From assembly GCA_038746285.1 (NCBI GenBank), contig JBCDKT010000002.1, positions 62,001 to 126,000 on the forward strand: DNA of 64,000 bases, given 5' to 3'. The first letter of the stretch is position 1; every line of letters begins with the position of its first letter. Both the position numbers and the translations under genes were made by a program. Under the pieces are notes generated by a model. That model was not told the DNA's origin and did not search any database. It saw only the letters and a list, made by a program, of their open reading frames with translations. This DNA is from Bacteroidota bacterium (GTDB taxonomy: Bacteria > Bacteroidota > Rhodothermia > Rhodothermales > JANQRZ01). Shown here piece by piece: positions 1 to 64,000 of this stretch.

Positions 1-1
1 C

Positions 2-1048
2 GACGTGTCCTCGTTCTCGAAGACCTACCCCAACCCCGAGGGCGGCACGATCGAGGTCTTCGATGACGCCGGCCCGCTGCTCGTCGAGCGCGGCGACAAG
101 ATCGCCCTCATCGGGAAGAACGGCGCGGGCAAGTCGACGCTCGCCAGAATTCTCGACGGGCAGGAGCCGTTCGAGGGGACCCGCGAGGTCGGCTACCAGG
201 TCCAGCCCGCGTTCTTCGCCCAGCACCAGGCCGACACCATCAGCCACACCCTGACGGCACTCGACGCCCTGCGGGAAGTCTCGCGCGGGCAGACCGAGAC
301 CGAGCTTCGGTCGCTCCTCGGCGCGTTCCTGTTCCAGGGCGACGACGTGTTCAAGACGGTCGGCGTGCTCTCCGGCGGCGAGCGCTCCCGCCTCGCCCTC
401 GCCCGGACGCTCCTCTCCCCCGCCAACTTCCTCATCCTCGACGAGCCGACGAACCACCTCGACATGGCGAGCAAAGCCGTCCTCGTCGAGGCGCTCCGGC
501 AGTACGCCGGGACATTCGTCGTCGTCAGCCACGACCGCCACTTCCTCGACCAGATCGTGACGAGTGTGTGGTGGGTCGACCACCGCGGGCTGCGGGTCTA
601 CGACGGCAGCTACTCCGACTTCGTCTGGCAGCGCGAGAAGCAGGGGCAACCGACCAGCGCTTCAGGCGATGGGCAGGCCAGCGCGCCGCCACGGCCCGCC
701 GCCTCGAAGCCGAAGCCGTCGGGCGGCAAGAAAACGAAGGAGCAGAAGCGCCGCGAGGCCGAGGAGCGCAACCGGCTCTACCAGGCGATGCAGAACGGCA
801 AGAAGCCGGGCACGATTGAGGACCCGAAGCTGCTCGCTCGCCTCGTCGAGAAGCTGGAGAACGAGGTCGCGGCGAAGGAGGAGGAGAAAGACGCGCTCGA
901 AGCCAAGCTCGCCGACCCGGCGTTCTACCAGCAGGCCGAGGCCTTCCAGGAGACCATGCGCGCCTTCGGCGAGGTCGAGGCCGAGCTAAAGGACCTGATG
1001 AAGCGCTGGGAAGACGCCGCCGCCAAGCTCGAAGCCGCGAGCGCCTGA
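2..1048 (+). CDS. ABC-F family ATPase, C-terminal part (5' end outside window)
   Basis: This is the second half of a duplicated ATP-binding-cassette protein of the soluble ABC-F type, which acts on ribosomes and has no membrane domain. The frame is open to the window edge, so the first cassette lies upstream; the GTG at base 5 is not the true start. Visible are Walker A (GKNGAGKST), signature (LSGGERSRLALAR), Walker B followed by the ABC-F hallmark (LILDEPTNHLD) and the switch histidine (VVVSHDRHFLD). After the cassette comes an Ala/Pro/Lys-rich linker (about residues 215-250) and a charged, probably coiled-coil tail to the TGA at 1046, as in Uup-like members. The exact subfamily cannot be decided without the N-terminal half. 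The family is secure. Confidence 0.92.
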   Translation, partial: DVSSFSKTYPNPEGGTIEVFDDAGPLLVERGDKIALIGKNGAGKSTLARILDGQEPFEGTREVGYQVQPAFFAQHQADTISHTLTALDALREVSRGQTETELRSLLGAFLFQGDDVFKTVGVLSGGERSRLALARTLLSPANFLILDEPTNHLDMASKAVLVEALRQYAGTFVVVSHDRHFLDQIVTSVWWVDHRGLRVYDGSYSDFVWQREKQGQPTSASGDGQASAPPRPAASKPKPSGGKKTKEQKRREAEERNRLYQAMQNGKKPGTIEDPKLLARLVEKLENEVAAKEEEKDALEAKLADPAFYQQAEAFQETMRAFGEVEAELKDLMKRWEDAAAKLEAASA

Positions 1049-1050
1049 CC

Positions 1051-1452
1051 TCAGCCACGTACTGCTTCCCAGAACGCGCGGGGGGTCAGGATGCGCAGAG
1101 CATCCACCTCGTCCTGCACGTCCAGCAAGTCCTTGTCTCCCGTGACGAGCACCTCGGCTTCCGCTGCCAGCGCCGAGGCCAGCACCCAAGCGTCGTCTAT
1201 GTCCCGCACTTCGATCCCGGTCGGCTCTGTCGGCCTTGGTTCGACCGGGTACCGTCGGAGTAAGACTTCGATTTCGCCAACTCGCCTTGCGGGAAGACCG
1301 AATTTGTCAAGCAGCACGCGCCGAAGCTCGGTCAGCACGACTTCGGCCAGAACCAGATCGTGCTCGGCCATGACATGCCGGACAACATCCGCGCTCAGCC
1401 CTCGCGTGGCGAAACCGCTCACGAGCACGTTCGTGTCGAGGAAGACCCTCAC
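1051..1452 (-). CDS. PIN-domain ribonuclease toxin (VapC-like)
   Basis: A 133-residue PIN protein, probably the RNase toxin of a type II toxin-antitoxin pair. The acidic metal-binding set is visible: Asp in FLDTNVLV near the N-terminus, Glu in LTELRR, and Asp residues in DIDDAWVL and TGDKDLL. The frame stays open far upstream, but the GTG at 1452 gives a normal PIN N-terminus and overlaps the TGA of the antitoxin gene (shared bases 1450-1451), typical of translational coupling. Its stop lies three bases from the stop of the convergent ABC-F gene. The toxin assignment rests on fold motifs and arrangement. Confidence 0.85.
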   Translation of the reverse strand: MRVFLDTNVLVSGFATRGLSADVVRHVMAEHDLVLAEVVLTELRRVLLDKFGLPARRVGEIEVLLRRYPVEPRPTEPTGIEVRDIDDAWVLASALAAEAEVLVTGDKDLLDVQDEVDALRILTPRAFWEAVRG

Positions 1453-1667
1453 GAGACATCGCGAAAGACATCCTCGTCGGTCAGGTAGCCGCGCGCCTCG
1501 GCGAACGGCATCACCTGCTCGCGCAGTCCCTCGAACGCCAGGAGCGCAAGCTGCCGCCGGAGGGCGTCGCGGACCACTTCGCTCCGGCTCCGCCCCGAAC
1601 GCCGGGTGACATCGTCGAGAAGTTGTTCGAGGTCCTGGTCGAGGCGGACGGTGACGGCTGAAGTCAT
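1449..1667 (-). CDS. Ribbon-helix-helix antitoxin (VapB/CopG-like)
   Basis: A 72-residue protein whose first 45 residues match the ribbon-helix-helix DNA-binding fold: a short beta strand with TVRLD, then helices around QDLEQLLDDVTRRSGRSRSEVVRDALRRQ split by the usual Gly-Arg-Ser turn. The acidic C-terminal tail (residues 50-72) would wrap the PIN toxin encoded immediately downstream. The ATG at 1667 is followed upstream by three ATACA repeats that look like its own operator, so the pair is probably autorepressed. Confidence 0.85.
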   Translation of the reverse strand: MTSAVTVRLDQDLEQLLDDVTRRSGRSRSEVVRDALRRQLALLAFEGLREQVMPFAEARGYLTDEDVFRDVS

Positions 1668-1680
1668 GGCACCACGGAGT

Positions 1681-1707
1681 TGTATACAGAGCTGTATGAC
1701 GGTGTAT
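1681..1707. promoter_or_regulatory. Iterated operator upstream of the RHH antitoxin
   Basis: On the plus strand TGTAT occurs at 1681, 1693 and 1703 (ATACA on the coding strand of the antitoxin), spaced 12 and 10 bp, that is about one helical turn. Arrays of short direct repeats on one DNA face are the usual binding mode of ribbon-helix-helix dimers. The position, 14-40 bp upstream of the antitoxin ATG, fits autorepression. No binding data are available; the assignment is inference. Confidence 0.55.
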
Positions 1708-1830
1708 TACAGATAGCACGGGCGGGCGTTCTCGTGGTTCCACTCGTCCTCCAAGCCGCGAGTATCTGAGCGCGCCTTCGGAACGCGGCCCCGCGCTGCT
1801 CGTTGCTCTGAGACACGCTCCCCCAAACCG

Positions 1831-2031
1831 ATGGCCGACTCGATGAAAGGGCTCGGCGGGCGCAACCTGCCCCCCTACTGGGACCGCTTCGACCGACTCC
1901 AGCGCACGGCGGGCCAGCTCCTCGGCGCGCGCGCTGCCCCTCGGGGCGTCTTCCGGTTCGCCACCCACGCCGAGGCTGACGCATGGAACCAGACCCACCG
2001 GCGTCCTCCACCCCCTGCTCCCCCTTCTGTC
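1831..2031 (+). pseudogene. Possible remnant of a small gene, in frame with DUF427
   Basis: An ATG at 1831 opens a frame that runs without stop into the DUF427 gene. The encoded 67 residues contain a stretch (GVFRFATHAEADAW) like that of small stand-alone bacterial proteins and then become a proline-rich string. That string is encoded by a C-rich tract resembling the pyrimidine-rich leaders found before many start codons here. I read this as a decayed or very small separate gene whose stop was lost, but it could be a genuine N-terminal extension of the next protein. Confidence 0.3.
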
Positions 2032-2523
2032 ATGACCCGTCGCATCGAACCCGGCCCCGGCCAAGAGTCCGTCTGGGACTACCCCCGTCCGCCCGCGCTC
2101 GAACCGGTCGCCGAGCGCGTCCGCGTCGAATTCGGCGGCGAGACGATTGCCGACACCACGCGCGCGCTCCGCATCCTGGAGACGAGCCACCCGCCGACGC
2201 TCTACCTCCCGCCGGACGACATCCGCCTAGAGTTCCTCACCCGGACGGCCCGCACGAGCGGCTGCGAGTTCAAAGGCCGCGCAGTTTATTTCGATGTCGA
2301 GGTGAACGGGCAGCGCGCGGCTGCCGCCGCTTGGAGCTACCCCGAGCCCGCCCCGCGCTACGCCGACCTCAAGGACCACCTCGCGTTCTATCCGAGCCGG
2401 ATGGACGCCTGCTGGATTGGCGACGAGCGCGTGCAGGCGCAGGAGGGCGACTTCTACGGCGGATGGATCACCTCGAAGGTCGTCGGCCCGTTCAAGGGCG
2501 CGCCGGGGACATGGGGCTGGTGA
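2032..2523 (+). CDS. DUF427 domain protein
   Basis: A 163-residue protein of the DUF427 family, a small beta-rich fold of unknown biochemical role. Recognisable are the block with ADTTRALRILETSHPPTLYL, the following PPDDI, and the AWSYPEPAP and YADLKDHLAFYPSRMDACW blocks that end the domain. The start chosen (ATG at 2032) gives the usual family length; an in-frame ATG exists 201 bases upstream. No partner gene is evident. The family call is firm, the function unknown. Confidence 0.85.
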   Translation: MTRRIEPGPGQESVWDYPRPPALEPVAERVRVEFGGETIADTTRALRILETSHPPTLYLPPDDIRLEFLTRTARTSGCEFKGRAVYFDVEVNGQRAAAAAWSYPEPAPRYADLKDHLAFYPSRMDACWIGDERVQAQEGDFYGGWITSKVVGPFKGAPGTWGW

Positions 2524-2630
2524 GGCATACAGCCAACGAAAGACGAGGGCGGTTCATAAACGATGCGGCGCCCTTGTCTCAAGGCCGTATGAACAGAAGG
2601 CCACTTGCTCCGTTGAGAAGCTCTCTCTAT

Positions 2631-2720
2631 GTCATCTCGACCGAGCGCAGCGAGTGGAGAGATCTCTGATGAGGCCACAGTTGGACCCACTAGAGATCCC
2701 TCGACTTCGCTCGGGATGAC
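2631..2720. repeat. Short dispersed palindromic repeat (GTCATCTCGA...GGGATGAC type)
   Basis: The two ends form an imperfect inverted repeat: the left arm begins GTCATCTCGACCGAGCG and the right arm ends CTTCGCTCGGGATGAC, with GAGATC boxes inside. In frame it would read RDPSTSLGMT, a signature of a dispersed repeat type found in unrelated bacterial genomes. It is the only structure I can see in the non-coding gap 2524-2824; the rest of that gap is plain sequence of lower G+C than the surroundings. Confidence 0.7.
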
Positions 2721-2824
2721 CCCTTCTTACAGCTTCTCAACAGAGCAAAGGCCACTCAGCCGCGCGAGCTCACGGGGTTCGGGCAAGCAACGTAGGTGCC
2801 GACGCTACAGAGAACCCACCACTC

Positions 2825-3157
2825 TCACGCCTCACGTCGGCCTGTAGTGGTGGGTTCTACCGCACGGAAGGAAATGGCAAGAGTGTGGTTGAGCAAATCC
2901 CCGCTGCCATCCAACTGGAGCAGCACCCGCTCGATCACCTCCTCGCTAAGCTTCGACACCACGATCATGTGCCGGACGCCGAGGTGGAGCCTCACCTCCG
3001 TTCCCTCGACCAAGTCGCCGACGAGCGCCAGCCGGCCGGGATCGAAGAAGAAGCACCACCGCTCGCTTCCGTCGTCCATCGTGACGAGGACCTCGACCGC
3101 GCCCGTGCTCAGTTGGTCCAGTGGTTCTTCGATCCGAAACGATTGCAGGGATGGCAA
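2825..3157 (-). CDS. Small conserved hypothetical protein
   Basis: A 110-residue soluble protein that I recognise only as a conserved hypothetical type seen in accessory regions. Its middle reads as a compact beta-rich domain with a distinctive block (VTMDDGSERWCFFFDPGRL) followed by GTEVRLHLGVRHMIVVSKL and an ERVLL helix. No signal peptide or membrane segment. The minus frame is preferred over the overlapping plus frame at 2885-3172 because its composition is protein-like. The flanking DNA has lower G+C and carries a dispersed repeat, suggesting an accessory locus. Confidence 0.6.
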   Translation of the reverse strand: MPSLQSFRIEEPLDQLSTGAVEVLVTMDDGSERWCFFFDPGRLALVGDLVEGTEVRLHLGVRHMIVVSKLSEEVIERVLLQLDGSGDLLNHTLAISFRAVEPTTTGRREA

Positions 3158-3240
3158 AGCGCAGTGCGGTAGAGCCCATGATTATCGGCACGAATGGGAA
3201 GTTATCAGGCCCCGAGGCGCGATAACGCGACGCGCGCTGC

Positions 3241-3375
3241 TCAGACGGTGCTGCGGCTGCCGTACCAGACGATGGCGAGGAGTAGGACGATGGGCACGAT
3301 GATGCTGGCCACCGGCATCCATTCGAGGCCTATGCCGACCGGCACGTCGGTGGCTTGGGCGAGGACGAAGGGCAT
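3241..3375 (-). CDS. Small single-pass membrane protein (44 residues)
   Basis: A short frame with ATG at 3375 and TGA at 3241. It encodes a polar N-terminus (MPFVLAQATDVPVG), a hydrophobic stretch rich in Ile, Val and Leu (about residues 19-37) and a short basic end (YGSRSTV). G/C-ending codons match neighbouring genes, and a TATCTTCC box lies 24 bp upstream. The arrangement resembles small inner-membrane proteins; I do not recognise a family. The next upstream gene on the same strand (RmlD) ends 39 bp away. Confidence 0.55.
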   Translation of the reverse strand: MPFVLAQATDVPVGIGLEWMPVASIIVPIVLLLAIVWYGSRSTV

Positions 3376-3399
3376 GAGATCGGAGAGAAAGGTTGGGCA

Positions 3400-3407
3400 G
3401 GAAGATA
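3400..3407 (-). promoter_or_regulatory. -7-like box for the small membrane protein
   Basis: TATCTTCC on the minus strand, 24 bp before the ATG. It belongs to the TA-(C/T)-CTT box family that recurs before many genes in this window and resembles the Bacteroidota TAnnTTTG element. A -33 box is not obvious. Confidence 0.45.
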
Positions 3408-3414
3408 CGCGGCG

Positions 3415-4293
3415 CTACCTCGCAGGCTCCATACATGCGGCCACCACCTCGCGCAGGGCGTCGCGCCAGGACGGTGGGGCAATACCCCAGACGTCGGTCA
3501 GGCACGACGTGTCGAGCCGGGCGTCGGCCGGGCGACGGGCTGGGGTCGGGTAGGCGCTCGTCGGGATCGGCTCGGCGCGCTCGGCGCGGACCGAGCCGTG
3601 CCGCCGGGCTTCTTCGACGACCGCTTCGGCGAGGCCGTGCCAGGTCGTCGCAGGCATCCCGGCGAAGTGAAACGTTCCGTGCGGTGCATCCGGGTCGGTG
3701 GCGAGACGCTCGGCGATCTGCAACGCAGCGCGGGCGAGGTCGGCGGCGGCGGTCGGGGTGCCGTGCTGGTCGGCGACGATGCGCAGGGCATCGCGCTCGC
3801 GGCTGAGGCGAAGCACCGTTTTGACGAAGTTGTGCCCGTGCGCGCTGAAGACCCAGCTCGTGCGGAGGACGACGTGCCGGTCGAGGCGGGCGCGGACGGC
3901 CTCCTCGCCGGCCCACTTGCTCTGTCCGTAAATCCCGAGCGGGTTCGCCTTGTCGTCCTCCGTGTAGGGCGCGCCTTTCGTCCCGTCGAAGACGTAGTCC
4001 GTCGAGACGTGGAGGAGCGGGATGCCCGCCTCGGCGCAGGCGTCGGCCAGGTACGCCGGGCCGTCGCGGTTGACAGCGAAGGCGGCCTCCGGCTCCGACT
4101 CGGCGCGGTCCACCGCCGTGTAGGCCGCCGCGTTGAGGACGACTGTCGGCGCATGCATCTCCATCGCCTGGCGCACCGCCTCGCGGTCGGTGATGTCCAA
4201 CCTGGCGCGCGTCAGCCCGATGACCCGGTCCCCGCCGGCCCGCACCAGCTCGCGCCCGAGTTGACCACCTGCTCCGGTAACGAGAACGGTCAC
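3415..4293 (-). CDS. rfbD: dTDP-4-dehydrorhamnose reductase (RmlD)
   Basis: Last step of dTDP-L-rhamnose synthesis: NAD(P)H-dependent reduction of dTDP-4-keto-L-rhamnose in the cytoplasm. The extended short-chain dehydrogenase fold is clear: Rossmann glycine motif (VTGAGGQLG) at the N-terminus, STDYVFDG, the catalytic YGQSK pair, and the RTSWVFS block. I chose the GTG at 4293, which overlaps the TGA of the RmlC gene and gives 292 residues; the frame extends further upstream only as an antisense-like Arg/Pro-rich string. It is third in a minus-strand RmlA-RmlC-RmlD series; RmlB is not in the window. Confidence 0.93.
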   Translation of the reverse strand: MTVLVTGAGGQLGRELVRAGGDRVIGLTRARLDITDREAVRQAMEMHAPTVVLNAAAYTAVDRAESEPEAAFAVNRDGPAYLADACAEAGIPLLHVSTDYVFDGTKGAPYTEDDKANPLGIYGQSKWAGEEAVRARLDRHVVLRTSWVFSAHGHNFVKTVLRLSRERDALRIVADQHGTPTAAADLARAALQIAERLATDPDAPHGTFHFAGMPATTWHGLAEAVVEEARRHGSVRAERAEPIPTSAYPTPARRPADARLDTSCLTDVWGIAPPSWRDALREVVAACMEPAR

Positions 4294-4862
4294 GGCGCGC
4301 CCGTCAGCACACCCTCGACGTGGGGCAGGTCTTCCGGCTCTAGCTCGGCGAGCGTCGGATGCTGCCGGTCCCGGTCCGAGAGGATCGGCTCGGCGATGGG
4401 CCAGTCGATGCCGAAGGCGGGGTCGTCCCAGCGGAGGCCGCCCTCGTCGTCGGGGCGGTAGAGGTCGGTGCACTTGTAGAACACATCGGCCTGGTCGGAG
4501 AGGGCGCAGAAGCCGTGCGCGAAGCCGGGCGGGACCCAGAGCTGCCGCCCGTTCGCCTCGGATAGTTCAACGGCGACGTGCTGCCCAAACGTCGGCCCCG
4601 GCCGCAGGTCGACGGCCACGTCGAAGATGGTGCCGCGCACGACCCAGAGCAGCTTGCCCTGCGGATACCGCTTCTGGAAGTGCAGTCCGCGCAGCACGCC
4701 TCGCTTCGAGCGCGAGAGGTTGTCCTGCACGAAGTCCGCGTCGAGGCCGTGCGCCCGGTACCGGTCGGCGTGGTAGCACTCGCGGAAGGCCCCGCGCGCA
4801 TCCTCGAACACGCGCGGCTCGAAGAGGAGCAGGCCGGGGAGGTGTGTTTCAGTCGTGGTCAT
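4290..4862 (-). CDS. rfbC: dTDP-4-dehydrorhamnose 3,5-epimerase (RmlC)
   Basis: Epimerises dTDP-4-keto-6-deoxyglucose to the L-rhamno form; cupin fold, dimer, cytoplasmic. The 190-residue protein has the usual length. Diagnostic blocks are FVQDNLSRSKRGVLRGLHFQ with the catalytic His of GLHFQ, VDLRPGPTFGQH, WVPPGFAHGF and YKCTDLY (the conserved Tyr region). The ATG at 4862 follows a non-coding gap of about 120 bp that separates it from RmlA. Overlap with the RmlD start indicates an operon. Confidence 0.95.
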   Translation of the reverse strand: MTTTETHLPGLLLFEPRVFEDARGAFRECYHADRYRAHGLDADFVQDNLSRSKRGVLRGLHFQKRYPQGKLLWVVRGTIFDVAVDLRPGPTFGQHVAVELSEANGRQLWVPPGFAHGFCALSDQADVFYKCTDLYRPDDEGGLRWDDPAFGIDWPIAEPILSDRDRQHPTLAELEPEDLPHVEGVLTGAP

Positions 4863-4879
4863 TCGTCTCGGAGACGACG

Positions 4880-4982
4880 GACAGTGGAACAGTCGTCAGC
4901 GCAGCGGCCGGGGATAGCTACGAGCGTCGAGCAGCGAACGGCGAACGGGACGTTCACTCGTCGTTCGTAGCTCGTCACTCGG
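4880..4982. repeat. Intergenic inverted arms made of CGA/GAACG units
   Basis: Between RmlA and RmlC the sequence is built from short permuted units: a left arm around 4919-4951 (CGAGCAGCGAACGGCGAAC) and a right arm around 4953-4982 whose complement reads CGAGCTACGAACGACGAG. The arms are imperfectly complementary and would fold back on each other. The same plan with other units occurs at 5847-5960 and 6923-6988. No reading frame or T-tract is present. Confidence 0.5.
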
Positions 4983-4985
4983 CGT

Positions 4986-5846
4986 TTACAACAGCCCTAG
5001 AAGGTACTCCCCGTACGCGCTCTTGGCGAGGGGCTCGGCGAGCGCTTCGAGCCGGGCGGCGTCGATGTAGCCCATCCGGTAGGCCACCTCCTCGGGGCAG
5101 GCGATCTTCAGCCCCTGCCGGCTCTCGACGACCTCGATGAAGTGGGCCGCTTCGAGCAGCGCCGCGTGCGTCCCCGTGTCGAGCCACGCCGTCCCCCGTC
5201 CCAGCGTTTCTACGCGGAGATCGCCGCGCTCCAGGTAGGCCCGGTTGACATCGGTGATCTCCAACTCGCCCCGATCCGAAGGCGCGAGGGTGCGGGCGAT
5301 GTCCACGACGGCGTTGTCGTAGAAATACAGCCCCGTCACTGCGTAGTTGGAGGTCGGGCGCGCCGGCTTCTCGGTAATGTCGATGGCCCGGCCGGTGTCG
5401 TCGAACGTGACGACGCCGTAGCGCTCAGGATCGCGGACGCGGTAGCCGAAGACGGTTGCGCCCTCGGCCTGCTGCGCGGCGCGCTGGAGCCGCCCCGAGA
5501 GACCCTGCCCGTAGAAAATGTTGTCGCCGAGCACGAGCGCCACCCCGTCGCCGCCGATGAAGTCCTCGCCGAGCAGAAACGCCTCGGCGATGCCTTTCGG
5601 CGCGGGCTGCTCAGCATAGGAAAAGACCATACCCCAGGACGCACCGTCGCCGAGGAGCCGCTCGAACAGCGGGAGGTCGCGGGGCGTCGAGACGACGAGG
5701 ACCTCGCGGATGCCCGCCAGCATCAGGGTCGAGAGCGGGTAGTAGACCAGGGGCTTGTCGTAGACCGGCATGAGCTGCTTGCTCACGGCGAGCGTCAGCG
5801 GGTAGAGCCGGGTGCCGGCCCCGCCGGCGAGGATGATGCCTTTCAT
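4986..5846 (-). CDS. rfbA: Glucose-1-phosphate thymidylyltransferase (RmlA)
   Basis: First step of dTDP-rhamnose synthesis: joins dTTP and glucose-1-phosphate. The 286-residue length fits the short RmlA type. Motifs: nucleotide-binding [39 protein letters not shown] with the metal-binding Asp, and the WLDTGTH block. The ATG at 5846 (MKGIILAGG) is preferred over an upstream in-frame start that would add eight residues. Transcribed with RmlC and RmlD on the minus strand, though a 123-bp repeat-rich gap separates it from RmlC. A TATCTTCC box lies 30 bp upstream. Confidence 0.95.
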
Positions 5847-5960
5847 GAGAGCGGACGTGGGGAGGAGCAAAAGCGAGGAAGATAGCGTGGCGGCACCCCA
5901 CGCCTCCGCGGCGAATCCTGATCCTCTTCCGCTCTTCTCACCCTCCGCTCTTCCGCTCTG
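5847..5960. repeat. Intergenic purine/pyrimidine arms with embedded RmlA promoter box
   Basis: The gap between the decarboxylase and RmlA has a purine-rich part (GGGGAGGAGCAAAAGCGAGG near 5859-5878) and, across a G+C-rich spacer, a pyrimidine-rich part with repeated CTCTTCCGCT units (5929-5959). The two parts are imperfectly complementary. The box TATCTTCC (minus strand, 5877-5884) lies inside the purine arm and is the likely -7 element for RmlA. Confidence 0.5.
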
Positions 5961-6911
5961 TCAGGCCGTGGCCTGCTCGGCGACCGCCTCGCGGAAGTAG
6001 TCGAGCGTGCGGCGCAGCCCGTCGGCACGGTCCACCTGGGGCGACCAGCCGAGGACCTCGCGGGCCTTCGTGATGTCGGGCTGCCGGACCTGGGGGTCGT
6101 CGGCCGGGAGCGGCTGGTAGGTGATCGCCGAGTCCGAGCCGGTGAGCGCCACGACTTCTTCGGCGAACGCCTTGATCGACAACTCGTCCGGGTTGCCGAT
6201 GTTGACCGGCTCCGCCTCGTCGGACATCAGGAGCCGGTGGATGCCCTCGACCAGGTCGTCCACGAACTGGAAGGACCGCGTCTGGCTGCCGTCGCCGAAG
6301 ACGGTGATCGGCTCGCCGCGCAGGGCCTGGCCCATGAAGGCCGGCAAGGCCCGCCCGTCGTCGAGGCGCATCCTCGGGCCGTAGGTGTTGAAGATGCGGA
6401 CGATCCGCGTCTCGACCCCGTGGACCCGGTGGTAGGCCATCGTCATGGCCTCAGCGAAGCGCTTGGCCTCGTCGTAGACCCCGCGGAAGCCGACCGGGTT
6501 GACGTTGCCCCAGTAGGTCTCCTGCTGCGGGTGCACCTCGGGGTCGCCGTAGACTTCGCTCGTGGACGCGAGCAGGAAACGCGCCGCCTTCGCCTTGGCG
6601 AGGCCGAGCAGGTTGTGGGTCCCGAGCGCGCCGACCTTCAGCGTCTGGATCGGCAGCTTGAGGTAGTCGATTGGCGAGGCCGGGCTGGCGAAGTGGAGGA
6701 TGTAGTCCAGGTCGCCCGCGACGTAGACGTAGGTCGACACGTCGTGGCGCACGATCTCGAACCGCTCGTGCCCGACGAGGTGGGCGACGTTGTCGGGGTT
6801 GCCCGTGATGAAGTTGTCCATGCAGACGACCTCGTGGCCCTCGGCGATGAAGCGGTCGCAGAGGTGGGACCCGAGGAAGCCGGCACCGCCGGTGATGAGC
6901 GTACGGGGCAT
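5961..6911 (-). CDS. UDP-glucuronate decarboxylase (UDP-xylose synthase)
   Basis: Extended short-chain dehydrogenase that converts UDP-glucuronate to UDP-xylose with bound NAD. The 316-residue protein shows the Rossmann motif [12 protein letters not shown], then [15 protein letters not shown], the serine block [36 protein letters not shown] with catalytic Tyr and Lys, and [13 protein letters not shown]. The [12 protein letters not shown] arrangement separates it from RmlB and GalE. Its substrate is the product of the dehydrogenase encoded next upstream on the same strand, so the two form a UDP-xylose module. Confidence 0.88.
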
Positions 6912-6922
6912 GGGGTCAGATT

Positions 6923-6988
6923 ACAGAGGACAGAAGACGGAGGACAGCGAACAGAAACCTGTCTTCTGTCCTCCGTCCTTTGTCTTCC
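6923..6988. repeat. Intergenic inverted arms of GGACAGAAGAC units
   Basis: The plus strand has the arm 6923-6947, containing GGACAGAAGACGGAGGACAG, and the arm 6959-6988, which includes its complement (GTCTTCTGTCC). Each arm is a degenerate tandem of 6-9 bp units. The fold-back could end or stabilise the message between the two UDP-sugar genes; there is no T-tract. Confidence 0.55.
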
Positions 6989-6991
6989 GGA

Positions 6992-8377
6992 TCAGGCTTG
7001 GCCGTTCTGCGCGACCGCGTCGCGCCTGGGGGCCACGAACGGGCGGCCGACGGAGTGGTACTCGAAGCCGGCCTCGGCCATGCGGTCGGTGTCGTAGAGG
7101 TTGCGCCCGTCGAAGATCAGCGGCTCGGCGAGCAGGCGCTGCATCCGCTCGAAGTCCGGGCGGCGGAACTCGGGCCACTCGGTGCAGATCAGGAGCGCGT
7201 CGGCGCGGACGAGGGCGCTGTACGAGTCGGCGGCGTAGGAGACCGAGCCGCTGCCCAGGTCGCCTTCGCCGAGCACGTCGCGCGTCGTCTCGATGGCCTC
7301 GGGGTCGAAGGCGACGACCTCGGCCCCGCGCTCGGTGAGGGCGCGGATGATGACGTGGGCCGGGGCCTCGCGCACGTCGTCGGTGTTGGGCTTGAAGGCC
7401 AGGCCCCAGACGGCGAAGCGCTTGCCCGAGACGTCGCCGCCGAAGTGCTCGACCACGCGCTCGGCCATCAGGCCGCGCTGCCGGTCGTTGACGCGGAGGA
7501 CGGACTCGAGGATTTCGAACGAGTAGTCGTTCTCGTTCGAGGTCCGGGCGAGGGCCTGCACGTCCTTGGGGAAGCAGCTTCCACCGAAGCCGATCCCGGC
7601 GTAGAGGAACTTCGGCCCGATGCGGCTGTCGGTCCCGATGCCGTGGCGCACCTTGTCCACGTCCGCGCCGACGCGCTCGCAGACGTTCGCGATCTCGTTC
7701 ATGAACGTGATCTTGGTCGCCAGGAGCGAGTTGGCGGCGTACTTCGTCATCTCGGCACTTTTCTCGTCCATCACAATGATGGGGTTGCCGGAGCGGACGA
7801 ACGGCTCGTAGAGCTGCGTCATCAGTTCGGCGGCCTGCTCGCTGTCGGTGCCGATCACGACGCGCTCGGGCTTCATGAAGTCCTCGACGGCGACGCCCTC
7901 GCGCAAAAACTCGGGGTTCGAGACGACGTTGAAGTCCGTGCCCGCCGTCAGGCCGCGCTGCTCCATGATCTCGGTCACCTTGTCGGCGGTCCCGACGGGC
8001 ACCGTGCTCTTGTCGACGATCACGCGGTAGCCCCAGTCGTTAGCCTTGAGGAGGTCGGCGATGTCGCCGGCAACGCCGAGGACGTAGGAAAGGTCGGCCG
8101 AGCCGTCCTCGCCGGGCGGCGTCGGGAGCGCGAGGAAGAGGATGGTTGCGGCCTCGACGGCGTCGGCGAGGTTCGTGGTGAAGGTCAGGCGCTCCTCGCG
8201 GAGGTTGCGTTCGAGGAAGCGCTCGATGCCGGGCTCGAAGAGGGTCAGCTCACCTCGGCTCAGCTTCTCGACTTTACGCTCGTCGATGTCCACGCAGATG
8301 ACGTCGTTGCCCATCTCGGCGAAGCACGCGCCCGAGACGAGGCCGACATAGCCGGTACCGATGACTCCGATTTTCAT
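6992..8377 (-). CDS. UDP-glucose 6-dehydrogenase
   Basis: Oxidises UDP-glucose twice with NAD to UDP-glucuronate. The 461-residue product has the N-terminal Rossmann motif (GTGYVGLVSGACFAEMG), the KSTVPVGTAD block, NPEFLREG, the central helix region KYAANSLLATKITFMNE, the catalytic cysteine in GFGGSCFPKD, and a C-terminal UDP-binding lobe (GLAFKPNTDDVREAPA). ATG at 8377 gives the standard N-terminus MKIGVIG; an upstream GTG-type extension is unlikely. Upstream of UDP-xylose synthase in the same direction and divergent from the GDP-mannose gene. Confidence 0.95.
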   Translation of the reverse strand: MKIGVIGTGYVGLVSGACFAEMGNDVICVDIDERKVEKLSRGELTLFEPGIERFLERNLREERLTFTTNLADAVEAATILFLALPTPPGEDGSADLSYVLGVAGDIADLLKANDWGYRVIVDKSTVPVGTADKVTEIMEQRGLTAGTDFNVVSNPEFLREGVAVEDFMKPERVVIGTDSEQAAELMTQLYEPFVRSGNPIIVMDEKSAEMTKYAANSLLATKITFMNEIANVCERVGADVDKVRHGIGTDSRIGPKFLYAGIGFGGSCFPKDVQALARTSNENDYSFEILESVLRVNDRQRGLMAERVVEHFGGDVSGKRFAVWGLAFKPNTDDVREAPAHVIIRALTERGAEVVAFDPEAIETTRDVLGEGDLGSGSVSYAADSYSALVRADALLICTEWPEFRRPDFERMQRLLAEPLIFDGRNLYDTDRMAEAGFEYHSVGRPFVAPRRDAVAQNGQA

Positions 8378-8547
8378 AGCAGGTGCAGGTGCGGTCAGAA
8401 GTGGAGGGCCTGCGCGCACGCAGGCGACCTCGTGCCTCTCGTAGTAGAGTGATGAGGGTAGTCAAGCACGTCCCCAAACTACCCGTCGCCAGAGTGAGTG
8501 CCAAAGGAAGATCAGGCGGAGAATGGCAGCGGGAAGCGCAGGCGTAA

Positions 8548-8588
8548 CACCGCTGTCGCGTTCCGACGCGCGGTGTCCCTTATCTTGT
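8548..8588 (+). promoter_or_regulatory. Hairpin and -7-like box upstream of the GDP-mannose gene
   Basis: ACACCGC at 8548 and GCGGTGT at 8571 form a seven-base inverted repeat with an inner GTCG/CGAC pair. It is followed at once by TATCTTGT (8581-8588), a member of the window's -7-like box family, 41 bp before the ATG. The hairpin next to the box may be an operator. The rest of the divergent gap 8378-8629 shows nothing clear. Confidence 0.4.
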
Positions 8589-8629
8589 CGGCCCTCTCCT
8601 TACCCGTCTTAATTCTCCCCCCACGAGGC

Positions 8630-9724
8630 ATGGCGATCTACGCAGTAATCATGGCCGGCGGCGTCGGCAGCAGGCTGTGGCCGCGCAGCCGGCAGCGCAC
8701 GCCGAAGCAGTTCCTCGACGTCTTCAACGAGGCCTCGCTGATCCAGAACACCTTCGCCCGCCTCCAGCCGCTCGTCCCGCCGGAGCAGGTCTACGTCGTC
8801 ACCAACCAGCGCTCGGTGGAGGAGACCCAGCGGCACCTCCCGGCCGTCCCCCCGGCGAACATCCTCGCCGAGCCGATGGCTCGCAACACGGCCCCGGCCA
8901 TCGCCTTCGCCGCCGCCACGCTCCGCGCCCAGGATCCGGACGCGGTAATGATCATCCTCTCGGCGGACCACGCGATCCACAACGTACCCGCCTTCCACGA
9001 AGTCCTGGAGGCGAGCATCGCCAAAGCGGCCGACCCCGGCGCGCTCATCACGGTCGGCATCGAGCCCACTTACCCCGAGACCGGCTACGGCTACCTCCAG
9101 TACGACGCCTCCGAGGGCAAGGCCGACAAGCCCGAGGCCTACGTCGTCCGCACCTGCGCCGAGAAGCCCGACCTCGCCACCGCCGAGCGCTTCCTCGACT
9201 CCGGCGACTTCCTCTGGAACAGCGGCATCTTCGTCTGGCGCGCCGACTCGATCCTCGACCAGCTAGCGGAGCACCTCCCCGAGGTCCACGCCGCCTTCGT
9301 CCCGGTCGAAGAAGCCGTCCGCTCAGGCGATGCGGCTGCCGTCCAGGCCGCCGTCGACGAAGCCTTCCGCACAACACCGAAGATCTCGATCGACTACGGC
9401 GTGATGGAGCCCGCCGCGCCGGGCATGAACACCTGGGTCGTCCCCGGCTCGTTCGGCTGGAGCGACGTGGGGGACTGGCGCGCCGTCTACGATGTCCGCG
9501 AGAAGGACCAGGCCGGCAACGCGGTCGAGGGCGACGTGATCGTCCACAACACGAGCCGGTCCTACGTGCGCGCCAAGGGCAAGCTGATCGTCCTCGTCGG
9601 TGTGCAGGACCTCGCGGTCGTCGACGCGGGCGACGCCCTGCTGGTGTGCAAGATGGACGCGACGCAGCAGGTGAAGAACATCGTGGACTACCTCGGCTCG
9701 CACGGCCTGGAAGAGTACGTCTGA
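8630..9724 (+). CDS. Mannose-1-phosphate guanylyltransferase
   Basis: Makes GDP-mannose from GTP and mannose-1-phosphate. The 364-residue protein is the single-domain form without the phosphomannose isomerase part of long ManC/AlgA proteins. Motifs: MAGGVGSRLWPRSR and PKQFLD (nucleotide and phosphate loop), ILAEPMARNTAPAIAFAA, FLWNSGIFVW and ISIDYGVMEP. The ATG at 8630 is preferred over upstream starts because it precedes the family N-terminus directly. It stands alone on the plus strand, divergent from the UDP-sugar genes, and completes a sugar-nucleotide block. Confidence 0.92.
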   Translation: MAIYAVIMAGGVGSRLWPRSRQRTPKQFLDVFNEASLIQNTFARLQPLVPPEQVYVVTNQRSVEETQRHLPAVPPANILAEPMARNTAPAIAFAAATLRAQDPDAVMIILSADHAIHNVPAFHEVLEASIAKAADPGALITVGIEPTYPETGYGYLQYDASEGKADKPEAYVVRTCAEKPDLATAERFLDSGDFLWNSGIFVWRADSILDQLAEHLPEVHAAFVPVEEAVRSGDAAAVQAAVDEAFRTTPKISIDYGVMEPAAPGMNTWVVPGSFGWSDVGDWRAVYDVREKDQAGNAVEGDVIVHNTSRSYVRAKGKLIVLVGVQDLAVVDAGDALLVCKMDATQQVKNIVDYLGSHGLEEYV

Positions 9725-9877
9725 CCCGGCACGGCTCCCCGGTTTCGGCGCCCGGCTTCCTGGACGAGGCTGGGCGCTTTGCGTTACGGCACCCATGCGA
9801 GGGCCTTAACCGTTTCGTCACAAAAAGACGCACATCCGGGTGCAACCATCCAGAGACAGTGACGTAGCAGTCGGCAA

Positions 9878-9912
9878 GTGACCAGGCGGTCACCTAGTGA
9901 CCTGACGTTCAC
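9878..9912 (+). promoter_or_regulatory. Two tandem palindromic operators for the TetR regulator
   Basis: GTGACC-AGGC-GGTCAC at 9878-9893 is a perfect six-base inverted repeat with a 4-bp centre. GTGACC-TGAC-GTTCAC at 9897-9912 is the same site with one mismatch. Centres are 19 bp apart and the second site ends 15 bp before the TetR ATG. Size and spacing suit two TetR-family dimers and autorepression. Confidence 0.7.
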
Positions 9913-9927
9913 ATTCTACGCCACTCG

Positions 9928-10599
9928 ATGGAAGCTGCTGCCCTCTCCCGCCGGGACCGCGAGCGCCTCGCTCGCCGCACCGACATCCTCGCCGCCGCCC
10001 GCGCCGTCTTCGCCGAGCATGGCTACGAGCAGGCCACGCTCGACGAGATCGCCGAGCGTGCCGAGTTCGGGAAAGGGACCCTCTACAACTACTTCCCCGA
10101 CGGCAAGGAAGAACTCTTCTTCACGCTTTTCGAAGAGGTCGTCGTCGACGGGATCCGCCGCGTGATCGACGCGTCGTTTCCCGACGCCGAGCCGCTGGAC
10201 ACGCCGCAGGCTGCCCGGAACGCCTTCCACGGCCTGATCGAAGGGCTGCTGACGCACTTCGAGGTCAACCGCGAGTCGATGATGATCTTCATGAAGGAGG
10301 GCCACCGGATGGTCGTCTCGGCGGACCGGAACGAGGCGGCCGCCCTGCACTGGCTGGGCATCATGGAGGCCGTGCAGCGCCCCGTCGAGGCCGCGATGGC
10401 GCACGGTGCGCTCCGCGCGCTCCCGGCCCACCCCATTGCCCACCTCATCATGAGCAACGTGCGCGGCGTCATCATGGCCGAGGTCGACGCCGAGTGCGAC
10501 CCGTCGGGGACGTTCGAGGCGCGCCCGCTCGGCTCCCCGACCGAGACGGCGGACTTCATCACGTCAGTTCTTTTCGACGGCCTACTGCCCCGCGACTAA
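9928..10599 (+). CDS. TetR/AcrR family repressor of the efflux genes
   Basis: A 223-residue regulator with an N-terminal helix-turn-helix: DILAAARAVFAEHGYEQATL, then DEIAERAEFGKGTLYNYFP, the canonical recognition-helix block. The C-terminal 150 residues are all-helical and variable, as expected for ligand binding and dimerisation. It is followed 48 bp later by the TolC gene and preceded by two tandem palindromes that match its expected binding mode. By analogy with AcrR-type systems it likely represses itself and the three-gene pump; the inducer is unknown. Confidence 0.88.
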   Translation: MEAAALSRRDRERLARRTDILAAARAVFAEHGYEQATLDEIAERAEFGKGTLYNYFPDGKEELFFTLFEEVVVDGIRRVIDASFPDAEPLDTPQAARNAFHGLIEGLLTHFEVNRESMMIFMKEGHRMVVSADRNEAAALHWLGIMEAVQRPVEAAMAHGALRALPAHPIAHLIMSNVRGVIMAEVDAECDPSGTFEARPLGSPTETADFITSVLFDGLLPRD

Positions 10600-10647
10600 A
10601 CGCTGTCACCCCAGCTTCTTATGCTGACGCATCCAACGCCCAGCACC

Positions 10648-12291
10648 ATGCGCTTCCTCCTCCTGCCCCTCCTCCTCGTGGCCCTCTCGGCGCAGGCGCA
10701 GACGCCCGTCTCCGCCCGCACCGGTGCCGCGCCCGCGCCTACCGACAACGGGACCGAAGGCTCCGCCGCAGGCGTGCTTTCGCTCTCGCTCGAAGAGGCG
10801 ATCCAGGTCGCGCTCGAGCGGAACTACGCTGTCCGCACGGCCGCGCTCGATGTCGCCACGGCGCAGGCGCAGGTCCGCGAGGCGTGGGGGCAGGTCCTGC
10901 CCAGCGCCGACGTGTCGAGCTCGTACACGCGCAACCTCGTCCAGGCCAACCCCTTCGCGGGGTCCGACGCGGGCGGGTTCTTCGACAGCTTCGGCGCGAT
11001 CAGTTGGCTGGCGTTCAACGAAGGGGCGCGCACCGACGGCGACCCGGCGACCGAGCCGATCACCTTCGGCGAGTTCCGAGACCGCCAGAACCAGGGCTTT
11101 GCCGATGCCGGGATCGTTCAAAACGAGAACGACAACCCGTTCGGCGTCGCCAACCAGTTCCAGAACACGCTCTCGATCTCGCAGACGCTCTACAACGGGA
11201 GCGCGTTCGCGGCCATCCGGGGGGCGCAGAGCCTGAAAGACATCAACCAGGCCGCCCTCACCCAGCAGCAGCAAACCGCTATCGACCAGACGCGGCAGCT
11301 CTACTACGGGGCGCTTCTGGCGCAGGAGCAGGTCGGGGTCGTCCGGGCGAGCGTAGCGCGGACGCAGGCAACGCTCGGCGAGACGGCCCGCCGCGTGGCG
11401 CAGGGCGTGCTCCCGAAGTTCGAGCGGCTCACGGCCGAGGTCGAGGTCTCGAACCAGCAGACAGCGCTCATCGAGGCCCAGAACGGCGCGGCCCTCGCCC
11501 GGAACAACCTGCTCTTCGCGCTCGGCCTGCCGGTGAACCAGGAGGTCGCGCTCGCCGGCGACCTCGACCTGCCGCGCGACACGTTCTTCGACACCGTCTC
11601 GCTGGACGACGCCGTGGCGACGGCCCTCGAGCGGCGCCCCGACCTCGAGCAGGCCCGCCTGGCGATTGAACTGCAGAAGGTCAACCGAGGCATCACGCAG
11701 TCCGAGTACTTCCCGAGCCTGAGCGCGTTCGCCAACCTGAGCTACATCGGCAACGTCCCCGACGACCGCACCTCGGTTCTCCAGGGCAACGACCCGAACG
11801 ACCCCTTCGCCGTCACGAGCGCCTCGCGCGGGTTCTTCGACGAGAGCTACTGGGACCCGAACGTTTCGGTCGGGGTGCAGCTTTCGTGGAACCTATTCAA
11901 CGGCTTCCAGACGAGCCGCCGCGTGCAGCAGCGCACGATCGAGGTGCAGAAGGCCGAGATCGCGCTCGAACAGGGCGTGCAGGGCGCGGTGCTCGAAGTG
12001 GAGCAGGCGCTCCGTAACCTCGCCTCGTCGCGCCAGCGGATCGCCGGGCAGCAGCAGACCGTCGAGACGGCGCAGGTGGCCTACGACTTCGCCGCCGAGC
12101 GTCTCGGGACCGGCCTCGCCACGCAGATTGATGTCCGCCTCGCCTCGACCCAGCTCGACCAGGCCCAGCTCGGCTACCTCCAGGCCGCCTTCGACTACCT
12201 CGTCGCCCGCAGCGCGCTCCAGCGCGCCGTTGGCGTCGTCCTCCCCGAACCCATCGGCACGAGCGAATTCACCCTGACCTCCATCGAATGA
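10648..12291 (+). CDS. TolC-like outer-membrane efflux protein
   Basis: Outer-membrane channel of the tripartite pump. The ATG at 10648 gives a clear signal peptide (MRFLLLPLLLVALSAQAQ), so it is preferred to the in-frame ATG at 10621. The mature protein shows the two-fold repeated OEP layout: LSLEEAIQVALERN and LDDAVATALERRPDLEQARL begin the two halves, with long heptad-like helices such as the QQQTAIDQTRQLYY region and EIALEQGVQGAVLEVEQAL. The protein is 547 residues. Upstream of the adaptor and pump in one direction. Confidence 0.92.
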   Translation: MRFLLLPLLLVALSAQAQTPVSARTGAAPAPTDNGTEGSAAGVLSLSLEEAIQVALERNYAVRTAALDVATAQAQVREAWGQVLPSADVSSSYTRNLVQANPFAGSDAGGFFDSFGAISWLAFNEGARTDGDPATEPITFGEFRDRQNQGFADAGIVQNENDNPFGVANQFQNTLSISQTLYNGSAFAAIRGAQSLKDINQAALTQQQQTAIDQTRQLYYGALLAQEQVGVVRASVARTQATLGETARRVAQGVLPKFERLTAEVEVSNQQTALIEAQNGAALARNNLLFALGLPVNQEVALAGDLDLPRDTFFDTVSLDDAVATALERRPDLEQARLAIELQKVNRGITQSEYFPSLSAFANLSYIGNVPDDRTSVLQGNDPNDPFAVTSASRGFFDESYWDPNVSVGVQLSWNLFNGFQTSRRVQQRTIEVQKAEIALEQGVQGAVLEVEQALRNLASSRQRIAGQQQTVETAQVAYDFAAERLGTGLATQIDVRLASTQLDQAQLGYLQAAFDYLVARSALQRAVGVVLPEPIGTSEFTLTSIE

Positions 12292-12317
12292 CCGGGACGC
12301 CCCCAAACCGTGTACGG

Positions 12318-12334
12318 GCGGGTCTGAGACCCGC
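12318..12334. repeat. GCGGGTC hairpin between TolC and adaptor genes
   Basis: GCGGGTC-TGA-GACCCGC is a perfect seven-base hairpin within the sequence GGGCGGGTCTGAGACCCGCTCC. A close relative (GGGCGGGT-TTCGG-ACCCGCCC) occupies the next gap of the same operon. The motif resembles a dispersed repeat of other bacteria. It could also attenuate or process the operon message. Confidence 0.6.
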
Positions 12335-12367
12335 TCCTGCGTTCGCATCACCGCCGCTCCTGAACCC

Positions 12368-13561
12368 ATGACCTACTCTCTGTCCAGCACCCTTGCTCGC
12401 CTTTCTTGCGGCTACCGCCTCGCCGCCCTCGCGCTGCTGATCCCGATGCTCTTCCTCCTCGCCGCCTGCGGTGGCGACGCCGAGGACCCGGAGGCCGGCG
12501 CGCCAGAGGCCGAGGGCGAAGCCGCCGAGATGGTCGCTCCGGCGACGCCCGTCGAGGTCGTCCAGATCGAGGCGGGCACCTTCCGCGACGTGATCGAACT
12601 GACGGGCACCGTCGAGGCCCCGGACGACGCGACGCTCTCGGCCGAGGCCGGTGGGACGCTCGTCGCGCTCGCCCCGCTCGGGACGCGCGTCGGGCGCGGT
12701 GGGGCTGTCGCCCAGGTCAACGCGACGCTGAACCGGGCGGTCGTGGCGCAGGCCGAAGCCGCGCTCGAGGCGGCCGAGGCACAGGCGGCGCTCGCCGAGG
12801 ACCAGTACCGCCGCCAGGAGCCGCTCCTGGCCGACTCCATCATCTCAGCAGCCGAGTTCGAGGGCGTCCGCACGCAGCAGGCGGCGGCGCGGGCAGGTGT
12901 GGCGCAGGCGCGGGCGGCGCTCGCCCAGGCGCGCGAGCAGCTCGCCAACACCCGCGTCTCGGCCCCGTTCACCGGGACCGTCGAGCAGCACTTCGTCGAG
13001 CGCGGCGAGCAGGTCGCGCCGGGGACGCCCGTGGCCCGGCTCGTCTCGACAAGCACGGTCGAGATCGCAGCCGGGGTGCCGGAGCGCTACGCCAACGACA
13101 TCCGGCAGGGGACGCCGGTCCGCATCGTACCGACGGCCTACGGCCTCGGCGAGACAGCGGGCGAGGTTACGTTCGTCGGCAGCGCCATCAACGCGCAGAA
13201 CCGGACCTTCCCCATCGAGGTCGCGATTGACAACCGGGACCGGACGCTCAAGCCAGCGATGATCGCCCGGCTGTACGTCACGCGGTCGGTCCTGGAGGAT
13301 GTCCTCGCCGTGCCGCTGACGGCCATTGTCCGCGACGAGCGCGGGGCGAGCGTGTTCGTCGCCGTGCCTGAAGCCGACGGCTACGTCGCCGAAAACCGGG
13401 TCGTCGAGACCGGCGCGGCCTCGGGCGGGCGCGTTGTCATCGCGAGCGGGATCGCCTCGGGCGACCGCATCGTCGTGGCTGGGCAGACCCAGATCGCCAC
13501 CGGCGACCGCCTCCGCATCACCGAGGTCGCCACGGCCGGCCTCGCCGCCTCGCTAGAATGA
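12368..13561 (+). CDS. RND pump periplasmic adaptor lipoprotein
   Basis: Membrane fusion protein that links the inner-membrane RND pump to TolC. It has a lipoprotein signal (LLAAC, Cys at about residue 34), then the lipoyl-like half VVQIEAGTFRDVIELTGTVE, an Ala-rich alpha-hairpin (about residues 115-200), the returning lipoyl half (NTRVSAPFTGTVEQHFVERG) and the beta-barrel and membrane-proximal domains ending with SGIASGDRIVVAGQTQI. Length 397 residues is normal. Placed between TolC and pump genes. Confidence 0.93.
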   Translation: MTYSLSSTLARLSCGYRLAALALLIPMLFLLAACGGDAEDPEAGAPEAEGEAAEMVAPATPVEVVQIEAGTFRDVIELTGTVEAPDDATLSAEAGGTLVALAPLGTRVGRGGAVAQVNATLNRAVVAQAEAALEAAEAQAALAEDQYRRQEPLLADSIISAAEFEGVRTQQAAARAGVAQARAALAQAREQLANTRVSAPFTGTVEQHFVERGEQVAPGTPVARLVSTSTVEIAAGVPERYANDIRQGTPVRIVPTAYGLGETAGEVTFVGSAINAQNRTFPIEVAIDNRDRTLKPAMIARLYVTRSVLEDVLAVPLTAIVRDERGASVFVAVPEADGYVAENRVVETGAASGGRVVIASGIASGDRIVVAGQTQIATGDRLRITEVATAGLAASLE

Positions 13562-13587
13562 CCGCCGCATGGGCGGGTTTGCCGTAA

Positions 13588-13608
13588 GGGCGGGTTTCGG
13601 ACCCGCCC
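13588..13608. repeat. GGGCGGGT hairpin between adaptor and RND genes
   Basis: GGGCGGGT-TTCGG-ACCCGCCC is a perfect eight-base stem. It is the second copy of the repeat seen at 12318 and lies 57 bp before the RND start codon. A strong stem with no following T-tract is more likely a repeat or processing site than a terminator. Confidence 0.6.
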
Positions 13609-13664
13609 CTAGCGTCTGCCCGTCTCCACCGTCCGCCTACTACCACGCCTAAATCCTCGGCGTC

Positions 13665-16600
13665 ATGAAAATCACCAACCTCGCCATCGGGAACCGCATC
13701 GCCGTCGTCGTGCTGACGGTGGTCCTCGTCGTGGGCGGCCTGATCGCCTACGTCTCGATCCCCAAAGAGGCCGAGCCCGAGATCGAGTTCGCCACGGTCG
13801 TCGTGACGACGGTCTACCCCGGGGCCAGCCCGGACGACATCGAGTCCATCCTCACGCAGGAGATCGAGCGCGAGGTCGTCTCGGTCGACGGCATCGACGA
13901 CCTGCGGAGCATCTCGTCCGAGAGCGTCTCGACGGTCATCATCGAGTTCACGCCGGACGTGGACGTGGACAACGCCATCATCGACGTGCGCGAGGCCGTG
14001 GACCGCGCCAAAGTCGACTGGCCGGTCGAGGTCGAGGAGCCCATCGTCTCGGAGATCGACACGAGCGAGTTTCCGGTGATCACGGTCAACCTCGCGGCGA
14101 ACTACTCGCTGGCCCAGCTCCGCGACGTGTCCGAAGACCTCCAGGACGAGATCGAGAGCGTCCCCGGCATCCTCGAAGTCGACCTCATCGGCGGGCTGAC
14201 GCGCGAGGTGCAGGTGGACGTGGACCTCGCGGCGCTCCAGGGCTACAACCTCACCTTCGGCGACGTCATCGAGACCGTCCAGCGGGAGAACATCAACATC
14301 CCCGGCGGCTCGGTCGACGTGGACCGGCAGAACTACCTCGTCCGCGTCAACGGCGACCTCGACACGCCGGAGCAGATCAACGACCTCGTGATCGACGCGC
14401 CGGGCGGGCGGCCGATCTACGTCCGCGACGTGGCCGAGGCGCGGCTCGGCTTCCGCGAGCGCAGCACCTACGCCCGCCTCCAGGTCCTCCGCACCGAGGT
14501 CGAGGACGGCGAGTACGTCGTCAACCCCGACCCGGTCAACCTGAACGTGGTCTCGCTGAGCGTCAAGAAGCGCCCCGGCACCAACATCATCGAGGTCGTC
14601 GACCGCGTCCGCGAGACCGTCGCCGAGTACCCGCTTCCGGGCGGGACCGAAGTGACGTTCACGGGGGATTCGTCGGAGAACGTCGAGACGCTCGTGAGCG
14701 ACCTCGAGAACAACATCATCTCGGGGCTGATCTTCGTCGTCCTCGTGCTGCTCTTCTTCCTCGGGGTGCGCAACGCGACGCTCGTCGGGCTCGCGATCCC
14801 GCTCTCGATGTTCCTCTCGTTCGTGATCTTCGCGGTGATGGGGCAGACGCTGAACTTCATCATCCTGTTCAGCCTGATTATCGCGCTCGGGATGATGGTC
14901 GACAACGCGGTCGTGATCATCGAGAACATCTACCGCTACCGCGAGATGGGCTACGGGCGCTGGGAGGCGGCGCGCCTCGGGACGGGCGAGGTCGGCCTCG
15001 CCGTCGCGGCTTCGACCGCGACGACGGTCGCGGCGTTCGCGCCGATGCTGCTCTGGCCGGGCATCATCGGCAAGTTCATGAGCTACATGCCGCTCACGCT
15101 CATCGTCGTGCTCTCGTCGAGCCTGTTCGTCGCGCTCGTGATCAACCCGGTCGTGACGGGGTACTTCATGCGGCTCGACGGCGAGGAGGCCCCGAAGCGG
15201 AGTCGCCGCTTCCGCCTCGGGGCAACCGCCGCGATCGTCTTTCTCGGGATTGTCCTCGCGCTCGCCAACTGGAAGACGTTCGTCGTCCTCGCCGTGGCGG
15301 TCCCGCTGCTGTATTTCCTCCAGACGCGCGTCCTGGGCCCGTTCTCCAAGCGGTTTCAGGAGGAGACCGTCCCGCGCCAGACCGCGCGCTACCGCGCCTT
15401 CCTGACGTGGATGCTGGAGCGCGACTACAGCGAGGACCGGGCGATGCTCCGCAACACGTTCGCGCTCAGCAGCTTCACGCTCGGCGCGCTCCTCCTCATC
15501 GGCGGGGCGATGCTGGGCGGCGTGAGCCAGCCGGCCTCCCTCCTCCTCCTCGTCCCCGGCGGCCTCCTCCTCGCTGTCGGCGCGCTCGGGATCCTCTTCC
15601 ACGCGCTCGAAACGATCATGCTCGGGCGGATGGGGTCGGTCAAGGGCGGGGCCATCTTCGGCGCGGTCGTAGGCACCCTCTGCCTGCTCCTGTGGTTCGG
15701 AGGGCGGATCGAGGAGCCGATCATCATCCTGGAGCTGATGGCGCTCCCGGCGGTCATCGTCGTCTTCGGGCTGATCGGCGCGGCGGTTCTCGGAGACCGG
15801 ACGCGGCTCGTCCTCACCGACAACCGGGCGCGGCTCTTGACGGCGACGCTCGCCGCGCTCGTCGCCATCTTCGGCCTCTTTGCCCTCGCCCCGACGGGCG
15901 TCGAGTTCTTCCCGCCCAACGACCCCAACTTCATCGAGGTCAACGTCGAGGCCCCGCTCGGAACCAACATCGAGGCGTCGAACGCGATTGCCAACGAGGC
16001 CTACAACCGGATCGAGCAGGTGCTCGCCGAGAACGACGCCAGCGAGGAGAACGTCAAGACCGTCCTCACGCGCGTCGGCGTCGGCGGCGACGTGCTCTTC
16101 GGCGGCGGCTCGGCCAGCCCCGAGTACAGCACGGTCACGCTCACGATGAAGGACTTCTCCGACCGCGCCGAGCCGAGCACGCTGACCATCCGCAAGATCC
16201 GCGAGCAGCTCCAGGGCATCCCCGGCACCTCGATTGAGATCGTCAAGGACCAGAACGGCCCGCCGACCGGGCGCCCGGTCAACATCGAGGTCGCGGGCGA
16301 GGACTTCGACCAGATCGTCAGCGTCTCGCAAGAGCTCAAGCAGCGCCTCGTCCGCGGCGCGACGGAGCTCGACCCCGAGACGGGCGAGCCGGTCCTCGCC
16401 GGCCTCGTCGACATCTCGGACGACCTCGACACGGGCCGCCCCCAGTTCCAGGTCGACGTCGACCGCGAGCGCGCGGCGCAGTTCGGGCTTTCGACGCGCC
16501 AGATCTCGCAGACCATCCAGGCTGCGATCAACGGCTTCGAGACGAGCACCTTCCGCACGGGCGAGGACGAGTACGACATCGTCGTCCGCCTCCGCAAGCA

Positions 16601-17582
16601 GGACCGCGAGAGCCTCGAAGCCCTCCGCAGCCTGACGATCCTCTACGAGGGCCAGCAGATCCCGCTCGTCTCGGTTGCCGACATCTCGATCGGCACCGGG
16701 CTGGGCAACATCACGCGGCTCGACCAGGAGCGCGTCGTGAGCGTCTCCGGCGGGGCCGCCGAGGGGGTCAACGGCAACGCGCTGCTCGGGACCGTCCAGG
16801 GCTACCTCGCCGACTACGTCGAGAACGAGGTCCCGCCCGGCATCACGATCCGCTACACCGGCGAGAGCGAAGACCAAGCCGAGAGCTTCGGCTTCCTCAC
16901 GACGGCCCTCCTGATCGCGCTTGCGCTCATCACGATCATCCTGCTCTTGCAGTTCAACTCGGTCGGCAACACGCTCATCATCATGATCGCAACCGGGCTG
17001 TCCCTCATTGGCGTGATGCTTGGGCTGATCCTCACGCGGACGCCCTTCGGGCTGATGACGTTCATCGGGCTGATCTCGCTCGCCGGGATCGTGGTCAACA
17101 ACGCGATCGTGCTCATCGACTACATCGAGCAACTCCGCAGCCGGGGGCTGGAGAAGCAGGAGGCCGTGATCGAGGGCGGGGCGACGCGCCTCCGGCCGGT
17201 GATTCTGACCGCGCTCACGACGGTGATCGGCCTCGTCCCCCTCACGTTCGGGCTGAACATCGACTTCGTCGGCCTCCTCACGGACCTCGACCCGGCCTTT
17301 GCCCTCGGCTCGGAGAACACGCAGTTCTGGGGACCGATGGGGACGGCGATCATCTCGGGCCTGACGTTTGCGACCTTCCTCACGCTCGTCATCGTCCCGG
17401 TGATGTATTCGACGTTCGACTCGCTGGCGACCCGGCTGTCGTCGTCCCGGGCGGAGCAGGCCACGCCAGACACCTCGGACGACGCGCTCGCGCCGGCGGG
17501 GACGCTCACGCCGGCCGCCGTCCCGGTCGCCGGACGCGGCGACGGCGGCCCGATGACCGAGAAGCCCACGACGCGGAGCTAA
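13665..17582 (+). CDS. RND efflux permease with a large central membrane insertion
   Basis: Inner-membrane proton-driven pump of the AcrB/HAE1 type. The N-terminal helix (KITNLAIGNRIAVVVLTVVL), porter domains, and the TM4 block (LGMMVDNAVVIIENI, Asp-Asn in place of the AcrB Asp-Asp pair) are present. The second half contains the matching LISLAGIVVNNAIVLIDYIE region. At 1305 residues it is about 250 longer than typical. Most of the excess lies between the two halves (about residues 505-720), where some six further hydrophobic segments replace the usual short loop. Last gene of the TetR-TolC-adaptor-pump run; substrate unknown. Confidence 0.92.
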   Translation: MKITNLAIGNRIAVVVLTVVLVVGGLIAYVSIPKEAEPEIEFATVVVTTVYPGASPDDIESILTQEIEREVVSVDGIDDLRSISSESVSTVIIEFTPDVDVDNAIIDVREAVDRAKVDWPVEVEEPIVSEIDTSEFPVITVNLAANYSLAQLRDVSEDLQDEIESVPGILEVDLIGGLTREVQVDVDLAALQGYNLTFGDVIETVQRENINIPGGSVDVDRQNYLVRVNGDLDTPEQINDLVIDAPGGRPIYVRDVAEARLGFRERSTYARLQVLRTEVEDGEYVVNPDPVNLNVVSLSVKKRPGTNIIEVVDRVRETVAEYPLPGGTEVTFTGDSSENVETLVSDLENNIISGLIFVVLVLLFFLGVRNATLVGLAIPLSMFLSFVIFAVMGQTLNFIILFSLIIALGMMVDNAVVIIENIYRYREMGYGRWEAARLGTGEVGLAVAASTATTVAAFAPMLLWPGIIGKFMSYMPLTLIVVLSSSLFVALVINPVVTGYFMRLDGEEAPKRSRRFRLGATAAIVFLGIVLALANWKTFVVLAVAVPLLYFLQTRVLGPFSKRFQEETVPRQTARYRAFLTWMLERDYSEDRAMLRNTFALSSFTLGALLLIGGAMLGGVSQPASLLLLVPGGLLLAVGALGILFHALETIMLGRMGSVKGGAIFGAVVGTLCLLLWFGGRIEEPIIILELMALPAVIVVFGLIGAAVLGDRTRLVLTDNRARLLTATLAALVAIFGLFALAPTGVEFFPPNDPNFIEVNVEAPLGTNIEASNAIANEAYNRIEQVLAENDASEENVKTVLTRVGVGGDVLFGGGSASPEYSTVTLTMKDFSDRAEPSTLTIRKIREQLQGIPGTSIEIVKDQNGPPTGRPVNIEVAGEDFDQIVSVSQELKQRLVRGATELDPETGEPVLAGLVDISDDLDTGRPQFQVDVDRERAAQFGLSTRQISQTIQAAINGFETSTFRTGEDEYDIVVRLRKQDRESLEALRSLTILYEGQQIPLVSVADISIGTGLGNITRLDQERVVSVSGGAAEGVNGNALLGTVQGYLADYVENEVPPGITIRYTGESEDQAESFGFLTTALLIALALITIILLLQFNSVGNTLIIMIATGLSLIGVMLGLILTRTPFGLMTFIGLISLAGIVVNNAIVLIDYIEQLRSRGLEKQEAVIEGGATRLRPVILTALTTVIGLVPLTFGLNIDFVGLLTDLDPAFALGSENTQFWGPMGTAIISGLTFATFLTLVIVPVMYSTFDSLATRLSSSRAEQATPDTSDDALAPAGTLTPAAVPVAGRGDGGPMTEKPTTRS

Positions 17583-17602
17583 CCCACTAACCTATTCTCG
17601 TC

Positions 17603-18727
17603 GTGACCCGGCTCTCGCTCCTGGAAGCACGACTCCGGCGCTGGTTCCGCCTCTTTCTCCCACTGTGGGTGAGCTGGGCCGTCACAGCCTTTGTGGCTGC
17701 CGAGTTGGTGGATGCGCAGCCTCCGGAGGCTCCGTGGTGGCACAGTGTCGTACTTCCCATTCTCGTGGGCGGTCTGGTCGCAGCGGGGGGCGCATGGCTG
17801 GAGACGGGCGTGCTGGCGCGGGCCGGGCGGCGCCTGCCGCTTGGCCTCACGCTTGCCCTGCGCACGGCGCTCTACGCCCTCGTCGTAGCCGCGGCCCTCG
17901 CCGTGATGATCGTGCGAGTGCTTCCCGCGCTGACGGGACTGCCCTTGAGCACGCTCATCGAGGACGTTGGTGTGGAGCAGACCATCCGGCGGTTCTGGTC
18001 CGTGCTCGTGCTGCTCGTGCTCGGCTCGTTCGTGATCAACCTCGCGCTGCAACTCCGCCGCGTGCTCGGCGGGGGCACGCTGTGGGCGCTGCTCGTGGGC
18101 CGCTACCTCCGCCCGACCCCGGAAGAGCGCCTCTTCATGTTCCTCGACCTGACCGACTCGACGGCGATTGCCGAGCGCCTCGGCCCGTTCCGGTTCACGG
18201 ACTTCAAGAACGACTTCTTCGCCGACGTCGCCCAGCCAGTGCTGACGACCCGCGGCCAGATCTACCAGTACGTCGGCGACGAGGTGGTGATCACATGGCC
18301 GATGGCGCAGGGCCTCCGCGGCGGCGCGTTCCTTCGGTGCTTCTTTCTTCTCGAAGACCGGGTCCAGCGCCGCGCCGCGTACTACCAGGCGACCTATGGC
18401 TGCGTGCCTGCGTTCAAGGCGGGCTGCCACGGCGGCGAAGTCGTGACCGCGTTCATCGGGGACCTCAAGAGCGACCTCGCCTACTCGGGCGATGTCGTCA
18501 ACACAGCGGCGCGGATCGAGGGCCAGTGCCGGCCGCTCGGGTACCGCTTGCTCATCTCCGACACGCTCCTGGAGCGCTGCCCGCTGCCCGACGGGCTGAC
18601 GGCCGAGGAGGTCGGCACCGTCCTGCTTCGCGGAAAGGCTGAAGCCCTCCAACTCTACAGCATCAGTGGACCGAGACCGGAGCAGGCGTCGGAGCACGAA
18701 CGGACTGCCGCCGTGCCTTCGGGGTAA
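17603..18727 (+). CDS. Membrane-bound class III adenylate cyclase
   Basis: A 374-residue protein with four predicted membrane helices (about residues 17-36, 46-64, 82-105, 125-148) followed by a cyclase homology domain (about 175-355). Two metal Asp are seen in FLDLTDST and YVGDEVVITWP; the substrate Lys lies in FKAGCHGG, and the transition-state Asn and Arg in GDVVNTAARIEGQC. The Lys/Asp pair favours ATP over GTP, so the product is probably cAMP. The GTG start at 17603 lies 20 bp after the RND stop; co-transcription with the pump is possible. Confidence 0.85.
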   Translation: MTRLSLLEARLRRWFRLFLPLWVSWAVTAFVAAELVDAQPPEAPWWHSVVLPILVGGLVAAGGAWLETGVLARAGRRLPLGLTLALRTALYALVVAAALAVMIVRVLPALTGLPLSTLIEDVGVEQTIRRFWSVLVLLVLGSFVINLALQLRRVLGGGTLWALLVGRYLRPTPEERLFMFLDLTDSTAIAERLGPFRFTDFKNDFFADVAQPVLTTRGQIYQYVGDEVVITWPMAQGLRGGAFLRCFFLLEDRVQRRAAYYQATYGCVPAFKAGCHGGEVVTAFIGDLKSDLAYSGDVVNTAARIEGQCRPLGYRLLISDTLLERCPLPDGLTAEEVGTVLLRGKAEALQLYSISGPRPEQASEHERTAAVPSG

Positions 18728-18787
18728 TTCGCTCGACGCAGGCCCGCGCGCTGCATTCTGTCTCTCACCTCTTTTCTCTGGCTTCTC

Positions 18788-19618
18788 ATGAGCGCCTTCG
18801 TCCGCCTTCAGCACCTCCTCCCGCAGCACGGGCTGTCCCGCGCCGTGGGCCTCCTCGCGTCGTCCGAGGTGCCGTGGATTCGGGAGCCACTGATCCGCCT
18901 CTTCGCCAGCGTCTACGGTATCGATATGACCGAGGCTGAGCGTCCCGACCTCGCCAGCTACCGCTCGTTCAACGATTTCTTTACCCGCGCTCTCGTCTCC
19001 AGCGCCCGCCCCATCGACCCGGCATCGGACTCGGTCGTCAGCCCGGCCGACGGGGCGGTGAGCCAGACGGGAATCATCGAGCAGGGCGAGCTGATCCAGG
19101 CCAAAGGCATCCGCTACCCGTTCGGCGCGCTCGCCGACGTGTGCGCCGGTCCCGGCTTCGAGGGCGGGGCCTTCGTGACGGTCTACCTCTCGCCGAAGGA
19201 CTACCACCGGGTCCACCTCCCGCTCGCCGGGCGGCTCGTGCGGACGGTCGCCGTCCCCGGCCGACTGTTCTCGGTCAACGCCACGACCGAGGCCGGGGTC
19301 GAGGGCCTGTTCGCCGTCAACGAGCGCTTGGTGATGGAGTTCGAGACCGACGCCGGCCGGATGCTCGTGGTGATGGTGGGAGCGATGATCGTGGCGAGCA
19401 TCGAGACGGTGTGGCCCGGCCCACGCTCGCCGTACCAGACGAAGCAGGTAACCGAGCACGACCTCGCGTTCGAGAAGGGGGCCGAGATTGGACGGTTTCT
19501 CCTCGGCAGCAGCGTCGTCCTCGCCTTCGAGCAAGGCCGCGTCCGGCTCGACGAGGCGCTGGCCCCAGGCTTCGTCGTGCGGATGGGCGAGGCCGTCGGC
19601 TCGGAGGTCGCCGCCTGA
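18788..19618 (+). CDS. psd: Phosphatidylserine decarboxylase
   Basis: Makes phosphatidylethanolamine from phosphatidylserine at the inner membrane. The 276-residue proenzyme shows SPADGAVS with the catalytic Asp, YLSPKDYHRVHLP with the catalytic His, and LGSS near the C-terminus where self-cleavage before Ser would create the pyruvoyl group; E. coli has LGST, so the cleavage serine is kept. N-terminal RSFNDFFTRAL is a family hallmark. The ATG at 18788 follows a short pyrimidine-rich leader. No phosphatidylserine synthase gene is nearby. Confidence 0.93.
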   Translation: MSAFVRLQHLLPQHGLSRAVGLLASSEVPWIREPLIRLFASVYGIDMTEAERPDLASYRSFNDFFTRALVSSARPIDPASDSVVSPADGAVSQTGIIEQGELIQAKGIRYPFGALADVCAGPGFEGGAFVTVYLSPKDYHRVHLPLAGRLVRTVAVPGRLFSVNATTEAGVEGLFAVNERLVMEFETDAGRMLVVMVGAMIVASIETVWPGPRSPYQTKQVTEHDLAFEKGAEIGRFLLGSSVVLAFEQGRVRLDEALAPGFVVRMGEAVGSEVAA

Positions 19619-19757
19619 TTCTCCTGGGCGATAACGTTTCGATCACACCAGCGCACCTAACCCTGCTGTAGCGTACCATCCCCCAGGACCTACCCACGTG
19701 GCCGAACTCGCACTAGGCCGCCGCGTTGCAGCCGCTCAATCCGCCACCGCCTTGTCC

Positions 19758-21092
19758 ATGCGTTTCGCTCTTCTGTGCGTGCTCGCGGCGATGCTTACCG
19801 CCTCGCCCGCCCGCGCTCAGTATCCCGCCCCCGCCGACTCCGTCGCGGCGACGCTGGACCCGGCTTCGGACGACGAAGCGAACCAGGCGTCCGACCCGGA
19901 CCGGGTTCCGTACGAGACCGAGACGAACCTCGGTGCGCACGTCCTCGCGCTTCCGGCTACGGTCTGGGGTGGCGTGGCCTACCTCTTCCGCTCGCTCGTG
20001 CTCTACGCCGAGTACAGCGGCAATATCGAGCGCGCCGAGCGGCTGCTCCAGAACCGGCCGCCCGTCTACGCGCTCCCGACGCTGAGCGTGGGCGGGCGCG
20101 AGGGTCTCGCGGGCGGGCTGACGGTCTTCGCCACCGAGGGGCTACTCGGCGGGCAGCGCAGCGGGCGGATCGGCGGTTTCTACGCGGCCGACGGCTCATA
20201 CGCTGCCTCCGGCCGGTTCAACGACGGGGGCCTCTTCGGCAGCCCGCTTCGCCTGCTCGTCAGCGGAGGCTACGAGCGCGATGCCGAGGAGCGCTTCTTC
20301 GCCCTCGGCAACGACAGCGACGACGACGAACTGATCGACTACGCCTTCGAGCAGGGCCTGGCCGGGATGGGGTTCGAGCTACCCGTCGGCGCGCACGTCC
20401 GCCTCGGGGCCGACGGCGAGTTCAAGCACTACGAGGTGACGAGCTTCGACGAGGAAGGCGGCACGCCCTTCCCCGCCGACAGCGTCGCCGGGTTCGGCGG
20501 GGCGGACTTCCTCTCGGCTGGGGCGACGTTCGTGCTCGACTTCAGCCGGGCCGGGGGGCTCTACGCCCCGCGCACGGTCGGCGGGACCGAACTGATCCTC
20601 GGGGTCCGCTACGGCACCGACGTCTCGGCGGCCCCCGCCGGCGGCCCGCTCGGCTACCTCCGCACCTCGGCCGAGGTGAGGCAGTTCGTCCCGGTTCCCT
20701 TCCTCGCCCCCGAGCGGCGGCTCGCGCTCCGCGCCCGCCTCGTCCGCGTCAACGCACCGGGCGGCGACACGGTGCCGTTCTACGAACTCGCCACACTCGG
20801 CGGGCCGGACGACCTGCGCGGCTTCCGCTTCGACCGCTTCCGCGACCAGGGCAGTCTGCTCGTCACCGCCGAGTACCGCTGGCCCATCTTCAACACCTTC
20901 GACGCCGTCCTCTTCACCGACGCCGGGCAGGTCTTCGACGACTTTGAGGAGATCGGCCTTGAGGAATTCCACTTCGACTTCGGCGGCGGCTTCCGCGTCT
21001 TCGGGGCCGGAGGCGTCGCCGCCCGCGTCGAACTCGCCTTCAGCCCCGAAGGCCCGCCGCGCCTGATCGCCCAAGTGGGAACCTCGTTCTGA
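19758..21092 (+). CDS. Omp85-like outer-membrane beta-barrel protein
   Basis: A 444-residue exported protein with signal peptide MRFALLCVLAAMLTASPARAQ; an in-frame GTG 60 bases upstream is less likely. The C-terminal two thirds alternate polar and hydrophobic residues as in a 16-strand barrel. It contains the block LGGPDDLRGFRFDRFRDQG, matching the (V/L)RG(F/Y) tip motif of the BamA/TamA surface-antigen barrel, followed by EYRWPIF. No POTRA domain is evident in the short N-terminal part (residues 21-110). The stop overlaps the ATG of the lipoprotein gene (TGATG), so the two proteins are probably made together. Confidence 0.75.
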   Translation: MRFALLCVLAAMLTASPARAQYPAPADSVAATLDPASDDEANQASDPDRVPYETETNLGAHVLALPATVWGGVAYLFRSLVLYAEYSGNIERAERLLQNRPPVYALPTLSVGGREGLAGGLTVFATEGLLGGQRSGRIGGFYAADGSYAASGRFNDGGLFGSPLRLLVSGGYERDAEERFFALGNDSDDDELIDYAFEQGLAGMGFELPVGAHVRLGADGEFKHYEVTSFDEEGGTPFPADSVAGFGGADFLSAGATFVLDFSRAGGLYAPRTVGGTELILGVRYGTDVSAAPAGGPLGYLRTSAEVRQFVPVPFLAPERRLALRARLVRVNAPGGDTVPFYELATLGGPDDLRGFRFDRFRDQGSLLVTAEYRWPIFNTFDAVLFTDAGQVFDDFEEIGLEEFHFDFGGGFRVFGAGGVAARVELAFSPEGPPRLIAQVGTSF

Positions 21093-22822
21093 TGACGCAC
21101 CGCACGCTCCTTCTCCTCCTCGTCCTCGGACTCGCCGGGTGCGCCGGCACGAAGCCCTACACGACGGGGCCGGTCAAGACGTTCGACCCGGACAACCGCG
21201 ACATCTCGCGCCCGGCGGAGGCGCGCGAGAACCAGTACTGGGACCCCATCGACCGGACGTTCTTCTACCAAATCCAGAAGCCGCTCGACCTCAACTGGCT
21301 CGGTCGGAAAATCGGGCAAGGGCTGGGCCTCGTCGGGCCGAAGGAGGCGCAGAACGTCAACACGCTCGACGAGGTGCCGAACTCGTCGTGGTTCACGCAG
21401 CGGCACTTCTACTTCCCGATGTCCGAGGCCGAGCTCCGGCGCGGCCCGAACGTCACCGACGGGCCGGACCTCTCGGCGTGGACCGTGATCGCGGGCAAGA
21501 GCGAGGGCAAGACGAAGGGCTTTACGATCGAGGACGCGCGCGGCGACCGCTACGTCATCAAGTTCGACGGCCCGAACTTCCCCGAACTGACCTCCTCGGC
21601 CGAGGTCATCGCAACCAAGATCTACCACGCGGCGGGCTACTTCGTCCCCCAGAACACCGTCACCTACTTCGACCCGGCGATCCTGTCGCTTGGCCCCGAG
21701 GCCGAGGTCGAAGTCGAGGGCCGCGAGCGCCGGATGACCGACGCCGACCTCGCCGCGATCCTCGACCCGCAGCCGCGCCGCGCCGACGGGCGCATCCGGG
21801 CGATGGCGAGCAAGTACGTCGACGGCCGCCCCATCGGCATCTGGACCTTCCGGGGCACCAAGCGCGACGACCCCAACGACCGCGTCCGCCACGAGCACCG
21901 CCGCGAGCTGCGCGGCCTGTCGGTGCTCGGAAGCTGGATCAACGACGCCGACCGCCGCAACGCCAACACGCTCTCGGTCTACACGACGGACGTGCGCGCC
22001 GGTGCCGATGGCAGCCCCGACACGGCGCGCTACATCAAGCACTACGTCCTCGACATGGGGTCCACGCTCGGCGCGAACGGCTCGGGCACCCACGTCGTGC
22101 AGCACGGGCAGGAGTACCTCTTCGACCCGCGCACGATGGCCTACCAGACCGTCACCCTCGGCCTCGACCCAAAGCCGTGGGAGTTCCAGCCGCTGGAGAT
22201 CAAGTACCCGTCGGTTGGCTACTTCACGGCGGAGTATTTCGAGCCGGAGGACTGGGTGATGGTCCACCCGAACCCGGCCTACGAGTACCGCACCGACCGC
22301 GACGGCTTCTGGGGCGCGAAGCGCGTCATGGCTTTCACCGAAGCCGAGGTCCGCGCGATCGTGGACGAGGGCCAGCTTACCAATCCAGAGGCTGAGGAGT
22401 ACCTCGTGCAGACCCTCCTCGCCCGCCGCGAAGCGATTGGCCGCTACTGGTTCGGCCAGGTCAACCCGCTCGACCGCTTCGTGCTCGCCCGGCTCGACTT
22501 TGCCGGTGGCAGCGAGCCGTTCGTGCTGGAGTTCGACGACCTCGCCGTGACGTACGGGCTGGAGCCGAGCGCTGCGAGCCGCTACGCCTACGCCGTCTAC
22601 CACGGCGGCACCCAACTCACCGACGGCACCGCCGATGCGCCAAGCGTCCCGGTCCCCGCGCTTCCTGCCTCCGCCGCCGAGTCCACCGGCGAAGACGCCC
22701 GCGTGCTCCGCGTCGAACTCGTCACCCTCCGCGACGGCCAGGAGCCGAGCGACGCCGTGAACGTCTACCTCCACTTCCCCACCGACGGCCGCATGCGCGT
22801 CGTCGGCATCGAGCGAGAATAG
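21092..22822 (+). CDS. Lipoprotein with protein-kinase-like motifs
   Basis: A 576-residue lipoprotein (LGLAGCAG, Cys about residue 17) of a family I cannot name. Its middle carries motifs ordered as in atypical kinases such as HipA, CotH or FAM20C. A putative ATP lysine lies in YVIKFDGP (K157), with a helix glutamate in SSAEVIATKI (E171). A catalytic-loop-like NDADRRNAN follows (D285-N290), and then a metal-loop-like VLDMGSTLG (D321). About 100 residues of extra sequence precede the core, and a C-terminal part (about 400-576) may be a beta domain. The lipobox implies a location outside the cytoplasm. Coupled by TGATG to the Omp85-like gene. The kinase idea is inference from motif order. Confidence 0.6.
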   Translation: MTHRTLLLLLVLGLAGCAGTKPYTTGPVKTFDPDNRDISRPAEARENQYWDPIDRTFFYQIQKPLDLNWLGRKIGQGLGLVGPKEAQNVNTLDEVPNSSWFTQRHFYFPMSEAELRRGPNVTDGPDLSAWTVIAGKSEGKTKGFTIEDARGDRYVIKFDGPNFPELTSSAEVIATKIYHAAGYFVPQNTVTYFDPAILSLGPEAEVEVEGRERRMTDADLAAILDPQPRRADGRIRAMASKYVDGRPIGIWTFRGTKRDDPNDRVRHEHRRELRGLSVLGSWINDADRRNANTLSVYTTDVRAGADGSPDTARYIKHYVLDMGSTLGANGSGTHVVQHGQEYLFDPRTMAYQTVTLGLDPKPWEFQPLEIKYPSVGYFTAEYFEPEDWVMVHPNPAYEYRTDRDGFWGAKRVMAFTEAEVRAIVDEGQLTNPEAEEYLVQTLLARREAIGRYWFGQVNPLDRFVLARLDFAGGSEPFVLEFDDLAVTYGLEPSAASRYAYAVYHGGTQLTDGTADAPSVPVPALPASAAESTGEDARVLRVELVTLRDGQEPSDAVNVYLHFPTDGRMRVVGIERE

Positions 22823-22836
22823 CCACCCTACCACAA

Positions 22837-22908
22837 GCCATCCCCGCGCAGGCGGGGATCCACTGGGTTAGCAAGACCTGTGGATCCCGGCTCGAGGGCC
22901 AGGATGAC
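22837..22908. repeat. Short dispersed palindromic repeat (CCCCGCGCAGGCGGGGATCC type)
   Basis: Left arm CCATCCCCGCGCAGGCGGGGATCCAC and right arm GTGGATCCCGG...GGATGAC form an imperfect inverted repeat around a spacer of about 16 bp. The left arm itself holds the hairpin CCCCGC-GCAG-GCGGGG. Its minus-strand translation (RHPGPRAGIH) is typical of a repeat type scattered through unrelated genomes. It fills most of the gap between the lipoprotein and translocase genes. Confidence 0.7.
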
Positions 22909-22967
22909 GATACGCTAAGCTGCCGGGAGCTACGCTACCCCGCACGTTAGACACCGGACGCTGCCCT

Positions 22968-24332
22968 ATGCTGCAACGGCTCAAAGACGAGTTCCTCGAC
23001 CTCCGCCGCGACGAGTGGCCGCTGGCGCTCTCGATGTTCGGATACTTCTTCCTCGTCATCACCTCCTTCTGGATCCTCAAGCCGATCAAGAAGGCGCTCT
23101 TCATCGAGTTCTACGACCAGGACGGGTTCGCCCTCGCCGTGTCGGGACTGTTCCAAGTCGAGCTCCTCGCCTCGCAGGCGGAGCTGTTGGCGAAGGTGCT
23201 CAACATGGTCGTCGCAGCCGTCGCCGTCGTCGTGTTCACGATCCTCGCACGGCGGATGCGGCGGGAGCAACTGACCTATGCCTTCGCGGGGTTCTTCCTC
23301 GCGGCGTTCGCGGCCTACTCCCTCATCATCAACGACCCCGGCGACGCGACGGTCTGGAGCTTCTACCTCTTCGGCGACCTGTGGACGACGCTGATGGTGG
23401 CGACGTTCTTCGCCTTCCTCAACGACAGCGTGACGCCGCGCGCGGCGAAGCGGCTCTACGGCCTCGTCGTCCTCGGCGGCGTCGCCGGCGGGGCGTTCGG
23501 GACGACCTTCCTCGCGGTCTACATCGACGACATCCCGGTCTCGGCGTGGCTGTGGATCTGCTTCGGCATGGCCGTCGCGATCATCGGGCTGGCCTACGTT
23601 GCCGGGCGGATCGTCCGGCAGAACCCGCCGCCGGAAGTCACGCCCGAGGGCATCGACCCGGGCCGCGGCGAGGGGGCGACGAAGAAATCCAACGCGGCGC
23701 TCGAAGGGGCGCGGCTCGTCTTCCGCTCGAAGTACCTCCTCTCGATTGTCGCGATTGTCGGCATCTACGAGATCGTCTCGACGGTCCTCGACTTCCAGTT
23801 CTCGTCCACGATTGCCCACTACCTCGACGGCCCGGCCATCGGTCAGCAGTTCGCGACGGTCTTTGCGATCTCGAACGTGGTCGCGCTCGTCGTGCAGATC
23901 TTCCTGACGACGGTCGTGATGCGCCGCTTCGGCCTGACGACGGCGCTCCTCATCACCCCGTTTGTGATGGTCCTCGGCTCGGTCGCCTTCCTCGCCGTAC
24001 CCGTGCTGTGGGTCGGCTCGCTCCTCAACACCGCCGACAGCGCGTTTGCCTACTCGATCAACCAGAGTGCCCGCGAGGCGCTCTACACACCGACGACGCG
24101 CGACGAGAAGTATAAGGCCAAAGCGTTCATCGACATGTTCGTCCAGCGCTTTGCCAAGTCCGTCGCCGTCGGCGTGAGCCTCCTCGTGACGCTCCTCTTC
24201 GCTGACTTCTCGACGATCCGCTGGCTGAGCCTGCTCACCCTAGCCCTCGTTGCCGTGTGGGCCGTCGCCGCGCGCTACGCCGGTCGGCAGTTCGCCGAAA
24301 TGGAGTCGCGTGAAGAAACTACTGCAGGATGA
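22968..24332 (+). CDS. ATP/ADP translocase-like (Npt/NTT family) membrane protein
   Basis: A 454-residue polytopic protein with about 12 hydrophobic segments. The N-terminal block FFLVITSFWILKPIKKALFIE and the motifs LGGVAGGAFG and INQSAREALYTPTTRDEKYKAKAFID are typical of bacterial Npt1/Npt2-like relatives of the nucleotide translocases of obligate intracellular bacteria. A cytoplasmic Lys-rich loop lies around residues 230-245. In free-living bacteria the substrate is unproven. It follows the kinase-like lipoprotein gene after 145 bp containing a dispersed repeat, in the same direction. A paralogue fused to HEAT repeats starts at 27095. Confidence 0.75.
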   Translation: MLQRLKDEFLDLRRDEWPLALSMFGYFFLVITSFWILKPIKKALFIEFYDQDGFALAVSGLFQVELLASQAELLAKVLNMVVAAVAVVVFTILARRMRREQLTYAFAGFFLAAFAAYSLIINDPGDATVWSFYLFGDLWTTLMVATFFAFLNDSVTPRAAKRLYGLVVLGGVAGGAFGTTFLAVYIDDIPVSAWLWICFGMAVAIIGLAYVAGRIVRQNPPPEVTPEGIDPGRGEGATKKSNAALEGARLVFRSKYLLSIVAIVGIYEIVSTVLDFQFSSTIAHYLDGPAIGQQFATVFAISNVVALVVQIFLTTVVMRRFGLTTALLITPFVMVLGSVAFLAVPVLWVGSLLNTADSAFAYSINQSAREALYTPTTRDEKYKAKAFIDMFVQRFAKSVAVGVSLLVTLLFADFSTIRWLSLLTLALVAVWAVAARYAGRQFAEMESREETTAG

Positions 24333-24341
24333 CGCGCCAAC

Positions 24342-24605
24342 CTATCGGTACACGTCCCGCCGGTTGCCTACCTTCACTACCTCAACGACGAGCACATCAT
24401 CGGCGACCGTGTAGACAATCCGGTACGGTCCCTGCCGCACGCGGTATGCCTCCTGCCCCGAAAGCTTTGTGCAGCTAGGCGGTCGTGGGTCATCGGCGAG
24501 CGCTCTGATCCGCGCCACCACCCGCTGCCTATCCTTCTTCCGGCTGATTGATCGAATCTCTTTCGCCGCGCTCCGCTTGACCTCGATCCGATAGTGCCCC
24601 GGCAT
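24342..24605 (-). CDS. RelE/ParE-family mRNA-interferase toxin
   Basis: An 87-residue protein with the RelE fold pattern: YRIEVKRSAAKEIRSISRKK, a helical segment with VVARIRALADDPRP, then the strands LSGQEAYRVRQGPYRIVYTV and VVEVVKVGNRRDVYR. The conserved Arg residues of RVRQGPYR and the terminal R-x-x-VYR are the usual catalytic candidates. Its ATG overlaps by one base the TGA of the upstream RHH antitoxin gene, so they form a type II toxin-antitoxin unit. Confidence 0.87.
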   Translation of the reverse strand: MPGHYRIEVKRSAAKEIRSISRKKDRQRVVARIRALADDPRPPSCTKLSGQEAYRVRQGPYRIVYTVADDVLVVEVVKVGNRRDVYR

Positions 24606-24841
24606 CAGATCGCGCCTTCGTCGCGCAGTTCTCGAACGAACGCCTCGAACGAGACGGTGGGCTCGTTCGCACGGGACTCGATGGCCGCGAAATCATCTGC
24701 GTCTTCGGCCAGGAGCACCCGGACCGCTTCGTTGACCACGTCCGAGACGGACCGGTCGCTCGCCGCTGCTTTGAGGCGGAGCGCTTTGTGGAGCGCCGAG
24801 TCAAAGTAAACTGTGGCTCGTTTGGCGTTGGTTGCAGACAT
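24605..24841 (-). CDS. Ribbon-helix-helix antitoxin paired with RelE toxin
   Basis: A 78-residue protein whose N-terminal 45 residues fit the RHH fold: RATVYFDSALHKALRLKAA as strand and first helix, ASDRSVSDVVNEAVRVLL as turn and second helix. The acidic remainder would bind the RelE-like toxin encoded by the overlapping next gene. Only 18 bp separate it from the upstream Phd-like gene, so a three-gene transcript (Phd, RHH, RelE) is plausible. Confidence 0.85.
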   Translation of the reverse strand: MSATNAKRATVYFDSALHKALRLKAAASDRSVSDVVNEAVRVLLAEDADDFAAIESRANEPTVSFEAFVRELRDEGAI

Positions 24842-24859
24842 GGCTTCGCTGAAAGGGCG

Positions 24860-25093
24860 TCACAACGCTAAAACGTCGCTAGCGCTTACGGGTTTCGGCG
24901 CGTCGAAGTCGCCGGCCATCTCGGCCAGCCCCCGTGCGCTCCCGAAGACCGGGCGCGGCTCGGAGTCTAGCACCGGAGTGAGCCGGAAGGCCTCGCCATC
25001 CCCTCGGGCAATGACAACTTCTTCTCCCAAGGCGGCTTCCTCGATCAGTTCAGGAAGCCGCTGCTGAGCCTCTTCTGGCTTGACGGCCCGCAT
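24860..25093 (-). CDS. Phd/YefM-family antitoxin without its own toxin
   Basis: A 77-residue protein with the Phd layout: KPEEAQQRLPELIEEAALGEEVVIARGDGEAFRL as DNA-binding half, and a C-terminal toxin-binding part with FGSARGLAEMAGDFDAP, as in antitoxins of PIN toxins. The ATG at 25093 is chosen because it gives the standard N-terminus. No PIN or Doc toxin follows; the next genes are an RHH antitoxin and RelE toxin. It is either an orphan antitoxin or an added regulator. Two perfect 19-bp direct repeats lie just upstream. Confidence 0.8.
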   Translation of the reverse strand: MRAVKPEEAQQRLPELIEEAALGEEVVIARGDGEAFRLTPVLDSEPRPVFGSARGLAEMAGDFDAPKPVSASDVLAL

Positions 25094-25105
25094 AGCGTTC
25101 TCGGT

Positions 25106-25143
25106 TGGTCTAGGCGGTGTACAATGGTCTAGGCGGTGTACAA
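25106..25143 (-). promoter_or_regulatory. Two perfect 19-bp direct repeats upstream of the Phd gene
   Basis: The unit TGGTCTAGGCGGTGTACAA occurs at 25106-25124 and again at 25125-25143 without a gap, 13 bp upstream of the Phd start. Each unit ends in the palindrome TGTACA (TTGTACA on the coding strand). Phd/YefM proteins bind short palindromes near their own promoter, so these are probable operator sites. Confidence 0.65.
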
Positions 25144-25185
25144 ACACGAATCCTTGTCGTTCGTGCGGCAGTGACGCCAGAGAGG

Positions 25186-25731
25186 TCAGTCAATGCATAT
25201 AATCACCGCCCATCTCCGCTTCGACGCCCGCATGTAGAACGCTGTAAGCGCTTCAACGTATTCCATCGCTACAGACAGCGATAACGTACCGACCCAGTAA
25301 CCCGACGCCGCTTTCATCGCATCTGGGTCATAAAGGCCCAGCAAATCTTCTGGTGCAAGCGAAGCAAGTGCTCGTGCTGCCTCCACTACCTCTGATGCAT
25401 CGAGGTAACGGGTCACTTCTGTAATACAGCCCGGCACGTCAAGGCCCTGGGGGTCTTCATGTGCGCGAGTGAAAGCGGGGTTCAGCGGTCTAGCTCCAAC
25501 GACAGCTCGGCCGAATGCGTTGCTTGGCTCTTCGTTGCCACGCCGTCGCGCAGGGTCAAGCAACCACCATAGCGCATCCCAAGCTTTAGGAAACCCCCAC
25601 ATGTCGGCGTCTGCCGCTTGCTCCCACGGGCCCTCTACCCGCTCCCACAATTCCTCGGAAGAGCCGCTTTGATCCTTCATGCGCTCTAGCTGCTCAGAAG
25701 AAACAGCAAGGTATCCGGCACGGACTCCCAT
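25186..25731 (-). CDS. DUF1877 (YfbM-like) protein
   Basis: A 181-residue soluble protein of the DUF1877 family. It begins MGVRAGYLAVSSEQLERM, close to the family N-terminus, and has the tryptophan-rich block DMWGFPKAWDALWWLLDP and the YFD-type blocks near VTRYLDASEV. The function is unknown. The gene has clearly lower G+C and more A/T-ending codons than its neighbours, and it lies next to toxin-antitoxin genes, so the islet was probably acquired. Confidence 0.8.
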   Translation of the reverse strand: MGVRAGYLAVSSEQLERMKDQSGSSEELWERVEGPWEQAADADMWGFPKAWDALWWLLDPARRRGNEEPSNAFGRAVVGARPLNPAFTRAHEDPQGLDVPGCITEVTRYLDASEVVEAARALASLAPEDLLGLYDPDAMKAASGYWVGTLSLSVAMEYVEALTAFYMRASKRRWAVIICID

Positions 25732-25752
25732 TTGTGCTGTTGTGACGGAATG

Positions 25753-26982
25753 CTAAAATAGCCGCCGCGTGCGGATGGTGCCGGGGATGGCCTGGAGCGC
25801 GGCGAGGGCGGCCTCAGACGATTCGGTGTCCACGTCGAGGACGACGTAGCCGATGGCGTCTTTCGTCTGGAGGAACTGGGCCGAGATGTTTACGCCCTGC
25901 TCGGAGAACACGCGGTTGATCGCGCTCAGGACGCCGGGGCGGTTCTCGTGGACGTGGAGGAGCCGGTGCTCGCCGGGGTGCGGGGGGAGCGCGACCTCGG
26001 GGAAATTCACGGCCGATATCGTGCTGCCGTTGTCGCTGTAGCGGACGAGCTTCTCGGCCACCTCAGCCCCGATGTTGGCCTGCGCCTCGACCGTCGAGCC
26101 GCCGATGTGCGGGGTCAGGATCACGTTGTCGAACCGCGCGAGGGGCGACTCGAACGGCTCGTCGTTGGAACGTGGCTCTTTGGGGTACACGTCGAGCGCT
26201 GCCCCGCCGAGGTGGCCGCTCTCGAGGGCGCCCGCGAGGGCGTCGATCTCGACGACCGTCCCGCGCGAGGCGTTGAGGAGGACCGCGCCGGGCTTCATCT
26301 GCGCGAGTTCCGTCGCCCCGATCATCCACTTCGTCTCGGGCGTCTCGGGGACGTGGAGCGTGACGATGTCAGCCTCGGCGAGGAGGGCCTCCAGGCTCGG
26401 GCTCGGGATGGCATTGCCGAGCGGGAGCTTGGCGGCCGTGTCGTGGAAGACGACGCGCATCCCGAGCGCTTCGGCGAGGACGGAGAGCTGCGCGCCGATG
26501 TTGCCGTAGCCGACGACGCCGAGCGTCTTGCCCCGGATCTCGTGCGACGCCGCCGCGCTCTTGGCCCAGACGCCCCGGTGCGCCTTCGCGTTCTTCTCCG
26601 GGACGCCCCGCAGGAGCAGGATGGCCTCGGCCAGCACCAACTCGGCGACGGAGCGGGTGTTCGAGAACGGCGCGTTGAAGACGGGGATGCCGCGCCCGGC
26701 GGCAGCGTCGAGGTCGATCTGGTTGGTCCCGATGCAAAACGCGCCGACGGCGACGAGCTTCGGGGCGGCCTCGAAGACGGCCTCGGTGAGCTGCGTCCGC
26801 GAGCGGATGCCGAGGAAGTGGACCTCGCGGAGCCGGTCCGGGAGGTCGCTGCCGGGGACGGTCCCCTGGACACGCTCGACATTCGTGTAGCCCGCCTCGC
26901 GGAAGACCTCGGCCGCGCCGGGATGGATACCTTCGAGGAGGAGGACGCGGAGGCGGTCGCGGGAGAAGGAGACGTCGGACAT
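25753..26982 (-). CDS. serA: D-3-phosphoglycerate dehydrogenase with ACT domain
   Basis: First step of serine synthesis: oxidation of 3-phosphoglycerate with NAD. The 409-residue length is that of E. coli SerA. The N-terminal substrate domain (GIRSRTQLTEAVFEAAPKL), NAD Rossmann motif (GVVGYGNIGAQLS), catalytic Arg (LLNASRGTVV), Glu and His (LTPHIGGSTVEAQ) are visible. A C-terminal ACT domain (about residues 335-409, HENRPGVLSAINRVFSEQGVN) should give feedback control by serine. The ATG at 26982 is preferred to farther in-frame starts, which run through the promoter region. Divergent from the HEAT-fused translocase gene. Confidence 0.95.
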   Translation of the reverse strand: MSDVSFSRDRLRVLLLEGIHPGAAEVFREAGYTNVERVQGTVPGSDLPDRLREVHFLGIRSRTQLTEAVFEAAPKLVAVGAFCIGTNQIDLDAAAGRGIPVFNAPFSNTRSVAELVLAEAILLLRGVPEKNAKAHRGVWAKSAAASHEIRGKTLGVVGYGNIGAQLSVLAEALGMRVVFHDTAAKLPLGNAIPSPSLEALLAEADIVTLHVPETPETKWMIGATELAQMKPGAVLLNASRGTVVEIDALAGALESGHLGGAALDVYPKEPRSNDEPFESPLARFDNVILTPHIGGSTVEAQANIGAEVAEKLVRYSDNGSTISAVNFPEVALPPHPGEHRLLHVHENRPGVLSAINRVFSEQGVNISAQFLQTKDAIGYVVLDVDTESSEAALAALQAIPGTIRTRRLF

Positions 26983-27010
26983 CGAGCAGTCGGCGGGCGC
27001 GGTAGAGAGC

Positions 27011-27075
27011 GCGCAAGATACCGGCCCGGGCCTCCGTTCCACCGGGAGCCCGACCAGCTCTCCCGTATCTTGCGC
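27011..27075. promoter_or_regulatory. Divergent promoters with identical inverted 11-bp boxes
   Basis: GCGCAAGATAC at 27011-27021 and its exact complement GTATCTTGCGC at 27065-27075 face away from each other. Each contains TATCTTGC, the window's -7-like box. The minus copy lies 30 bp before the serA ATG, and the plus copy ends 19 bp before the translocase ATG. They are probably the divergent promoter cores, possibly also a shared regulator site. Confidence 0.55.
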
Positions 27076-27094
27076 CGAGTTCACGCCCTGCTGC

Positions 27095-29926
27095 ATGGCC
27101 CTTCCGACCGGTACGATCCTCGACCTGCGCGTCGGCGAGCGAGCGCTCGTGGGGATGATGTTCGCGTACAACGTCGCGCTCCTCGTCACGCTCTACCTGC
27201 TCAAGCCGGCGCGCGACAGCCTCTTCCTGATCGAGGTGGGGGCGGCGAACCTCCCGCTGGTCTTCCTGGCGACGGCGGCGGCCGTCGTGCCGGTGACGGT
27301 GCTCTACGGGCGGATCGGGCGGCGGGTCAAGCTCTCCCGCCTCGTCAACGCGACGACGATTGTCCTCATCCTGTCGCTCGTCGCGATGCGGGCGGCGGTG
27401 GCATTGGAGGCAACGTGGGCTTATGTCCTGCTCTACGTCTGGGTCTCGATCTACAGCGTCCTCGCCACCTCGCAGTACTGGCTCCTGGCCGGCGCCGTCT
27501 TCGACCCGGCGCAGGCCAAGCGGATCTTCGCGCTCCTATCGTTCGGGGCGATCCTCGGGGCGATCCTCGGCGGCGAGTTGACGGGCTACCTCGTCGAAGA
27601 GGTCGAGATGCGGACGCGCGACCTGCTGTGGGTAGCGGTCGGCGTGCTGACCGTGACCGCGGTCCTCATCAACCTGATCCGCTGGCGCGCCACTGACGGG
27701 CGGGCCGGCCGGCCGGAGGGACTGCGCCGCAACGACGGCCCGGCCCGGAGCGGCCCCGTGCTCGGCCTCCTCCGGGAGTCGCGCCACCTCCAGCTTATTA
27801 CCGCCGTCATCGCACTGGCCGTCCTGACGACGGCGCTCGTGGACTTCCAGTTCAAGACGGTCTCGTCGGAGGCCTTCCCGATCCGGAGCGACCTGACCTC
27901 GTTCCTCGGGCGCTTCTACGCCCGCGTGAGCATCATCGCGCTCGCGCTCCAGTTCTTCGTCGCGCCGCGCATCATCCGCGTTCAGGGCGTCGGCGGCGCG
28001 CTCCTCGTTCTCCCCGTCGCCCTCGCCGCCGGGTCGGTGGCGATGTTCGTCGTGCCCGGGCTCATCGCCGGGGTGGTGCTGCGCGGGGCCGAGCAGAGCC
28101 TTAAGCACTCCATCGACCGGACCGGGCGCGAGCTGCTCTTCCTGCCGGTCCCGCTCGCCGTGAAGAAGCAGACGAAGGTGTTCATCGACGTGTTCGTGGA
28201 CCAGGGGATGCAGGGGCTAGCCGGGCTGCTGCTGCTGGCGGCGCTCGCCGTCGGCGTCTCTATCCAGGGTCTCAGCCTGGTGGTGTTGGCCCTCCTCGGC
28301 GTGTGGATTGGACTCGCCGTGTGGGCGCGGCGGTCCTACGTCCAGGCCTTCCGCGAAACCCTCCCGCGCGAGAGCGAGCCGCCGCCCGAGCTGGTGCCGG
28401 CACCGACCGAGGACGTGCCGACGCTCATCGGGTCGCTGTCATCGGACAACACCGAGGAGGTGCTCGACACCCTCGAAACGCTCGACGCCATCGACGCGGA
28501 GCTTCCGGTGGAGCGGGCCTGCGCGCTCCTCGACCACCGCTCGGCGCGCGTGCGGCGGCGCGTGATCGCGCTCCTGGCCAAGCAGGGCGAGGACGGCTTC
28601 GCCGACGTCATCGCGACCTACCTCACCGACCGCGACGCCGAGGTCCGGCTCGAGGCGGCGCGCTTCCTCTACCAGACTCTCGGGAGCACGCACCACCTCC
28701 TGCTCCAGCGCGGCCTGGAGCATCCCGACGTGCGCATCCGTGCTGCCGCGATTGGCGTCATCGCCGAGTCGGGCACGGAGAAGGAACAGGCGCTCATCAC
28801 CGACGAGATGGTGCGTGGCCTGCTCGACCACACCGGCGCGGCGCGCGTCGAGACGAGCATCGAGGCCATCAAGGCGATGGGCGCGCTCGACCGGCCGGCG
28901 TTCCACGACGTGATCCGCGACCTCCTCGACCGCTCGCAGCCGCAGGTCGTCCGGGCGGCGATCCAGGCGGCGGGCAAGACCGGGCACCGGATCTTCGTCG
29001 GCAAGCTGCTCCGGCTCCTCGGCGTGCGAGCCTACGAGAAGGCTGCCCGCGAGGCCCTCGTCGCCTTCGGCGAGCGCATCTTCGGCACGCTCTACGACTA
29101 CCTCACCGACGACGACGTGGCCGAGCCGGTCCGCCGCAACATCCCCCGCATCCTGTCGGAGCTTCCGACGCAGTCGGCGGTCGACCTGATGCTGCTGAGC
29201 CTGGAGCGGCTGCGCGCGCCGCTGCTCTACGACGTGGTCAAGGCCCTCAACAAGATCCGGGCGAGCAATCCCGGCCTCCGCTTCAACGAGGCCGCCATCG
29301 ACGTGGCCGCCCTCGGCGAGATCCGGGCGCTGGCGACGGTGCAGGCCGCACTCTTCCGTCACGGTCAGGCGGAGGACGACTACGTCCAGTCGCCCGGGGC
29401 GCGGCTCGTGCGCGAGGCGCTGCGCCACGAGCGCGAGCAGAGCCTGGAGCGCGTCGCCCGCATGCTCGGGCTCCGCTACCCCTCGACCGACATGCACGCC
29501 GCCTACCTCGGCCTGACCGAGGACGAGGAGCTGCGCGCCTCCGCCGCCGAGTTCCTCGACAGCGTGCTCGACTGGGACCTCAAGCGCTTCCTCGTCCCGC
29601 TCCTCGACGAGGCCCCGGACCAGGGCGACGTGCGCGTGGCCGAGGAGATGGCCGAGCAGCCGTTCCCGACCTGGCAGAGCGCGCTGCGCGACCTGCTGAT
29701 GGTCCGCCACCCGCGCCCCCTCGCCTGCGCCCTCGACGCAGCACGCCAGGCGCACCCGGACGCGCTCCCCGACGACCTCGCCGAGATCGCCCACGCCGCC
29801 TGCACCCCGGACCCGTCCGACGACCCGCCCGAGATGCACGGCGAGGCCCCGGCTCCGTTTCGGCCCTCGGCTTCCGGCGACGGCGCGGCGGTGGAGTCGG
29901 AAACAGGGAACGCCGGGCAGGGTTAG
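27095..29926 (+). CDS. ATP/ADP translocase-like membrane protein fused to HEAT repeats
   Basis: A 943-residue protein. Residues 1-420 are polytopic and Npt/NTT-like (YNVALLVTLYLLKPARDSLFL, GAILGAILGGELTGYL, SLKHSIDRTGRELLFLPVP, KKQTKVFIDVFVDQGMQG). Residues about 440-900 are helical HEAT-like repeats, for example HRSARVRRRVIALLAKQGED and HPDVRIRAAAIGVIAESGTE, expected to lie in the cytoplasm and bind a partner. The protein ends with a short Pro/Ala-rich tail. Related to the protein encoded at 22968, which lacks the repeats. Substrate and partner unknown. Promoter shared with serA. Confidence 0.75.
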   Translation: MALPTGTILDLRVGERALVGMMFAYNVALLVTLYLLKPARDSLFLIEVGAANLPLVFLATAAAVVPVTVLYGRIGRRVKLSRLVNATTIVLILSLVAMRAAVALEATWAYVLLYVWVSIYSVLATSQYWLLAGAVFDPAQAKRIFALLSFGAILGAILGGELTGYLVEEVEMRTRDLLWVAVGVLTVTAVLINLIRWRATDGRAGRPEGLRRNDGPARSGPVLGLLRESRHLQLITAVIALAVLTTALVDFQFKTVSSEAFPIRSDLTSFLGRFYARVSIIALALQFFVAPRIIRVQGVGGALLVLPVALAAGSVAMFVVPGLIAGVVLRGAEQSLKHSIDRTGRELLFLPVPLAVKKQTKVFIDVFVDQGMQGLAGLLLLAALAVGVSIQGLSLVVLALLGVWIGLAVWARRSYVQAFRETLPRESEPPPELVPAPTEDVPTLIGSLSSDNTEEVLDTLETLDAIDAELPVERACALLDHRSARVRRRVIALLAKQGEDGFADVIATYLTDRDAEVRLEAARFLYQTLGSTHHLLLQRGLEHPDVRIRAAAIGVIAESGTEKEQALITDEMVRGLLDHTGAARVETSIEAIKAMGALDRPAFHDVIRDLLDRSQPQVVRAAIQAAGKTGHRIFVGKLLRLLGVRAYEKAAREALVAFGERIFGTLYDYLTDDDVAEPVRRNIPRILSELPTQSAVDLMLLSLERLRAPLLYDVVKALNKIRASNPGLRFNEAAIDVAALGEIRALATVQAALFRHGQAEDDYVQSPGARLVREALRHEREQSLERVARMLGLRYPSTDMHAAYLGLTEDEELRASAAEFLDSVLDWDLKRFLVPLLDEAPDQGDVRVAEEMAEQPFPTWQSALRDLLMVRHPRPLACALDAARQAHPDALPDDLAEIAHAACTPDPSDDPPEMHGEAPAPFRPSASGDGAAVESETGNAGQG

Positions 29927-29930
29927 GACC

Positions 29931-30018
29931 GAAAGAACGGAGGAAGGGAAGAGCGGAAGATTTCAGCCTGCACCGCTAAGCCCTTCCTCCCCGCTTCTGC
30001 TCTTCCCCGCTTCCGCTC
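29931..30018. repeat. Intergenic purine and pyrimidine arms
   Basis: Between the HEAT protein and the CNNM gene a purine arm (GGAGGAAGGGAAGAGCGG, 29939-29956) is followed by a short mixed spacer and a long pyrimidine arm with CTTCC/GCTCTTCC units (29980-30018). The two are complementary in part and the pattern repeats that of other gaps. The pyrimidine arm ends eight bases before the next start codon. Confidence 0.45.
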
Positions 30019-30025
30019 CTGAACC

Positions 30026-31243
30026 ATGCCCCTCTGCCTCGCCATCGACGTGCCGCTCGGCGCGGGGTCTGGCTCGCTGACGCTCCTCGTCGTCTACATC
30101 ACCCTCGCCATCGGGGTGTCGTTTCTGTGCTCGATCATGGAGGCGGTGCTGCTGAGCGTGACGCCAGCCTACGTCGGGGCGCTGGAAGCGGAGAAGCCGC
30201 AGACGGCGGCGCGGCTCAAGGCGCTCAAAGACGACGTCGACCGGCCGCTCGCAGCCATCCTCACGCTCAACACCGTCGCCCACACAATCGGCGCGGCCGG
30301 GGCCGGGGCCGAGGCGGCGGCCTACTTCGGGAGCGCCTATGTCGGCGTCTTCTCGGCCGTCCTCACCCTCGGCATCCTTGTGCTCTCGGAGATCATCCCG
30401 AAGACGCTCGGCGCGGTCTACTGGCGCGGGCTGGCCGGGCCGGTGGCGCGCCTGCTCAGGCTGATGATCGTCGCGCTCTACCCGCTCGTCTGGCTCTCGC
30501 AGGTGCTGACCAAGCTGATCGCACGCGGCGAGAAGGAGGCCCCTGTGAGCCGCGCCGAACTCGCCGCCCTCGCCACGATCGGGGCGGAGGAGGGCATCTT
30601 CGAGGAGCAGGAGGCCGGCATCCTCCAGAGCCTCCTCCGCTTCAACGAACTGTCGGCCCGCGACGTGATGACGCCGCGCACCGTAGTGGTCGCCGTGCAG
30701 GAGGACACACCGGTCAGCGCCATCCCCGAGCACGACATGCGCTTCTCGCGCCTCCCGGTCTACACCGACAACCTCGACCACATCACCGGCTTCGTCCGCC
30801 GGGCCGACGTGCTGAAGGAGATCGCTGAGGATCGCCCGGCGACGCCCGCCGGGGCGATCCAGCGCGACATCCTAGCCGTCCCCGACGGCGTCCCGCTCCC
30901 CCGCCTGTTCGAGCGCCTGCTGGAGCGCCGCGAGCACATCGCCCTCGTCGTCGGGGAGTACGGCGGGACGCAGGGGCTCGCCACGATGGAGGACGTGATC
31001 GAAACGCTCTTGGGGCTCGAGATCGTGGACGAGGTGGACACGGAGCACGACATGCAGGTTCTCGCCCGCGAGCGCTGGACCGAGCGCGCCCGCACCCTCG
31101 GCCTGCTCGACGACCTCCCCGGGGCCGAGGTTGCCGAGACGATGAAGGAGCGCGACGCCGGCATCAAGCTCGGCCTCACCGGCGGCGCACCGCCTGCCAC
31201 GACGGGGGTCTCCGGCACGCCGAAAACGGACGGCAGAGCGTAG
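30026..31243 (+). CDS. CNNM/DUF21 membrane protein with CBS pair
   Basis: A 405-residue protein. Four membrane helices form a DUF21/CNNM domain (about residues 12-185), with SIMEAVLLSVTPAYV, LTLNTVAHTIGAAGAGAEAA and LVLSEIIPKTLGAVYW characteristic of the family. A CBS pair follows (about 205-335), with DVMTPRTVVVAV, SRLPVYTDNLDHITGFV and YGGTQGLATMEDVIETLLGLEI. Members of this family affect magnesium and other divalent-cation balance. The CorC/HlyC C-terminal domain is missing. No clear partner gene. Confidence 0.88.
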   Translation: MPLCLAIDVPLGAGSGSLTLLVVYITLAIGVSFLCSIMEAVLLSVTPAYVGALEAEKPQTAARLKALKDDVDRPLAAILTLNTVAHTIGAAGAGAEAAAYFGSAYVGVFSAVLTLGILVLSEIIPKTLGAVYWRGLAGPVARLLRLMIVALYPLVWLSQVLTKLIARGEKEAPVSRAELAALATIGAEEGIFEEQEAGILQSLLRFNELSARDVMTPRTVVVAVQEDTPVSAIPEHDMRFSRLPVYTDNLDHITGFVRRADVLKEIAEDRPATPAGAIQRDILAVPDGVPLPRLFERLLERREHIALVVGEYGGTQGLATMEDVIETLLGLEIVDEVDTEHDMQVLARERWTERARTLGLLDDLPGAEVAETMKERDAGIKLGLTGGAPPATTGVSGTPKTDGRA

Positions 31244-31332
31244 GTCGCGTCAGCAGGTCAGTCGGGACAGGCTGGCTGGATTTCCCTTGCCCGGCACCGG
31301 TTCATCGCTGCGCGACCAGCGGCGGGCCGGTT

Positions 31333-31794
31333 TCACCTCCCTAGGGCGCTTGAGAGTGCTGTTGCCAGCGCGAAGAACAGCATGAAGGCTCCGGCAGAGA
31401 CGAGGCCTGTCAACACGTACCTCCTGGCCCCGGCCTCCTCTGTTCTGAAGAGGTGAACGTTGAGATACGCAGCGCCACCTCCAATGGCCCCGCCTAGCAA
31501 GCCTCCGACAAACACGAGCAGCCCCGGGAGTGCGCACCACGCATACTCGTACCACGCGAGGGGCGAGGCTGTCTCGATGGTTCGCTCATTGACAGTGAAG
31601 GTAGGAGACGGGTCGAGTAGACGGGTGCGCATCCGGACCCGGTGTGCTGTTCCGTTGGCGTCGACGACTTCGGTTTCGCCTTGCTTCAGCTTCACGCGCT
31701 CCCCGTCAACGAAGAGGTGGGTGCCGCTCCAAACGCTTGAGCCGTAGGAGAGCCGTCGTCCTTTTATTTCGGGGGCTTCGAGTTCGTGATCCAT
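31333..31794 (-). CDS. Hypothetical membrane protein, two helices
   Basis: A 153-residue protein I do not recognise. The first 85 residues look soluble and beta-rich (YGSSVWSGTHLFVDGERVKL, then VVDANGTAHRVRMRTRL). Two hydrophobic segments follow: about residues 88-112 with glycine-rich LVFVGGLLGGAIGGGAAYL, and about 128-150 (LTGLVSAGAFMLFFALATAL). The gene has lower G+C than its neighbours and stands alone on the minus strand between CNNM and Mpl. The gaps on both sides (31244-31332 and 31795-31982) show no other feature. Confidence 0.6.
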   Translation of the reverse strand: MDHELEAPEIKGRRLSYGSSVWSGTHLFVDGERVKLKQGETEVVDANGTAHRVRMRTRLLDPSPTFTVNERTIETASPLAWYEYAWCALPGLLVFVGGLLGGAIGGGAAYLNVHLFRTEEAGARRYVLTGLVSAGAFMLFFALATALSSALGR

Positions 31795-31982
31795 TTTAGT
31801 GATTGAGCGGGAATAGGAAGCTGGCTGAGAGTGCCTCTAGCCCAGGGTCCGGCGCGAGGGCATCGAGCGGTGCGGCCTGTTGCCCTCGGGGTGTGTTTTC
31901 TTCTCGTCCATAGGGTGTCCGCTGGGTAAGTTGCAGGTGGGCAATACTCTGGAAAGATAGGTACTCTCGTTTCCGCAGTCCG

Positions 31983-31990
31983 TACCTTTG
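31983..31990 (+). promoter_or_regulatory. -7-like box for mpl
   Basis: TACCTTTG, an exact match to the Bacteroidota TAnnTTTG element, lies 23 bp before the Mpl ATG. It is one of three exact matches in the window. Confidence 0.6.
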
Positions 31991-32013
31991 CGGTTCACTC
32001 CAGCCGCCCGCTC

Positions 32014-33525
32014 ATGCGCCGCCTCGAAGACTTTCCCGACGCCGACCTCCGCATCTTCGACCGGCCGGGCGTGCCGCCGCTGGACGCCATCGAGTCGGTC
32101 TACCTCGTCGGCATCTGCGGCAAGGGGATGGGGGCGCTCGCGGAGCTTCTGACCGAGGCGGGCTACGCCGTGCGCGGCTCGGACGAGGCGGCCTACCCGC
32201 CGATGAGCACGCGCCTCGCCGGCCTCGGCATCGCCATCGACGAGGGCTACGACCCGGCCCACCTGGACCCGGCCCCGGACGTGGTCGTAATTGGCAACGC
32301 CTCGGTGCCGACCCACCCGGAGGCGACCTACGCCCGCGAGCATGGCCTCGTCCAACTGTCGCTGCCCGAGGCGCTCGCCTACTTCTTCCTCCACGGCCGC
32401 CGCAGCCTCGTCGTCGCCGGGACGCACGGCAAGACGACGACCGCCGGCATGATGGCGCACGTCTTCCGCCACGCCGGCCTCGACCCCGGCTTCTTCATCG
32501 GCGGCGTGATGACAAACTACGGCGCGACCTGCGCCGCCGGCACGGGCGCGCACTTCATCGTAGAGGGCGACGAGTACGACTCGGCCTATTTCGACAAGCG
32601 GCCTAAGTTCATGCACTACCGGCCGGCGAGCGCGATCGTCACCTCGATGGAGTTCGACCACGCCGACATCTACGCCGACTGGGACGAGTACCGCGACGCC
32701 TTCCGGGCCTTCGTCGGGCTCCTGCCCGAGGACGGCCTCCTTGTGCTCAACGGCGACGACGACGAGGTCCGCGCCCTCGCCGACCACACGGCGGCACGGG
32801 TCCAGTTCTTCGGCCTCCAGGACTACGACGACCACGTCACGGCCTCCGACATCCGGCCGGTCGACGGCGGGCAGCGCTTCCGGCTCGTCCTCAAGCCCTT
32901 CCCCGTCGCCGACGGCGGGGAGCCGCTGACGGAGATTTTCCTCCCGATGAGCGGGTGGGTCAACCGCTTCGACGCGCTCGGCGTCTGCGCCGTGGCGCTC
33001 GACGAGGGCCTGACGCCCGAGGAGATCGTCACCGCGTTCGCGTCGTTCGAGGGGATGAAGCGGCGGCAGGAGATTCTGGGCGAGGTGGGCGGCGTGACCG
33101 TCGTGGACGACTTCGCCCACCACCCGACGGCAGTCGGCGCGACCGTCCACGCCGTGCAGGAGCGCTGGCCGAGCCGCCGGACGGTCGCCGTCTTCGAGCC
33201 GCGCTCCAACTCCAGCCGGCGCAAGATTTTCGAGGCCCCCTACGCCGAGGCTCTCGCCGAAGCCGACGCCGTCTTCCTCAGCGCGCCCCCGCTCCGCCAC
33301 AACGACGACCCGGCGCACTTCATCGACGTGGACGCTGTCGTCGAGCAGATCGGCAGCCAGGGCGTCCCGGCCACGGCCTGCGCCGACGCCGACGCGCTCC
33401 TCCCGCACCTCCTCAGCGAACTCCGGCCCGGCGACGTGGCCCTCGTGATGAGCAACGGCTCGTTCGGCGGGCTGAACCAGAAGCTGCTGGCCGCCCTCCG
33501 CGAGCGCGAGACCGTCGAGGGGTGA
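32014..33525 (+). CDS. mpl: UDP-N-acetylmuramate:tripeptide ligase (Mpl), murein recycling
   Basis: Links recovered L-Ala-gamma-D-Glu-meso-Dap tripeptide to UDP-MurNAc with ATP, in the cytoplasm. The 503-residue Mur ligase shows the N-terminal UDP-binding Rossmann motif (VGICGKGMGALAELL), the P-loop (GTHGKTTTAGMM), EGDEYDSAYFDKRPKF, which marks Mpl rather than MurC, and the C-terminal VDDFAHHPTAV and FEPRSNSSRR. The presence of Mpl implies meso-diaminopimelate in the wall. Upstream lies an exact TACCTTTG box; downstream is a repeat element. Confidence 0.93.
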   Translation: MRRLEDFPDADLRIFDRPGVPPLDAIESVYLVGICGKGMGALAELLTEAGYAVRGSDEAAYPPMSTRLAGLGIAIDEGYDPAHLDPAPDVVVIGNASVPTHPEATYAREHGLVQLSLPEALAYFFLHGRRSLVVAGTHGKTTTAGMMAHVFRHAGLDPGFFIGGVMTNYGATCAAGTGAHFIVEGDEYDSAYFDKRPKFMHYRPASAIVTSMEFDHADIYADWDEYRDAFRAFVGLLPEDGLLVLNGDDDEVRALADHTAARVQFFGLQDYDDHVTASDIRPVDGGQRFRLVLKPFPVADGGEPLTEIFLPMSGWVNRFDALGVCAVALDEGLTPEEIVTAFASFEGMKRRQEILGEVGGVTVVDDFAHHPTAVGATVHAVQERWPSRRTVAVFEPRSNSSRRKIFEAPYAEALAEADAVFLSAPPLRHNDDPAHFIDVDAVVEQIGSQGVPATACADADALLPHLLSELRPGDVALVMSNGSFGGLNQKLLAALRERETVEG

Positions 33526-33660
33526 GGGTGCGCCTACGGCGCGGAATGGGTAGAATGGGTGGAACGGGAAGAATGAGCGTCGACACAGAGCGCGGCGGCC
33601 TCGGTAACTTTCTAGGCTTTTCTTGACTCCTCCCACTCCTCCCACTCCTCCCATCCTCTC
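33526..33660 (+). repeat. Purine/core/pyrimidine element, copy A
   Basis: First copy of the intergenic element described in the findings. The order is GTGCGCCTACGGCGCGG, purine-rich arm (GGGTAGAATGGGTGGAACGGG), core with GCGCGGCGGCCTCGGTAACT and TTTCT-AGGCTTTTCTTGACT, then a pyrimidine arm of CACTCCTCC units. It starts at the Mpl stop codon and its right arm runs into the first codons of the BtuF-like gene. Confidence 0.75.
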
Positions 33661-34453
33661 CACGCCGAAACGCACCCTCAACGACGCGCGCGGCCGGACC
33701 GTCACGCTCGGCACCCTGCCGCGCCGGATCGTATCGCTCGTCCCGAGCCAGACGGAACTCCTGGCCGACCTCGGCCTCGACGACGAGGTGGTCGGGCTGA
33801 CGCGGTTCTGCGTCCACCCGGCGGGGTGGAAAAAGCGGAAGCAGATCGTCGGCGGGACGAAGAACGTGAACGCGGAGCGGGTGGCGGCGCTGGAGCCTGA
33901 CCTTGTCCTGGCCAACCTCGAAGAGAACGTCCGCGAGCAGGTCGAAGCCCTCGACGAGCTAGCCCCTGTCTTCGTGACGGACCCGGCAACGGTGGAGGGC
34001 GCGCTCGGGATGATCCGCACGGTCGGTGCTCTCGTCGGGCGGAGCGACCGTGCCGAGGCGCTGGCGGACGCCGTCGCGCGCGGCTTCGACGGCCTCGCCG
34101 CGCAGCCGCCGGTGCAGGCAGCCTACCTCATCTGGCGCACTCCCTGGATGACGGTCGGCGGCGACACGTTCGTCCACGACGTGCTGCGCCGGGCCTCGCT
34201 CGTCAACGTCTTCGGCGAGCAGACGCGCTACCCGGAGGTCACTCTCGACGCCATCGCAGCGGCCGAGCCGGAGGTCGTGCTGCTGTCGTCGGAGCCGTTT
34301 CCGTTCCGCGAGAAGCACCTCGCCGAGGTCGGGGCCGCGGTGCCGGGCGCGGCGGTGCACCTCGTGGACGGCGAGCTGTTCTCGTGGTACGGCAGCCGGA
34401 TGCGCTTGATGCCGCCGTATCTCGCCGCCCTGCGCGGGCGGCTGGGCGCGTAG
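33623..34453 (+). CDS. BtuF-like metal/cobalamin-binding protein, start uncertain
   Basis: A helical-backbone substrate-binding protein of the BtuF/FhuD fold: GTLPRRIVSLVPSQTELLAD starts the N-lobe, VGLTRFCVHP and LEPDLVLANLEENV follow, and VHLVDGELFSWYGSRM lies near the end. It would normally deliver cobalamin or an iron complex to an ABC importer. No signal peptide is present. The only start before the conserved part is a TTG at 33623, inside the pyrimidine arm of element copy A; it yields a TPPTPPTPP N-terminus. The original 5' end may have been replaced by the repeat. No importer genes adjoin it. Confidence 0.75.
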   Translation: MTPPTPPTPPILSTPKRTLNDARGRTVTLGTLPRRIVSLVPSQTELLADLGLDDEVVGLTRFCVHPAGWKKRKQIVGGTKNVNAERVAALEPDLVLANLEENVREQVEALDELAPVFVTDPATVEGALGMIRTVGALVGRSDRAEALADAVARGFDGLAAQPPVQAAYLIWRTPWMTVGGDTFVHDVLRRASLVNVFGEQTRYPEVTLDAIAAAEPEVVLLSSEPFPFREKHLAEVGAAVPGAAVHLVDGELFSWYGSRMRLMPPYLAALRGRLGA

Positions 34454-34482
34454 CCTGTTCGACGGGGATATGAACCAGGCCA

Positions 34483-34502
34483 GGGCGTAGCATGCTACGC
34501 CC
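34483..34502. repeat. Perfect 20-bp palindrome GGGCGTAGCATGCTACGCCC
   Basis: The sequence is its own complement over 20 bases and lies in the gap between the BtuF-like gene and ParA, 79 bp before the ParA ATG. It resembles a dispersed palindromic repeat type and could also act as a transcription stop or regulator site. No T-tract follows. Confidence 0.6.
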
Positions 34503-34534
34503 CTACGGGCGGGCGTGGAGAGCGGCCGGGGCGC

Positions 34535-34542
34535 TATCTTCT
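34535..34542 (+). promoter_or_regulatory. -7-like box for the ParA gene
   Basis: TATCTTCT, 39 bp before the ATG, is followed by a pyrimidine-rich leader (CTCTCGGCCGCTCTTCC). Confidence 0.45.
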
Positions 34543-34581
34543 CCGTCTCTCGGCCGCTCTTCCGTTCCCTCGCTCCTGACC

Positions 34582-35343
34582 ATGCGACGTGTCATCTTCA
34601 ACCAGAAAGGCGGCGTCGGCAAGTCCAGCATCGCCGTCAACCTCGCGGCGCTGAGCGCGCGGCGCGGCCGGAGCACGCTCCTCCTCGACCTCGACGCGCA
34701 GGGCAACGCGACCCAGTACCTCCTCGGCGACGCGCAGCCCGAGACGACCGTCGCGGGGTTCTTCGAGCAGTTCCTCTCGTTCCACCTGACGGAGTCCAGG
34801 CTCGGCGAGTTCGTGCTCCACACGCCGTACGACAACCTCGATCTCGTCGCGGCGTCGCCTGCGCTGACGGACCTCCAGAGCCGCCTGGAGGCCAAGCACA
34901 AGATCAACAAGCTCCGCGACGGCCTCGGCGCGCTCGGTGCCTACGACGCCGTCTTCATCGACACGCCGCCCGCGTTCAACTTCTACACGCTCTCGGCTCT
35001 CATCGCGGCTGACACCTGCGTGATCCCGTTCGACTGCGACAGCTTCGCGCGCGAGGCGCTCTACCACCTCCTCAACAACGTCGCCGAGGTCAAGGCCGAT
35101 CATAACCCGGCACTGAGGGTCGAGGGCATCATCGTCAACCAGTTCCAGAAGCAGGCCAAGCTGCCGCGCCGGATCGTGGACGAACTCAAGGCCGAGGACC
35201 TGCCGCTCTTCGAGACGCTGCTCCCGGCGTCGGTGAAGATGCGCGAGTCGCACGAGGCCGAGACCCCGCTCGTCCACTTCGCGCCGAAGCACCCGCTGTC
35301 GAAGGCATTCGTGGCGCTCTACGACGAACTCGTCACCGCCTAG
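34582..35343 (+). CDS. ParA-family ATPase (orphan)
   Basis: A 253-residue deviant-Walker ATPase. The N-terminal loop FNQKGGVGKSSIAVNLA carries the signature lysine, LLLDLDAQGNATQYLLGD is the A' region, and VFIDTPPAFNFYTLSAL is Walker B. Such proteins position DNA or protein complexes in the cell. The ATG at 34582 is used because it begins the conserved strand directly; an upstream frame exists. No ParB gene or parS-like site is visible nearby, so a role in chromosome or plasmid segregation is not supported by context. It abuts the CaiB-like gene (2 bp). Confidence 0.88.
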   Translation: MRRVIFNQKGGVGKSSIAVNLAALSARRGRSTLLLDLDAQGNATQYLLGDAQPETTVAGFFEQFLSFHLTESRLGEFVLHTPYDNLDLVAASPALTDLQSRLEAKHKINKLRDGLGALGAYDAVFIDTPPAFNFYTLSALIAADTCVIPFDCDSFAREALYHLLNNVAEVKADHNPALRVEGIIVNQFQKQAKLPRRIVDELKAEDLPLFETLLPASVKMRESHEAETPLVHFAPKHPLSKAFVALYDELVTA

Positions 35344-35345
35344 CG

Positions 35346-36548
35346 ATGGCCGTCTTCGCCGATCTCGTGGTGCTGGAACTGGCGAGCGTCCTCGCCGGCC
35401 CGAGCGTCGGGCAGTTCTTCGCCGAACTGGGCGCGGCCGTGATCAAGGTCGAGAACCCGGCCACGGGCGGCGACGTGACGCGCCGCTGGACGCTCCCGAC
35501 CGAAGACGCAGCGGCCGAGCGGTCGGCCTACTTCGCCGCCGCCAACTGGGGCAAGCAGTCGGTGGCGATCGACCTGCGGCGGGCCGAGGGGCAGCGGCTC
35601 CTGCGCGACCTCGCGGCGCAGGCCGACATCGTCGTGAGTTCGTACAAGCCGGGCGACGCGGCCAAGCTCGGGGCCGACTTCGAGACGCTCGCAGCGGCCA
35701 ACCCGCGCCTGCTCTACGCCGAAGTCGTAGGCTATCCGCAGGGATCACCCGGCAGCGACCGAGCCGGGTACGACGCCGTCGTGCAGGCCGAGAGCGGGTT
35801 CACGTTCATGAACGGTGAGGCCGGCGGGCCGCCCGTCAAGATGCCGGTCGCGCTCGTCGACGTCCTCGCGGCGCACCAACTCAAAGAGGCGCTCCTCGTC
35901 GGTCTCCTCGAGCGCGAGCGGACGGGACGAGGCGGCCGCTTCACGGTCTCGCTGTTCGAATCTGCCGTCGCCTCCCTCGCGAACCAGGCGACGAACTGGC
36001 TCACGGGCGGGCACGCGCCGCAGCGCATGGGCTCGGCGCACCCCAACATCGCGCCCTACGGGACGGTCTTCCAGACGGCGAACGGCGAGGGCGTCGTGCT
36101 GGCCATCGGGACGGACCGGCAGTTCGCGGCGCTCGGGGAGGTGCTGGAGATGGACGCGATTGCCGGAGCGCCCCGCTTCGCCACCAACGCCCAGCGCGTG
36201 CGGAACCGGCCCTTCCTAGACCTCCTCCTCGCCGAGCGCATCGCGGCGTGGGACCGCGACCGGCTCCTCGCCGCCCTCGCCGAGCGGCACGTCCCGGCGG
36301 GCGCGGTCAACGACCTGCCGGCCGTGTTCGAGCAGCCCGCCGCGCAGGCGCTCGTGGTGCGCGACGAGGCGCTTGCGGGCGTGCGGCACGTCGCGTTCCA
36401 GCCGGGTAGCGGGATCGCAGAGACGCTCACCCCGCCGCCGCGCTACGCTGCCGACACCCGGACGGTGCTCGCCGAGCGGCTCGGGACCGACGAGGAGACC
36501 GTCGAGCGCCTGCGACGGGCTGGCGTGGTCGAGGTGCGCGAGACTTAG
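35346..36548 (+). CDS. CaiB/BaiF family III CoA-transferase
   Basis: A 400-residue CoA-transferase of the formyl-CoA transferase type, which moves CoA between carboxylic acids. Family blocks: LVVLELASVLAGPSVGQFFA, LGAAVIKVENPATGGD, the NWGKQSVAIDLR strand, VVSSYKPGDAAKLG, and MPVALVDVLAAHQLKEALLV, whose Asp is the probable catalytic residue. The C-terminal part has RFATNAQRVRNRP. The substrate is unknown. It starts 2 bp after ParA stops, so the two share a transcript. Confidence 0.88.
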   Translation: MAVFADLVVLELASVLAGPSVGQFFAELGAAVIKVENPATGGDVTRRWTLPTEDAAAERSAYFAAANWGKQSVAIDLRRAEGQRLLRDLAAQADIVVSSYKPGDAAKLGADFETLAAANPRLLYAEVVGYPQGSPGSDRAGYDAVVQAESGFTFMNGEAGGPPVKMPVALVDVLAAHQLKEALLVGLLERERTGRGGRFTVSLFESAVASLANQATNWLTGGHAPQRMGSAHPNIAPYGTVFQTANGEGVVLAIGTDRQFAALGEVLEMDAIAGAPRFATNAQRVRNRPFLDLLLAERIAAWDRDRLLAALAERHVPAGAVNDLPAVFEQPAAQALVVRDEALAGVRHVAFQPGSGIAETLTPPPRYAADTRTVLAERLGTDEETVERLRRAGVVEVRET

Positions 36549-36595
36549 CGTAGCCACTCCATCGCCGATAGCCGGAGGACGATCCGTACCGTCCC

Positions 36596-36601
36596 AGGAG
36601 G
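36596..36601 (+). promoter_or_regulatory. Ribosome binding site fixing a TTG start
   Basis: AGGAGG lies nine bases before the TTG of the BLUF gene. Shine-Dalgarno sequences are rare in this window, so this one is informative and supports the TTG start. Confidence 0.7.
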
Positions 36602-36610
36602 CTGCCCGCT

Positions 36611-37033
36611 TTGGTCTACATCGTCTACGTCAGTTCCGCGACCCACCCCTTCAGCGACCACGACCTCGACCGCCTCGTCCGCGTCAGCCGACGGAACAAC
36701 GAGGCGGCAGGCATCACCGGGATGCTGCTCCACCGGGACGGCCATTTCATCCAGACCCTGGAAGGTCCGCCGAGCGCCGTGTACCGGGCCTACGCCCGCA
36801 TCCGCCGCGACCCGCGCCACCGGCGCCTCATCCGGCTCGTCGACCGCCCGACCTCGGTGCGCCAGTTCGCCGGGCAGGCGATGGGCTTCTGCAACACCGA
36901 CAAGCTCCCGGCCGTGGACCGCCGCGCGCTCAACGTCTTCCTGTCCGAGCCGTCGGTCCCGAGCGCCGCCGACGCGCGCGGCGGGCTGGTCTACAAGCTG
37001 CTCCTGGACTTCCGGGACTCGTTCGCTGCCTGA
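36611..37033 (+). CDS. Stand-alone BLUF blue-light sensor protein
   Basis: A 140-residue protein made of one BLUF (flavin-binding) domain and a short tail. The photocycle residues are present: Tyr in VYIVYVSSA, Asn in RRNNEAAGITGML, and Gln in GHFIQTLEG. The DPRHRRLIRLVDRP and GFCNTDKLP segments follow. No output domain is attached, so it should signal through protein contacts. The TTG start is supported by AGGAGG nine bases upstream. It follows the CaiB-like gene by 62 bp and precedes the TerB-like gene. Confidence 0.88.
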   Translation: MVYIVYVSSATHPFSDHDLDRLVRVSRRNNEAAGITGMLLHRDGHFIQTLEGPPSAVYRAYARIRRDPRHRRLIRLVDRPTSVRQFAGQAMGFCNTDKLPAVDRRALNVFLSEPSVPSAADARGGLVYKLLLDFRDSFAA

Positions 37034-37116
37034 GGGGAATTGGATGAGGATTAGGACTTGCTAGTTCTCGGCAAAATGCGTTGTTTAGGGACCCACCTCT
37101 CCCTTCTCGCTGCGCC

Positions 37117-37482
37117 ATGCCCGACTCCTCGCTCCACCCCCAGCATCTCCATACCCTCGTCCTGCTGCACCTCTCGGTGGCCTACGGGGCCGACGACGAC
37201 TTCGACCCCGCAGAGCGCTATGTGGTCGTCGACCTGGTCCAGCGGTGGCTCCCCTACCTCACCGTGGACACCGTCGAGTCGGTGGTGGATACGGCGTTCA
37301 AGGCTGCGAGGAGCGGGATGGTGGGCACGCCCGAGGCCCTGGCGGCGGCGCTAGGCGACGCGCTCACGCCGGACCTCCAGCGCCGCGTGCTCGCCGACCT
37401 CGGCCACGTCGCCCGCGCCGACGGCTCGCTGAGCGTGAGCGAGGCCGACGTGATCAGCCGCATCCGCCGCGCGTGGGCGTGA
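37117..37482 (+). CDS. TerB-like helical protein
   Basis: A 121-residue all-helical protein resembling the TerB/DUF533 fold: a helix with VLLHLSVAYGADDDFDPAER, where the acidic run fits the family's metal-binding site, and a matching second half with LADLGHVARADGSLSVSEAD. TerB proteins occur in tellurite-resistance and stress gene sets, but none of those genes lies nearby. The ATG at 37117 is chosen over an upstream in-frame start because it gives the family length. Confidence 0.65.
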   Translation: MPDSSLHPQHLHTLVLLHLSVAYGADDDFDPAERYVVVDLVQRWLPYLTVDTVESVVDTAFKAARSGMVGTPEALAAALGDALTPDLQRRVLADLGHVARADGSLSVSEADVISRIRRAWA

Positions 37483-37489
37483 GGGTTGG

Positions 37490-37648
37490 GGATGCGCCTG
37501 CGGCGCGCTCATGAAAGGCGTGGGAGGAATGGGCGGATGGGCGGATGGGCGGATGGGCGGATGGGCGAAGATCGCTGGCGCAGCGCGCGACGGCCTCGGT
37601 AGTTTTCGTGGTTTTGCTTGACTCCCACACTCCCACTCCTCCCACTCA
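37490..37648 (+). repeat. Purine/core/pyrimidine element, copy B (downstream of AbgT gene)
   Basis: Four full ATGGGCGG units run 37529-37560, followed by ATGGGCGA, then the core (CGCTGGCGCAGCGCGCGACG, GCCTCGGTAGTTTTCGTGG) and a short arm with two ACTCCCAC units (37621-37636) and CTCCCAC units. The core is identical to that of copy C. Its end covers the AbgT stop codon. Confidence 0.8.
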
Positions 37649-39187
37649 CCCCCCCGCGGCCTCGATGAACATCGGCGCGCCGGGGCCGAGCGGGAGGCCG
37701 AAGACGAGCCAGACGGCGAGGAGCACCATCCAGATCGCCAGGAAGACGAACGTGTAGGGCAGCATGGTTGCCACGACGGTCCCAATCCCAGCCTTCTTGT
37801 CGTAGCGCTCGACGAAGGCGATGATGAGGGCGAAGTAGCTCATCATCGGCGAGATGATGTTGGTCGTCGAGTCGCCGATGCGGTAGGCCGTCTGCACGAG
37901 TTCGGGCGAGTAGCCGAGGATCATGAACATCGGGATGAAGACCGGGGCCATGATGGCCCACTTGGCCGAGGCGCTGCCCATCGCGAGGTTGATGACGGCC
38001 GAGAGCAGGATGAACGCCATCATCAGCGGGATCGGGCCGAGGTTGAGCGCCTCCAGGCCCGCCGCGCCGTTGATGGCGAAGATCAGCCCGAGGTTGGTCC
38101 ACTTGAAGTACGCCACGAACTGCGCCGCGAAGAACACGAGCACCATGTAGATCCCGAGCGTCGACATCGCGTCGCCCATCCCGTTCATCACGTCGGCGTC
38201 GCTCTTGAGCGTCTTGGCCGCTAGCCCGTAGGCGATGCCCGCCACGCTCGCGGTGATGAAGATGACGGCCACGATCCCCTGCATGAACGGCGAGCGGAGG
38301 ACGCCGCCCGTCTCGGGGTCGCGCAGGAAGCCGCCCTCCGGGATCAGCCCCCACAGCGCAAGCGCCGTCAGCACGACGATGGAGCCGAGCGCCCACCACA
38401 GGCCGCGCTTCTCGTCAGCCGTGAGGTCGTGGATCTCTTCGGCCTCCACCTCGCCCTTGAACGTACCCAGGCGCGGCTCGACGATCTTCTCCGTCACCCA
38501 CGTCCCGGCCGCGGCGATGAAGAAGGTCGAGATGAACATGAAGTAGTAGTTCGCCGCTGGGTTGACGAGGTACTCGGGGTCGATGATGCGGGCGGCTTCT
38601 TCGGAGAGGCCGGCCAGGAGCGGGTCGATCGTGCCGAGCAGTAGGTTGGCCGAGTAGCCGCCCGAGACGCCCGCGAAGGCCGCCGCGAGGCCCGCAATCG
38701 GGTGGCGCCCGACGGCGAGGAAGATGATCGCGGACAGCGGGACGAGGAGCACGTAGCCGACCTCGCTCGCCGTGTTCGAGAGGATGCCGGCGAACACGAT
38801 CACGAACGTCAAGAGCCGCGGCGGCGCGCTCAGCACGAGGAGCCGGATGCTCGTCCCGATCAGCCCGCTCCGCTCCGCCACCCCGATGCCGAGCAGCGCC
38901 ACGAGCACCGTCCCGAGCGGCGCGAACCCGGTGAAGTTGTCGATCATCTCGGTCAGGATCAGGTGCAGCCCCTCGGTCGAGACGAGGTTGACCGGGCGGA
39001 TGACCTCGCCCGTGCGCGGCATGACGGCCTCGATGTCGAGCAGGCTGAAGACCCACGAGAAGACGATCACGAGGCCGGCGAAGAGCGCGAAGAGCGTCGC
39101 CGGGTGCGGCAGCGCGTTCCCGAGGCGCTCGACCACGCCGAGGAAGCGGGCGAAGCCTTTCGGCTGGGTCTGGGTGGGCGTTTCCAT
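37646..39187 (-). CDS. AbgT-family transporter
   Basis: A 513-residue inner-membrane protein with about 11-13 membrane segments, similar to AbgT and MtrF, which move p-aminobenzoyl-glutamate or export sulfonamide-like drugs. Family blocks are visible: [20 protein letters not shown] at the start, [57 protein letters not shown] and [17 protein letters not shown] near the end. The start ATG at 39187 is natural. Near-identical copies of the same intergenic element bracket the gene on both sides. A TACCTTCC box lies upstream at 39222-39229. Confidence 0.9.
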
Positions 39188-39221
39188 CAGGACGCGAGGG
39201 CTAGGGCACGGTCAGAAGCCC

Positions 39222-39229
39222 GGAAGGTA
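39222..39229 (-). promoter_or_regulatory. -7-like box for the AbgT gene
   Basis: TACCTTCC on the minus strand, 34 bp before the ATG, just outside element copy C. Confidence 0.45.
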
Positions 39230-39235
39230 GCACTG

Positions 39236-39490
39236 GGAGGGTGCGCCTGCGGCGCGGAGTGGGAGGAACGGGGAGAACGGGCGGATGGGCGGATGGGCGG
39301 ATGGGCGGATGGGCGGATGGGCGGATGGGCGGATGGGCGAAGATCGCTGGCGCAGCGCGCGACGGCCTCGGTAGTTTTCGTGGTTTTGCTTGACTCCCAC
39401 ACTCCCACACTCCCACACTCCCACACTCCCACACTCCCACACTCCCACACTCCCACACTCCCACACTCCCACACTCCCACACTCCCGCAC
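39236..39490 (+). repeat. Purine/core/pyrimidine element, copy C, with expanded 8-bp arms
   Basis: Left arm: six perfect ATGGGCGG units at 39285-39332 and then ATGGGCGA. Core identical to copy B. Right arm: eleven perfect ACTCCCAC units at 39393-39480 and then ACTCCCGC. The left end has the GTGCGCCTGCGGCGCGG hairpin found in other copies. The element fills the whole gap of about 300 bp between the AbgT gene and the lipoprotein gene; no other feature lies there apart from the AbgT promoter box. Both arms are G-rich on opposite strands. Confidence 0.85.
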
Positions 39491-40555
39491 TCACCCAGGA
39501 ACGGCGACGAAGGCTAGAATCGTCTCCGGGTGCTTGTCGGTGGCGAGGAGGAAGCCGAGGTCGCCGAGCCGGGCGAGGCCTTCCCAGTTGCGCGCCGCGC
39601 CGTCGAGAAGCCGGAGCTGGACCGGCGGGCGCGCCGTCCGCACGATCCGGTCGCCGGCGACGCGGAACTCGACGAGCCGCTCGACGGTCGCCTGCCGCTG
39701 GTGCGTCGTCCCAGTTCCGAACCGCATCGCCAGCGAGTCAGGGCCGGGACGGAGCGTGGCGCGGTCGCCGGGATAGAAATAGTTGATGGCCCAGAAGCGC
39801 CCCTCGGCGTCGAGTGTCGTGGCGTCGGTGAGGCGGTACTCGAGCGTCGGCACGCCGAGCGAGTCGCGGAGGCCAAGCGCGGCGTCGAAGAGGTAGGCCT
39901 CGGGCACCGCGTTGACGGCGGCACCGTTGGCCTCCTGGAGCGCGACGATCCCGCGCGGCGTCGCGAGCAGCGTCTCGTAGCTCAGGTTGGCGACCCGCGC
40001 CTGCACCGGCAGCGCGACGAGCGACGGCGCGTTGAGCCGGACGCCGCCGAGCCGACCGTCCGGCGTGCGCTGCGCCGTGCCTTCAACGAGGTAGCCCTGC
40101 ATGGCCTCGCTCTTGGCAGACTCGATGGCGAGGTAGACCCGGTCGCCGCGGAAGGCAATCGCCTCGTAGCCCTCGTAGCCCTCGGCCTGTCCGGCCACGC
40201 CCGCCGTCTCGAACGGGACGAGCCGGGGCCGGAGCACGCCCCGGTAGCGTCGCTCGACGAATGCGACGAGGTCGGCCCGCGCCAGCACGCAGAGCGCGCC
40301 GGTCCGTCGCCCTTCACCCTCGGCGTCGAGCGTGTCCGACGCCGCCGAGAGGCGGCCGGGGTACTGCGGCAGGAGGACGAGATCGTCGCCGAACCAGGCG
40401 AGGCCGGAGAGTTCGGCGAGGGGTGCGGCGCAGGGGCCGGCGAGCGGGAGGCGCTGCACTTCGGCCTCGGCCGGTGCGGCCGGCGGCGGGTCGGCGCTGC
40501 GGCAGGCGGCGAGGGCGAGAAGAAAAACGAGAAGCAGGCGCATCGGCGTGGGCAT
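39491..40555 (-). CDS. Lipoprotein of unknown function, probable beta-propeller
   Basis: A 354-residue lipoprotein: the N-terminus has MRLLLVFLLALAACRS with the lipobox cysteine. Blocks such as LSGLAWFGDDLVLLPQYPGR, YEAIAFRGDRVYLAIES and NWEGLARLGDLGFLLATD recall the blades of SdiA-regulated or phytase-like propellers, where a conserved Glu precedes each strand. Catalytic residues cannot be assigned. Divergent from the type IX cargo gene; a TAGCTTCC box lies at 40563-40570. Confidence 0.55.
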   Translation of the reverse strand: MPTPMRLLLVFLLALAACRSADPPPAAPAEAEVQRLPLAGPCAAPLAELSGLAWFGDDLVLLPQYPGRLSAASDTLDAEGEGRRTGALCVLARADLVAFVERRYRGVLRPRLVPFETAGVAGQAEGYEGYEAIAFRGDRVYLAIESAKSEAMQGYLVEGTAQRTPDGRLGGVRLNAPSLVALPVQARVANLSYETLLATPRGIVALQEANGAAVNAVPEAYLFDAALGLRDSLGVPTLEYRLTDATTLDAEGRFWAINYFYPGDRATLRPGPDSLAMRFGTGTTHQRQATVERLVEFRVAGDRIVRTARPPVQLRLLDGAARNWEGLARLGDLGFLLATDKHPETILAFVAVPG

Positions 40556-40667
40556 GAGAAGCGGAAGCTACGACGCGGCCAGGGGCGATCTGGAACCGGA
40601 TGACCCAATCGGCGAGGGCGCGACGCATGACCCGGCAGCACACCTTCTTCCTCCATCCCAACGACTC

Positions 40668-43600
40668 ATGCGCGCTCTCCTCCTGACCCTCGCGCTCCTG
40701 CTGCCCACGGCAGCCTCGGCGCAGCTCAGCGGCACCTACACCATCGGCGGTGCCAGCCCCGACTACGCCACCATCAGCGAAGCCGTTAGCGACCTCGACG
40801 ACTTCGGCCTCGGCGGACCGGTGACCTTCCTGCTCCGGCCCGGCGTCTACAGCGATCAGATCAACCCCGGCGCACTCGGCACCTCGGCCACGAACACTTT
40901 TGAGATTCGCTCCGAGAACCCGAGCAACCGCGCCACAATCAAGGTCGACGCGACAGCCTCGGCCAACTACGTCTGGCGCATCAACAACACAAAGTTCGTG
41001 ACCTTCCGCGACATCGACTTCATCGAGGCCAACAACGATGCCTTCGGGCGCATCCTGGTCATCGAAGGCACGTCCTCTGACATTACCGTGGACGGCTGCA
41101 CCTTCTCGGGCCGTATCGGGGCCCTCACCGACAGCGGCTCGCTCGTCTGGGCGGACCCCAGTTCCCACGACAACCTCACGTTCACCGGCAACACGTTCAC
41201 TTCGGGCTACGGCGGGCTCGACCTAGACCAGTTTTTTACCCTTGGCAACAGTACGGGCCTGGACGTCATCGGCAACGTATTCGAAGACCAACTTAGATTC
41301 GGAGTAGACGTCACCAGTGGCGTGGACCAAACGACCCTCAGCGCGAACATGATCTCTTCGAGGCCAAACACAGATTTGTATACCGGGATCTTATTCAGCG
41401 GTACAGGCGAGATCACCGACAACGTAGTCGATGCTCAGAATAGGGCGCTGTTCGCTGGTGGCAGTACCACGGCACTCATCGCCAACAACTTCTTCGCGGT
41501 CGAGTCGAGCTCCGGCCTCGATGAAGGCGTAGACTTGACGGGAAGCGCAAGTGTAGACTTTTTCCATAACACGGTATACGTCTACGGCACGAGCGCTGGA
41601 CGCGCACTCAAAAGTGCTAGCACGTCTGGGGACGGATCAGATATCTCGATCCAGAACAACCTCTTGATCAACGAGACAGGCGGCCCTGCCCTCTCATTTC
41701 GCGTTAACGGCCCCTTTGCGGGAACGAGCGACTACAACGACCTCTTCACGACGGGGGACGTGCTGGTGGAAGACGACGGGGAGAGTTACTTAACCCTGGA
41801 CGACTACCAGGACGGCACCGACCTCGACCTGAACTCTGTCGCCGTCCCGGTGACGTTCGCCGACGCCCAGAGCGCCGACCTCCACCTCGCCGGAGGCTCC
41901 GTCAGCGACCCGGACCTGCTCGGCCTGCCCGTCGGCATCACCGAGGACATCGACGGCGACCCGCGCAGCGCTACGAGGCCGTACATGGGTGCCGACGAGG
42001 GCGAGGACCTCTCCCCGCTCGCAGGCACCTACTCGGTTGGCGTCCCCGGCCTCAGCGACTTCGACGATCCCTTCGAGGCGATTGCCGCGCTCAACGCGCG
42101 CGGCATCAGCGCGCCCGTGCTCTTCGACATCCTCGCCTTCGACTACACCGGGCAGGCCGTCATCGAGGACTTCGAGCGCGTCGGCGCGGCCGACGACCCG
42201 GTCACCTTCCGCGGCAACTTCATCGACCAGCCCGGCTTCCCGCGCCCGACGCTCCGCTACGCGGCTGCGGGCAGCGCCGATAACTACATCCTCCTCCTCG
42301 ACGGGGCCGACTTCGTGACCATCGAGCGCCTGGAGTTCGAGGCTACCGGCACCAACAACATCGGCCGCCTGATCGTCCTCGACGACGGCCCCGACGGCGA
42401 GGGCGTGGACGACCTCACGGTCCGCGACAACACCCTCGAAGGCATCGTGTGGGTCGGACCGGCCGGCAACCCCGGCGGGGCCGAACTCGTCGCCACGATC
42501 GACAACGCGACTGGCGGCCACGACCGCGCCCGCTTCACCGGCAACACGTTCATCGACGGCACCAACGGCCTCCGCCTCAGCCCGACCGACAACCCGGGGG
42601 CGCGCAACGAGGACGCCGAGGTTTCCGGCAACACGTTCACCGACCTCCGCAGCACGGCCATGTTCGCCCACGCCCCGGCCATCACCGTCCAGGGCAACAC
42701 GGTCACCTCCGACGAGGGCGGCGGCTTCCAGCTCTTCTACGGCGACGGCGGCTGCACGATCACCGAGAACCGGATCACGCTCGGCGTGCCGAGCTTCAAC
42801 GGGATCAACCTCCGCGTGGACGGCACCGAGGCCGAGCCGTGCCTGGTTGCCAACAACTTCGTCAGCGCCGACCGCCCGGTGCGGATCGACGGCGGGTCGA
42901 GCTTCGTCCGCGTGCTCCACAACACGCTCTTCTCGAAGGACGAGCGCGTGCTCTGGGTCCCGAACGCGAGCGACGTGACGGTGCTCAACAACATCCTCTA
43001 CCACAGCGCGGGCGGCTTCGCCTTCGAGGCGAGCGCGAGCGCCATCGCCGAGGCCGACCACAATGCCCTCTTCACGACTGGCAGTTCGCTCGCCCGGATC
43101 AGCAGCGTGAACTACACTGACCTCGCCGCCTACCAGGCGGGCACCGGCTTCGGAGCCAACTCCGTCTCGAAGACCGTCACCTTCGCCGATGCCCCCGGCG
43201 GCGACCTCCACCTCACCGGCTCGTCCGACGGCGACGACGACCTCGGCGGCACGCCGCTCGCGGAGGTCCCGACCGACATCGACGGGGAGGACCGGGGCAC
43301 CCCGCCCTACATGGGGGCCGACGAAGCCTCCGCCCTCACGCCCCCCGCCAACTTCGACCTCGTCGCCGCCGCCACCAGCCCACTCACCGTCGCCCCCGGC
43401 GGCTCGGTCTCGTTCGACTACACGATCGCCAACAACACCGCCAACCCCGCCACCGGCGACCTCTGGTTCGCCGCCAGCCCCGGCGGCTTCGACGGGATCA
43501 TCGTCTCCGGCACGCTGCCGGGCGGCCAGACCTTCAGCGGCAGCTACACCCAGCCCGTGCCCGGCTTCACGCCGCCGGGGACGTACGCCTACGACCTCAA

Positions 43601-44033
43601 CATCGGCAACTTCCCCAACCTGATCGTGGACACGGAGACGTTCACCGTGACGGTGACCGGCGCGGCGCGCGAGGGCGGGGCCGAGGCGTGGGCGGTGACC
43701 GAGGCGACGCCGTGGCCGACGTTCGAGGAGGCCGAGGGTGAGCTGGAGGCGGCGTCGGAGGCGCTGCCGTCCGAGTTCGCGCTGGCGGCGGCGTACCCGA
43801 ACCCGTTCACGCGCTCGGCGACGGTGGGCTTCGCGCTGCCGGAGGCGGCGTCGGTGCGGGTGTCGGTCTACGACGTGCTGGGGCGCGAGGTGGCGGTGCT
43901 GGTGGACGCGCCGCTGGAGGCGGGTCGTCACGCGGTGCAGCTGGAGGCGGGGAGGCTGGCCTCGGGGGTGTACCTGGTGCGGATGGTGGCGGGTGGGTAC
44001 GCGGCGGTGGAGCGGGTGACGCTGGCGCGCTGA
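40668..44033 (+). CDS. Secreted beta-helix protein with type IX sorting domain
   Basis: A 1121-residue exported protein. The signal peptide is MRALLLTLALLLPTAASAQ. The first part has a repeated start motif (TYTIGGASPDYATISEAVSD, then TYSVGVPGLSDFDDPFEAI) and runs of short N-rich beta-helix coils (for example ITVDGCTFSG, FTGNTFTSGY, LIANNFF). A domain with TSPLTVAPGGSVSFDY (about residues 900-1000) is shared with the next protein. The C-terminus (AYPNPF, VYDVLGREVAVL, GVYLVRM) is a type A type IX sorting domain, so it is secreted across the outer membrane. Base use changes inside the gene: A/T-richer near 41230-41790 and G-ending codons after about 43640. Confidence 0.88.
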   Translation: MRALLLTLALLLPTAASAQLSGTYTIGGASPDYATISEAVSDLDDFGLGGPVTFLLRPGVYSDQINPGALGTSATNTFEIRSENPSNRATIKVDATASANYVWRINNTKFVTFRDIDFIEANNDAFGRILVIEGTSSDITVDGCTFSGRIGALTDSGSLVWADPSSHDNLTFTGNTFTSGYGGLDLDQFFTLGNSTGLDVIGNVFEDQLRFGVDVTSGVDQTTLSANMISSRPNTDLYTGILFSGTGEITDNVVDAQNRALFAGGSTTALIANNFFAVESSSGLDEGVDLTGSASVDFFHNTVYVYGTSAGRALKSASTSGDGSDISIQNNLLINETGGPALSFRVNGPFAGTSDYNDLFTTGDVLVEDDGESYLTLDDYQDGTDLDLNSVAVPVTFADAQSADLHLAGGSVSDPDLLGLPVGITEDIDGDPRSATRPYMGADEGEDLSPLAGTYSVGVPGLSDFDDPFEAIAALNARGISAPVLFDILAFDYTGQAVIEDFERVGAADDPVTFRGNFIDQPGFPRPTLRYAAAGSADNYILLLDGADFVTIERLEFEATGTNNIGRLIVLDDGPDGEGVDDLTVRDNTLEGIVWVGPAGNPGGAELVATIDNATGGHDRARFTGNTFIDGTNGLRLSPTDNPGARNEDAEVSGNTFTDLRSTAMFAHAPAITVQGNTVTSDEGGGFQLFYGDGGCTITENRITLGVPSFNGINLRVDGTEAEPCLVANNFVSADRPVRIDGGSSFVRVLHNTLFSKDERVLWVPNASDVTVLNNILYHSAGGFAFEASASAIAEADHNALFTTGSSLARISSVNYTDLAAYQAGTGFGANSVSKTVTFADAPGGDLHLTGSSDGDDDLGGTPLAEVPTDIDGEDRGTPPYMGADEASALTPPANFDLVAAATSPLTVAPGGSVSFDYTIANNTANPATGDLWFAASPGGFDGIIVSGTLPGGQTFSGSYTQPVPGFTPPGTYAYDLNIGNFPNLIVDTETFTVTVTGAAREGGAEAWAVTEATPWPTFEEAEGELEAASEALPSEFALAAAYPNPFTRSATVGFALPEAASVRVSVYDVLGREVAVLVDAPLEAGRHAVQLEAGRLASGVYLVRMVAGGYAAVERVTLAR

Positions 44034-44056
44034 CGGTGTCTGCGCTTCGCTGCCGG

Positions 44057-44097
44057 GCGTCCCGCCGAGCGCGCACGAGCGTGCCTCGGCGGGACGC
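44057..44097 (+). terminator. Strong hairpin after the beta-helix gene
   Basis: GCGTCCCGCCGAG at 44057-44069 pairs perfectly with CTCGGCGGGACGC at 44085-44097 (13 bp); the loop itself contains GCAC/GTGC. It begins 24 bp after the stop codon. No T-tract follows, so it may stabilise the message or act with other factors. Confidence 0.55.
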
Positions 44098-44210
44098 GCC
44101 CGCGTTGGGGCGGGCTAACAGAAAAGCCATAGGCGACAGTGCGAATGCGCCAAGCATCCGTCGTATAATGGGCACCTTGTCTGGTCCTTCCCCTTTGCCT
44201 CCCCTACGCC

Positions 44211-45491
44211 ATGCAACGTTCCCTCCTTCTCGCCCTCGGGCTGCTCCTGCTTGCGACCCCTGCCTCGGCCCAGGTCACGGTCGGCCAGTCCGATGACTTC
44301 CAGGACGGCACGACGCAGGACTGGCGCAACGGCCGCAACACGCCCGACGTCTCGAACGTCGCCACCGGGGGCCCGGACGGCGCGGGCGATAGCTACCTCC
44401 AGGTCGTCGCCGACGGCAGCTTCATCGCGGGCCGGCTCGCGGTCTTCAACGACGAGCAATGGAGCGGCGACTTCACGGCGGCCGGCGTCACTTCGGTCAC
44501 CGTGGACCTCAACAACACCGGGGCCAACGACCTCGTGATCCGGCTGTGGATCGAGAACAACTTCGCCGGCCCCGGCGACGGCGACGTGGTCTCGACCGAC
44601 GGCGTCTCGCTCCCGGCCGGCAGCGGCTGGCAGTCGTTCACGTTCTCGGTGCTGCCGGAGGACCTCACCCCGCTCGGCGCGACGAGCGCCGGCGACGTCC
44701 TCACCAACGTACGGCGCTTCCGCTTCTACCACGGACCGACGGCGACGGCCCCCGGTCCCAACATCGTCGCCGAACTCGGCCTCGACAACATCACCGCCGA
44801 CGGCGCGGCCGGCCCGAACTTCGACCTCACGGCGACCAACACCTCGCCGCTCTCGACGGCTCCGGGCGGCTCGGTCTCGTTCGACTACACGGTCACCAAC
44901 AACACCTCGAACGCGGCCACCGGCGACGTTTGGTTCACGGCCAGCCCCGGCGGGCAGCGCGGGATCATCCGCTCCGGCACGCTCCCGGCGGGCCAGACCG
45001 TGAGCGCCAGCTTCACGCAGCCCGTCCCGGGCAACGCCCCGCCCGGCATCTACACCTACACCATCAACCTCGGCCAATTCCCGAACGCCGTCGTGGACTC
45101 GGAGAGCTTCGCGCTCATCGTGGCGGCAGCCCGCTCGGCCCCCGGTGCGCCGCTGGCGTGGGCCGTGACCGACGCTGCCCCCTGGTCCGTAGTCGAGGTC
45201 CCAGCTGCGCAGTCTGCCGCGACGCCCGAGCGGTTCGCACTGCACGCGGCCTACCCGAACCCGTTTGAGACTGCTACGTCGCTCGGCTTCGACGTGCCGG
45301 AGGCGACGAGCCTGAACGTGACCGTCTACGACGTACTCGGGCGCGAGGTCGCCGTCCTCCTCGACCGGACCGTCGAGGCGGGCCGGCACACCGTGCGTCT
45401 CGATGGAGCCGGGCTGTCGCGCGGGGTCTACCTCGTCCGTCTCCAGGCGGGCGCGGTCTCCCAGGTCCGCCGCGTCACCCTCGTGCGGTAG
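44211..45491 (+). CDS. Secreted protein with type IX sorting domain, paralogue of preceding C-terminal part
   Basis: A 426-residue exported protein with signal peptide MQRSLLLALGLLLLATPASAQ. Residues 22-200 form a beta-sandwich-like domain (DDFQDGTTQDWRNG, SVTVDLNNTGANDLVIRLWI) typical of carbohydrate- or surface-binding modules. The next part (TSPLSTAPGGSVSFDYTVTN, ASPGGQRGIIRSGTLPAGQT) is clearly homologous to the domain before the sorting signal of the beta-helix protein upstream. The C-terminus has AYPNPF, VYDVLGREVAVLL and GVYLVRL, a type IX sorting domain. Function unknown. Confidence 0.82.
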   Translation: MQRSLLLALGLLLLATPASAQVTVGQSDDFQDGTTQDWRNGRNTPDVSNVATGGPDGAGDSYLQVVADGSFIAGRLAVFNDEQWSGDFTAAGVTSVTVDLNNTGANDLVIRLWIENNFAGPGDGDVVSTDGVSLPAGSGWQSFTFSVLPEDLTPLGATSAGDVLTNVRRFRFYHGPTATAPGPNIVAELGLDNITADGAAGPNFDLTATNTSPLSTAPGGSVSFDYTVTNNTSNAATGDVWFTASPGGQRGIIRSGTLPAGQTVSASFTQPVPGNAPPGIYTYTINLGQFPNAVVDSESFALIVAAARSAPGAPLAWAVTDAAPWSVVEVPAAQSAATPERFALHAAYPNPFETATSLGFDVPEATSLNVTVYDVLGREVAVLLDRTVEAGRHTVRLDGAGLSRGVYLVRLQAGAVSQVRRVTLVR

Positions 45492-45503
45492 CTCCTGACC
45501 TTC

Positions 45504-46604
45504 ATGCCCGTGCCTCTCCTTGCTCTGGTTGCGCTGCTGCTCACCGCCTCGGTGGCCGCCGCGCAGCCGGAGCAAGTCGTTTTATTCCCCGGCCAGACCG
45601 GGGCCACGCTGCGCGCCTCGCTCGTGGCCGACTACAAACCGGCGTCGGTGCTCTCCGAGGCAGCCGGTAAGGACCGGATGTACGACACCGTCTGGGCCAC
45701 GGAGGTCGAAGGCGAAGAGGGCGTGGTCGGGGTCTACACCGGCTTCTTCGTGCCGTTCGACTGCCAGCCGTCGTGCGACCCGAGCCAGGACGTGTTCAAC
45801 GCCGGCAGCGAGAACACGCAGGGGATCAACCAGGAGCACGTCTGGCCCCGCGCCGAGGGGGCCGGCAGCGGCAACGCCGAGCGCGACCTCCACCACCTCG
45901 CGCCCACCTTCGTCCGCGCCAACGCCGACCGCGGCACCCTCCCCTTCGCCGAAATCGACGACGTCCAGACTGACGACTGGTACATCGAGAACACGGTTAC
46001 CGGCACGCGGCCGACCGAGAACCTCGACGCCTACAGCGAGCGCAACCGGGGGACGGCCTTCGAGCCACGCGAGGGCTTCAAGGGCGACGTGGCCCGGGCG
46101 ATGGTGTATTTCTACACGATGTACGAGGCCCAGGCCGACGACGCATTCTGGGCGCAGCAGCACGATACCTTCCTCCGCTGGCACGAACTCGACAGAACCG
46201 ATCAGGCCGAGTACGACCGCACCTTCGTAATCGCGGGCTTCCAGGGCGACCGCCCCAACCCGTTCGTGCTCGACTCGACGCTCGTCCGCCGCGCCTTCTT
46301 CCCGCCCATCGTCAGCACTGAGGCTGCCGTGCCCGAAGGTGGGTTCAGCCTCTCCCCCGCTTCGCCCAACCCGTTCGCCTCGGCCACGCGCTTCACGCTC
46401 ACCGTCGGCCGGCCGCAGCCGGTCCGCGTCGAGGTCTTCGACGTGCTCGGCCGCCGCATGGCCCTCCTGCACGACGGTCCCGTCAGTGCCGGCGCTCCGC
46501 TCCGTCTGAGGCTGGAAGCGGGCACGCTGCCGCCGGGGCTGTACCTCTACCGCGCCACCGGTGAGACGGTCCAGGCCACGCGCCGCGTCACACTCGCGCG
46601 GTAG
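45504..46604 (+). CDS. Secreted endonuclease I with type IX sorting domain
   Basis: A 366-residue exported nuclease. After the signal peptide (VPLLALVALLLTASVAAAQ) comes an endonuclease I beta-beta-alpha-metal domain: NQEHVWPRAEGAGSGNAERD with the catalytic His, followed by LHHLAPTFVRANADRG with the conserved Asn and Arg. Such enzymes cut DNA outside the cell for nutrient use or biofilm release. The C-terminus (SPASPNPFASATRF, VFDVLGRRMALL, PGLYLYRATG) is a type IX sorting domain. It starts 12 bp after the previous gene stops and probably shares its transcript. Confidence 0.9.
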   Translation: MPVPLLALVALLLTASVAAAQPEQVVLFPGQTGATLRASLVADYKPASVLSEAAGKDRMYDTVWATEVEGEEGVVGVYTGFFVPFDCQPSCDPSQDVFNAGSENTQGINQEHVWPRAEGAGSGNAERDLHHLAPTFVRANADRGTLPFAEIDDVQTDDWYIENTVTGTRPTENLDAYSERNRGTAFEPREGFKGDVARAMVYFYTMYEAQADDAFWAQQHDTFLRWHELDRTDQAEYDRTFVIAGFQGDRPNPFVLDSTLVRRAFFPPIVSTEAAVPEGGFSLSPASPNPFASATRFTLTVGRPQPVRVEVFDVLGRRMALLHDGPVSAGAPLRLRLEAGTLPPGLYLYRATGETVQATRRVTLAR

Positions 46605-46625
46605 TCCAGACCCGACGTATTCCCC

Positions 46626-48173
46626 CTATTTCTCCACTAGCACCTCGCCCGTCATTGCCTCAGGCACGGGGACGCCCATCAGAGTCAGGATCGTCGGGGC
46701 GATATCGCCGAGCTTGCCGGGGCGAATCGACCCGCCGAAGCCGTCGCGGAGGATGAGGTGCGGGACGAGGGCCGTCGTGTGGGCCGTGTGCGGACTGCCG
46801 TCGGGGTTCCTGAGCTTGTCGGCGTTGCCGTGGTCGGCGATGATCTGGACGGTGTAGCCCTCGGCCTGCGCGGCCTCGACCACCACCTTCGCCGCCGCGT
46901 CTACGGCCTCGACCGCCCGGACCGCCGCCTCGAAGACGCCGGTGTGGCCGACCATGTCGGGGTTGGCGAAGTTGAGGACGACGAGGTCGGGGCGGTCCGT
47001 GCGCAGCGCCTCGGCGACCGCCTCGGCGAGCGGGGCGGCGCTCATCTCGGGCTGGAGGTCGTAGGTCGGGACCTTCGGGCTCGGGACGAGGATGCGCTGC
47101 TCGCCCTCGAACGGGGCCTCGCGCCCGCCGGAGAAGAAGTAGGTGACGTGCGGGTACTTCTCCGTCTCGGCAGCCCGGAGCTGCGTCAGCCCCGCCTTCG
47201 CCACCACCTCGCCGAGCGTGTCGGTGAGGTTGACCTTCGGAAAGGCGATGGGGAGGTCGAACGCCTCGTCGTAGGGCGTGAAGGTGACGTAGCGCAGGTC
47301 GAGCGGGCGGTTGCCCGGCGTGCCACGCTCGAAGTGGTTGAACGCCTCGTCGGTGAAGGCGCGCGTGAGTTGGCGGGCGCGGTCGGCGCGGAAGTTGAAA
47401 AAAACGACGGCGTCGCCATCCGCAACCGGCGGCGTGCCTCGGATGCGGATCGGCTCGACGAACTCGTCGGTGACGCCCTTCGCGTAGCTTGCCTCCAGCG
47501 CTTCGGCAGGGTCGTCGAACACGTCGCTGGCGAAGTCGCTGGTGCACGCCGCCGCGAGGAGACAGTAGCCGATCTTGGTCCGCTCCCAGCGGTTGTCGCG
47601 GTCCATCGCAAAGTAGCGCCCGACGACGGTGCCGATCCGCCCGACGCCGATGGCTTCGGCCTGCTGCTGAAACTGCCGGACGTAGCGCGCGCCGCCCTGC
47701 GGGTCGGTGTCGCGCCCGTCGGTGAAGGCATGAACGACGACCTGCTCCGGCCCGAGGCCTCCGTGCTTGGCGAGGTTGAGGAGCGCGTAGAGGTGCCGGA
47801 GGTGGGAGTGCACCCCGCCGTCGGAGAACAGCCCGATCAAGTGCAGCACCGACCCGTTCTCCTTCGCATGGCGGGCGGCGGCGGCGGCCTCCTCGTTCCC
47901 GAGAAACGCGCCGTCCGCGATGTCTTGGTCGATCCGCGTGATCTCCTGGTAGACCACGCGCCCCGCGCCGAGGTTCGTGTGCCCGACCTCGGAATTGCCC
48001 ATCTGCCCCTCCGGCAGCCCGACCGCCAGCCCGGACGCGTCGAGCGTCGAGCGGGGGTAGGTGTCGAAGAGGTAGTCGAGAAACGGCGTCTCGGCCGCGT
48101 CGATGGCGGAGACGGACGGGTCTTCGGCGATGCCGTAGCCGTCGAGGATGAGGAGGAGGTGTCGGCGAGGCAC
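46626..48173 (-). CDS. gpmI: Cofactor-independent phosphoglycerate mutase
   Basis: Interconverts 3- and 2-phosphoglycerate in glycolysis; two-manganese enzyme. The GTG at 48173 gives 515 residues, the normal size, and begins VPRRHLLLILDGYG with the metal-binding Asp. The catalytic serine lies in QMGNSEVGHTNLGAG, and other metal ligands in NFANPDMVGHTG and ADHGNADKL. An open frame continues upstream through four 15-bp repeats (reading STVSP units), but these are non-coding leader. The promoter box TACCTTCG lies upstream of the repeats, so the repeats fall in the 5' untranslated region. Confidence 0.93.
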   Translation of the reverse strand: MPRRHLLLILDGYGIAEDPSVSAIDAAETPFLDYLFDTYPRSTLDASGLAVGLPEGQMGNSEVGHTNLGAGRVVYQEITRIDQDIADGAFLGNEEAAAAARHAKENGSVLHLIGLFSDGGVHSHLRHLYALLNLAKHGGLGPEQVVVHAFTDGRDTDPQGGARYVRQFQQQAEAIGVGRIGTVVGRYFAMDRDNRWERTKIGYCLLAAACTSDFASDVFDDPAEALEASYAKGVTDEFVEPIRIRGTPPVADGDAVVFFNFRADRARQLTRAFTDEAFNHFERGTPGNRPLDLRYVTFTPYDEAFDLPIAFPKVNLTDTLGEVVAKAGLTQLRAAETEKYPHVTYFFSGGREAPFEGEQRILVPSPKVPTYDLQPEMSAAPLAEAVAEALRTDRPDLVVLNFANPDMVGHTGVFEAAVRAVEAVDAAAKVVVEAAQAEGYTVQIIADHGNADKLRNPDGSPHTAHTTALVPHLILRDGFGGSIRPGKLGDIAPTILTLMGVPVPEAMTGEVLVEK

Positions 48174-48180
48174 GAGGAGC

Positions 48181-48240
48181 GGTGAGACGGTGGACGGTGA
48201 GACGGTGGACGGTGAGACGGTGGACGGTGAGACGGTGGAC
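48181..48240 (-). repeat. Four perfect 15-bp tandem repeats in the gpmI leader
   Basis: The unit GGTGAGACGGTGGAC is repeated exactly four times, followed by a partial GGTGAG. It lies between the gpmI promoter box (48247-48254) and the GTG start, ending seven bases before the start. As a 15-bp unit it keeps frame, so changes in number could not shift an extended reading frame. Confidence 0.9.
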
Positions 48241-48246
48241 GGTGAG

Positions 48247-48254
48247 CGAAGGTA
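48247..48254 (-). promoter_or_regulatory. -7-like box for gpmI
   Basis: TACCTTCG on the minus strand, 73 bp before the GTG; the intervening leader is the tandem repeat. Confidence 0.45.
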
Positions 48255-48271
48255 CGGGGCGGGGCCTTCGG

Positions 48272-48426
48272 CGTGGAGGGCAGGGAGAGTAGGAGGGAAA
48301 GGGTGAGCAGGAGAACCGGTGAGACGCCTCGGCGCGGAGAGCAGCGGGCTTCGTAATTTTCTCAGCTTTCCTATGCTCTTCCGCTCTTCCGCTCTTCCGC
48401 TCTTCCGCTCTTCCGCTCTTCCGCTG
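48272..48426 (+). repeat. Purine/core/pyrimidine element, copy D
   Basis: A purine-rich part (48272-48316), a core with GGCGCGGAGAGCAGCGGGCT and TTCGTAATTTTCTCAGCTTT, and a right arm of six CTCTTCCG units (48376-48423). The core matches the other copies less closely and the right-arm unit differs, but order and spacing are kept. With the gpmI leader repeats it fills the 320-bp gap 48174-48493; nothing else is seen there. Confidence 0.6.
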
Positions 48427-48493
48427 CGAGCCGCTACCGGCCGAAATCTCGTATTAGACATAGCCCCCCTCCTTCCCCACTCGCCAGCCTGCC

Positions 48494-48892
48494 ATGCGTG
48501 CTCCCGTTCCAGCGTCCCGGCCGCCGCGCATCGTGATCCACCACCTCAGCGGATGCAAAGTCAACCAGGTCGAAGCGTTTCCCGCCGATCAGTTCGCCAC
48601 GCTTACCTTTGGGCGCAGCCGCTCGGTGGACGTGCACTACGACCCCGGGCGGCACGAATTTGTCAGCCGCCGCCATGCAGCCATCGCGCGCAACGCCGAT
48701 AACGTCGGCTACACCCTCACCGACCTCGGCAGCCGCAACGGCACGTTTCTCAATGAGCAGCCCGTCACCGCCCCGACCCCGATTCACCCCGGCGACACGG
48801 TGCGCCTCAGCCTGGCTGGTCCCGAGTTCGTCTTCACCCTCGATCCGGCTCCGGGCTTACCGGCCGGCACGCTTCCGCTCCCCGCTCTCTAA
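48494..48892 (+). CDS. FHA domain protein
   Basis: A 132-residue protein consisting almost entirely of one forkhead-associated domain that binds phosphothreonine peptides: FGRSRSVDVHY, VSRRHAAIARN and DLGSRNGTFLNEQPV carry the conserved Gly-Arg, Ser-Arg-Arg-His and Asn residues. Twelve bp separate it from the PP2C phosphatase gene, so the two form a small phospho-signalling unit; a Ser/Thr kinase gene is not in the window. Confidence 0.9.
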   Translation: MRAPVPASRPPRIVIHHLSGCKVNQVEAFPADQFATLTFGRSRSVDVHYDPGRHEFVSRRHAAIARNADNVGYTLTDLGSRNGTFLNEQPVTAPTPIHPGDTVRLSLAGPEFVFTLDPAPGLPAGTLPLPAL

Positions 48893-48904
48893 CCGCTGCG
48901 CCGC

Positions 48905-49795
48905 ATGAGCTGGCTCTCCCGCCGTCCAACCGCTGCGCATGAGCCGTCGGGAGCGTTCCCCCTGCTCGACGTAGCCGTGCTGACCGACATCGGGCGCGTC
49001 CGCGAGCAGAACGAGGACGCCGGGCGGTACGTCCGTCCCGGCGACGAGGCGACGCGGCGGCGCCAGGGCGTCCTCGTACTCGTCGCCGACGGCATGGGCG
49101 GGCACGCCGGCGGAGCCGTCGCCAGTTCGCTCGCCGTAGACAGGGTTCCAAAGACGTACTACGGGGCCGAGGCGGCACCGGCCGAGGCGCTCCGGGCGGC
49201 CGTCCAGACTGCAAACCGCACCATCTACGACACCGCCCAGCGCGACCCCAGCCTGTACCGAATGGGAACGACCTGCACGGCCCTGGTCCTACGCACGGCG
49301 GCACCCGACGAGGCGGACGGACCGACTGCGCTGGAAGCCGTCATGGCCCACGTCGGCGACAGCCGGCTCTACCTGCTGCGGGGCGGCCGGCTCCGCCAGA
49401 TGACCGAGGACGACTCGGTCGTGGGCGAGCTCGTGCGCCGGGGGCTGCTGACGCCCGAGGAGGCGCGGCACCACGAGCACCGCCACGTCATCACCCGCGC
49501 GCTCGGCCTCGACCCGGTCGTGCAGGTGTCCCAGTGGGAGCGCCCGCTCCGCGTCGAGCCCGGCGACACCTTCGTCCTCGCCTCGGACGGGCTATTCGAC
49601 CTCGTCGAAGACGACCTCATCGCCCGCACCGTCGCCGACGCCGAAGCCGCCGAGGCCGCAACCGGACTCATCGCCCTCGCCAACGAGCGCGGCGGGCGCG
49701 ACAACATCACCGTCGGGGTCGTGCGCGTCCTCTCCCCGGCCGACGACCCCGGACGGACCACGGGCATCACCCGCACGCTGCCGTCGTTTCCCTGA
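48905..49795 (+). CDS. PP2C-type Ser/Thr protein phosphatase
   Basis: A 296-residue metal-dependent phosphatase of the bacterial Stp/PrpC type. Motifs in order: DIGRVREQNEDAG (metal and phosphate site), LVLVADGMGGHAGG (metal Asp), MGTTCTALVL, AHVGDSRLYLLRGG, LVLASDGLFDLV and GGRDNITVGVV (metal Asp). No membrane segment. It probably reverses the phosphorylation read by the FHA protein of the preceding gene. Stops 19 bp from the end of the convergent endonuclease III gene. Confidence 0.92.
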   Translation: MSWLSRRPTAAHEPSGAFPLLDVAVLTDIGRVREQNEDAGRYVRPGDEATRRRQGVLVLVADGMGGHAGGAVASSLAVDRVPKTYYGAEAAPAEALRAAVQTANRTIYDTAQRDPSLYRMGTTCTALVLRTAAPDEADGPTALEAVMAHVGDSRLYLLRGGRLRQMTEDDSVVGELVRRGLLTPEEARHHEHRHVITRALGLDPVVQVSQWERPLRVEPGDTFVLASDGLFDLVEDDLIARTVADAEAAEAATGLIALANERGGRDNITVGVVRVLSPADDPGRTTGITRTLPSFP

Positions 49796-49814
49796 CGGGC
49801 CTGCCGGTGACGGA

Positions 49815-50681
49815 TCAGCCGATCCGGTAGTCCTTGACCTGCTTCGTCGTCTCGCCGGTCTTGGTGAGGAAGACGTTCATCGAGCCCGAGACAGGGTCGG
49901 CGAGCTGCTCGACGCCGTAGCGGTCGGTCCGGGTCACGGGCTCGTCGAAGTAGCGGCTGTTGGTCTTGCAGTAGTAGGTGCCCTTCTTGGGGTCGAGGCC
50001 GGAGAGCGAGGCGGGCAGCTTCTGGAGACGGGTGTAGTAGCGGCACAGAGCCTGTCCTGAGCCTGTCGAAGGATCGGTCAGCGTGCACGCCTCGCACTTG
50101 GGGCTGCGGGCGGTGCAGGTGTAGCGGCCGTGCAGGATGAGCAGGTGGTGCGCCTCGCCCCACGCCTCGCGCGGGATCACGCGGCGGAGGCCGTCCTCGA
50201 CGGCGCGCGGCGTCGGGGCCTCGTCCACGAGCCCGATCCGGTTAGCCAGCCGGAAGACGTGCGTGTCCACCGCGATCGCCGGTTCGTCGAACGCGACAGC
50301 GACGACGACGTTGGCCGTCTTGCGCCCGACCCCGCGCAGCGTCGTCAGCTCCTTGTGGGTCCGCGGCACCTCGCCACCGAAGTCGTCCATGATCTTGCGC
50401 GCCGTCACCGCGAGGGCCTTCGCCTTGTTGTTCGGGTACGACACCGAGCGGATGTAGGGGAAAATATCTTCGGCCTCGGCTTCGGCCATCGCCTCCGGCG
50501 TCGGGTAGGCCGCGAAGAGGTCCGGCGTGACGAGGTTGACGCGCGCGTCGGTGCACTGCGCCGAGAGGATGACGGCGACGAGGAGATGGAACTCGGTCTG
50601 GTACTGCAGTTCGGTCTCGGGCCGTTCGATGGTCTCGCGGAGCCGGGCGAGCGTGAGGCGGGCGCGGTCGGTGCGGGTCAC
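49815..50681 (-). CDS. nth: Endonuclease III with repeat-expanded FeS loop and C-terminal extension
   Basis: Base-excision DNA glycosylase/AP lyase for oxidised pyrimidines. Helix-hairpin-helix LRGVGRKTANVVVAVAF holds the catalytic Lys, and AVDTHVFRLANRIGL the catalytic Asp. The four iron-sulfur cysteines are C-TARSPK-C-EA-C and then a 13-residue loop before the last Cys, against five residues normally. The extra eight residues (STGSGQA region) come from a short repeat inserted in frame. At 288 residues it is about 75 longer than E. coli Nth. Besides the loop there is a tail of about 65 residues (KKGTYYCKTNSRYFDEPVTR and later), not part of the usual fold. GTG at 50681 chosen to match the family N-terminus. 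Confidence 0.92.
   Translation of the reverse strand: MTRTDRARLTLARLRETIERPETELQYQTEFHLLVAVILSAQCTDARVNLVTPDLFAAYPTPEAMAEAEAEDIFPYIRSVSYPNNKAKALAVTARKIMDDFGGEVPRTHKELTTLRGVGRKTANVVVAVAFDEPAIAVDTHVFRLANRIGLVDEAPTPRAVEDGLRRVIPREAWGEAHHLLILHGRYTCTARSPKCEACTLTDPSTGSGQALCRYYTRLQKLPASLSGLDPKKGTYYCKTNSRYFDEPVTRTDRYGVEQLADPVSGSMNVFLTKTGETTKQVKDYRIG
50049..50075. repeat. Short dispersed repeat inserted inside nth
   Basis: AGCCTGTCCTGAGCCTGTCGAAGGATC contains the CCTGTCGAAGGATC core of a well-spread bacterial repeat whose translations read STGSGQA or SFDRLRTGS, as here. It adds 24 bases in frame between the third and fourth cluster cysteines of endonuclease III. Confidence 0.8.
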
Positions 50682-50688
50682 GAGGGGG

Positions 50689-50780
50689 ACGGGAGAAGAG
50701 AGGGAAGAGCGGAGCAGGGAAAGATAGCGAGGCGATGAACTCTGCACTCTTCCGCCCTTCCTTTCTTCCGCTCTTCCAAT
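50689..50780. repeat. Intergenic purine/pyrimidine arms with divergent promoter boxes
   Basis: Between nth and the DUF4105 gene: purine arm GGGAGAAGAGAGGGAAGAGCGG (50690-50712 region), spacer, then pyrimidine arm CTCTTCCGCCCTTCCTTTC (from 50748). TATCTTTC (minus, 50719-50726) is a box for nth and TATCTTCC (plus, 50789-50796) follows for DUF4105. Confidence 0.5.
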
Positions 50781-50788
50781 CCTAAACC

Positions 50789-50796
50789 TATCTTCC
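50789..50796 (+). promoter_or_regulatory. -7-like box for the DUF4105 gene
   Basis: TATCTTCC five bases before the ATG, implying a leader of almost no length. Confidence 0.45.
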
Positions 50797-50801
50797 GCGC
50801 C

Positions 50802-51998
50802 ATGATCCTTCGCTGCCTCACGCTCACACTCCTGCTCACCGCGACGTCCGCCGCCCAGCCCGAGGCGTCGCTGCCCCAGCTCTCGCCCCAGGCCGAGGTG
50901 TCGCTCCTGACGATGCTGCCGGGCGACGAGGTCTACGCGCTCTACGGCCACACCGCCATCCGCATCGCGGACCCCGCGCTCGGGCTCGACCGGACCTACA
51001 ACTACGGCAACTTCGACTTCGACCAGCCCTTCTTCATCGCCCGGTTCGCGCGCGGCTTGCTTGACTACGAACTCGCTGTGGAGGAGGCCCAGCGGACGAT
51101 CGACGTGTACCGGTTCCTAGAGCGCCCCATCGTCGCGCAGCGGCTCGCGCTCGCGCCCGAGGCGAGGCAGCGGCTCTTCCAGCTCTTGGAGGCGAACTCC
51201 CTGCCCGAGAACCGCGCCTACCGCTACGACTTCTTCTTCGACAACTGCTCCACGCGCCCGCGCGACATCCTCGAAGCGGCCCTCGGACAGCCCCTCGACT
51301 ACGGGACCTACAAACCCGCCGCCGCTACCTTCCGCGACCTCGTCGCGCCCTACGACGAGGCGATGCCGCTGACCGACCTCGGCATCAACCTCGGCCTCGC
51401 CGTCCCGACGGACCGGACGGCGACGCCGCGCGAGGCGATGTTTCTCCCACTCGAACTGATGCGAGCCTTCGACACGGCGACGCTGGACGGCGAGCCACTC
51501 GTGGCCTCGACCGACACGCTGTTCTGGGTCGAGGGAGCCGGGATGCCGAGCGCGGCGACCGACTGGCCGACGGGGCTGGCATGGATCCTTCTCGCGCTCG
51601 GCGGCGCCCTGAGCGGCGCGGCGCGAGGGAAGAACGCGCGGCCGAACCTCATGCGCTGGTTCGATGTGGGGCTACTCGGGACCGTCGGGCTGGCGGGGCT
51701 GATCCTCGGGTGGCTGTGGCTCGGGACGGAACACGCCGTGACGGGGCCGAACTGGAACCTGGCGTGGGCGTGGCCGACGCACCTCGCGGTCGCCGTCCTG
51801 ATCGCGCGGCGCAACCGGCCGCGGGGGCTGCGGGTGTACTGGCTCCTGACCGCCGTCGCTACGTTCGGTGTGATCGCTTTCCTCCCGATGTTGCCGCAAG
51901 ACTTCCCACCGATTGTGCTACCCCTCGGGGTGCTGATCGTGCTGCGGGCGGCCCTGCGGTCCCTCGAACGCAAGCCCGAACCGTCTCCTTCCCTCTGA
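50802..51998 (+). CDS. DUF4105 membrane-anchored protein
   Basis: A 398-residue protein with signal peptide (MILRCLTLTLLLTATSAAQ). The first 170 residues match DUF4105: LTMLPGDEVYALYGHTAIRI, TYNYGNFDFDQPFFIARFAR and YRYDFFFDNCSTRPRDIL. The conserved His and Cys suggest an NlpC/P60-like cysteine hydrolase or acyltransferase working outside the cytoplasm. Residues about 245-385 contain five hydrophobic segments, so the C-terminal half is a membrane domain. Activity is not established. The TATCTTCC box lies close to the start. Confidence 0.82.
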   Translation: MILRCLTLTLLLTATSAAQPEASLPQLSPQAEVSLLTMLPGDEVYALYGHTAIRIADPALGLDRTYNYGNFDFDQPFFIARFARGLLDYELAVEEAQRTIDVYRFLERPIVAQRLALAPEARQRLFQLLEANSLPENRAYRYDFFFDNCSTRPRDILEAALGQPLDYGTYKPAAATFRDLVAPYDEAMPLTDLGINLGLAVPTDRTATPREAMFLPLELMRAFDTATLDGEPLVASTDTLFWVEGAGMPSAATDWPTGLAWILLALGGALSGAARGKNARPNLMRWFDVGLLGTVGLAGLILGWLWLGTEHAVTGPNWNLAWAWPTHLAVAVLIARRNRPRGLRVYWLLTAVATFGVIAFLPMLPQDFPPIVLPLGVLIVLRAALRSLERKPEPSPSL

Positions 51999-52017
51999 TC
52001 CCGACGCGCTGATTCCG

Positions 52018-53649
52018 ATGCAAGTCCAAGACCCTGTTCTCGCCGAAGCCCTCACAACGCGCCCGTCCACGGCCGGCACGGAGCCCGTGCTGCCGCCGCA
52101 CCTCTCGGCGGACCGGCTGCACAGCCTCGCGGCGAACGCCACGCTGCGCGGCGGCGAGCACGAAGCCCTCACCGTGACGGCCCCCTTCACCGGCGAACCG
52201 GTCGGGGAGATCCTCCTCGCCACGGCCGGCGACGTGGCGTACGCCGCCGAGCGCGCCCGGAGCGCCCAGGCCGCGTGGGCAGCCCGCCCCGTCGCCGAGC
52301 GCGCCCAGGTCCTCGTCCGCTTCCACGACCTGCTCCTCGAACGCCAGGCCGAGGGCCTCGACCTCGTCCAACTCGAAGGCGGCAAGTGCCGGTACGACGC
52401 CTTCGTTGAGTACTTCGCGCTTGCGAAGACGGCGCGCTACTACGGCTACCACGGAGCGGACTACCTCCGGGCCGAGACGCGCACCGGGTTCCTGCCGCTC
52501 CTGACGCAGGCCGAGGTGCACTACCCGCCGAAGGGCCTCGTCGGCAACATCGCGCCGTGGAACTTCCCGATCCTGCTCGTGATCGGGGACGTGCTGCCGG
52601 CGCTGCTGGCGGGCAACGCCGTCGTCGTGAAACCGTCCGAGCTGACCCCGTTCTCAGCGCTGTGGGGCGCGCAGCTTCTCTACGAGGCCGGCCTGCCGCC
52701 GGAGGTCTTCCACGTCGTCCCTGGTCGCGGCGAGGCGGTCGGCCCCGCCCTCATCGACGCGGTCGACTACGTCCACTTCACCGGCAGCACCCGGGTCGGG
52801 CAGATCGTGGCCGAGCAGGCGGGCGCCGGCCTCAAAGGGCTCTCGCTCGAACTCGGCGGCAAGAACCCGGTGATCGTCCGCCACGACGCCGACCTCGGCA
52901 AGGCCGTGCAGGGCATACGCGAGGCGTGCTTCGTCGGCAGCGGGCAGACCTGCATCTCGGCCGAGCGCGTCTACGTCCACGAATCCATCTTCGACGATTT
53001 CACGGCGCGCCTCGCGGCCGCGACCGAGGCGATGCTCGTCGGCGCCGGCTACGACTTCCGGGCGCACATGGGTTCGCTCATCTCGCAGGACCAACTCCGC
53101 CGCGTCGAGGCGCACGTCGACGATGCCGTGGCGAAGGGCGCAGCGGTCGTCGCAGGCGGGCGGGCGCTGCCCGAGGCCGGTCCGTTCTTCTACGCCCCGA
53201 CGCTGCTGACGGGCGTGACCGAAGGCATGACGCTCTACCGCGAGGAGACGTTCGGCCCGGTCGCCGCGCTCTACCCGTTCTCGACCGACGAGGAGGCCGT
53301 CGCCCACGCCAACGACAGCGCCTACGGCCTGAACGCGAGCGTGTGGACGCGCGACCTCAGTGCCGGGCACCGCATCGCCGAGCAGATCGCGTGCGGTACG
53401 GTCGGCATCAACGATGGCTATGCGGCGGTATGGTCCTCGACCGACGCGCCGATGGGCGGCATGAAGCAGAGCGGCCTCGGGCGGCGGCACGGACGCGAGG
53501 GCATCCTCAAGTTCACCGAAGCCCAGACGATTGTGACCCAGCGCCTGGCCCCGCTGACGCCGTCGGCCTTCGGGCTGCCGATGAGCGCCTTCGCTGGGGT
53601 GGTGGACACCGCGTTTCGCCTCATCCGGCACCTGCCGGGGCTGCGCTAG
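52018..53649 (+). CDS. Aldehyde dehydrogenase (succinate-semialdehyde type)
   Basis: A 543-residue NAD(P)-dependent aldehyde dehydrogenase. Motifs: GNIAPWNFPILLVIGDVLPAL (oxyanion Asn), VVVKPSELTP (cofactor Lys), FTGSTRVGQ, LELGGKNPVIV (general-base Glu), GSGQTCIS (nucleophile Cys) and EETFGPVAALYPF. The overall pattern is closest to succinate-semialdehyde or medium-chain aldehyde dehydrogenases; the substrate cannot be fixed from sequence. It follows the DUF4105 gene by 19 bp. A strong bidirectional hairpin follows its stop. Confidence 0.9.
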   Translation: MQVQDPVLAEALTTRPSTAGTEPVLPPHLSADRLHSLAANATLRGGEHEALTVTAPFTGEPVGEILLATAGDVAYAAERARSAQAAWAARPVAERAQVLVRFHDLLLERQAEGLDLVQLEGGKCRYDAFVEYFALAKTARYYGYHGADYLRAETRTGFLPLLTQAEVHYPPKGLVGNIAPWNFPILLVIGDVLPALLAGNAVVVKPSELTPFSALWGAQLLYEAGLPPEVFHVVPGRGEAVGPALIDAVDYVHFTGSTRVGQIVAEQAGAGLKGLSLELGGKNPVIVRHDADLGKAVQGIREACFVGSGQTCISAERVYVHESIFDDFTARLAAATEAMLVGAGYDFRAHMGSLISQDQLRRVEAHVDDAVAKGAAVVAGGRALPEAGPFFYAPTLLTGVTEGMTLYREETFGPVAALYPFSTDEEAVAHANDSAYGLNASVWTRDLSAGHRIAEQIACGTVGINDGYAAVWSSTDAPMGGMKQSGLGRRHGREGILKFTEAQTIVTQRLAPLTPSAFGLPMSAFAGVVDTAFRLIRHLPGLR

Positions 53650-53663
53650 GCACCAAACACAGA

Positions 53664-53693
53664 GGCCCCGAGCTACCGAAGCAGCTCGGGGCC
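53664..53693. terminator. Bidirectional terminator hairpin
   Basis: GGCCCCGAGCT at 53664-53674 and AGCTCGGGGCC at 53683-53693 form a perfect 11-bp stem with an 8-base loop. It stands between the aldehyde dehydrogenase stop and the 3' end of tRNA-Glu and can end transcription from both sides; on the minus strand the bases after the stem (TCTGTGTTTGG) are T-rich. Confidence 0.8.
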
Positions 53694-53695
53694 GG

Positions 53696-53768
53696 TACCG
53701 CGTACGGGATTTGAACCCGTGTTACCGCCGTGAAAGGGCGGCGTCCTAAACCCCTAGACGAACGCGGC
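53696..53768 (-). tRNA. tRNA-Glu (anticodon UUC)
   Basis: A 73-base cloverleaf on the minus strand: acceptor GCCGCGT/ACGCGGT (first pair G-U), anticodon stem CCGCC/GGCGG with loop CTTTCAC giving UUC, and T arm ACGGGTTCAAATCCCGT. Discriminator A; CCA is not encoded (ACCG in the genome). Confidence 0.93.
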
Positions 53769-53817
53769 ATGGGCTCGGCGGGGCGTGGGCCGCTGGGCGG
53801 GCCGCCCGGCCGAGCAG

Positions 53818-53892
53818 GGTGCCTGACGGGTTTTGAACCCGCGACCTCCGGAACCACAATCCGGCGCTCTAACCAGCTGAGCTACAGGCACC
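53818..53892 (-). tRNA. tRNA-His (anticodon GUG)
   Basis: A cloverleaf on the minus strand: acceptor GTGCCTG/CAGGCAC with the extra 5' G at 53892 opposite C73, the identity element of tRNA-His. Anticodon stem CCGGA/TCCGG with loop TTGTGGT giving GUG, T arm GCGGGTTCAAAACCCGT. CCA is not encoded. It lies upstream of tRNA-Glu in the same direction (49 bp apart), so both are probably cut from one transcript. Confidence 0.93.
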
Positions 53893-53921
53893 ATGCGCTC
53901 CACGCGCATGGCGCAGAGAGG

Positions 53922-53929
53922 TCAAGATA
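53922..53929 (-). promoter_or_regulatory. -7-like box for the tRNA transcript
   Basis: TATCTTGA, 29 bp before the 5' end of tRNA-His. Between the two lies the inverted repeat CCATGCGC-TCCAC-GCGCATGG (53891-53911), partly overlapping the tRNA 5' end. Confidence 0.5.
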
Positions 53930-54008
53930 CGCGAACCCCCGGATTCGGTTCAACCACCCCGGCGCAGCGACGCGCGAAAATTCGCCCAAGCGGCGCGGCC
54001 TCGGGCCC

Positions 54009-56354
54009 CTAGCGGATCACCGCGATCTTGCCGTACGCCGTTCCCTCGCCGTCCTGCCCGGCCGCGGCCACGATGTAGACCCCCGACGGCACGAGGTCGC
54101 CCGTCCGGCGGTCGCGCCCGTCCCAGCGGACGCTCCCGCCGCGCGTGTCGAACGAGGCGACGACCTGCCCGTCGACCGTGAGCACGCGCACGTCGGCGCG
54201 GTCCACAAGGCCCGTGATGGCGATCTCCGGGAGCGCGCCGCCGCTGGCCCGCACCGGGTTGGGGTAGATAAACAAGTCCTCAGCCGTCGCCGAAGGCGCG
54301 AGGGCGTCGCCGTCGTAGCGGTAGACGCCGCCGCTCGTGGCGAAGTAGACGGCCCCGGTCGCGTCGTCGATGTCTACGGCCGCGATCACGTCCGACGGCA
54401 GCGGCGCGTTTTCGGTCGTGAAGTTGGCGAGGACCTCGTTGCCCTCGGCGTTGATCAGCCACGCCCCGGCGTCCGAGGCGAGCCACTTACGGTCCGCCGC
54501 GTCGACCGCGATGTCGAGCACGCGGAGGTCGCGCAGGAAGAACGACGCGCCGTCCGGCGTCCGCGTCCAGGTGATCTGCTGCGCCGGGTCGCCGACGAAG
54601 ATGGAGCCGGGCGAAAAGACCGTCGCCAGGCCGCGCTCGGTGCCGATCCAAAGGCGTCCGCTGCGGTCCTCGACGATGGCGTTCACCTCGTCGCTCGGTA
54701 GCCCCGTCCCCACCGAGCCCGCCGACCGGACGACGGCCGCCCGGTCGTCTGCCACGTCCAGCGGGTCCGCGCCCGTGTCCAGGACCAGGAAGCCACTGTC
54801 CCGGTTGCCCGTAATCCACTTCTGCCCGAACGAGTCGATATAGACGCTCTCGTACGCATAGTTGGTCGAGACGCCGCTGGGACGGTCGAGGGCTGTCCAC
54901 ACGCCGTCGGGCGTACGCAGGTGCAGCGGCAGTGCGGCGAACTTGTTGGTCGCCCAGAGCCGCCCGCTGGCGTCCGTGTCCACGCCGTCGGCGATGATGA
55001 AGTCCGGGTTGCTGTCCGACGATTGCTCCAGCGTCGAGTTCTCCTGCGTGTACAGGGTCACCTCGTCGTCGGGGGCGTACTGAAAGACACCTCGGCCCTC
55101 AGTCCCGAACCACACGTTGCCCTGCGCGTCGGCATGGACCGTGCGGACGGTCGCGCGGTCAGGCAGCGCCCCGTTGGCGAGCGAGAAGTTGGTCCACGCT
55201 GCTCCGTCGAAGCGGGCGAAGCCGTTGATGCGGTCGTTGGGAGCCACAAACCCTGCCCAGACGTTCCCCTCCCGGTCCACGTCGAGGTCCAGGATGGCAT
55301 TCGTAAGCGGTCCGTCGGGGATTAGTCTGAGGTCCGGCTCGACGACACCCGGCTCAAGCGGTTCGAGCAACGGAAACGCGATGAGCCCCTCGATGCGGTC
55401 TCCGACCCACACCCGGCCGTCCGGCCCGGCCGTTCCGCCCAGGAATCCCCCTGCCCCGGTCAGACGATAGCTGCTGACCTGCCCCGCCCCGTCGATTCGA
55501 AGCACCTGGAAGACTGCCGCGGCGATAAGGTCGTCGTCCAGCACGAACAGGTCGAAGAACGACCGCGTCGCAGACGTGAACCGCGTCCACTGCCCGTTCA
55601 CGCGCCGGTATCCCCCGCCCGGCGTGACGATGTCGCCGTTGTTGGGATCCGTGATTCGCTCTGTGCCTGCGAAGAGCGTTCCGTCGAAGAACGCGAGGCT
55701 GAGCACGTCGGTCAGCGTATCGGTGTCCAGCGTCCAGGCCGAGGGCTCGCGCAGGTTCGGCGCAGCGAGCGGCGCGTAGGCGATGCCGCCGCGCGTCCCG
55801 ACCCAGAGCCCGGGCTGCCCGTCGGGAAGTGGTGCCGGGACTACGTCCCCCACCGAGGTGCCGCCCGCGAGCGTGCCGAAGCGCTCATACGTGTCGCGCA
55901 CCTCGCCCCGGACCGCGTCGAAGACGACGACGCCAAACTCGGTCGAGATGAGCAGCGAGTCGGCCGCCACGTCGATGCGGTTGATGCCGCGCGCGTTGAA
56001 CCGGTCGGCCTGGGCGATTTCGAAGAAGGGCTGCACCTCGCCTGAGGTGGCGTCCACCCGGTCCAGCGCGCCGTCCGGGTAGCCAACCCACACCACATCG
56101 CGCGCCGCGTCGTACGTGATCGCCTCCACGTCCACGCCGCTCAGCCCATCGACGGGCGTGAAGCGTTCGATCTCGCCCGTGTCCGGCGCGTACCGGTAGA
56201 CGCCGCCGTCGGTGCCGACCCAGAGCGCCTCGTCCGAGGCCGTCACCGCCTGGGCGTTGCGGAGCGAGGGAAAGGCCTGCCAGCGGTCGTCCTGAGCGGA
56301 AGCGGGGGACACCGTCAGAAGTAAGACGGCGAGCAGCAGAGGGAGTAGGCGCAT
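54009..56354 (-). CDS. PorZ-like two-propeller protein of type IX secretion
   Basis: A 781-residue exported protein; the ATG at 56354 gives the signal peptide MRLLPLLLAVLLLTVSPASAQ. The body consists of many propeller strands of the regulator type (LWVGTDGGVYRYAPDTGEIE, VWVGYPDGALDRVD, VWFGTEGRGVFQYAPDD, LWIGTERGLATVFSPG), enough for two seven-bladed propellers. A C-terminal beta domain (LFIYPNPVRAS and the Gly-rich GVYIVAAAGQDGEG) resembles a type IX sorting or FlgD-like domain. The start of the mature part (DDRWQAFPSLRNAQAVTA), length and order match PorZ, which in Porphyromonas helps attach lipopolysaccharide to cargo. The window holds three cargo genes of this pathway. Confidence 0.75.
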   Translation of the reverse strand: MRLLPLLLAVLLLTVSPASAQDDRWQAFPSLRNAQAVTASDEALWVGTDGGVYRYAPDTGEIERFTPVDGLSGVDVEAITYDAARDVVWVGYPDGALDRVDATSGEVQPFFEIAQADRFNARGINRIDVAADSLLISTEFGVVVFDAVRGEVRDTYERFGTLAGGTSVGDVVPAPLPDGQPGLWVGTRGGIAYAPLAAPNLREPSAWTLDTDTLTDVLSLAFFDGTLFAGTERITDPNNGDIVTPGGGYRRVNGQWTRFTSATRSFFDLFVLDDDLIAAAVFQVLRIDGAGQVSSYRLTGAGGFLGGTAGPDGRVWVGDRIEGLIAFPLLEPLEPGVVEPDLRLIPDGPLTNAILDLDVDREGNVWAGFVAPNDRINGFARFDGAAWTNFSLANGALPDRATVRTVHADAQGNVWFGTEGRGVFQYAPDDEVTLYTQENSTLEQSSDSNPDFIIADGVDTDASGRLWATNKFAALPLHLRTPDGVWTALDRPSGVSTNYAYESVYIDSFGQKWITGNRDSGFLVLDTGADPLDVADDRAAVVRSAGSVGTGLPSDEVNAIVEDRSGRLWIGTERGLATVFSPGSIFVGDPAQQITWTRTPDGASFFLRDLRVLDIAVDAADRKWLASDAGAWLINAEGNEVLANFTTENAPLPSDVIAAVDIDDATGAVYFATSGGVYRYDGDALAPSATAEDLFIYPNPVRASGGALPEIAITGLVDRADVRVLTVDGQVVASFDTRGGSVRWDGRDRRTGDLVPSGVYIVAAAGQDGEGTAYGKIAVIR

Positions 56355-56464
56355 CGGGAAGCTCCAGGGTGGATAGTGAACCGCGACGAGCACTAGATCA
56401 GGGCGCGGCTGGCTGGGGCGTAACGAACGGTCCGATGCAGAGCGTGTTGAGCAGGGTCAGAAAA

Positions 56465-56944
56465 TTACGAACGGGAAGGGCCCAGCTCGCGCAGCAGGTT
56501 CACCATCTCGATGGCTCCAGCCGCCGCCTCGGCTCCCTTGTTGCCCGCCTTCGTCCCGGCGCGCTCGATGGCCTGCTCGATGGAATCGACCGTGAGCACG
56601 CCGAACAGGACCGGGACTCCGGTGCTGAGCGAGGCCTCGGCGATCCCAGAGGCTACGCCGCCGGCGACGTAGTCGTAGTGCGAGGTCGCTCCGCGGATCA
56701 CCGCGCCGAGGCAGATGACGGCGTCGTAGGTCCCCGAGGCTGCCATCTTCTTCGCCACGAGCGGAATCTCGAACGCACCCGGACACCACGCCACGTCCAC
56801 CGTGTCGAGGTCGGCCCCGTGGCGGCCGAGCGCGTCGAGCGCGCCGTCGATGAGAGGGCGCGTGATAAACTCGTTGAACCGCCCGGCTACGATGCCGAAG
56901 CGGGCACCGGAGACGACGAGCGGGCCTTCGATGAAGTTGGGCAT
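56465..56944 (-). CDS. ribH: 6,7-dimethyl-8-ribityllumazine synthase
   Basis: Penultimate step of riboflavin synthesis; forms large shells in many bacteria. The ATG at 56944 (MPNFIEG) gives 159 residues, the family size. Diagnostic blocks are [57 protein letters not shown] with the catalytic His, and [17 protein letters not shown] plus [18 protein letters not shown]. An exact TACCTTTG box lies upstream. Convergent or divergent rib genes are not adjacent. Followed downstream by the PorZ-like gene. Confidence 0.95.
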
Positions 56945-56998
56945 GGGGGGTGATGCGGGGCGTGCGATGCGTGAGAGGCCAGTCAGAGGCTCAGACCT

Positions 56999-57006
56999 CA
57001 AAGGTA
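56999..57006 (-). promoter_or_regulatory. -7-like box for ribH
   Basis: TACCTTTG on the minus strand, an exact match to TAnnTTTG, 54 bp before the ATG. Confidence 0.55.
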
Positions 57007-57021
57007 CGCACGGGCAGGAGA

Positions 57022-57151
57022 CGGTGCGCCTGCGGCGCGGAATGGGAGGAATGGGGAGAACGGGCGGAATGGGAAGAAGGGACGTTGGCGCGAAGCGCGA
57101 GGGTCTCGTTGACTTTCTCGGCTTTTCTTTCCACTCCTCCCACTCCTCCCA
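57022..57151 (+). repeat. Purine/core/pyrimidine element, copy E (downstream of PHP gene)
   Basis: Order: GTGCGCCTGCGGCGCGG, purine arm (ATGGGAGGAATGGGGAGAAC), core GCGCGAAGCGCGAGGGTCTC and GTTGACTTTCTCGGCTTTTC, then CACTCCTCC units. It is almost identical to copy F on the other side of the PHP gene and ends at that gene's stop codon. Confidence 0.85.
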
Positions 57152-57967
57152 TCACGCTGCTCGGCGCAGAGGGACCGTCCGGGCGACGGGTACCGTGTAG
57201 CGTCCGAAGCGCTCGTCGTCGCGCGGGTGGAAGCCGTGATAGTCCGAGCCGCCGGTCTCGAACAGGCCGAGGCGGCGCGCGACCGAGCGCCAGTGCTCGC
57301 GCAGGTCGTCGTCGTGCGCCGGGTGCACCGTCTCGATCCCGTCGAGGCCGACCGACGCGAGGTGCTCGGCGAAGCGGACCTGCACCCACGCGCCGGGATG
57401 GGCGAGCACGCAGACGCCACCCGCCGCGTGGACGAGCGCGATGAGCTCCTCCGCCGACGCCTTGCCCTTAGGCACGAACGCCGGGGCCCCGTTGCCGATG
57501 TACTGCTCGAAAGCCCCCTGCACCGTCTCGGCATGCCCGGCTTCGACGATGGCCCGGGCGATGTGCGGGCGGCCCACGGTTCCGCCGGCGGCGAGGTCCA
57601 GGACGCGCTCCAGCCGGATCGGGCGGCCGAGCGTGGCCATCCGGGCTGCGATCTCCTCGGCGCGCTCCCGCCGCTCCCGCCGGTACCGGGCGAGATGAGT
57701 CCGCAGCCCAGCGTCCTCGAGATCGAACCCATAGCCGAGGAGGTGGACATCGGTGCCGTTCACGTTCGCGCTCAGCTCGACGCCCGGGATGAGGTCGATC
57801 CCGTAGCGCCCGGCGGCGAGCGCGGCCGTCGGATAGGCCGCAAGCGTGTCGTGGTCGGTGACCGAGAGCACAGCGAGCCCGCGCAGGTAGGCCTTCTCGA
57901 CGAGGCCCGGCGGGGAGAGCCGGCCGTCGGAGGCCGTGGTGTGGGTGTGGAGGTCGGCGCGAGGCAT
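57152..57967 (-). CDS. PHP-domain phosphoesterase (RNase AM/YciV-like)
   Basis: A 271-residue PHP phosphoesterase. Metal ligands are visible: DLHTHTTASDG, SVTDHDTLAAYP, PGVELSANVNG, VLAHPGAW and the C-terminal GGSDYHG. The arrangement corresponds to TrpH/YciV-type proteins that remove phosphate from 3',5'-nucleoside bisphosphates or trim RNA 5' ends. The ATG at 57967 is preferred because upstream in-frame codons belong to a repeat element. Two nearly identical copies of the same intergenic element bracket the gene, one touching its stop codon and one 39 bp from its start. Confidence 0.88.
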   Translation of the reverse strand: MPRADLHTHTTASDGRLSPPGLVEKAYLRGLAVLSVTDHDTLAAYPTAALAAGRYGIDLIPGVELSANVNGTDVHLLGYGFDLEDAGLRTHLARYRRERRERAEEIAARMATLGRPIRLERVLDLAAGGTVGRPHIARAIVEAGHAETVQGAFEQYIGNGAPAFVPKGKASAEELIALVHAAGGVCVLAHPGAWVQVRFAEHLASVGLDGIETVHPAHDDDLREHWRSVARRLGLFETGGSDYHGFHPRDDERFGRYTVPVARTVPLRRAA

Positions 57968-57971
57968 GGGG

Positions 57972-57979
57972 CGAAGGTA
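57972..57979 (-). promoter_or_regulatory. -7-like box for the PHP gene
   Basis: TACCTTCG on the minus strand, four bases before the ATG, so the message would be nearly leaderless. Confidence 0.45.
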
Positions 57980-58005
57980 CGGGCATCCCGGTGACAGCGG
58001 TGTGA

Positions 58006-58140
58006 CGGTGCGCCTGCGGCGCGGAATGGGAGGAATGGGGAGAACGGGCGGAATGAGCAGACGAACGTCAGCGCGAAGCGCGAGGGTCTCGTTGACTTTC
58101 TCGGCTTTTCTTTCCACTCCTCCCACTCCTCCCACTCCGC
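58006..58140 (+). repeat. Purine/core/pyrimidine element, copy F (upstream of PHP gene)
   Basis: Same order as copy E: GTGCGCCTGCGGCGCGG, ATGGGAGGAATGGGGAGAAC, core GCGCGAAGCGCGAGGGTCTC, GTTGACTTTCTCGGCTTTTC, then CACTCCTCC units. The difference from copy E is mainly a short stretch around AATGAGCAGACGAACGTCA. It lies between the PHP and flippase-like genes. Confidence 0.85.
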
Positions 58141-58180
58141 TCTTCCCCGCCTTTTCTCCCCTCCGCTTCGCGCTGCCGCC

Positions 58181-58188
58181 TACCTTTG
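58181..58188 (+). promoter_or_regulatory. -7-like box for the flippase-like gene
   Basis: TACCTTTG, an exact match to TAnnTTTG, ends seven bases before the ATG, which implies a very short or absent leader. Confidence 0.55.
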
Positions 58189-58195
58189 GCCCGCG

Positions 58196-59356
58196 ATGTC
58201 CTCAATGCCCCTGCCTCCGCCCGACACGCTCGCACCCGGCGAGCGCACCGCGCACCGCTCGCCCTCGCTGCGCGGCTTGGTCGTGCCGGTGCTGCTGAGC
58301 GTCACGGTGCTAGGCCTCGTTCTCTATTTCACCTGGGAGCCGGACACGCTGGGCCGGATGACGCGCGGCCTGAACGCGGGGCTGCTTTGGCTGGCGTTCG
58401 GGATGGTCGGCGTGCGGATCCTGCTGGGCGGCGGCCGGCTGCGCTACATCTCGCACGGCACGCTCTCGCTCGTGGGCGGAATGCGCGGCGCGGTCGCGTG
58501 GGACTTTATGTCGGCCGTAACCCCGTCGGCCGTCGGCGGGGCGCCGCTGGCGGCCTACTTCGTGGCGAAGGACAACCGCATTCCGGTCGGCGAGGCGACG
58601 GCGATCCTGCTGTTCTCGATGCTGATGGACCAGATCTGGTTCGCGGTCTCGATCCCGTTTATCCTGCTCTCTTCGGTCTGGATCGAGGTGTTTCCCCCGT
58701 CGCTTGGCCTGGCCGGAGCGGGGACGCTGACGGTGTACTTCATCGGGATGATGCTGTGGGCGTGCTTCTTCGCCTACGCGACGCTCATCCGCCCACAGAT
58801 TCTGGAGAGCGTGGCGACCTGGATCGTCCGGCTGAAATGGCTGCGCCGGTTCGAGGGCCGGGTCCGGCGCGAACTCGTCGAGTTGCGGCGGCGGGCGGCG
58901 GTGCTGCGCGGCCAGCCCCCGCACTTCTTCGTCATCGGCTTCTTCTGGTCGGCAGGCATCTGGCTGACGCGCTACGTGGCGCTGCTGCTGATCGTGCTCA
59001 GCGTCTACCCGCTTCTGGACGCCTTCACGTTCCTCGTCCGCACCGGCGGGATGATGCTCACCGCGATGGCGGTCCCCACGCCCGGCGGCTCCGGCGGGAT
59101 CGAGGGGCTGTACGTGCTCTTCCTCGCCCCCCTCATCCCGAAGGCCATCGTCGGGGCGACGCTGCTGACGTGGCGGCTGATGGCCTACCACTTCTTCATC
59201 GCGGTCGGGTTCGTCATGACTGCCCTCGCGGTCAAGAGCCGCTTCGCTGGCCGGAACGGAGCCGACCGGAACGGGGCCGACCGGAACGGAGCCGACGCGG
59301 ACGGCGTCGAGGCTCCACCGCCCGCGCCGCCCGCCCATGTCGAACCACTCCCCTGA
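58196..59356 (+). CDS. Flippase-like membrane protein (LPG synthase TM family)
   Basis: A 386-residue polytopic protein of the UPF0104/lysylphosphatidylglycerol-synthase membrane family, expected to move lipids or glycolipids across the inner membrane. Visible: six to eight hydrophobic segments, the family block FMSAVTPSAVGGAPLAAYF, and AVPTPGGSGGIEGLYVLFL in the second half. No synthase domain is attached. The tail contains three copies of a five-residue unit (RNGAD) from three 15-bp repeats at 59252-59296. It overlaps the DUF72 gene by 20 bases. Confidence 0.82.
   Translation: MSSMPLPPPDTLAPGERTAHRSPSLRGLVVPVLLSVTVLGLVLYFTWEPDTLGRMTRGLNAGLLWLAFGMVGVRILLGGGRLRYISHGTLSLVGGMRGAVAWDFMSAVTPSAVGGAPLAAYFVAKDNRIPVGEATAILLFSMLMDQIWFAVSIPFILLSSVWIEVFPPSLGLAGAGTLTVYFIGMMLWACFFAYATLIRPQILESVATWIVRLKWLRRFEGRVRRELVELRRRAAVLRGQPPHFFVIGFFWSAGIWLTRYVALLLIVLSVYPLLDAFTFLVRTGGMMLTAMAVPTPGGSGGIEGLYVLFLAPLIPKAIVGATLLTWRLMAYHFFIAVGFVMTALAVKSRFAGRNGADRNGADRNGADADGVEAPPPAPPAHVEPLP
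59252..59296 (+). repeat. Three 15-bp tandem repeats inside the flippase-like gene
   Basis: CGGAACGGAGCCGAC occurs three times (59252, 59267 with one change, 59282), encoding RNGAD units in the cytoplasmic tail. The unit keeps frame. Confidence 0.85.
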
Positions 59357-60404
59357 CGCCCTCGGCGTCGACGACCGCCGCGCTGACCTCGCGGCCTACG
59401 ACTTCCGGCGCGTCCACCCGCGCCTCGCCTTTGGGACCGCCTCGGACCGCTACGCCGCGTGGATCGGGCAGGTCTACCCCGAGCGCTGGCAGAGCGAAAT
59501 CCAGACCCGGAAGAAAAAGCTCGGCGGCCAGAGCTTCGAGGAGCGGCAGCTCCCGATTGCGTCCGTCGTCGACTATTTCAAGCACTTCTCGGTCCTGGAG
59601 ATCGACTTCACGTTCTACCGACCGCTCCTGGAGGACGACAGCGAGCCGGGCAGCAACTACTTCGTGCTCCAGCAATACGCCGAGCACGCGCCCGGCGACG
59701 CGCGCTTTCTGCTGAAGGCCCCGCAAGCCTTCGCCGCGCGCACGCTGCGGCACGGCGGAAAAGGCGGGCCGCGCTACGAACCCAATCCGACCTACCTCGA
59801 CGCCGACGCCTACACCCGGCAGTTCCTCGACCCGGCCGTCGAGCTTCTCGGCGAGCGCCTGCGCGGCATCCTCTTCGAGCAGGAATACACCCGCGTCGCC
59901 GAGAGTCCCGAGCCCGAGGCGTTCGTGGCAAACCTAGACGGGTTTTTCCGCAGGGTGCCGGACGAGGCCCAGACGCACCTCGAAGTCCGCTCGCCGCACC
60001 TGATCGTCCCGGCGTACGTCGACTGGCTGGAGGCGCGGGGCCTCGGGTTCGCCTTCAGCCACTGGCAGTACCTACCCTCGATCAAAGAGCAATGGGAGCG
60101 GACCGCCGGACGGCTCACGGCGGCCGACGGACACGTCGTGCTCCGGCTCCTCAACCCGCGTGGGACGTCGTACGCCGAGGCGTTTGCGCTGGCCTATCCG
60201 TTCGACGCGCCGGTGCCGAAGCTAGCCGAGACGAAGCAAGCGCGGCAGATGGTGGACGAGGCGACAGCCCTCGCCTACCGCGCTGCCGAGTCCGACCGGA
60301 CGCTGAACGTGATCGCCAACAACCGGGCGTGGGGCAACTCCCCCGCCCTCGCCCAGGCCGTCGCCGCCCGCTTCCTCGACTTCGCCACTGCGCGTGGCGC
60401 GTGA
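59337..60404 (+). CDS. DUF72 (YecE-like) protein
   Basis: A 355-residue soluble protein of the DUF72 family, a TIM-barrel-like fold of unknown role. Family blocks: RLAFGTASDRYAAWIGQVYP, VVDYFKHFSVLEIDFTFYRP, FLLKAPQAFAART, RGILFEQEYTRVAES, VPDEAQTHLEVRSPHL and LGFAFSHWQYLPSI. The ATG at 59337 overlaps the end of the flippase-like gene by 20 bases, so translation is coupled. It is longer than E. coli YecE. Convergent with the PolX-like gene, 4 bp apart. Confidence 0.85.
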   Translation: MSNHSPDALGVDDRRADLAAYDFRRVHPRLAFGTASDRYAAWIGQVYPERWQSEIQTRKKKLGGQSFEERQLPIASVVDYFKHFSVLEIDFTFYRPLLEDDSEPGSNYFVLQQYAEHAPGDARFLLKAPQAFAARTLRHGGKGGPRYEPNPTYLDADAYTRQFLDPAVELLGERLRGILFEQEYTRVAESPEPEAFVANLDGFFRRVPDEAQTHLEVRSPHLIVPAYVDWLEARGLGFAFSHWQYLPSIKEQWERTAGRLTAADGHVVLRLLNPRGTSYAEAFALAYPFDAPVPKLAETKQARQMVDEATALAYRAAESDRTLNVIANNRAWGNSPALAQAVAARFLDFATARGA

Positions 60405-60408
60405 CCGA

Positions 60409-61032
60409 CTAGGCTGCTCGGCGTAGCCGCAGGCGGGAGGCCTGTTCGGCCCCTTCCATCTCGGCGAGCGTGGCGAGGCGGTAGGCGTCGCGGCGGACGC
60501 GCTGCCGCCGGTCGAGCGCGGCCCACTGGAGGAGGCTGTTGAGCTGGAGCCGCAGCGCCGCCACCGTCTGCCGCCCGACCCCCTTGAGGCCGAGAAGTCG
60601 CCCGTCGTACGCCGCCCGTTCGAGCGCGTCGAGGGTCGTCACGCCGAGGTCGTCCACGATCTGGCGCGCGAGCGCCCGGCTGATGCCCGGCACCGAGGCG
60701 AAGAGGACGACGGGGTCGAAGGCGTCGTCGGCACGCGTGCGGCGCCCGAGGTAGCCGGTCTCGATGTAGCGGGCGATATGCGCGCTCAGACTCTCACCGA
60801 CGCCGTGGATCTCCATGAGCGCGTTGACGCCGCGCTCGGCATAGACCTCGGCGAGCGGCGTGGCGTACTCGCGGATTGCCTGGGCCGCGTTGTGGTAGGC
60901 CCCGATGCGGTACGGGTTGGCGCCTCGCTCTTCGAGCACGTCGGCCATCTGGTCGAGGACGGCAGCGATCTGCTCGTTCGTCGGCGCGTCGGGGGCGACC
61001 GGTTCGGTCGCGGTGTTTTTCGTCGTGGTCAT
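60409..61032 (-). CDS. Stand-alone PolX-like helix-hairpin-helix protein
   Basis: A 207-residue protein resembling only the N-terminal region of family X DNA polymerases: IAAVLDQMADVLEERGANPYRIGAYHNAAQAI as 8-kDa-like domain, helix-hairpin-helix motifs at MEIHGVGESLSAHIARYI, ASVPGISRALARQIVDDLG and LKGVGRQTVAALRLQL, and a short basic tail. The polymerase palm and PHP exonuclease domains of PolX are missing. It could bind DNA ends or gaps as a repair helper. The ATG at 61032 is used. The TAG at 60409 abuts the convergent DUF72 gene. Confidence 0.75.
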   Translation of the reverse strand: MTTTKNTATEPVAPDAPTNEQIAAVLDQMADVLEERGANPYRIGAYHNAAQAIREYATPLAEVYAERGVNALMEIHGVGESLSAHIARYIETGYLGRRTRADDAFDPVVLFASVPGISRALARQIVDDLGVTTLDALERAAYDGRLLGLKGVGRQTVAALRLQLNSLLQWAALDRRQRVRRDAYRLATLAEMEGAEQASRLRLRRAA

Positions 61033-61120
61033 CGGTCTGCTCTGGCTGGTTAACCCCTCAGGATACGCAGGCCAAGTGCCACCGTTATGTCGCACCACTC
61101 CAGTATAACACAATCCCATC

Positions 61121-61786
61121 CTATTCGAACTGGCGGCGGAAATCGCTGAGTGCCTCGCGCAGCTCCTGAAGCTCAGCCTCTAGCCTCTCGACCCGCTCTT
61201 CCAGCGCCTCTACCCGGTCCCCTTTCTCCCGTGCCGATTGCATCGCGGGCGAGAAGCTCGACGACGGCGTCTCGCTTTCTTCGACCTCGGGGGTCCCGGC
61301 CAGCAGGTGTGCCCATCGCGCCTCTTTCCGGCCCGGCTGCACCGGCAGCTCCACCGCGAGCGGCTCCTCCCGCTCGGCCAACCCGTGCAGCGTCGCCTCG
61401 GCAACCTCCAGCGACGCAAACGCGTGCATCCGCCCCGTCCGCCCGCGCACCTCGCCTGCAGTCTGCGGCCCGCGCAGCATCAGCACCGCAAGCGCGGCGA
61501 CGCCTGCTTCGCCAAGCCCAAAGTGGTGGTCGAGCAGGTGGCGGTATTTCGTAGACCGGCTGCCGGCGCGGTCGCTCGTCCCGGCGAGGCCGCGCCGTAT
61601 CAGGCTGTCGAGCGCCGTTGCCACGGCGTGACCGTCGAGGTCCATCACCGGGTCGCGGCCCGTCTTCTGGTTGCAGGCGGCGACGAGCGCGTTGAGCGTC
61701 ATCGGGTAGTAGTCCGGCGTGGCGAGCGCCTTCTCGGCGAGCGCTCCGACGACGCGGACTTCGGCGGGGTCAAGCGGGGTGTCCAT
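61121..61786 (-). CDS. YceH-like DUF480 protein
   Basis: A 221-residue protein with two winged-helix domains of the YceH family: VRVVGALAEKALATPDYYPM, LNALVAACNQKTGRDPVMDL and AALAVLMLRGPQTAGEVRGR are family blocks. A C-terminal coiled coil (about residues 190-218, EERVERLEAELQELREAL) follows an acidic linker. The function is unknown; some relatives affect DNA repair or fatty-acid response. Its ATG overlaps the TGA of the RluA-like gene (TGATG), so the two are translated together. Confidence 0.85.
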   Translation of the reverse strand: MDTPLDPAEVRVVGALAEKALATPDYYPMTLNALVAACNQKTGRDPVMDLDGHAVATALDSLIRRGLAGTSDRAGSRSTKYRHLLDHHFGLGEAGVAALAVLMLRGPQTAGEVRGRTGRMHAFASLEVAEATLHGLAEREEPLAVELPVQPGRKEARWAHLLAGTPEVEESETPSSSFSPAMQSAREKGDRVEALEERVERLEAELQELREALSDFRRQFE

Positions 61787-62529
61787 CAGGCTTCCACGGT
61801 AGAGCGAACAAGGTCGTCAAAATACCCGTCCCACGTCGAAGGTGGCAGGGCAGAAAACGACATCGGCTCGCGCTTTGTCGGGTGCTCGACGGTCAGCCGG
61901 TAGCTGTGGAGCGCGAGGTTGCGCCCGTCGAATTCGCGCTTGGCCCCGTAGCGGAGGTCGCCGAGGATCGGGTAGCCGAGCGCGGCAAGCTGGACCCGAA
62001 TCTGGTGCGCCCGCCCGGTCAGCAGTTCGACCTCGACGAGGCTGACTGCGCCCGATTTGGTACGGTTGCTCGCGAGCGCCTGCCAGCGCAGTTCGGCGCG
62101 CTTCCCCTGCGGGTGCCCCGGCTTGACGACGCGGACGTGCCGGTCGATTTTGGCGAGCCAGTCTTCCCGGCTTCCCTGCCCGGTGAGGCGGCCTTCGACG
62201 AGGGCGAGGTAGCGCTTCTGCGGGGTGCGGCGGCGGAACTGGTCGCTCAGGCGCGACGCCGACTTCGAGGTCCGGGCGAGGACCAGGACGCCGGAGACGG
62301 GCCGGTCGAGCCGGTGGACGAGGCCGAGAAAGACGTTGCCCAGCTTGTCAAATTTGTTTTTGAGGTGCGCTTTGCCGAGCGTCAGCAGGTCGGCGTCGCC
62401 GGTGTAGTCTTCCTGCACGAGCAGCCCTGCCGGCTTGGAGACGGCGAGCAGGTGGTTGTCGAGGTAGAGCACCTCGAACCGTGCGCCGTCTGCTCGCCTC
62501 ACCGCGCCCTGCTCTGGACTATCGCGCAT
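61786..62529 (-). CDS. RluA-family pseudouridine synthase
   Basis: A 247-residue enzyme that isomerises uridines in rRNA or tRNA. Family blocks: LYLDNHLLAVSKPAGLLVQE, VHRLDRPVSGVLVLARTSK with the catalytic Asp, TGRAHQIRVQLAALGYPI LGD and RNLALHSYRL. The N-terminal S4 domain of larger RluA proteins is absent, as in RluC/RsuA-related short forms. The target base is unknown. It overlaps the upstream esterase gene by 11 bases and the downstream YceH-like gene by one codon position. Confidence 0.9.
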   Translation of the reverse strand: MRDSPEQGAVRRADGARFEVLYLDNHLLAVSKPAGLLVQEDYTGDADLLTLGKAHLKNKFDKLGNVFLGLVHRLDRPVSGVLVLARTSKSASRLSDQFRRRTPQKRYLALVEGRLTGQGSREDWLAKIDRHVRVVKPGHPQGKRAELRWQALASNRTKSGAVSLVEVELLTGRAHQIRVQLAALGYPILGDLRYGAKREFDGRNLALHSYRLTVEHPTKREPMSFSALPPSTWDGYFDDLVRSTVEA

Positions 62530-63448
62530 CGAAGAAATCCCACAGCACTTCGCTAGCCATGATCTCCTGGCTCGTACGCCCTACTAAAAAAGGCGGTAGC
62601 GGGTCCGTGAGGCTCCCCGGCCATGTGTGCCCCCCGCCCTCGACCCGGTAGAGCCGCACCGACGCCTGCTCGTCGCACGGCGCGGCGTCGTAAATCAGGA
62701 CCTGCGTGCCGTCCGGCTCGGCGTCGATCGTCTCTGTCAGGCGCGGGGCCGGACAGCCGTTGAAACCGGCCCAGCGGCGGGCGGCATCCTCGATGCCGAG
62801 CATGTTTTCCTCCGGGTCACCGGCGTAGGGTACGAGCGTGTCTTCGGTGCCATGCACGAAGGCGACAGCCACCGGCTCACTCGGCCCCTGGGTGGTATCT
62901 AACTCGTCGGATACGGACCCAGCCACCGTCCCGATACCGCCGACGAGATCGGCTCGCTCGACGGCGAGGCGCTGCGCCATGAAGCCGCCGTTGGACATCC
63001 CCGCGGCGAAGACGCGGTCCGCTGGAATCGGGAAACGGTCGCGGACGCGCCGGACCACCTCGGCCAGGAAGCCAACATCGTCCACGCCGCGCTGGTCGGC
63101 AGGCGTGGTGCCTCGGCCGTCGGCCCAGCTTCGCGCCACGCCATCAGGGTAGACGACGACGAACCCCTCGCGGTCGGCGATCTCGCTGAAGCCGCTGAAG
63201 TCGCGCATGGAGGCCCCGCTGCCGAAGCGCCCGTGGAGCGCGAGCACGAGCGCGTCCGGCTCGGGCGTCGGGGGCAGGTGGACGAGCAGCGAGCGCGTGC
63301 GCCCGTCGTAGTCGACCTCGAGTGCGAACTCCCCAACACCTGTCGCGGCGTCGAGCGGGCCCCAGGCGCTTCCGCCCTCGGGCGGCGTGACCGGGGTCGT
63401 ACAACCAGCGAGGACGGCTACAGCAGCAAGCGCGACAGAGAAACGCAT
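62519..63448 (-). CDS. Lipoprotein esterase of the PHB-depolymerase/feruloyl-esterase type
   Basis: A 309-residue lipoprotein (signal VALAAVAVLAGC, then TTP). The rest is an alpha/beta hydrolase: DALVLALHGRFGSGASMRDF (oxyanion), GMSNGGFMAQRLAVE with the nucleophile Ser, VAFVHGTEDTLVPYAGDPEE with the Asp, and VEGGGHTWPGS with the catalytic His. It resembles LpqC and CE1-type depolymerases, which cleave polyester or feruloyl ester bonds; natural substrate unknown. The lipobox implies a location outside the cytoplasm. The ATG at 63448 is natural and a TAGCTTGG box lies 23 bp upstream. Confidence 0.88.
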   Translation of the reverse strand: MRFSVALAAVAVLAGCTTPVTPPEGGSAWGPLDAATGVGEFALEVDYDGRTRSLLVHLPPTPEPDALVLALHGRFGSGASMRDFSGFSEIADREGFVVVYPDGVARSWADGRGTTPADQRGVDDVGFLAEVVRRVRDRFPIPADRVFAAGMSNGGFMAQRLAVERADLVGGIGTVAGSVSDELDTTQGPSEPVAVAFVHGTEDTLVPYAGDPEENMLGIEDAARRWAGFNGCPAPRLTETIDAEPDGTQVLIYDAAPCDEQASVRLYRVEGGGHTWPGSLTDPLPPFLVGRTSQEIMASEVLWDFFDAR

Positions 63449-63471
63449 AACACATCGGGGTTGGCAGAGAC

Positions 63472-63479
63472 CCAAGCTA
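63472..63479 (-). promoter_or_regulatory. -7-like box for the esterase gene
   Basis: TAGCTTGG on the minus strand, 23 bp before the ATG; a weaker fit to the box family. Confidence 0.3.
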
Positions 63480-63497
63480 CCACGCGTCGGCGCTCCG

Positions 63498-64000
63498 TCA
63501 ACCCCGTACTGTTTCCGTGGCCTCGACCGGCTCGCCGAAGAACCGCAGCCCCGCAAGGAGTACGACCGCCGCGACGGGCAGGCAGAGCCACCACGGCACC
63601 CCGAAGCCCGCCGGCAGCGTCCCGAGCAGGATCGCCCCGGTCCCGACGAGGAGCGCGTACGGAAGCTGCGTGCGGACGTGGTCAATGTGGTCGCACCCCG
63701 AGGCGAGCGACGAGAGGATCGTCGTGTCCGAGATCGGCGAGCAGTGGTCGCCCCAGACGGCCCCGGCGAGGACGGCCGAGACCGACGAGTAAAGAATGTG
63801 GTAGTGCTCGGGTTCGGCCATGCCCTCGGCCGAAAGGACGCCCCACGCGAGCGGGACAACGAGCGGCATCAGGATCCCCATCGTCCCCCAGCTCGACCCC
63901 GTCGAGAAGGCCGTCGCGGCGGCGAGGAGGAAGACGAGCGCCGGGACGAGGCCGACCGCGAGGCTCCCCGAGAGCCTCAAGACCAGCCAGTCGGCCGTGC
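63498..64000 (-). CDS. NhaC-type Na+/H+ antiporter, C-terminal part (5' end outside window)
   Basis: The final 167 or so residues of a polytopic antiporter; the frame is open to the window edge. Visible blocks are AAATAFSTGSSWGTMGILMP, GAVWGDHCSPISDTTILSS with the acidic and Ser/Thr-rich motif typical of the NhaC family, and three further hydrophobic segments (LLVGTGAILLGTLPAGFGV, PVAAVVLLAGLRFF). The family normally exchanges sodium for protons or lactate/malate. The TTG at 63980 is internal. Confidence 0.88.
   Translation of the reverse strand, partial: TADWLVLRLSGSLAVGLVPALVFLLAAATAFSTGSSWGTMGILMPLVVPLAWGVLSAEGMAEPEHYHILYSSVSAVLAGAVWGDHCSPISDTTILSSLASGCDHIDHVRTQLPYALLVGTGAILLGTLPAGFGVPWWLCLPVAAVVLLAGLRFFGEPVEATETVRG

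Follow-up and report, generated by a model that had tools for sequence, protein, structure and literature searches.

Within a 64,000-nucleotide stretch of DNA from a Rhodothermales bacterium (the window), we found a locus that brings together an outer-membrane barrel, a kinase-like lipoprotein (KIN) and ATP/ADP translocase-like carriers of the NTT family. The linkage of the barrel, KIN and, often, an ATP carrier suggested phosphorylation outside the cytoplasm with exported ATP. Judged from sequence, the locus is probably an envelope phosphorylation module, in which NTT would exchange cytosolic ATP for periplasmic ADP, and KIN a putative new kinase-like family of exported proteins. The phosphorylation module proposed in an earlier note on this DNA was, taken as a whole, partly supported: the kinase-like fold, the conserved residues, the recurring neighbours and the link to a nucleotide carrier gained support, whereas phosphotransfer itself, the direction of nucleotide transport and the part of the barrel as substrate or platform gained none. 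The note had also held that the gene set was not described as a system, and no description turned up in the open-licence full-text papers searched.

Table 1. Features of the barrel-KIN-NTT locus in the window
Feature	Position	Strand	Evidence
Omp85-superfamily barrel gene, without POTRA	19758-21092	+	PF01103, AlphaFold2 model, Foldseek, alignment
KIN (kinase-like lipoprotein, 576 aa)	21092-22822	+	conserved residues, profile, model
NTT-family (ATP/ADP translocase-like) carrier, 454 aa, single domain	22968-24332	+	PF03219, phmmer
Second NTT-family carrier, HEAT-repeat fusion, 943 aa	27095-29926	+	PF03219, PF13646
REP-like dispersed repeat, KIN/NTT intergenic, outside the module	22840-22910	.	genome repeat matches

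The module was supported directly by its gene content. The overlap through TGATG, by which the earlier note had joined the barrel and lipoprotein genes, was located at 21090-21094, where the TGA of the barrel gene shared one base with the ATG of KIN. The translocase-like gene said to follow in the same direction matched PF03219, all three genes being on the same strand, and a second PF03219 gene further downstream had been absent from the earlier set. KIN and the first NTT gene were separated by 145 bp, and the REP-like repeat inside this spacer was matched 26 times across the genome (identity 74-100%). Upstream of the barrel gene, the ORF at 17603-18727 encoded a membrane protein in which a class III cyclase domain was recognised (PF00211, E 5.8e-5); the module as drawn here excludes the upstream genes for phosphatidylserine decarboxylase and cyclase, because these were re-found only in the nearest genus relative.

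The N-terminus of KIN, MTHRTLLLLLVLGLAGCAGT, consisted of a signal peptide and a lipobox (LAGC, with the lipobox cysteine at C17). A kinase-like core spanned approximately residues 130-455 and included K136, K157, E171, D287, R289, N292, H317 and D321, and a fibronectin-III-like beta domain occupied the C-terminus (approximately residues 460-576). The motifs that had been read in the lipoprotein (K157, E171, N284-DADRRNA-N292 and L320-DMGSTLG) were all present. We aligned 80 homologues that represent at least ten phyla and for the most part share 34-55% identity with the window protein, and their conservation supported the reading: K136, K157, D287, N292, H317 and D321 were identical in 80/80 sequences, N284 was kept in 71/80, and E171 was less strict (61/80). 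The lysine, catalytic aspartate, asparagine and metal-binding aspartate of kinases were therefore represented in order by K157, D287, N292 and D321 in every homologue, including the three residues (K157, D287 and D321) on whose conservation the earlier note had let its proposal depend. Because six residues were identical in all 80 sequences and the pairing with the barrel was kept across phyla, the resemblance of these motifs to those of kinases is beyond chance. Export was likewise predicted from sequence, with a signal peptide in 82 and a lipobox in roughly 60 of 84 KIN genes, both called by simple patterns rather than by a trained predictor. A plain signal peptide was mostly seen in Gemmatimonadota, Acidobacteriota and Eisenbacteria, so that lipidation of KIN is common but not general.

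The fold of KIN was assigned by combining three lines of evidence, namely a profile match to HipA_2, the invariant residues and a structural match. HHalign aligned the KIN profile with HipA_2 at E 4.4e-5 and a score of 44.6, pairing HipA_2 counterparts with K157, E171, a GY/GL-VP motif, D287, R289, N292 and D321, whereas reversed or shuffled HipA_2 columns scored 10-23 and a control with the barrel alignment scored 29.8. KIN thus shares with HipA and HipA_2 (PF20613, PF07804) a significant profile similarity and the order of residues, but it has additional domains and, between E171 and D287, a large insert. HipA proteins are cytosolic; the aligned HipA_2 proteins were approximately 250-290 aa long and carried no signal peptide, whereas KIN is predicted to be exported. 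Since the window protein scored 12.4 bits against PF20613, below the 27-bit Pfam cut-off, with weak matches in 11/80 members (best E 0.0055), KIN is best described as a putative relative of HipA_2 and was not counted as a member. No Pfam or NCBIfam model matched KIN above cut-off; among Pfam kinase families this held for the window protein and the 80 members, which also gave no Pfam CotH or FAM20 match. Sequence searches of the PDB with the single protein or the KIN profile yielded no kinase, and two matches at E 0.12-1.1 were rejected as noise.

The structure model of KIN (mean pLDDT 94.5) had FAM20 kinases as its best solved fold matches (E 2e-3, TM-scores 0.27/0.36), followed at lower rank in the PDB by Rio2, an alpha-kinase, VPS34 and PINK1, and several kinases also appeared among the matches in a viral library. 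Matches to FN3 and cytokine-receptor domains were due to the C-terminal FN3-like domain and not the core. The predicted fold, which the earlier note had said would count against its proposal if unrelated to kinases, was kinase-like in that KIN was HipA-like by profile and FAM20 was its top solved match, but no match fell below E 1e-3, and the modelled fold match is not significant by itself. FAM20 (FAM20C, a Golgi casein kinase) and CotH, which has been likened to FAM20C (PMC12189002), are atypical kinases for secreted or coat proteins and in this respect resemble the role proposed for KIN. However, KIN had no sequence match and a weak fold match to them, and its lipobox, C-terminal FN3-like domain and Omp85 partner are its own; CotH, moreover, is part of the Bacillus spore coat and not of an outer membrane.

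One scan of genome contigs returned 228 stretches encoding KIN relatives, and the best 80 loci were analysed. These fell into at least ten phyla by the names in the record titles: Rhodothermales/Bacteroidota, Balneolota, KSB1, Calditrichota, Latescibacterota, Zixibacteria/GN15, Marinimicrobia, Nitrospirota, Gemmatimonadota, Krumholzibacteriota, Eisenbacteria, Acidobacteriota and Fibrobacteria. The distribution was patchy (14/396 genomes of Bacteroidota, the phylum of the window, and 2/148 of Nitrospirota), cultured carriers included Salinibacter, Fodinibius and Nitrospira, and no KIN gene was found on a plasmid. The neighbours of KIN, which the earlier note had allowed might differ in all relatives, instead recurred across phyla. 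All-against-all clustering of neighbours was swamped by ORFs lying antisense to conserved genes in GC-rich DNA; from it we retained no more than the phosphatase and cNBD clusters and those specific to a lineage. One KIN of the window's order (L176, genome G653) grouped with Zixibacteria, weakly (82/27) but within a clade that had full support, a placement that suggests horizontal transfer.

The most constant neighbour of KIN was the barrel. The barrel ORF of the window matched Omp85 (PF01103, E 1.3e-12) and comprised a signal peptide, a linker, two helices (58-98) and 16 strands, the strands being those of an AlphaFold2 model (pLDDT 86.7) whose closest Foldseek matches were the BamA/TamA barrels (E 6e-14). 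An LRGF motif (R354/G355) corresponded to the RGF conserved in an alignment of 62 barrels, and only a low-confidence stretch and the two helices preceded the strands, with no POTRA or other N-terminal domain. With its 16 strands and L6 RGF/Y motif, the protein fits the 'noNterm' Omp85 class of PMC4104836, a source in which these barrels and those of PF00149-Omp85 fusions ('Metallo') are alike and the word 'kinase' is absent. The barrel was directly upstream (within 185 bp) of 76/84 KIN genes, with a median gap of 12 bp and 18 overlaps; apparent overlaps hundreds of bases long (L088, L098, L102) were set aside as start-site artefacts. Moreover, barrel and KIN distances correlated at 0.90 over 60 pairs (no permutation exceeded 0.11), to which shared species history contributes. 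Within the family, the pairing of barrel and KIN is the constant part.

Both carriers of the window scored above the PF03219 cut-off of 21, at 83.7 bits (E 1.7e-23) for the single-domain protein and 44.1 bits (E 1.6e-11) for the HEAT fusion, which also matched PF13646 (E 5.5e-15). The former retrieved solved ADP,ATP carriers by phmmer (9j3n, E 2.7e-14; the chloroplastic 9j3j, E 4.5e-14), and the window NTTs were distant from characterised carriers. An NTT gene, single-domain or HEAT-fused, was in the same locus in 44/80 KIN loci and within 300 bp in 23; it was on the strand of KIN in 38/44, upstream or downstream by lineage, and homologues of the HEAT fusion adjoined KIN in other genomes. At the genome level, NTT genes were present in 48/49 KIN genomes searched, the exception being a draft MAG. 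In Bacteroidota they occurred in 12/12 genomes with intact KIN, 0/2 with degenerate copies only and 14/382 without KIN, and in Nitrospirota in 2/2 KIN genomes versus 10/146 without KIN. NTTs therefore also occur without KIN, in 3.7-6.8% of KIN-less genomes in the two samples. The Fisher value for the association in the phylum sample (3.9e-16) overstates certainty, because the set of 49 KIN genomes shares members with the other samples, and because relatedness makes genomes non-independent. The tie of carrier to lipoprotein was nonetheless stronger than had been claimed, NTT being found almost always where an intact KIN copy was. The NTT-HEAT and cNBD neighbours here match the description in PMC5381601, in the available part of which there is no mention of an exported kinase-like protein linked to NTTs. 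In another locus a cNMP-binding gene followed the HEAT-fused NTT gene (L050:3919-4398). With the cyclase domain encoded upstream in the window, this makes a cyclic-nucleotide tie to the NTT carriers possible.

Within the window's order, one clade of KIN paralogues, from Salinibacter and its relatives (L022-L025, L165-L172), had lost K157 and D287/N292. The degenerate copies kept the upstream barrel wherever the contig was long enough, and none had NTT beside it in any locus. Within this order NTT was present in 17/18 genomes with intact KIN (the exception was 56% complete) versus 0/6 with degenerate copies only. Several independent losses of the catalytic residues were rejected, as the tree placed the degenerate copies in one clade; the joint absence of catalysis and NTT therefore counts as about one event, which the loss of one operon could explain. 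The degenerate paralogues are likely pseudokinases. KIN catalysis would have been lost about once, and a pseudokinase scaffold probably left. Since the barrel stayed with copies lacking both catalytic residues and NTT, the tie between barrel and lipoprotein is independent of catalysis. This persistence, together with the correlation of barrel and KIN distances, is also what would be expected if KIN were in the main a lipoprotein that supports the barrel structurally, much as BamB-E support BamA, with its fold a scaffold and the NTT link incidental. We consider this unlikely, in that a scaffold needs none of the six catalytic-type residues that were identical in 80 sequences, and the contrast in NTT content between KIN genomes and KIN-less ones argues against an incidental link.

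In Calditrichota, KSB1, Marinimicrobia and Balneolota, genes for exported calcineurin-like phosphoesterases (PF00149) followed KIN at a distance of 2-39 bp, and in other loci they were near KIN. Downstream of one KIN-NTT cluster, a PF00149 phosphoesterase was fused to an Omp85 barrel (L057:15485-18997); such a fusion, POTRA-less like the barrel described here, was already listed in PMC4104836, where it is called a metalloprotease. PF00149 includes nucleotidases, and the characterised NTTs of parasites import ATP (PMC5381601), so that NTT might import envelope nucleotides or phosphate, with KIN and the phosphatase forming a scavenging pathway. This is highly improbable in our judgement: KIN genomes were of ordinary size (approximately 2-9 Mb) and not reduced, and scavenging leaves the invariant kinase residues and the constant POTRA-less Omp85 partner unexplained. 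A further alternative is that KIN uses ATP for another chemistry, still fed by NTT. Proteins with the kinase fold are known to perform other chemistries, AMPylation in SelO and glutamylation in SidJ, and the catalytic set of KIN points to nucleotide and metal binding but not to the group transferred. A paper on polyglutamylation is cited in PMC7948968. The order of D287 and N292 is nevertheless HipA-like, as in phosphotransferases, and the adjacent calcineurin-like phosphatases fit a phosphate mark, although their family also has nucleotidases; another chemistry is thus rather improbable.

We therefore return to phosphorylation in the envelope, and infer the localisation and activity of KIN, its substrate and the direction of NTT transport as follows. 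After export and lipidation, KIN would sit beside the barrel on the periplasmic side of the outer membrane and move phosphate from ATP onto a target in the envelope. The likeliest candidates for this target are the barrel itself, the passenger of the barrel, and a glycan or lipid that meets the barrel. In the common view there is no ATP in the bacterial periplasm, and a kinase there therefore needs a supply. An inner-membrane NTT may trade cytosolic ATP for periplasmic ADP; as an ATP/ADP antiporter, one carrier would both feed the kinase and return its product. The exported calcineurin-like phosphatase, where present, may reverse the mark or salvage nucleotide. More tentatively, and with somewhat less than even confidence, these parts may form a dedicated system, in which periplasmic ATP supplied by NTT serves an outer-membrane-anchored kinase acting on an Omp85-type barrel or its client and an exported phosphatase reverses the mark. 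The role of NTT in free-living bacteria is left open in PMC5381601. Against the proposed ATP/ADP exchange, the same paper gives NAD as the cargo of a characterised NTT outside the main clade, and another NTT did not carry nucleotides. If true, a dedicated module would explain the retention of NTT by some free-living bacteria, and the gene set offers one testable answer, NTT as a source of envelope ATP, with KIN, spread over at least ten phyla, as the candidate family of enzymes.

Two lineages had arrangements of their own. In Zixibacteria the gene directly after KIN encoded a protein of 450 aa that matched nothing in Pfam and carried an apparent signal peptide (L079:11674-13026; relatives in L066, L075, L077, L081 and L101), possibly a lineage-specific substrate or partner of KIN. 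A Fibrobacteria contig had a single cluster in which the barrel-KIN pair occurred twice, along with two NTT genes (L105:1117-11662).
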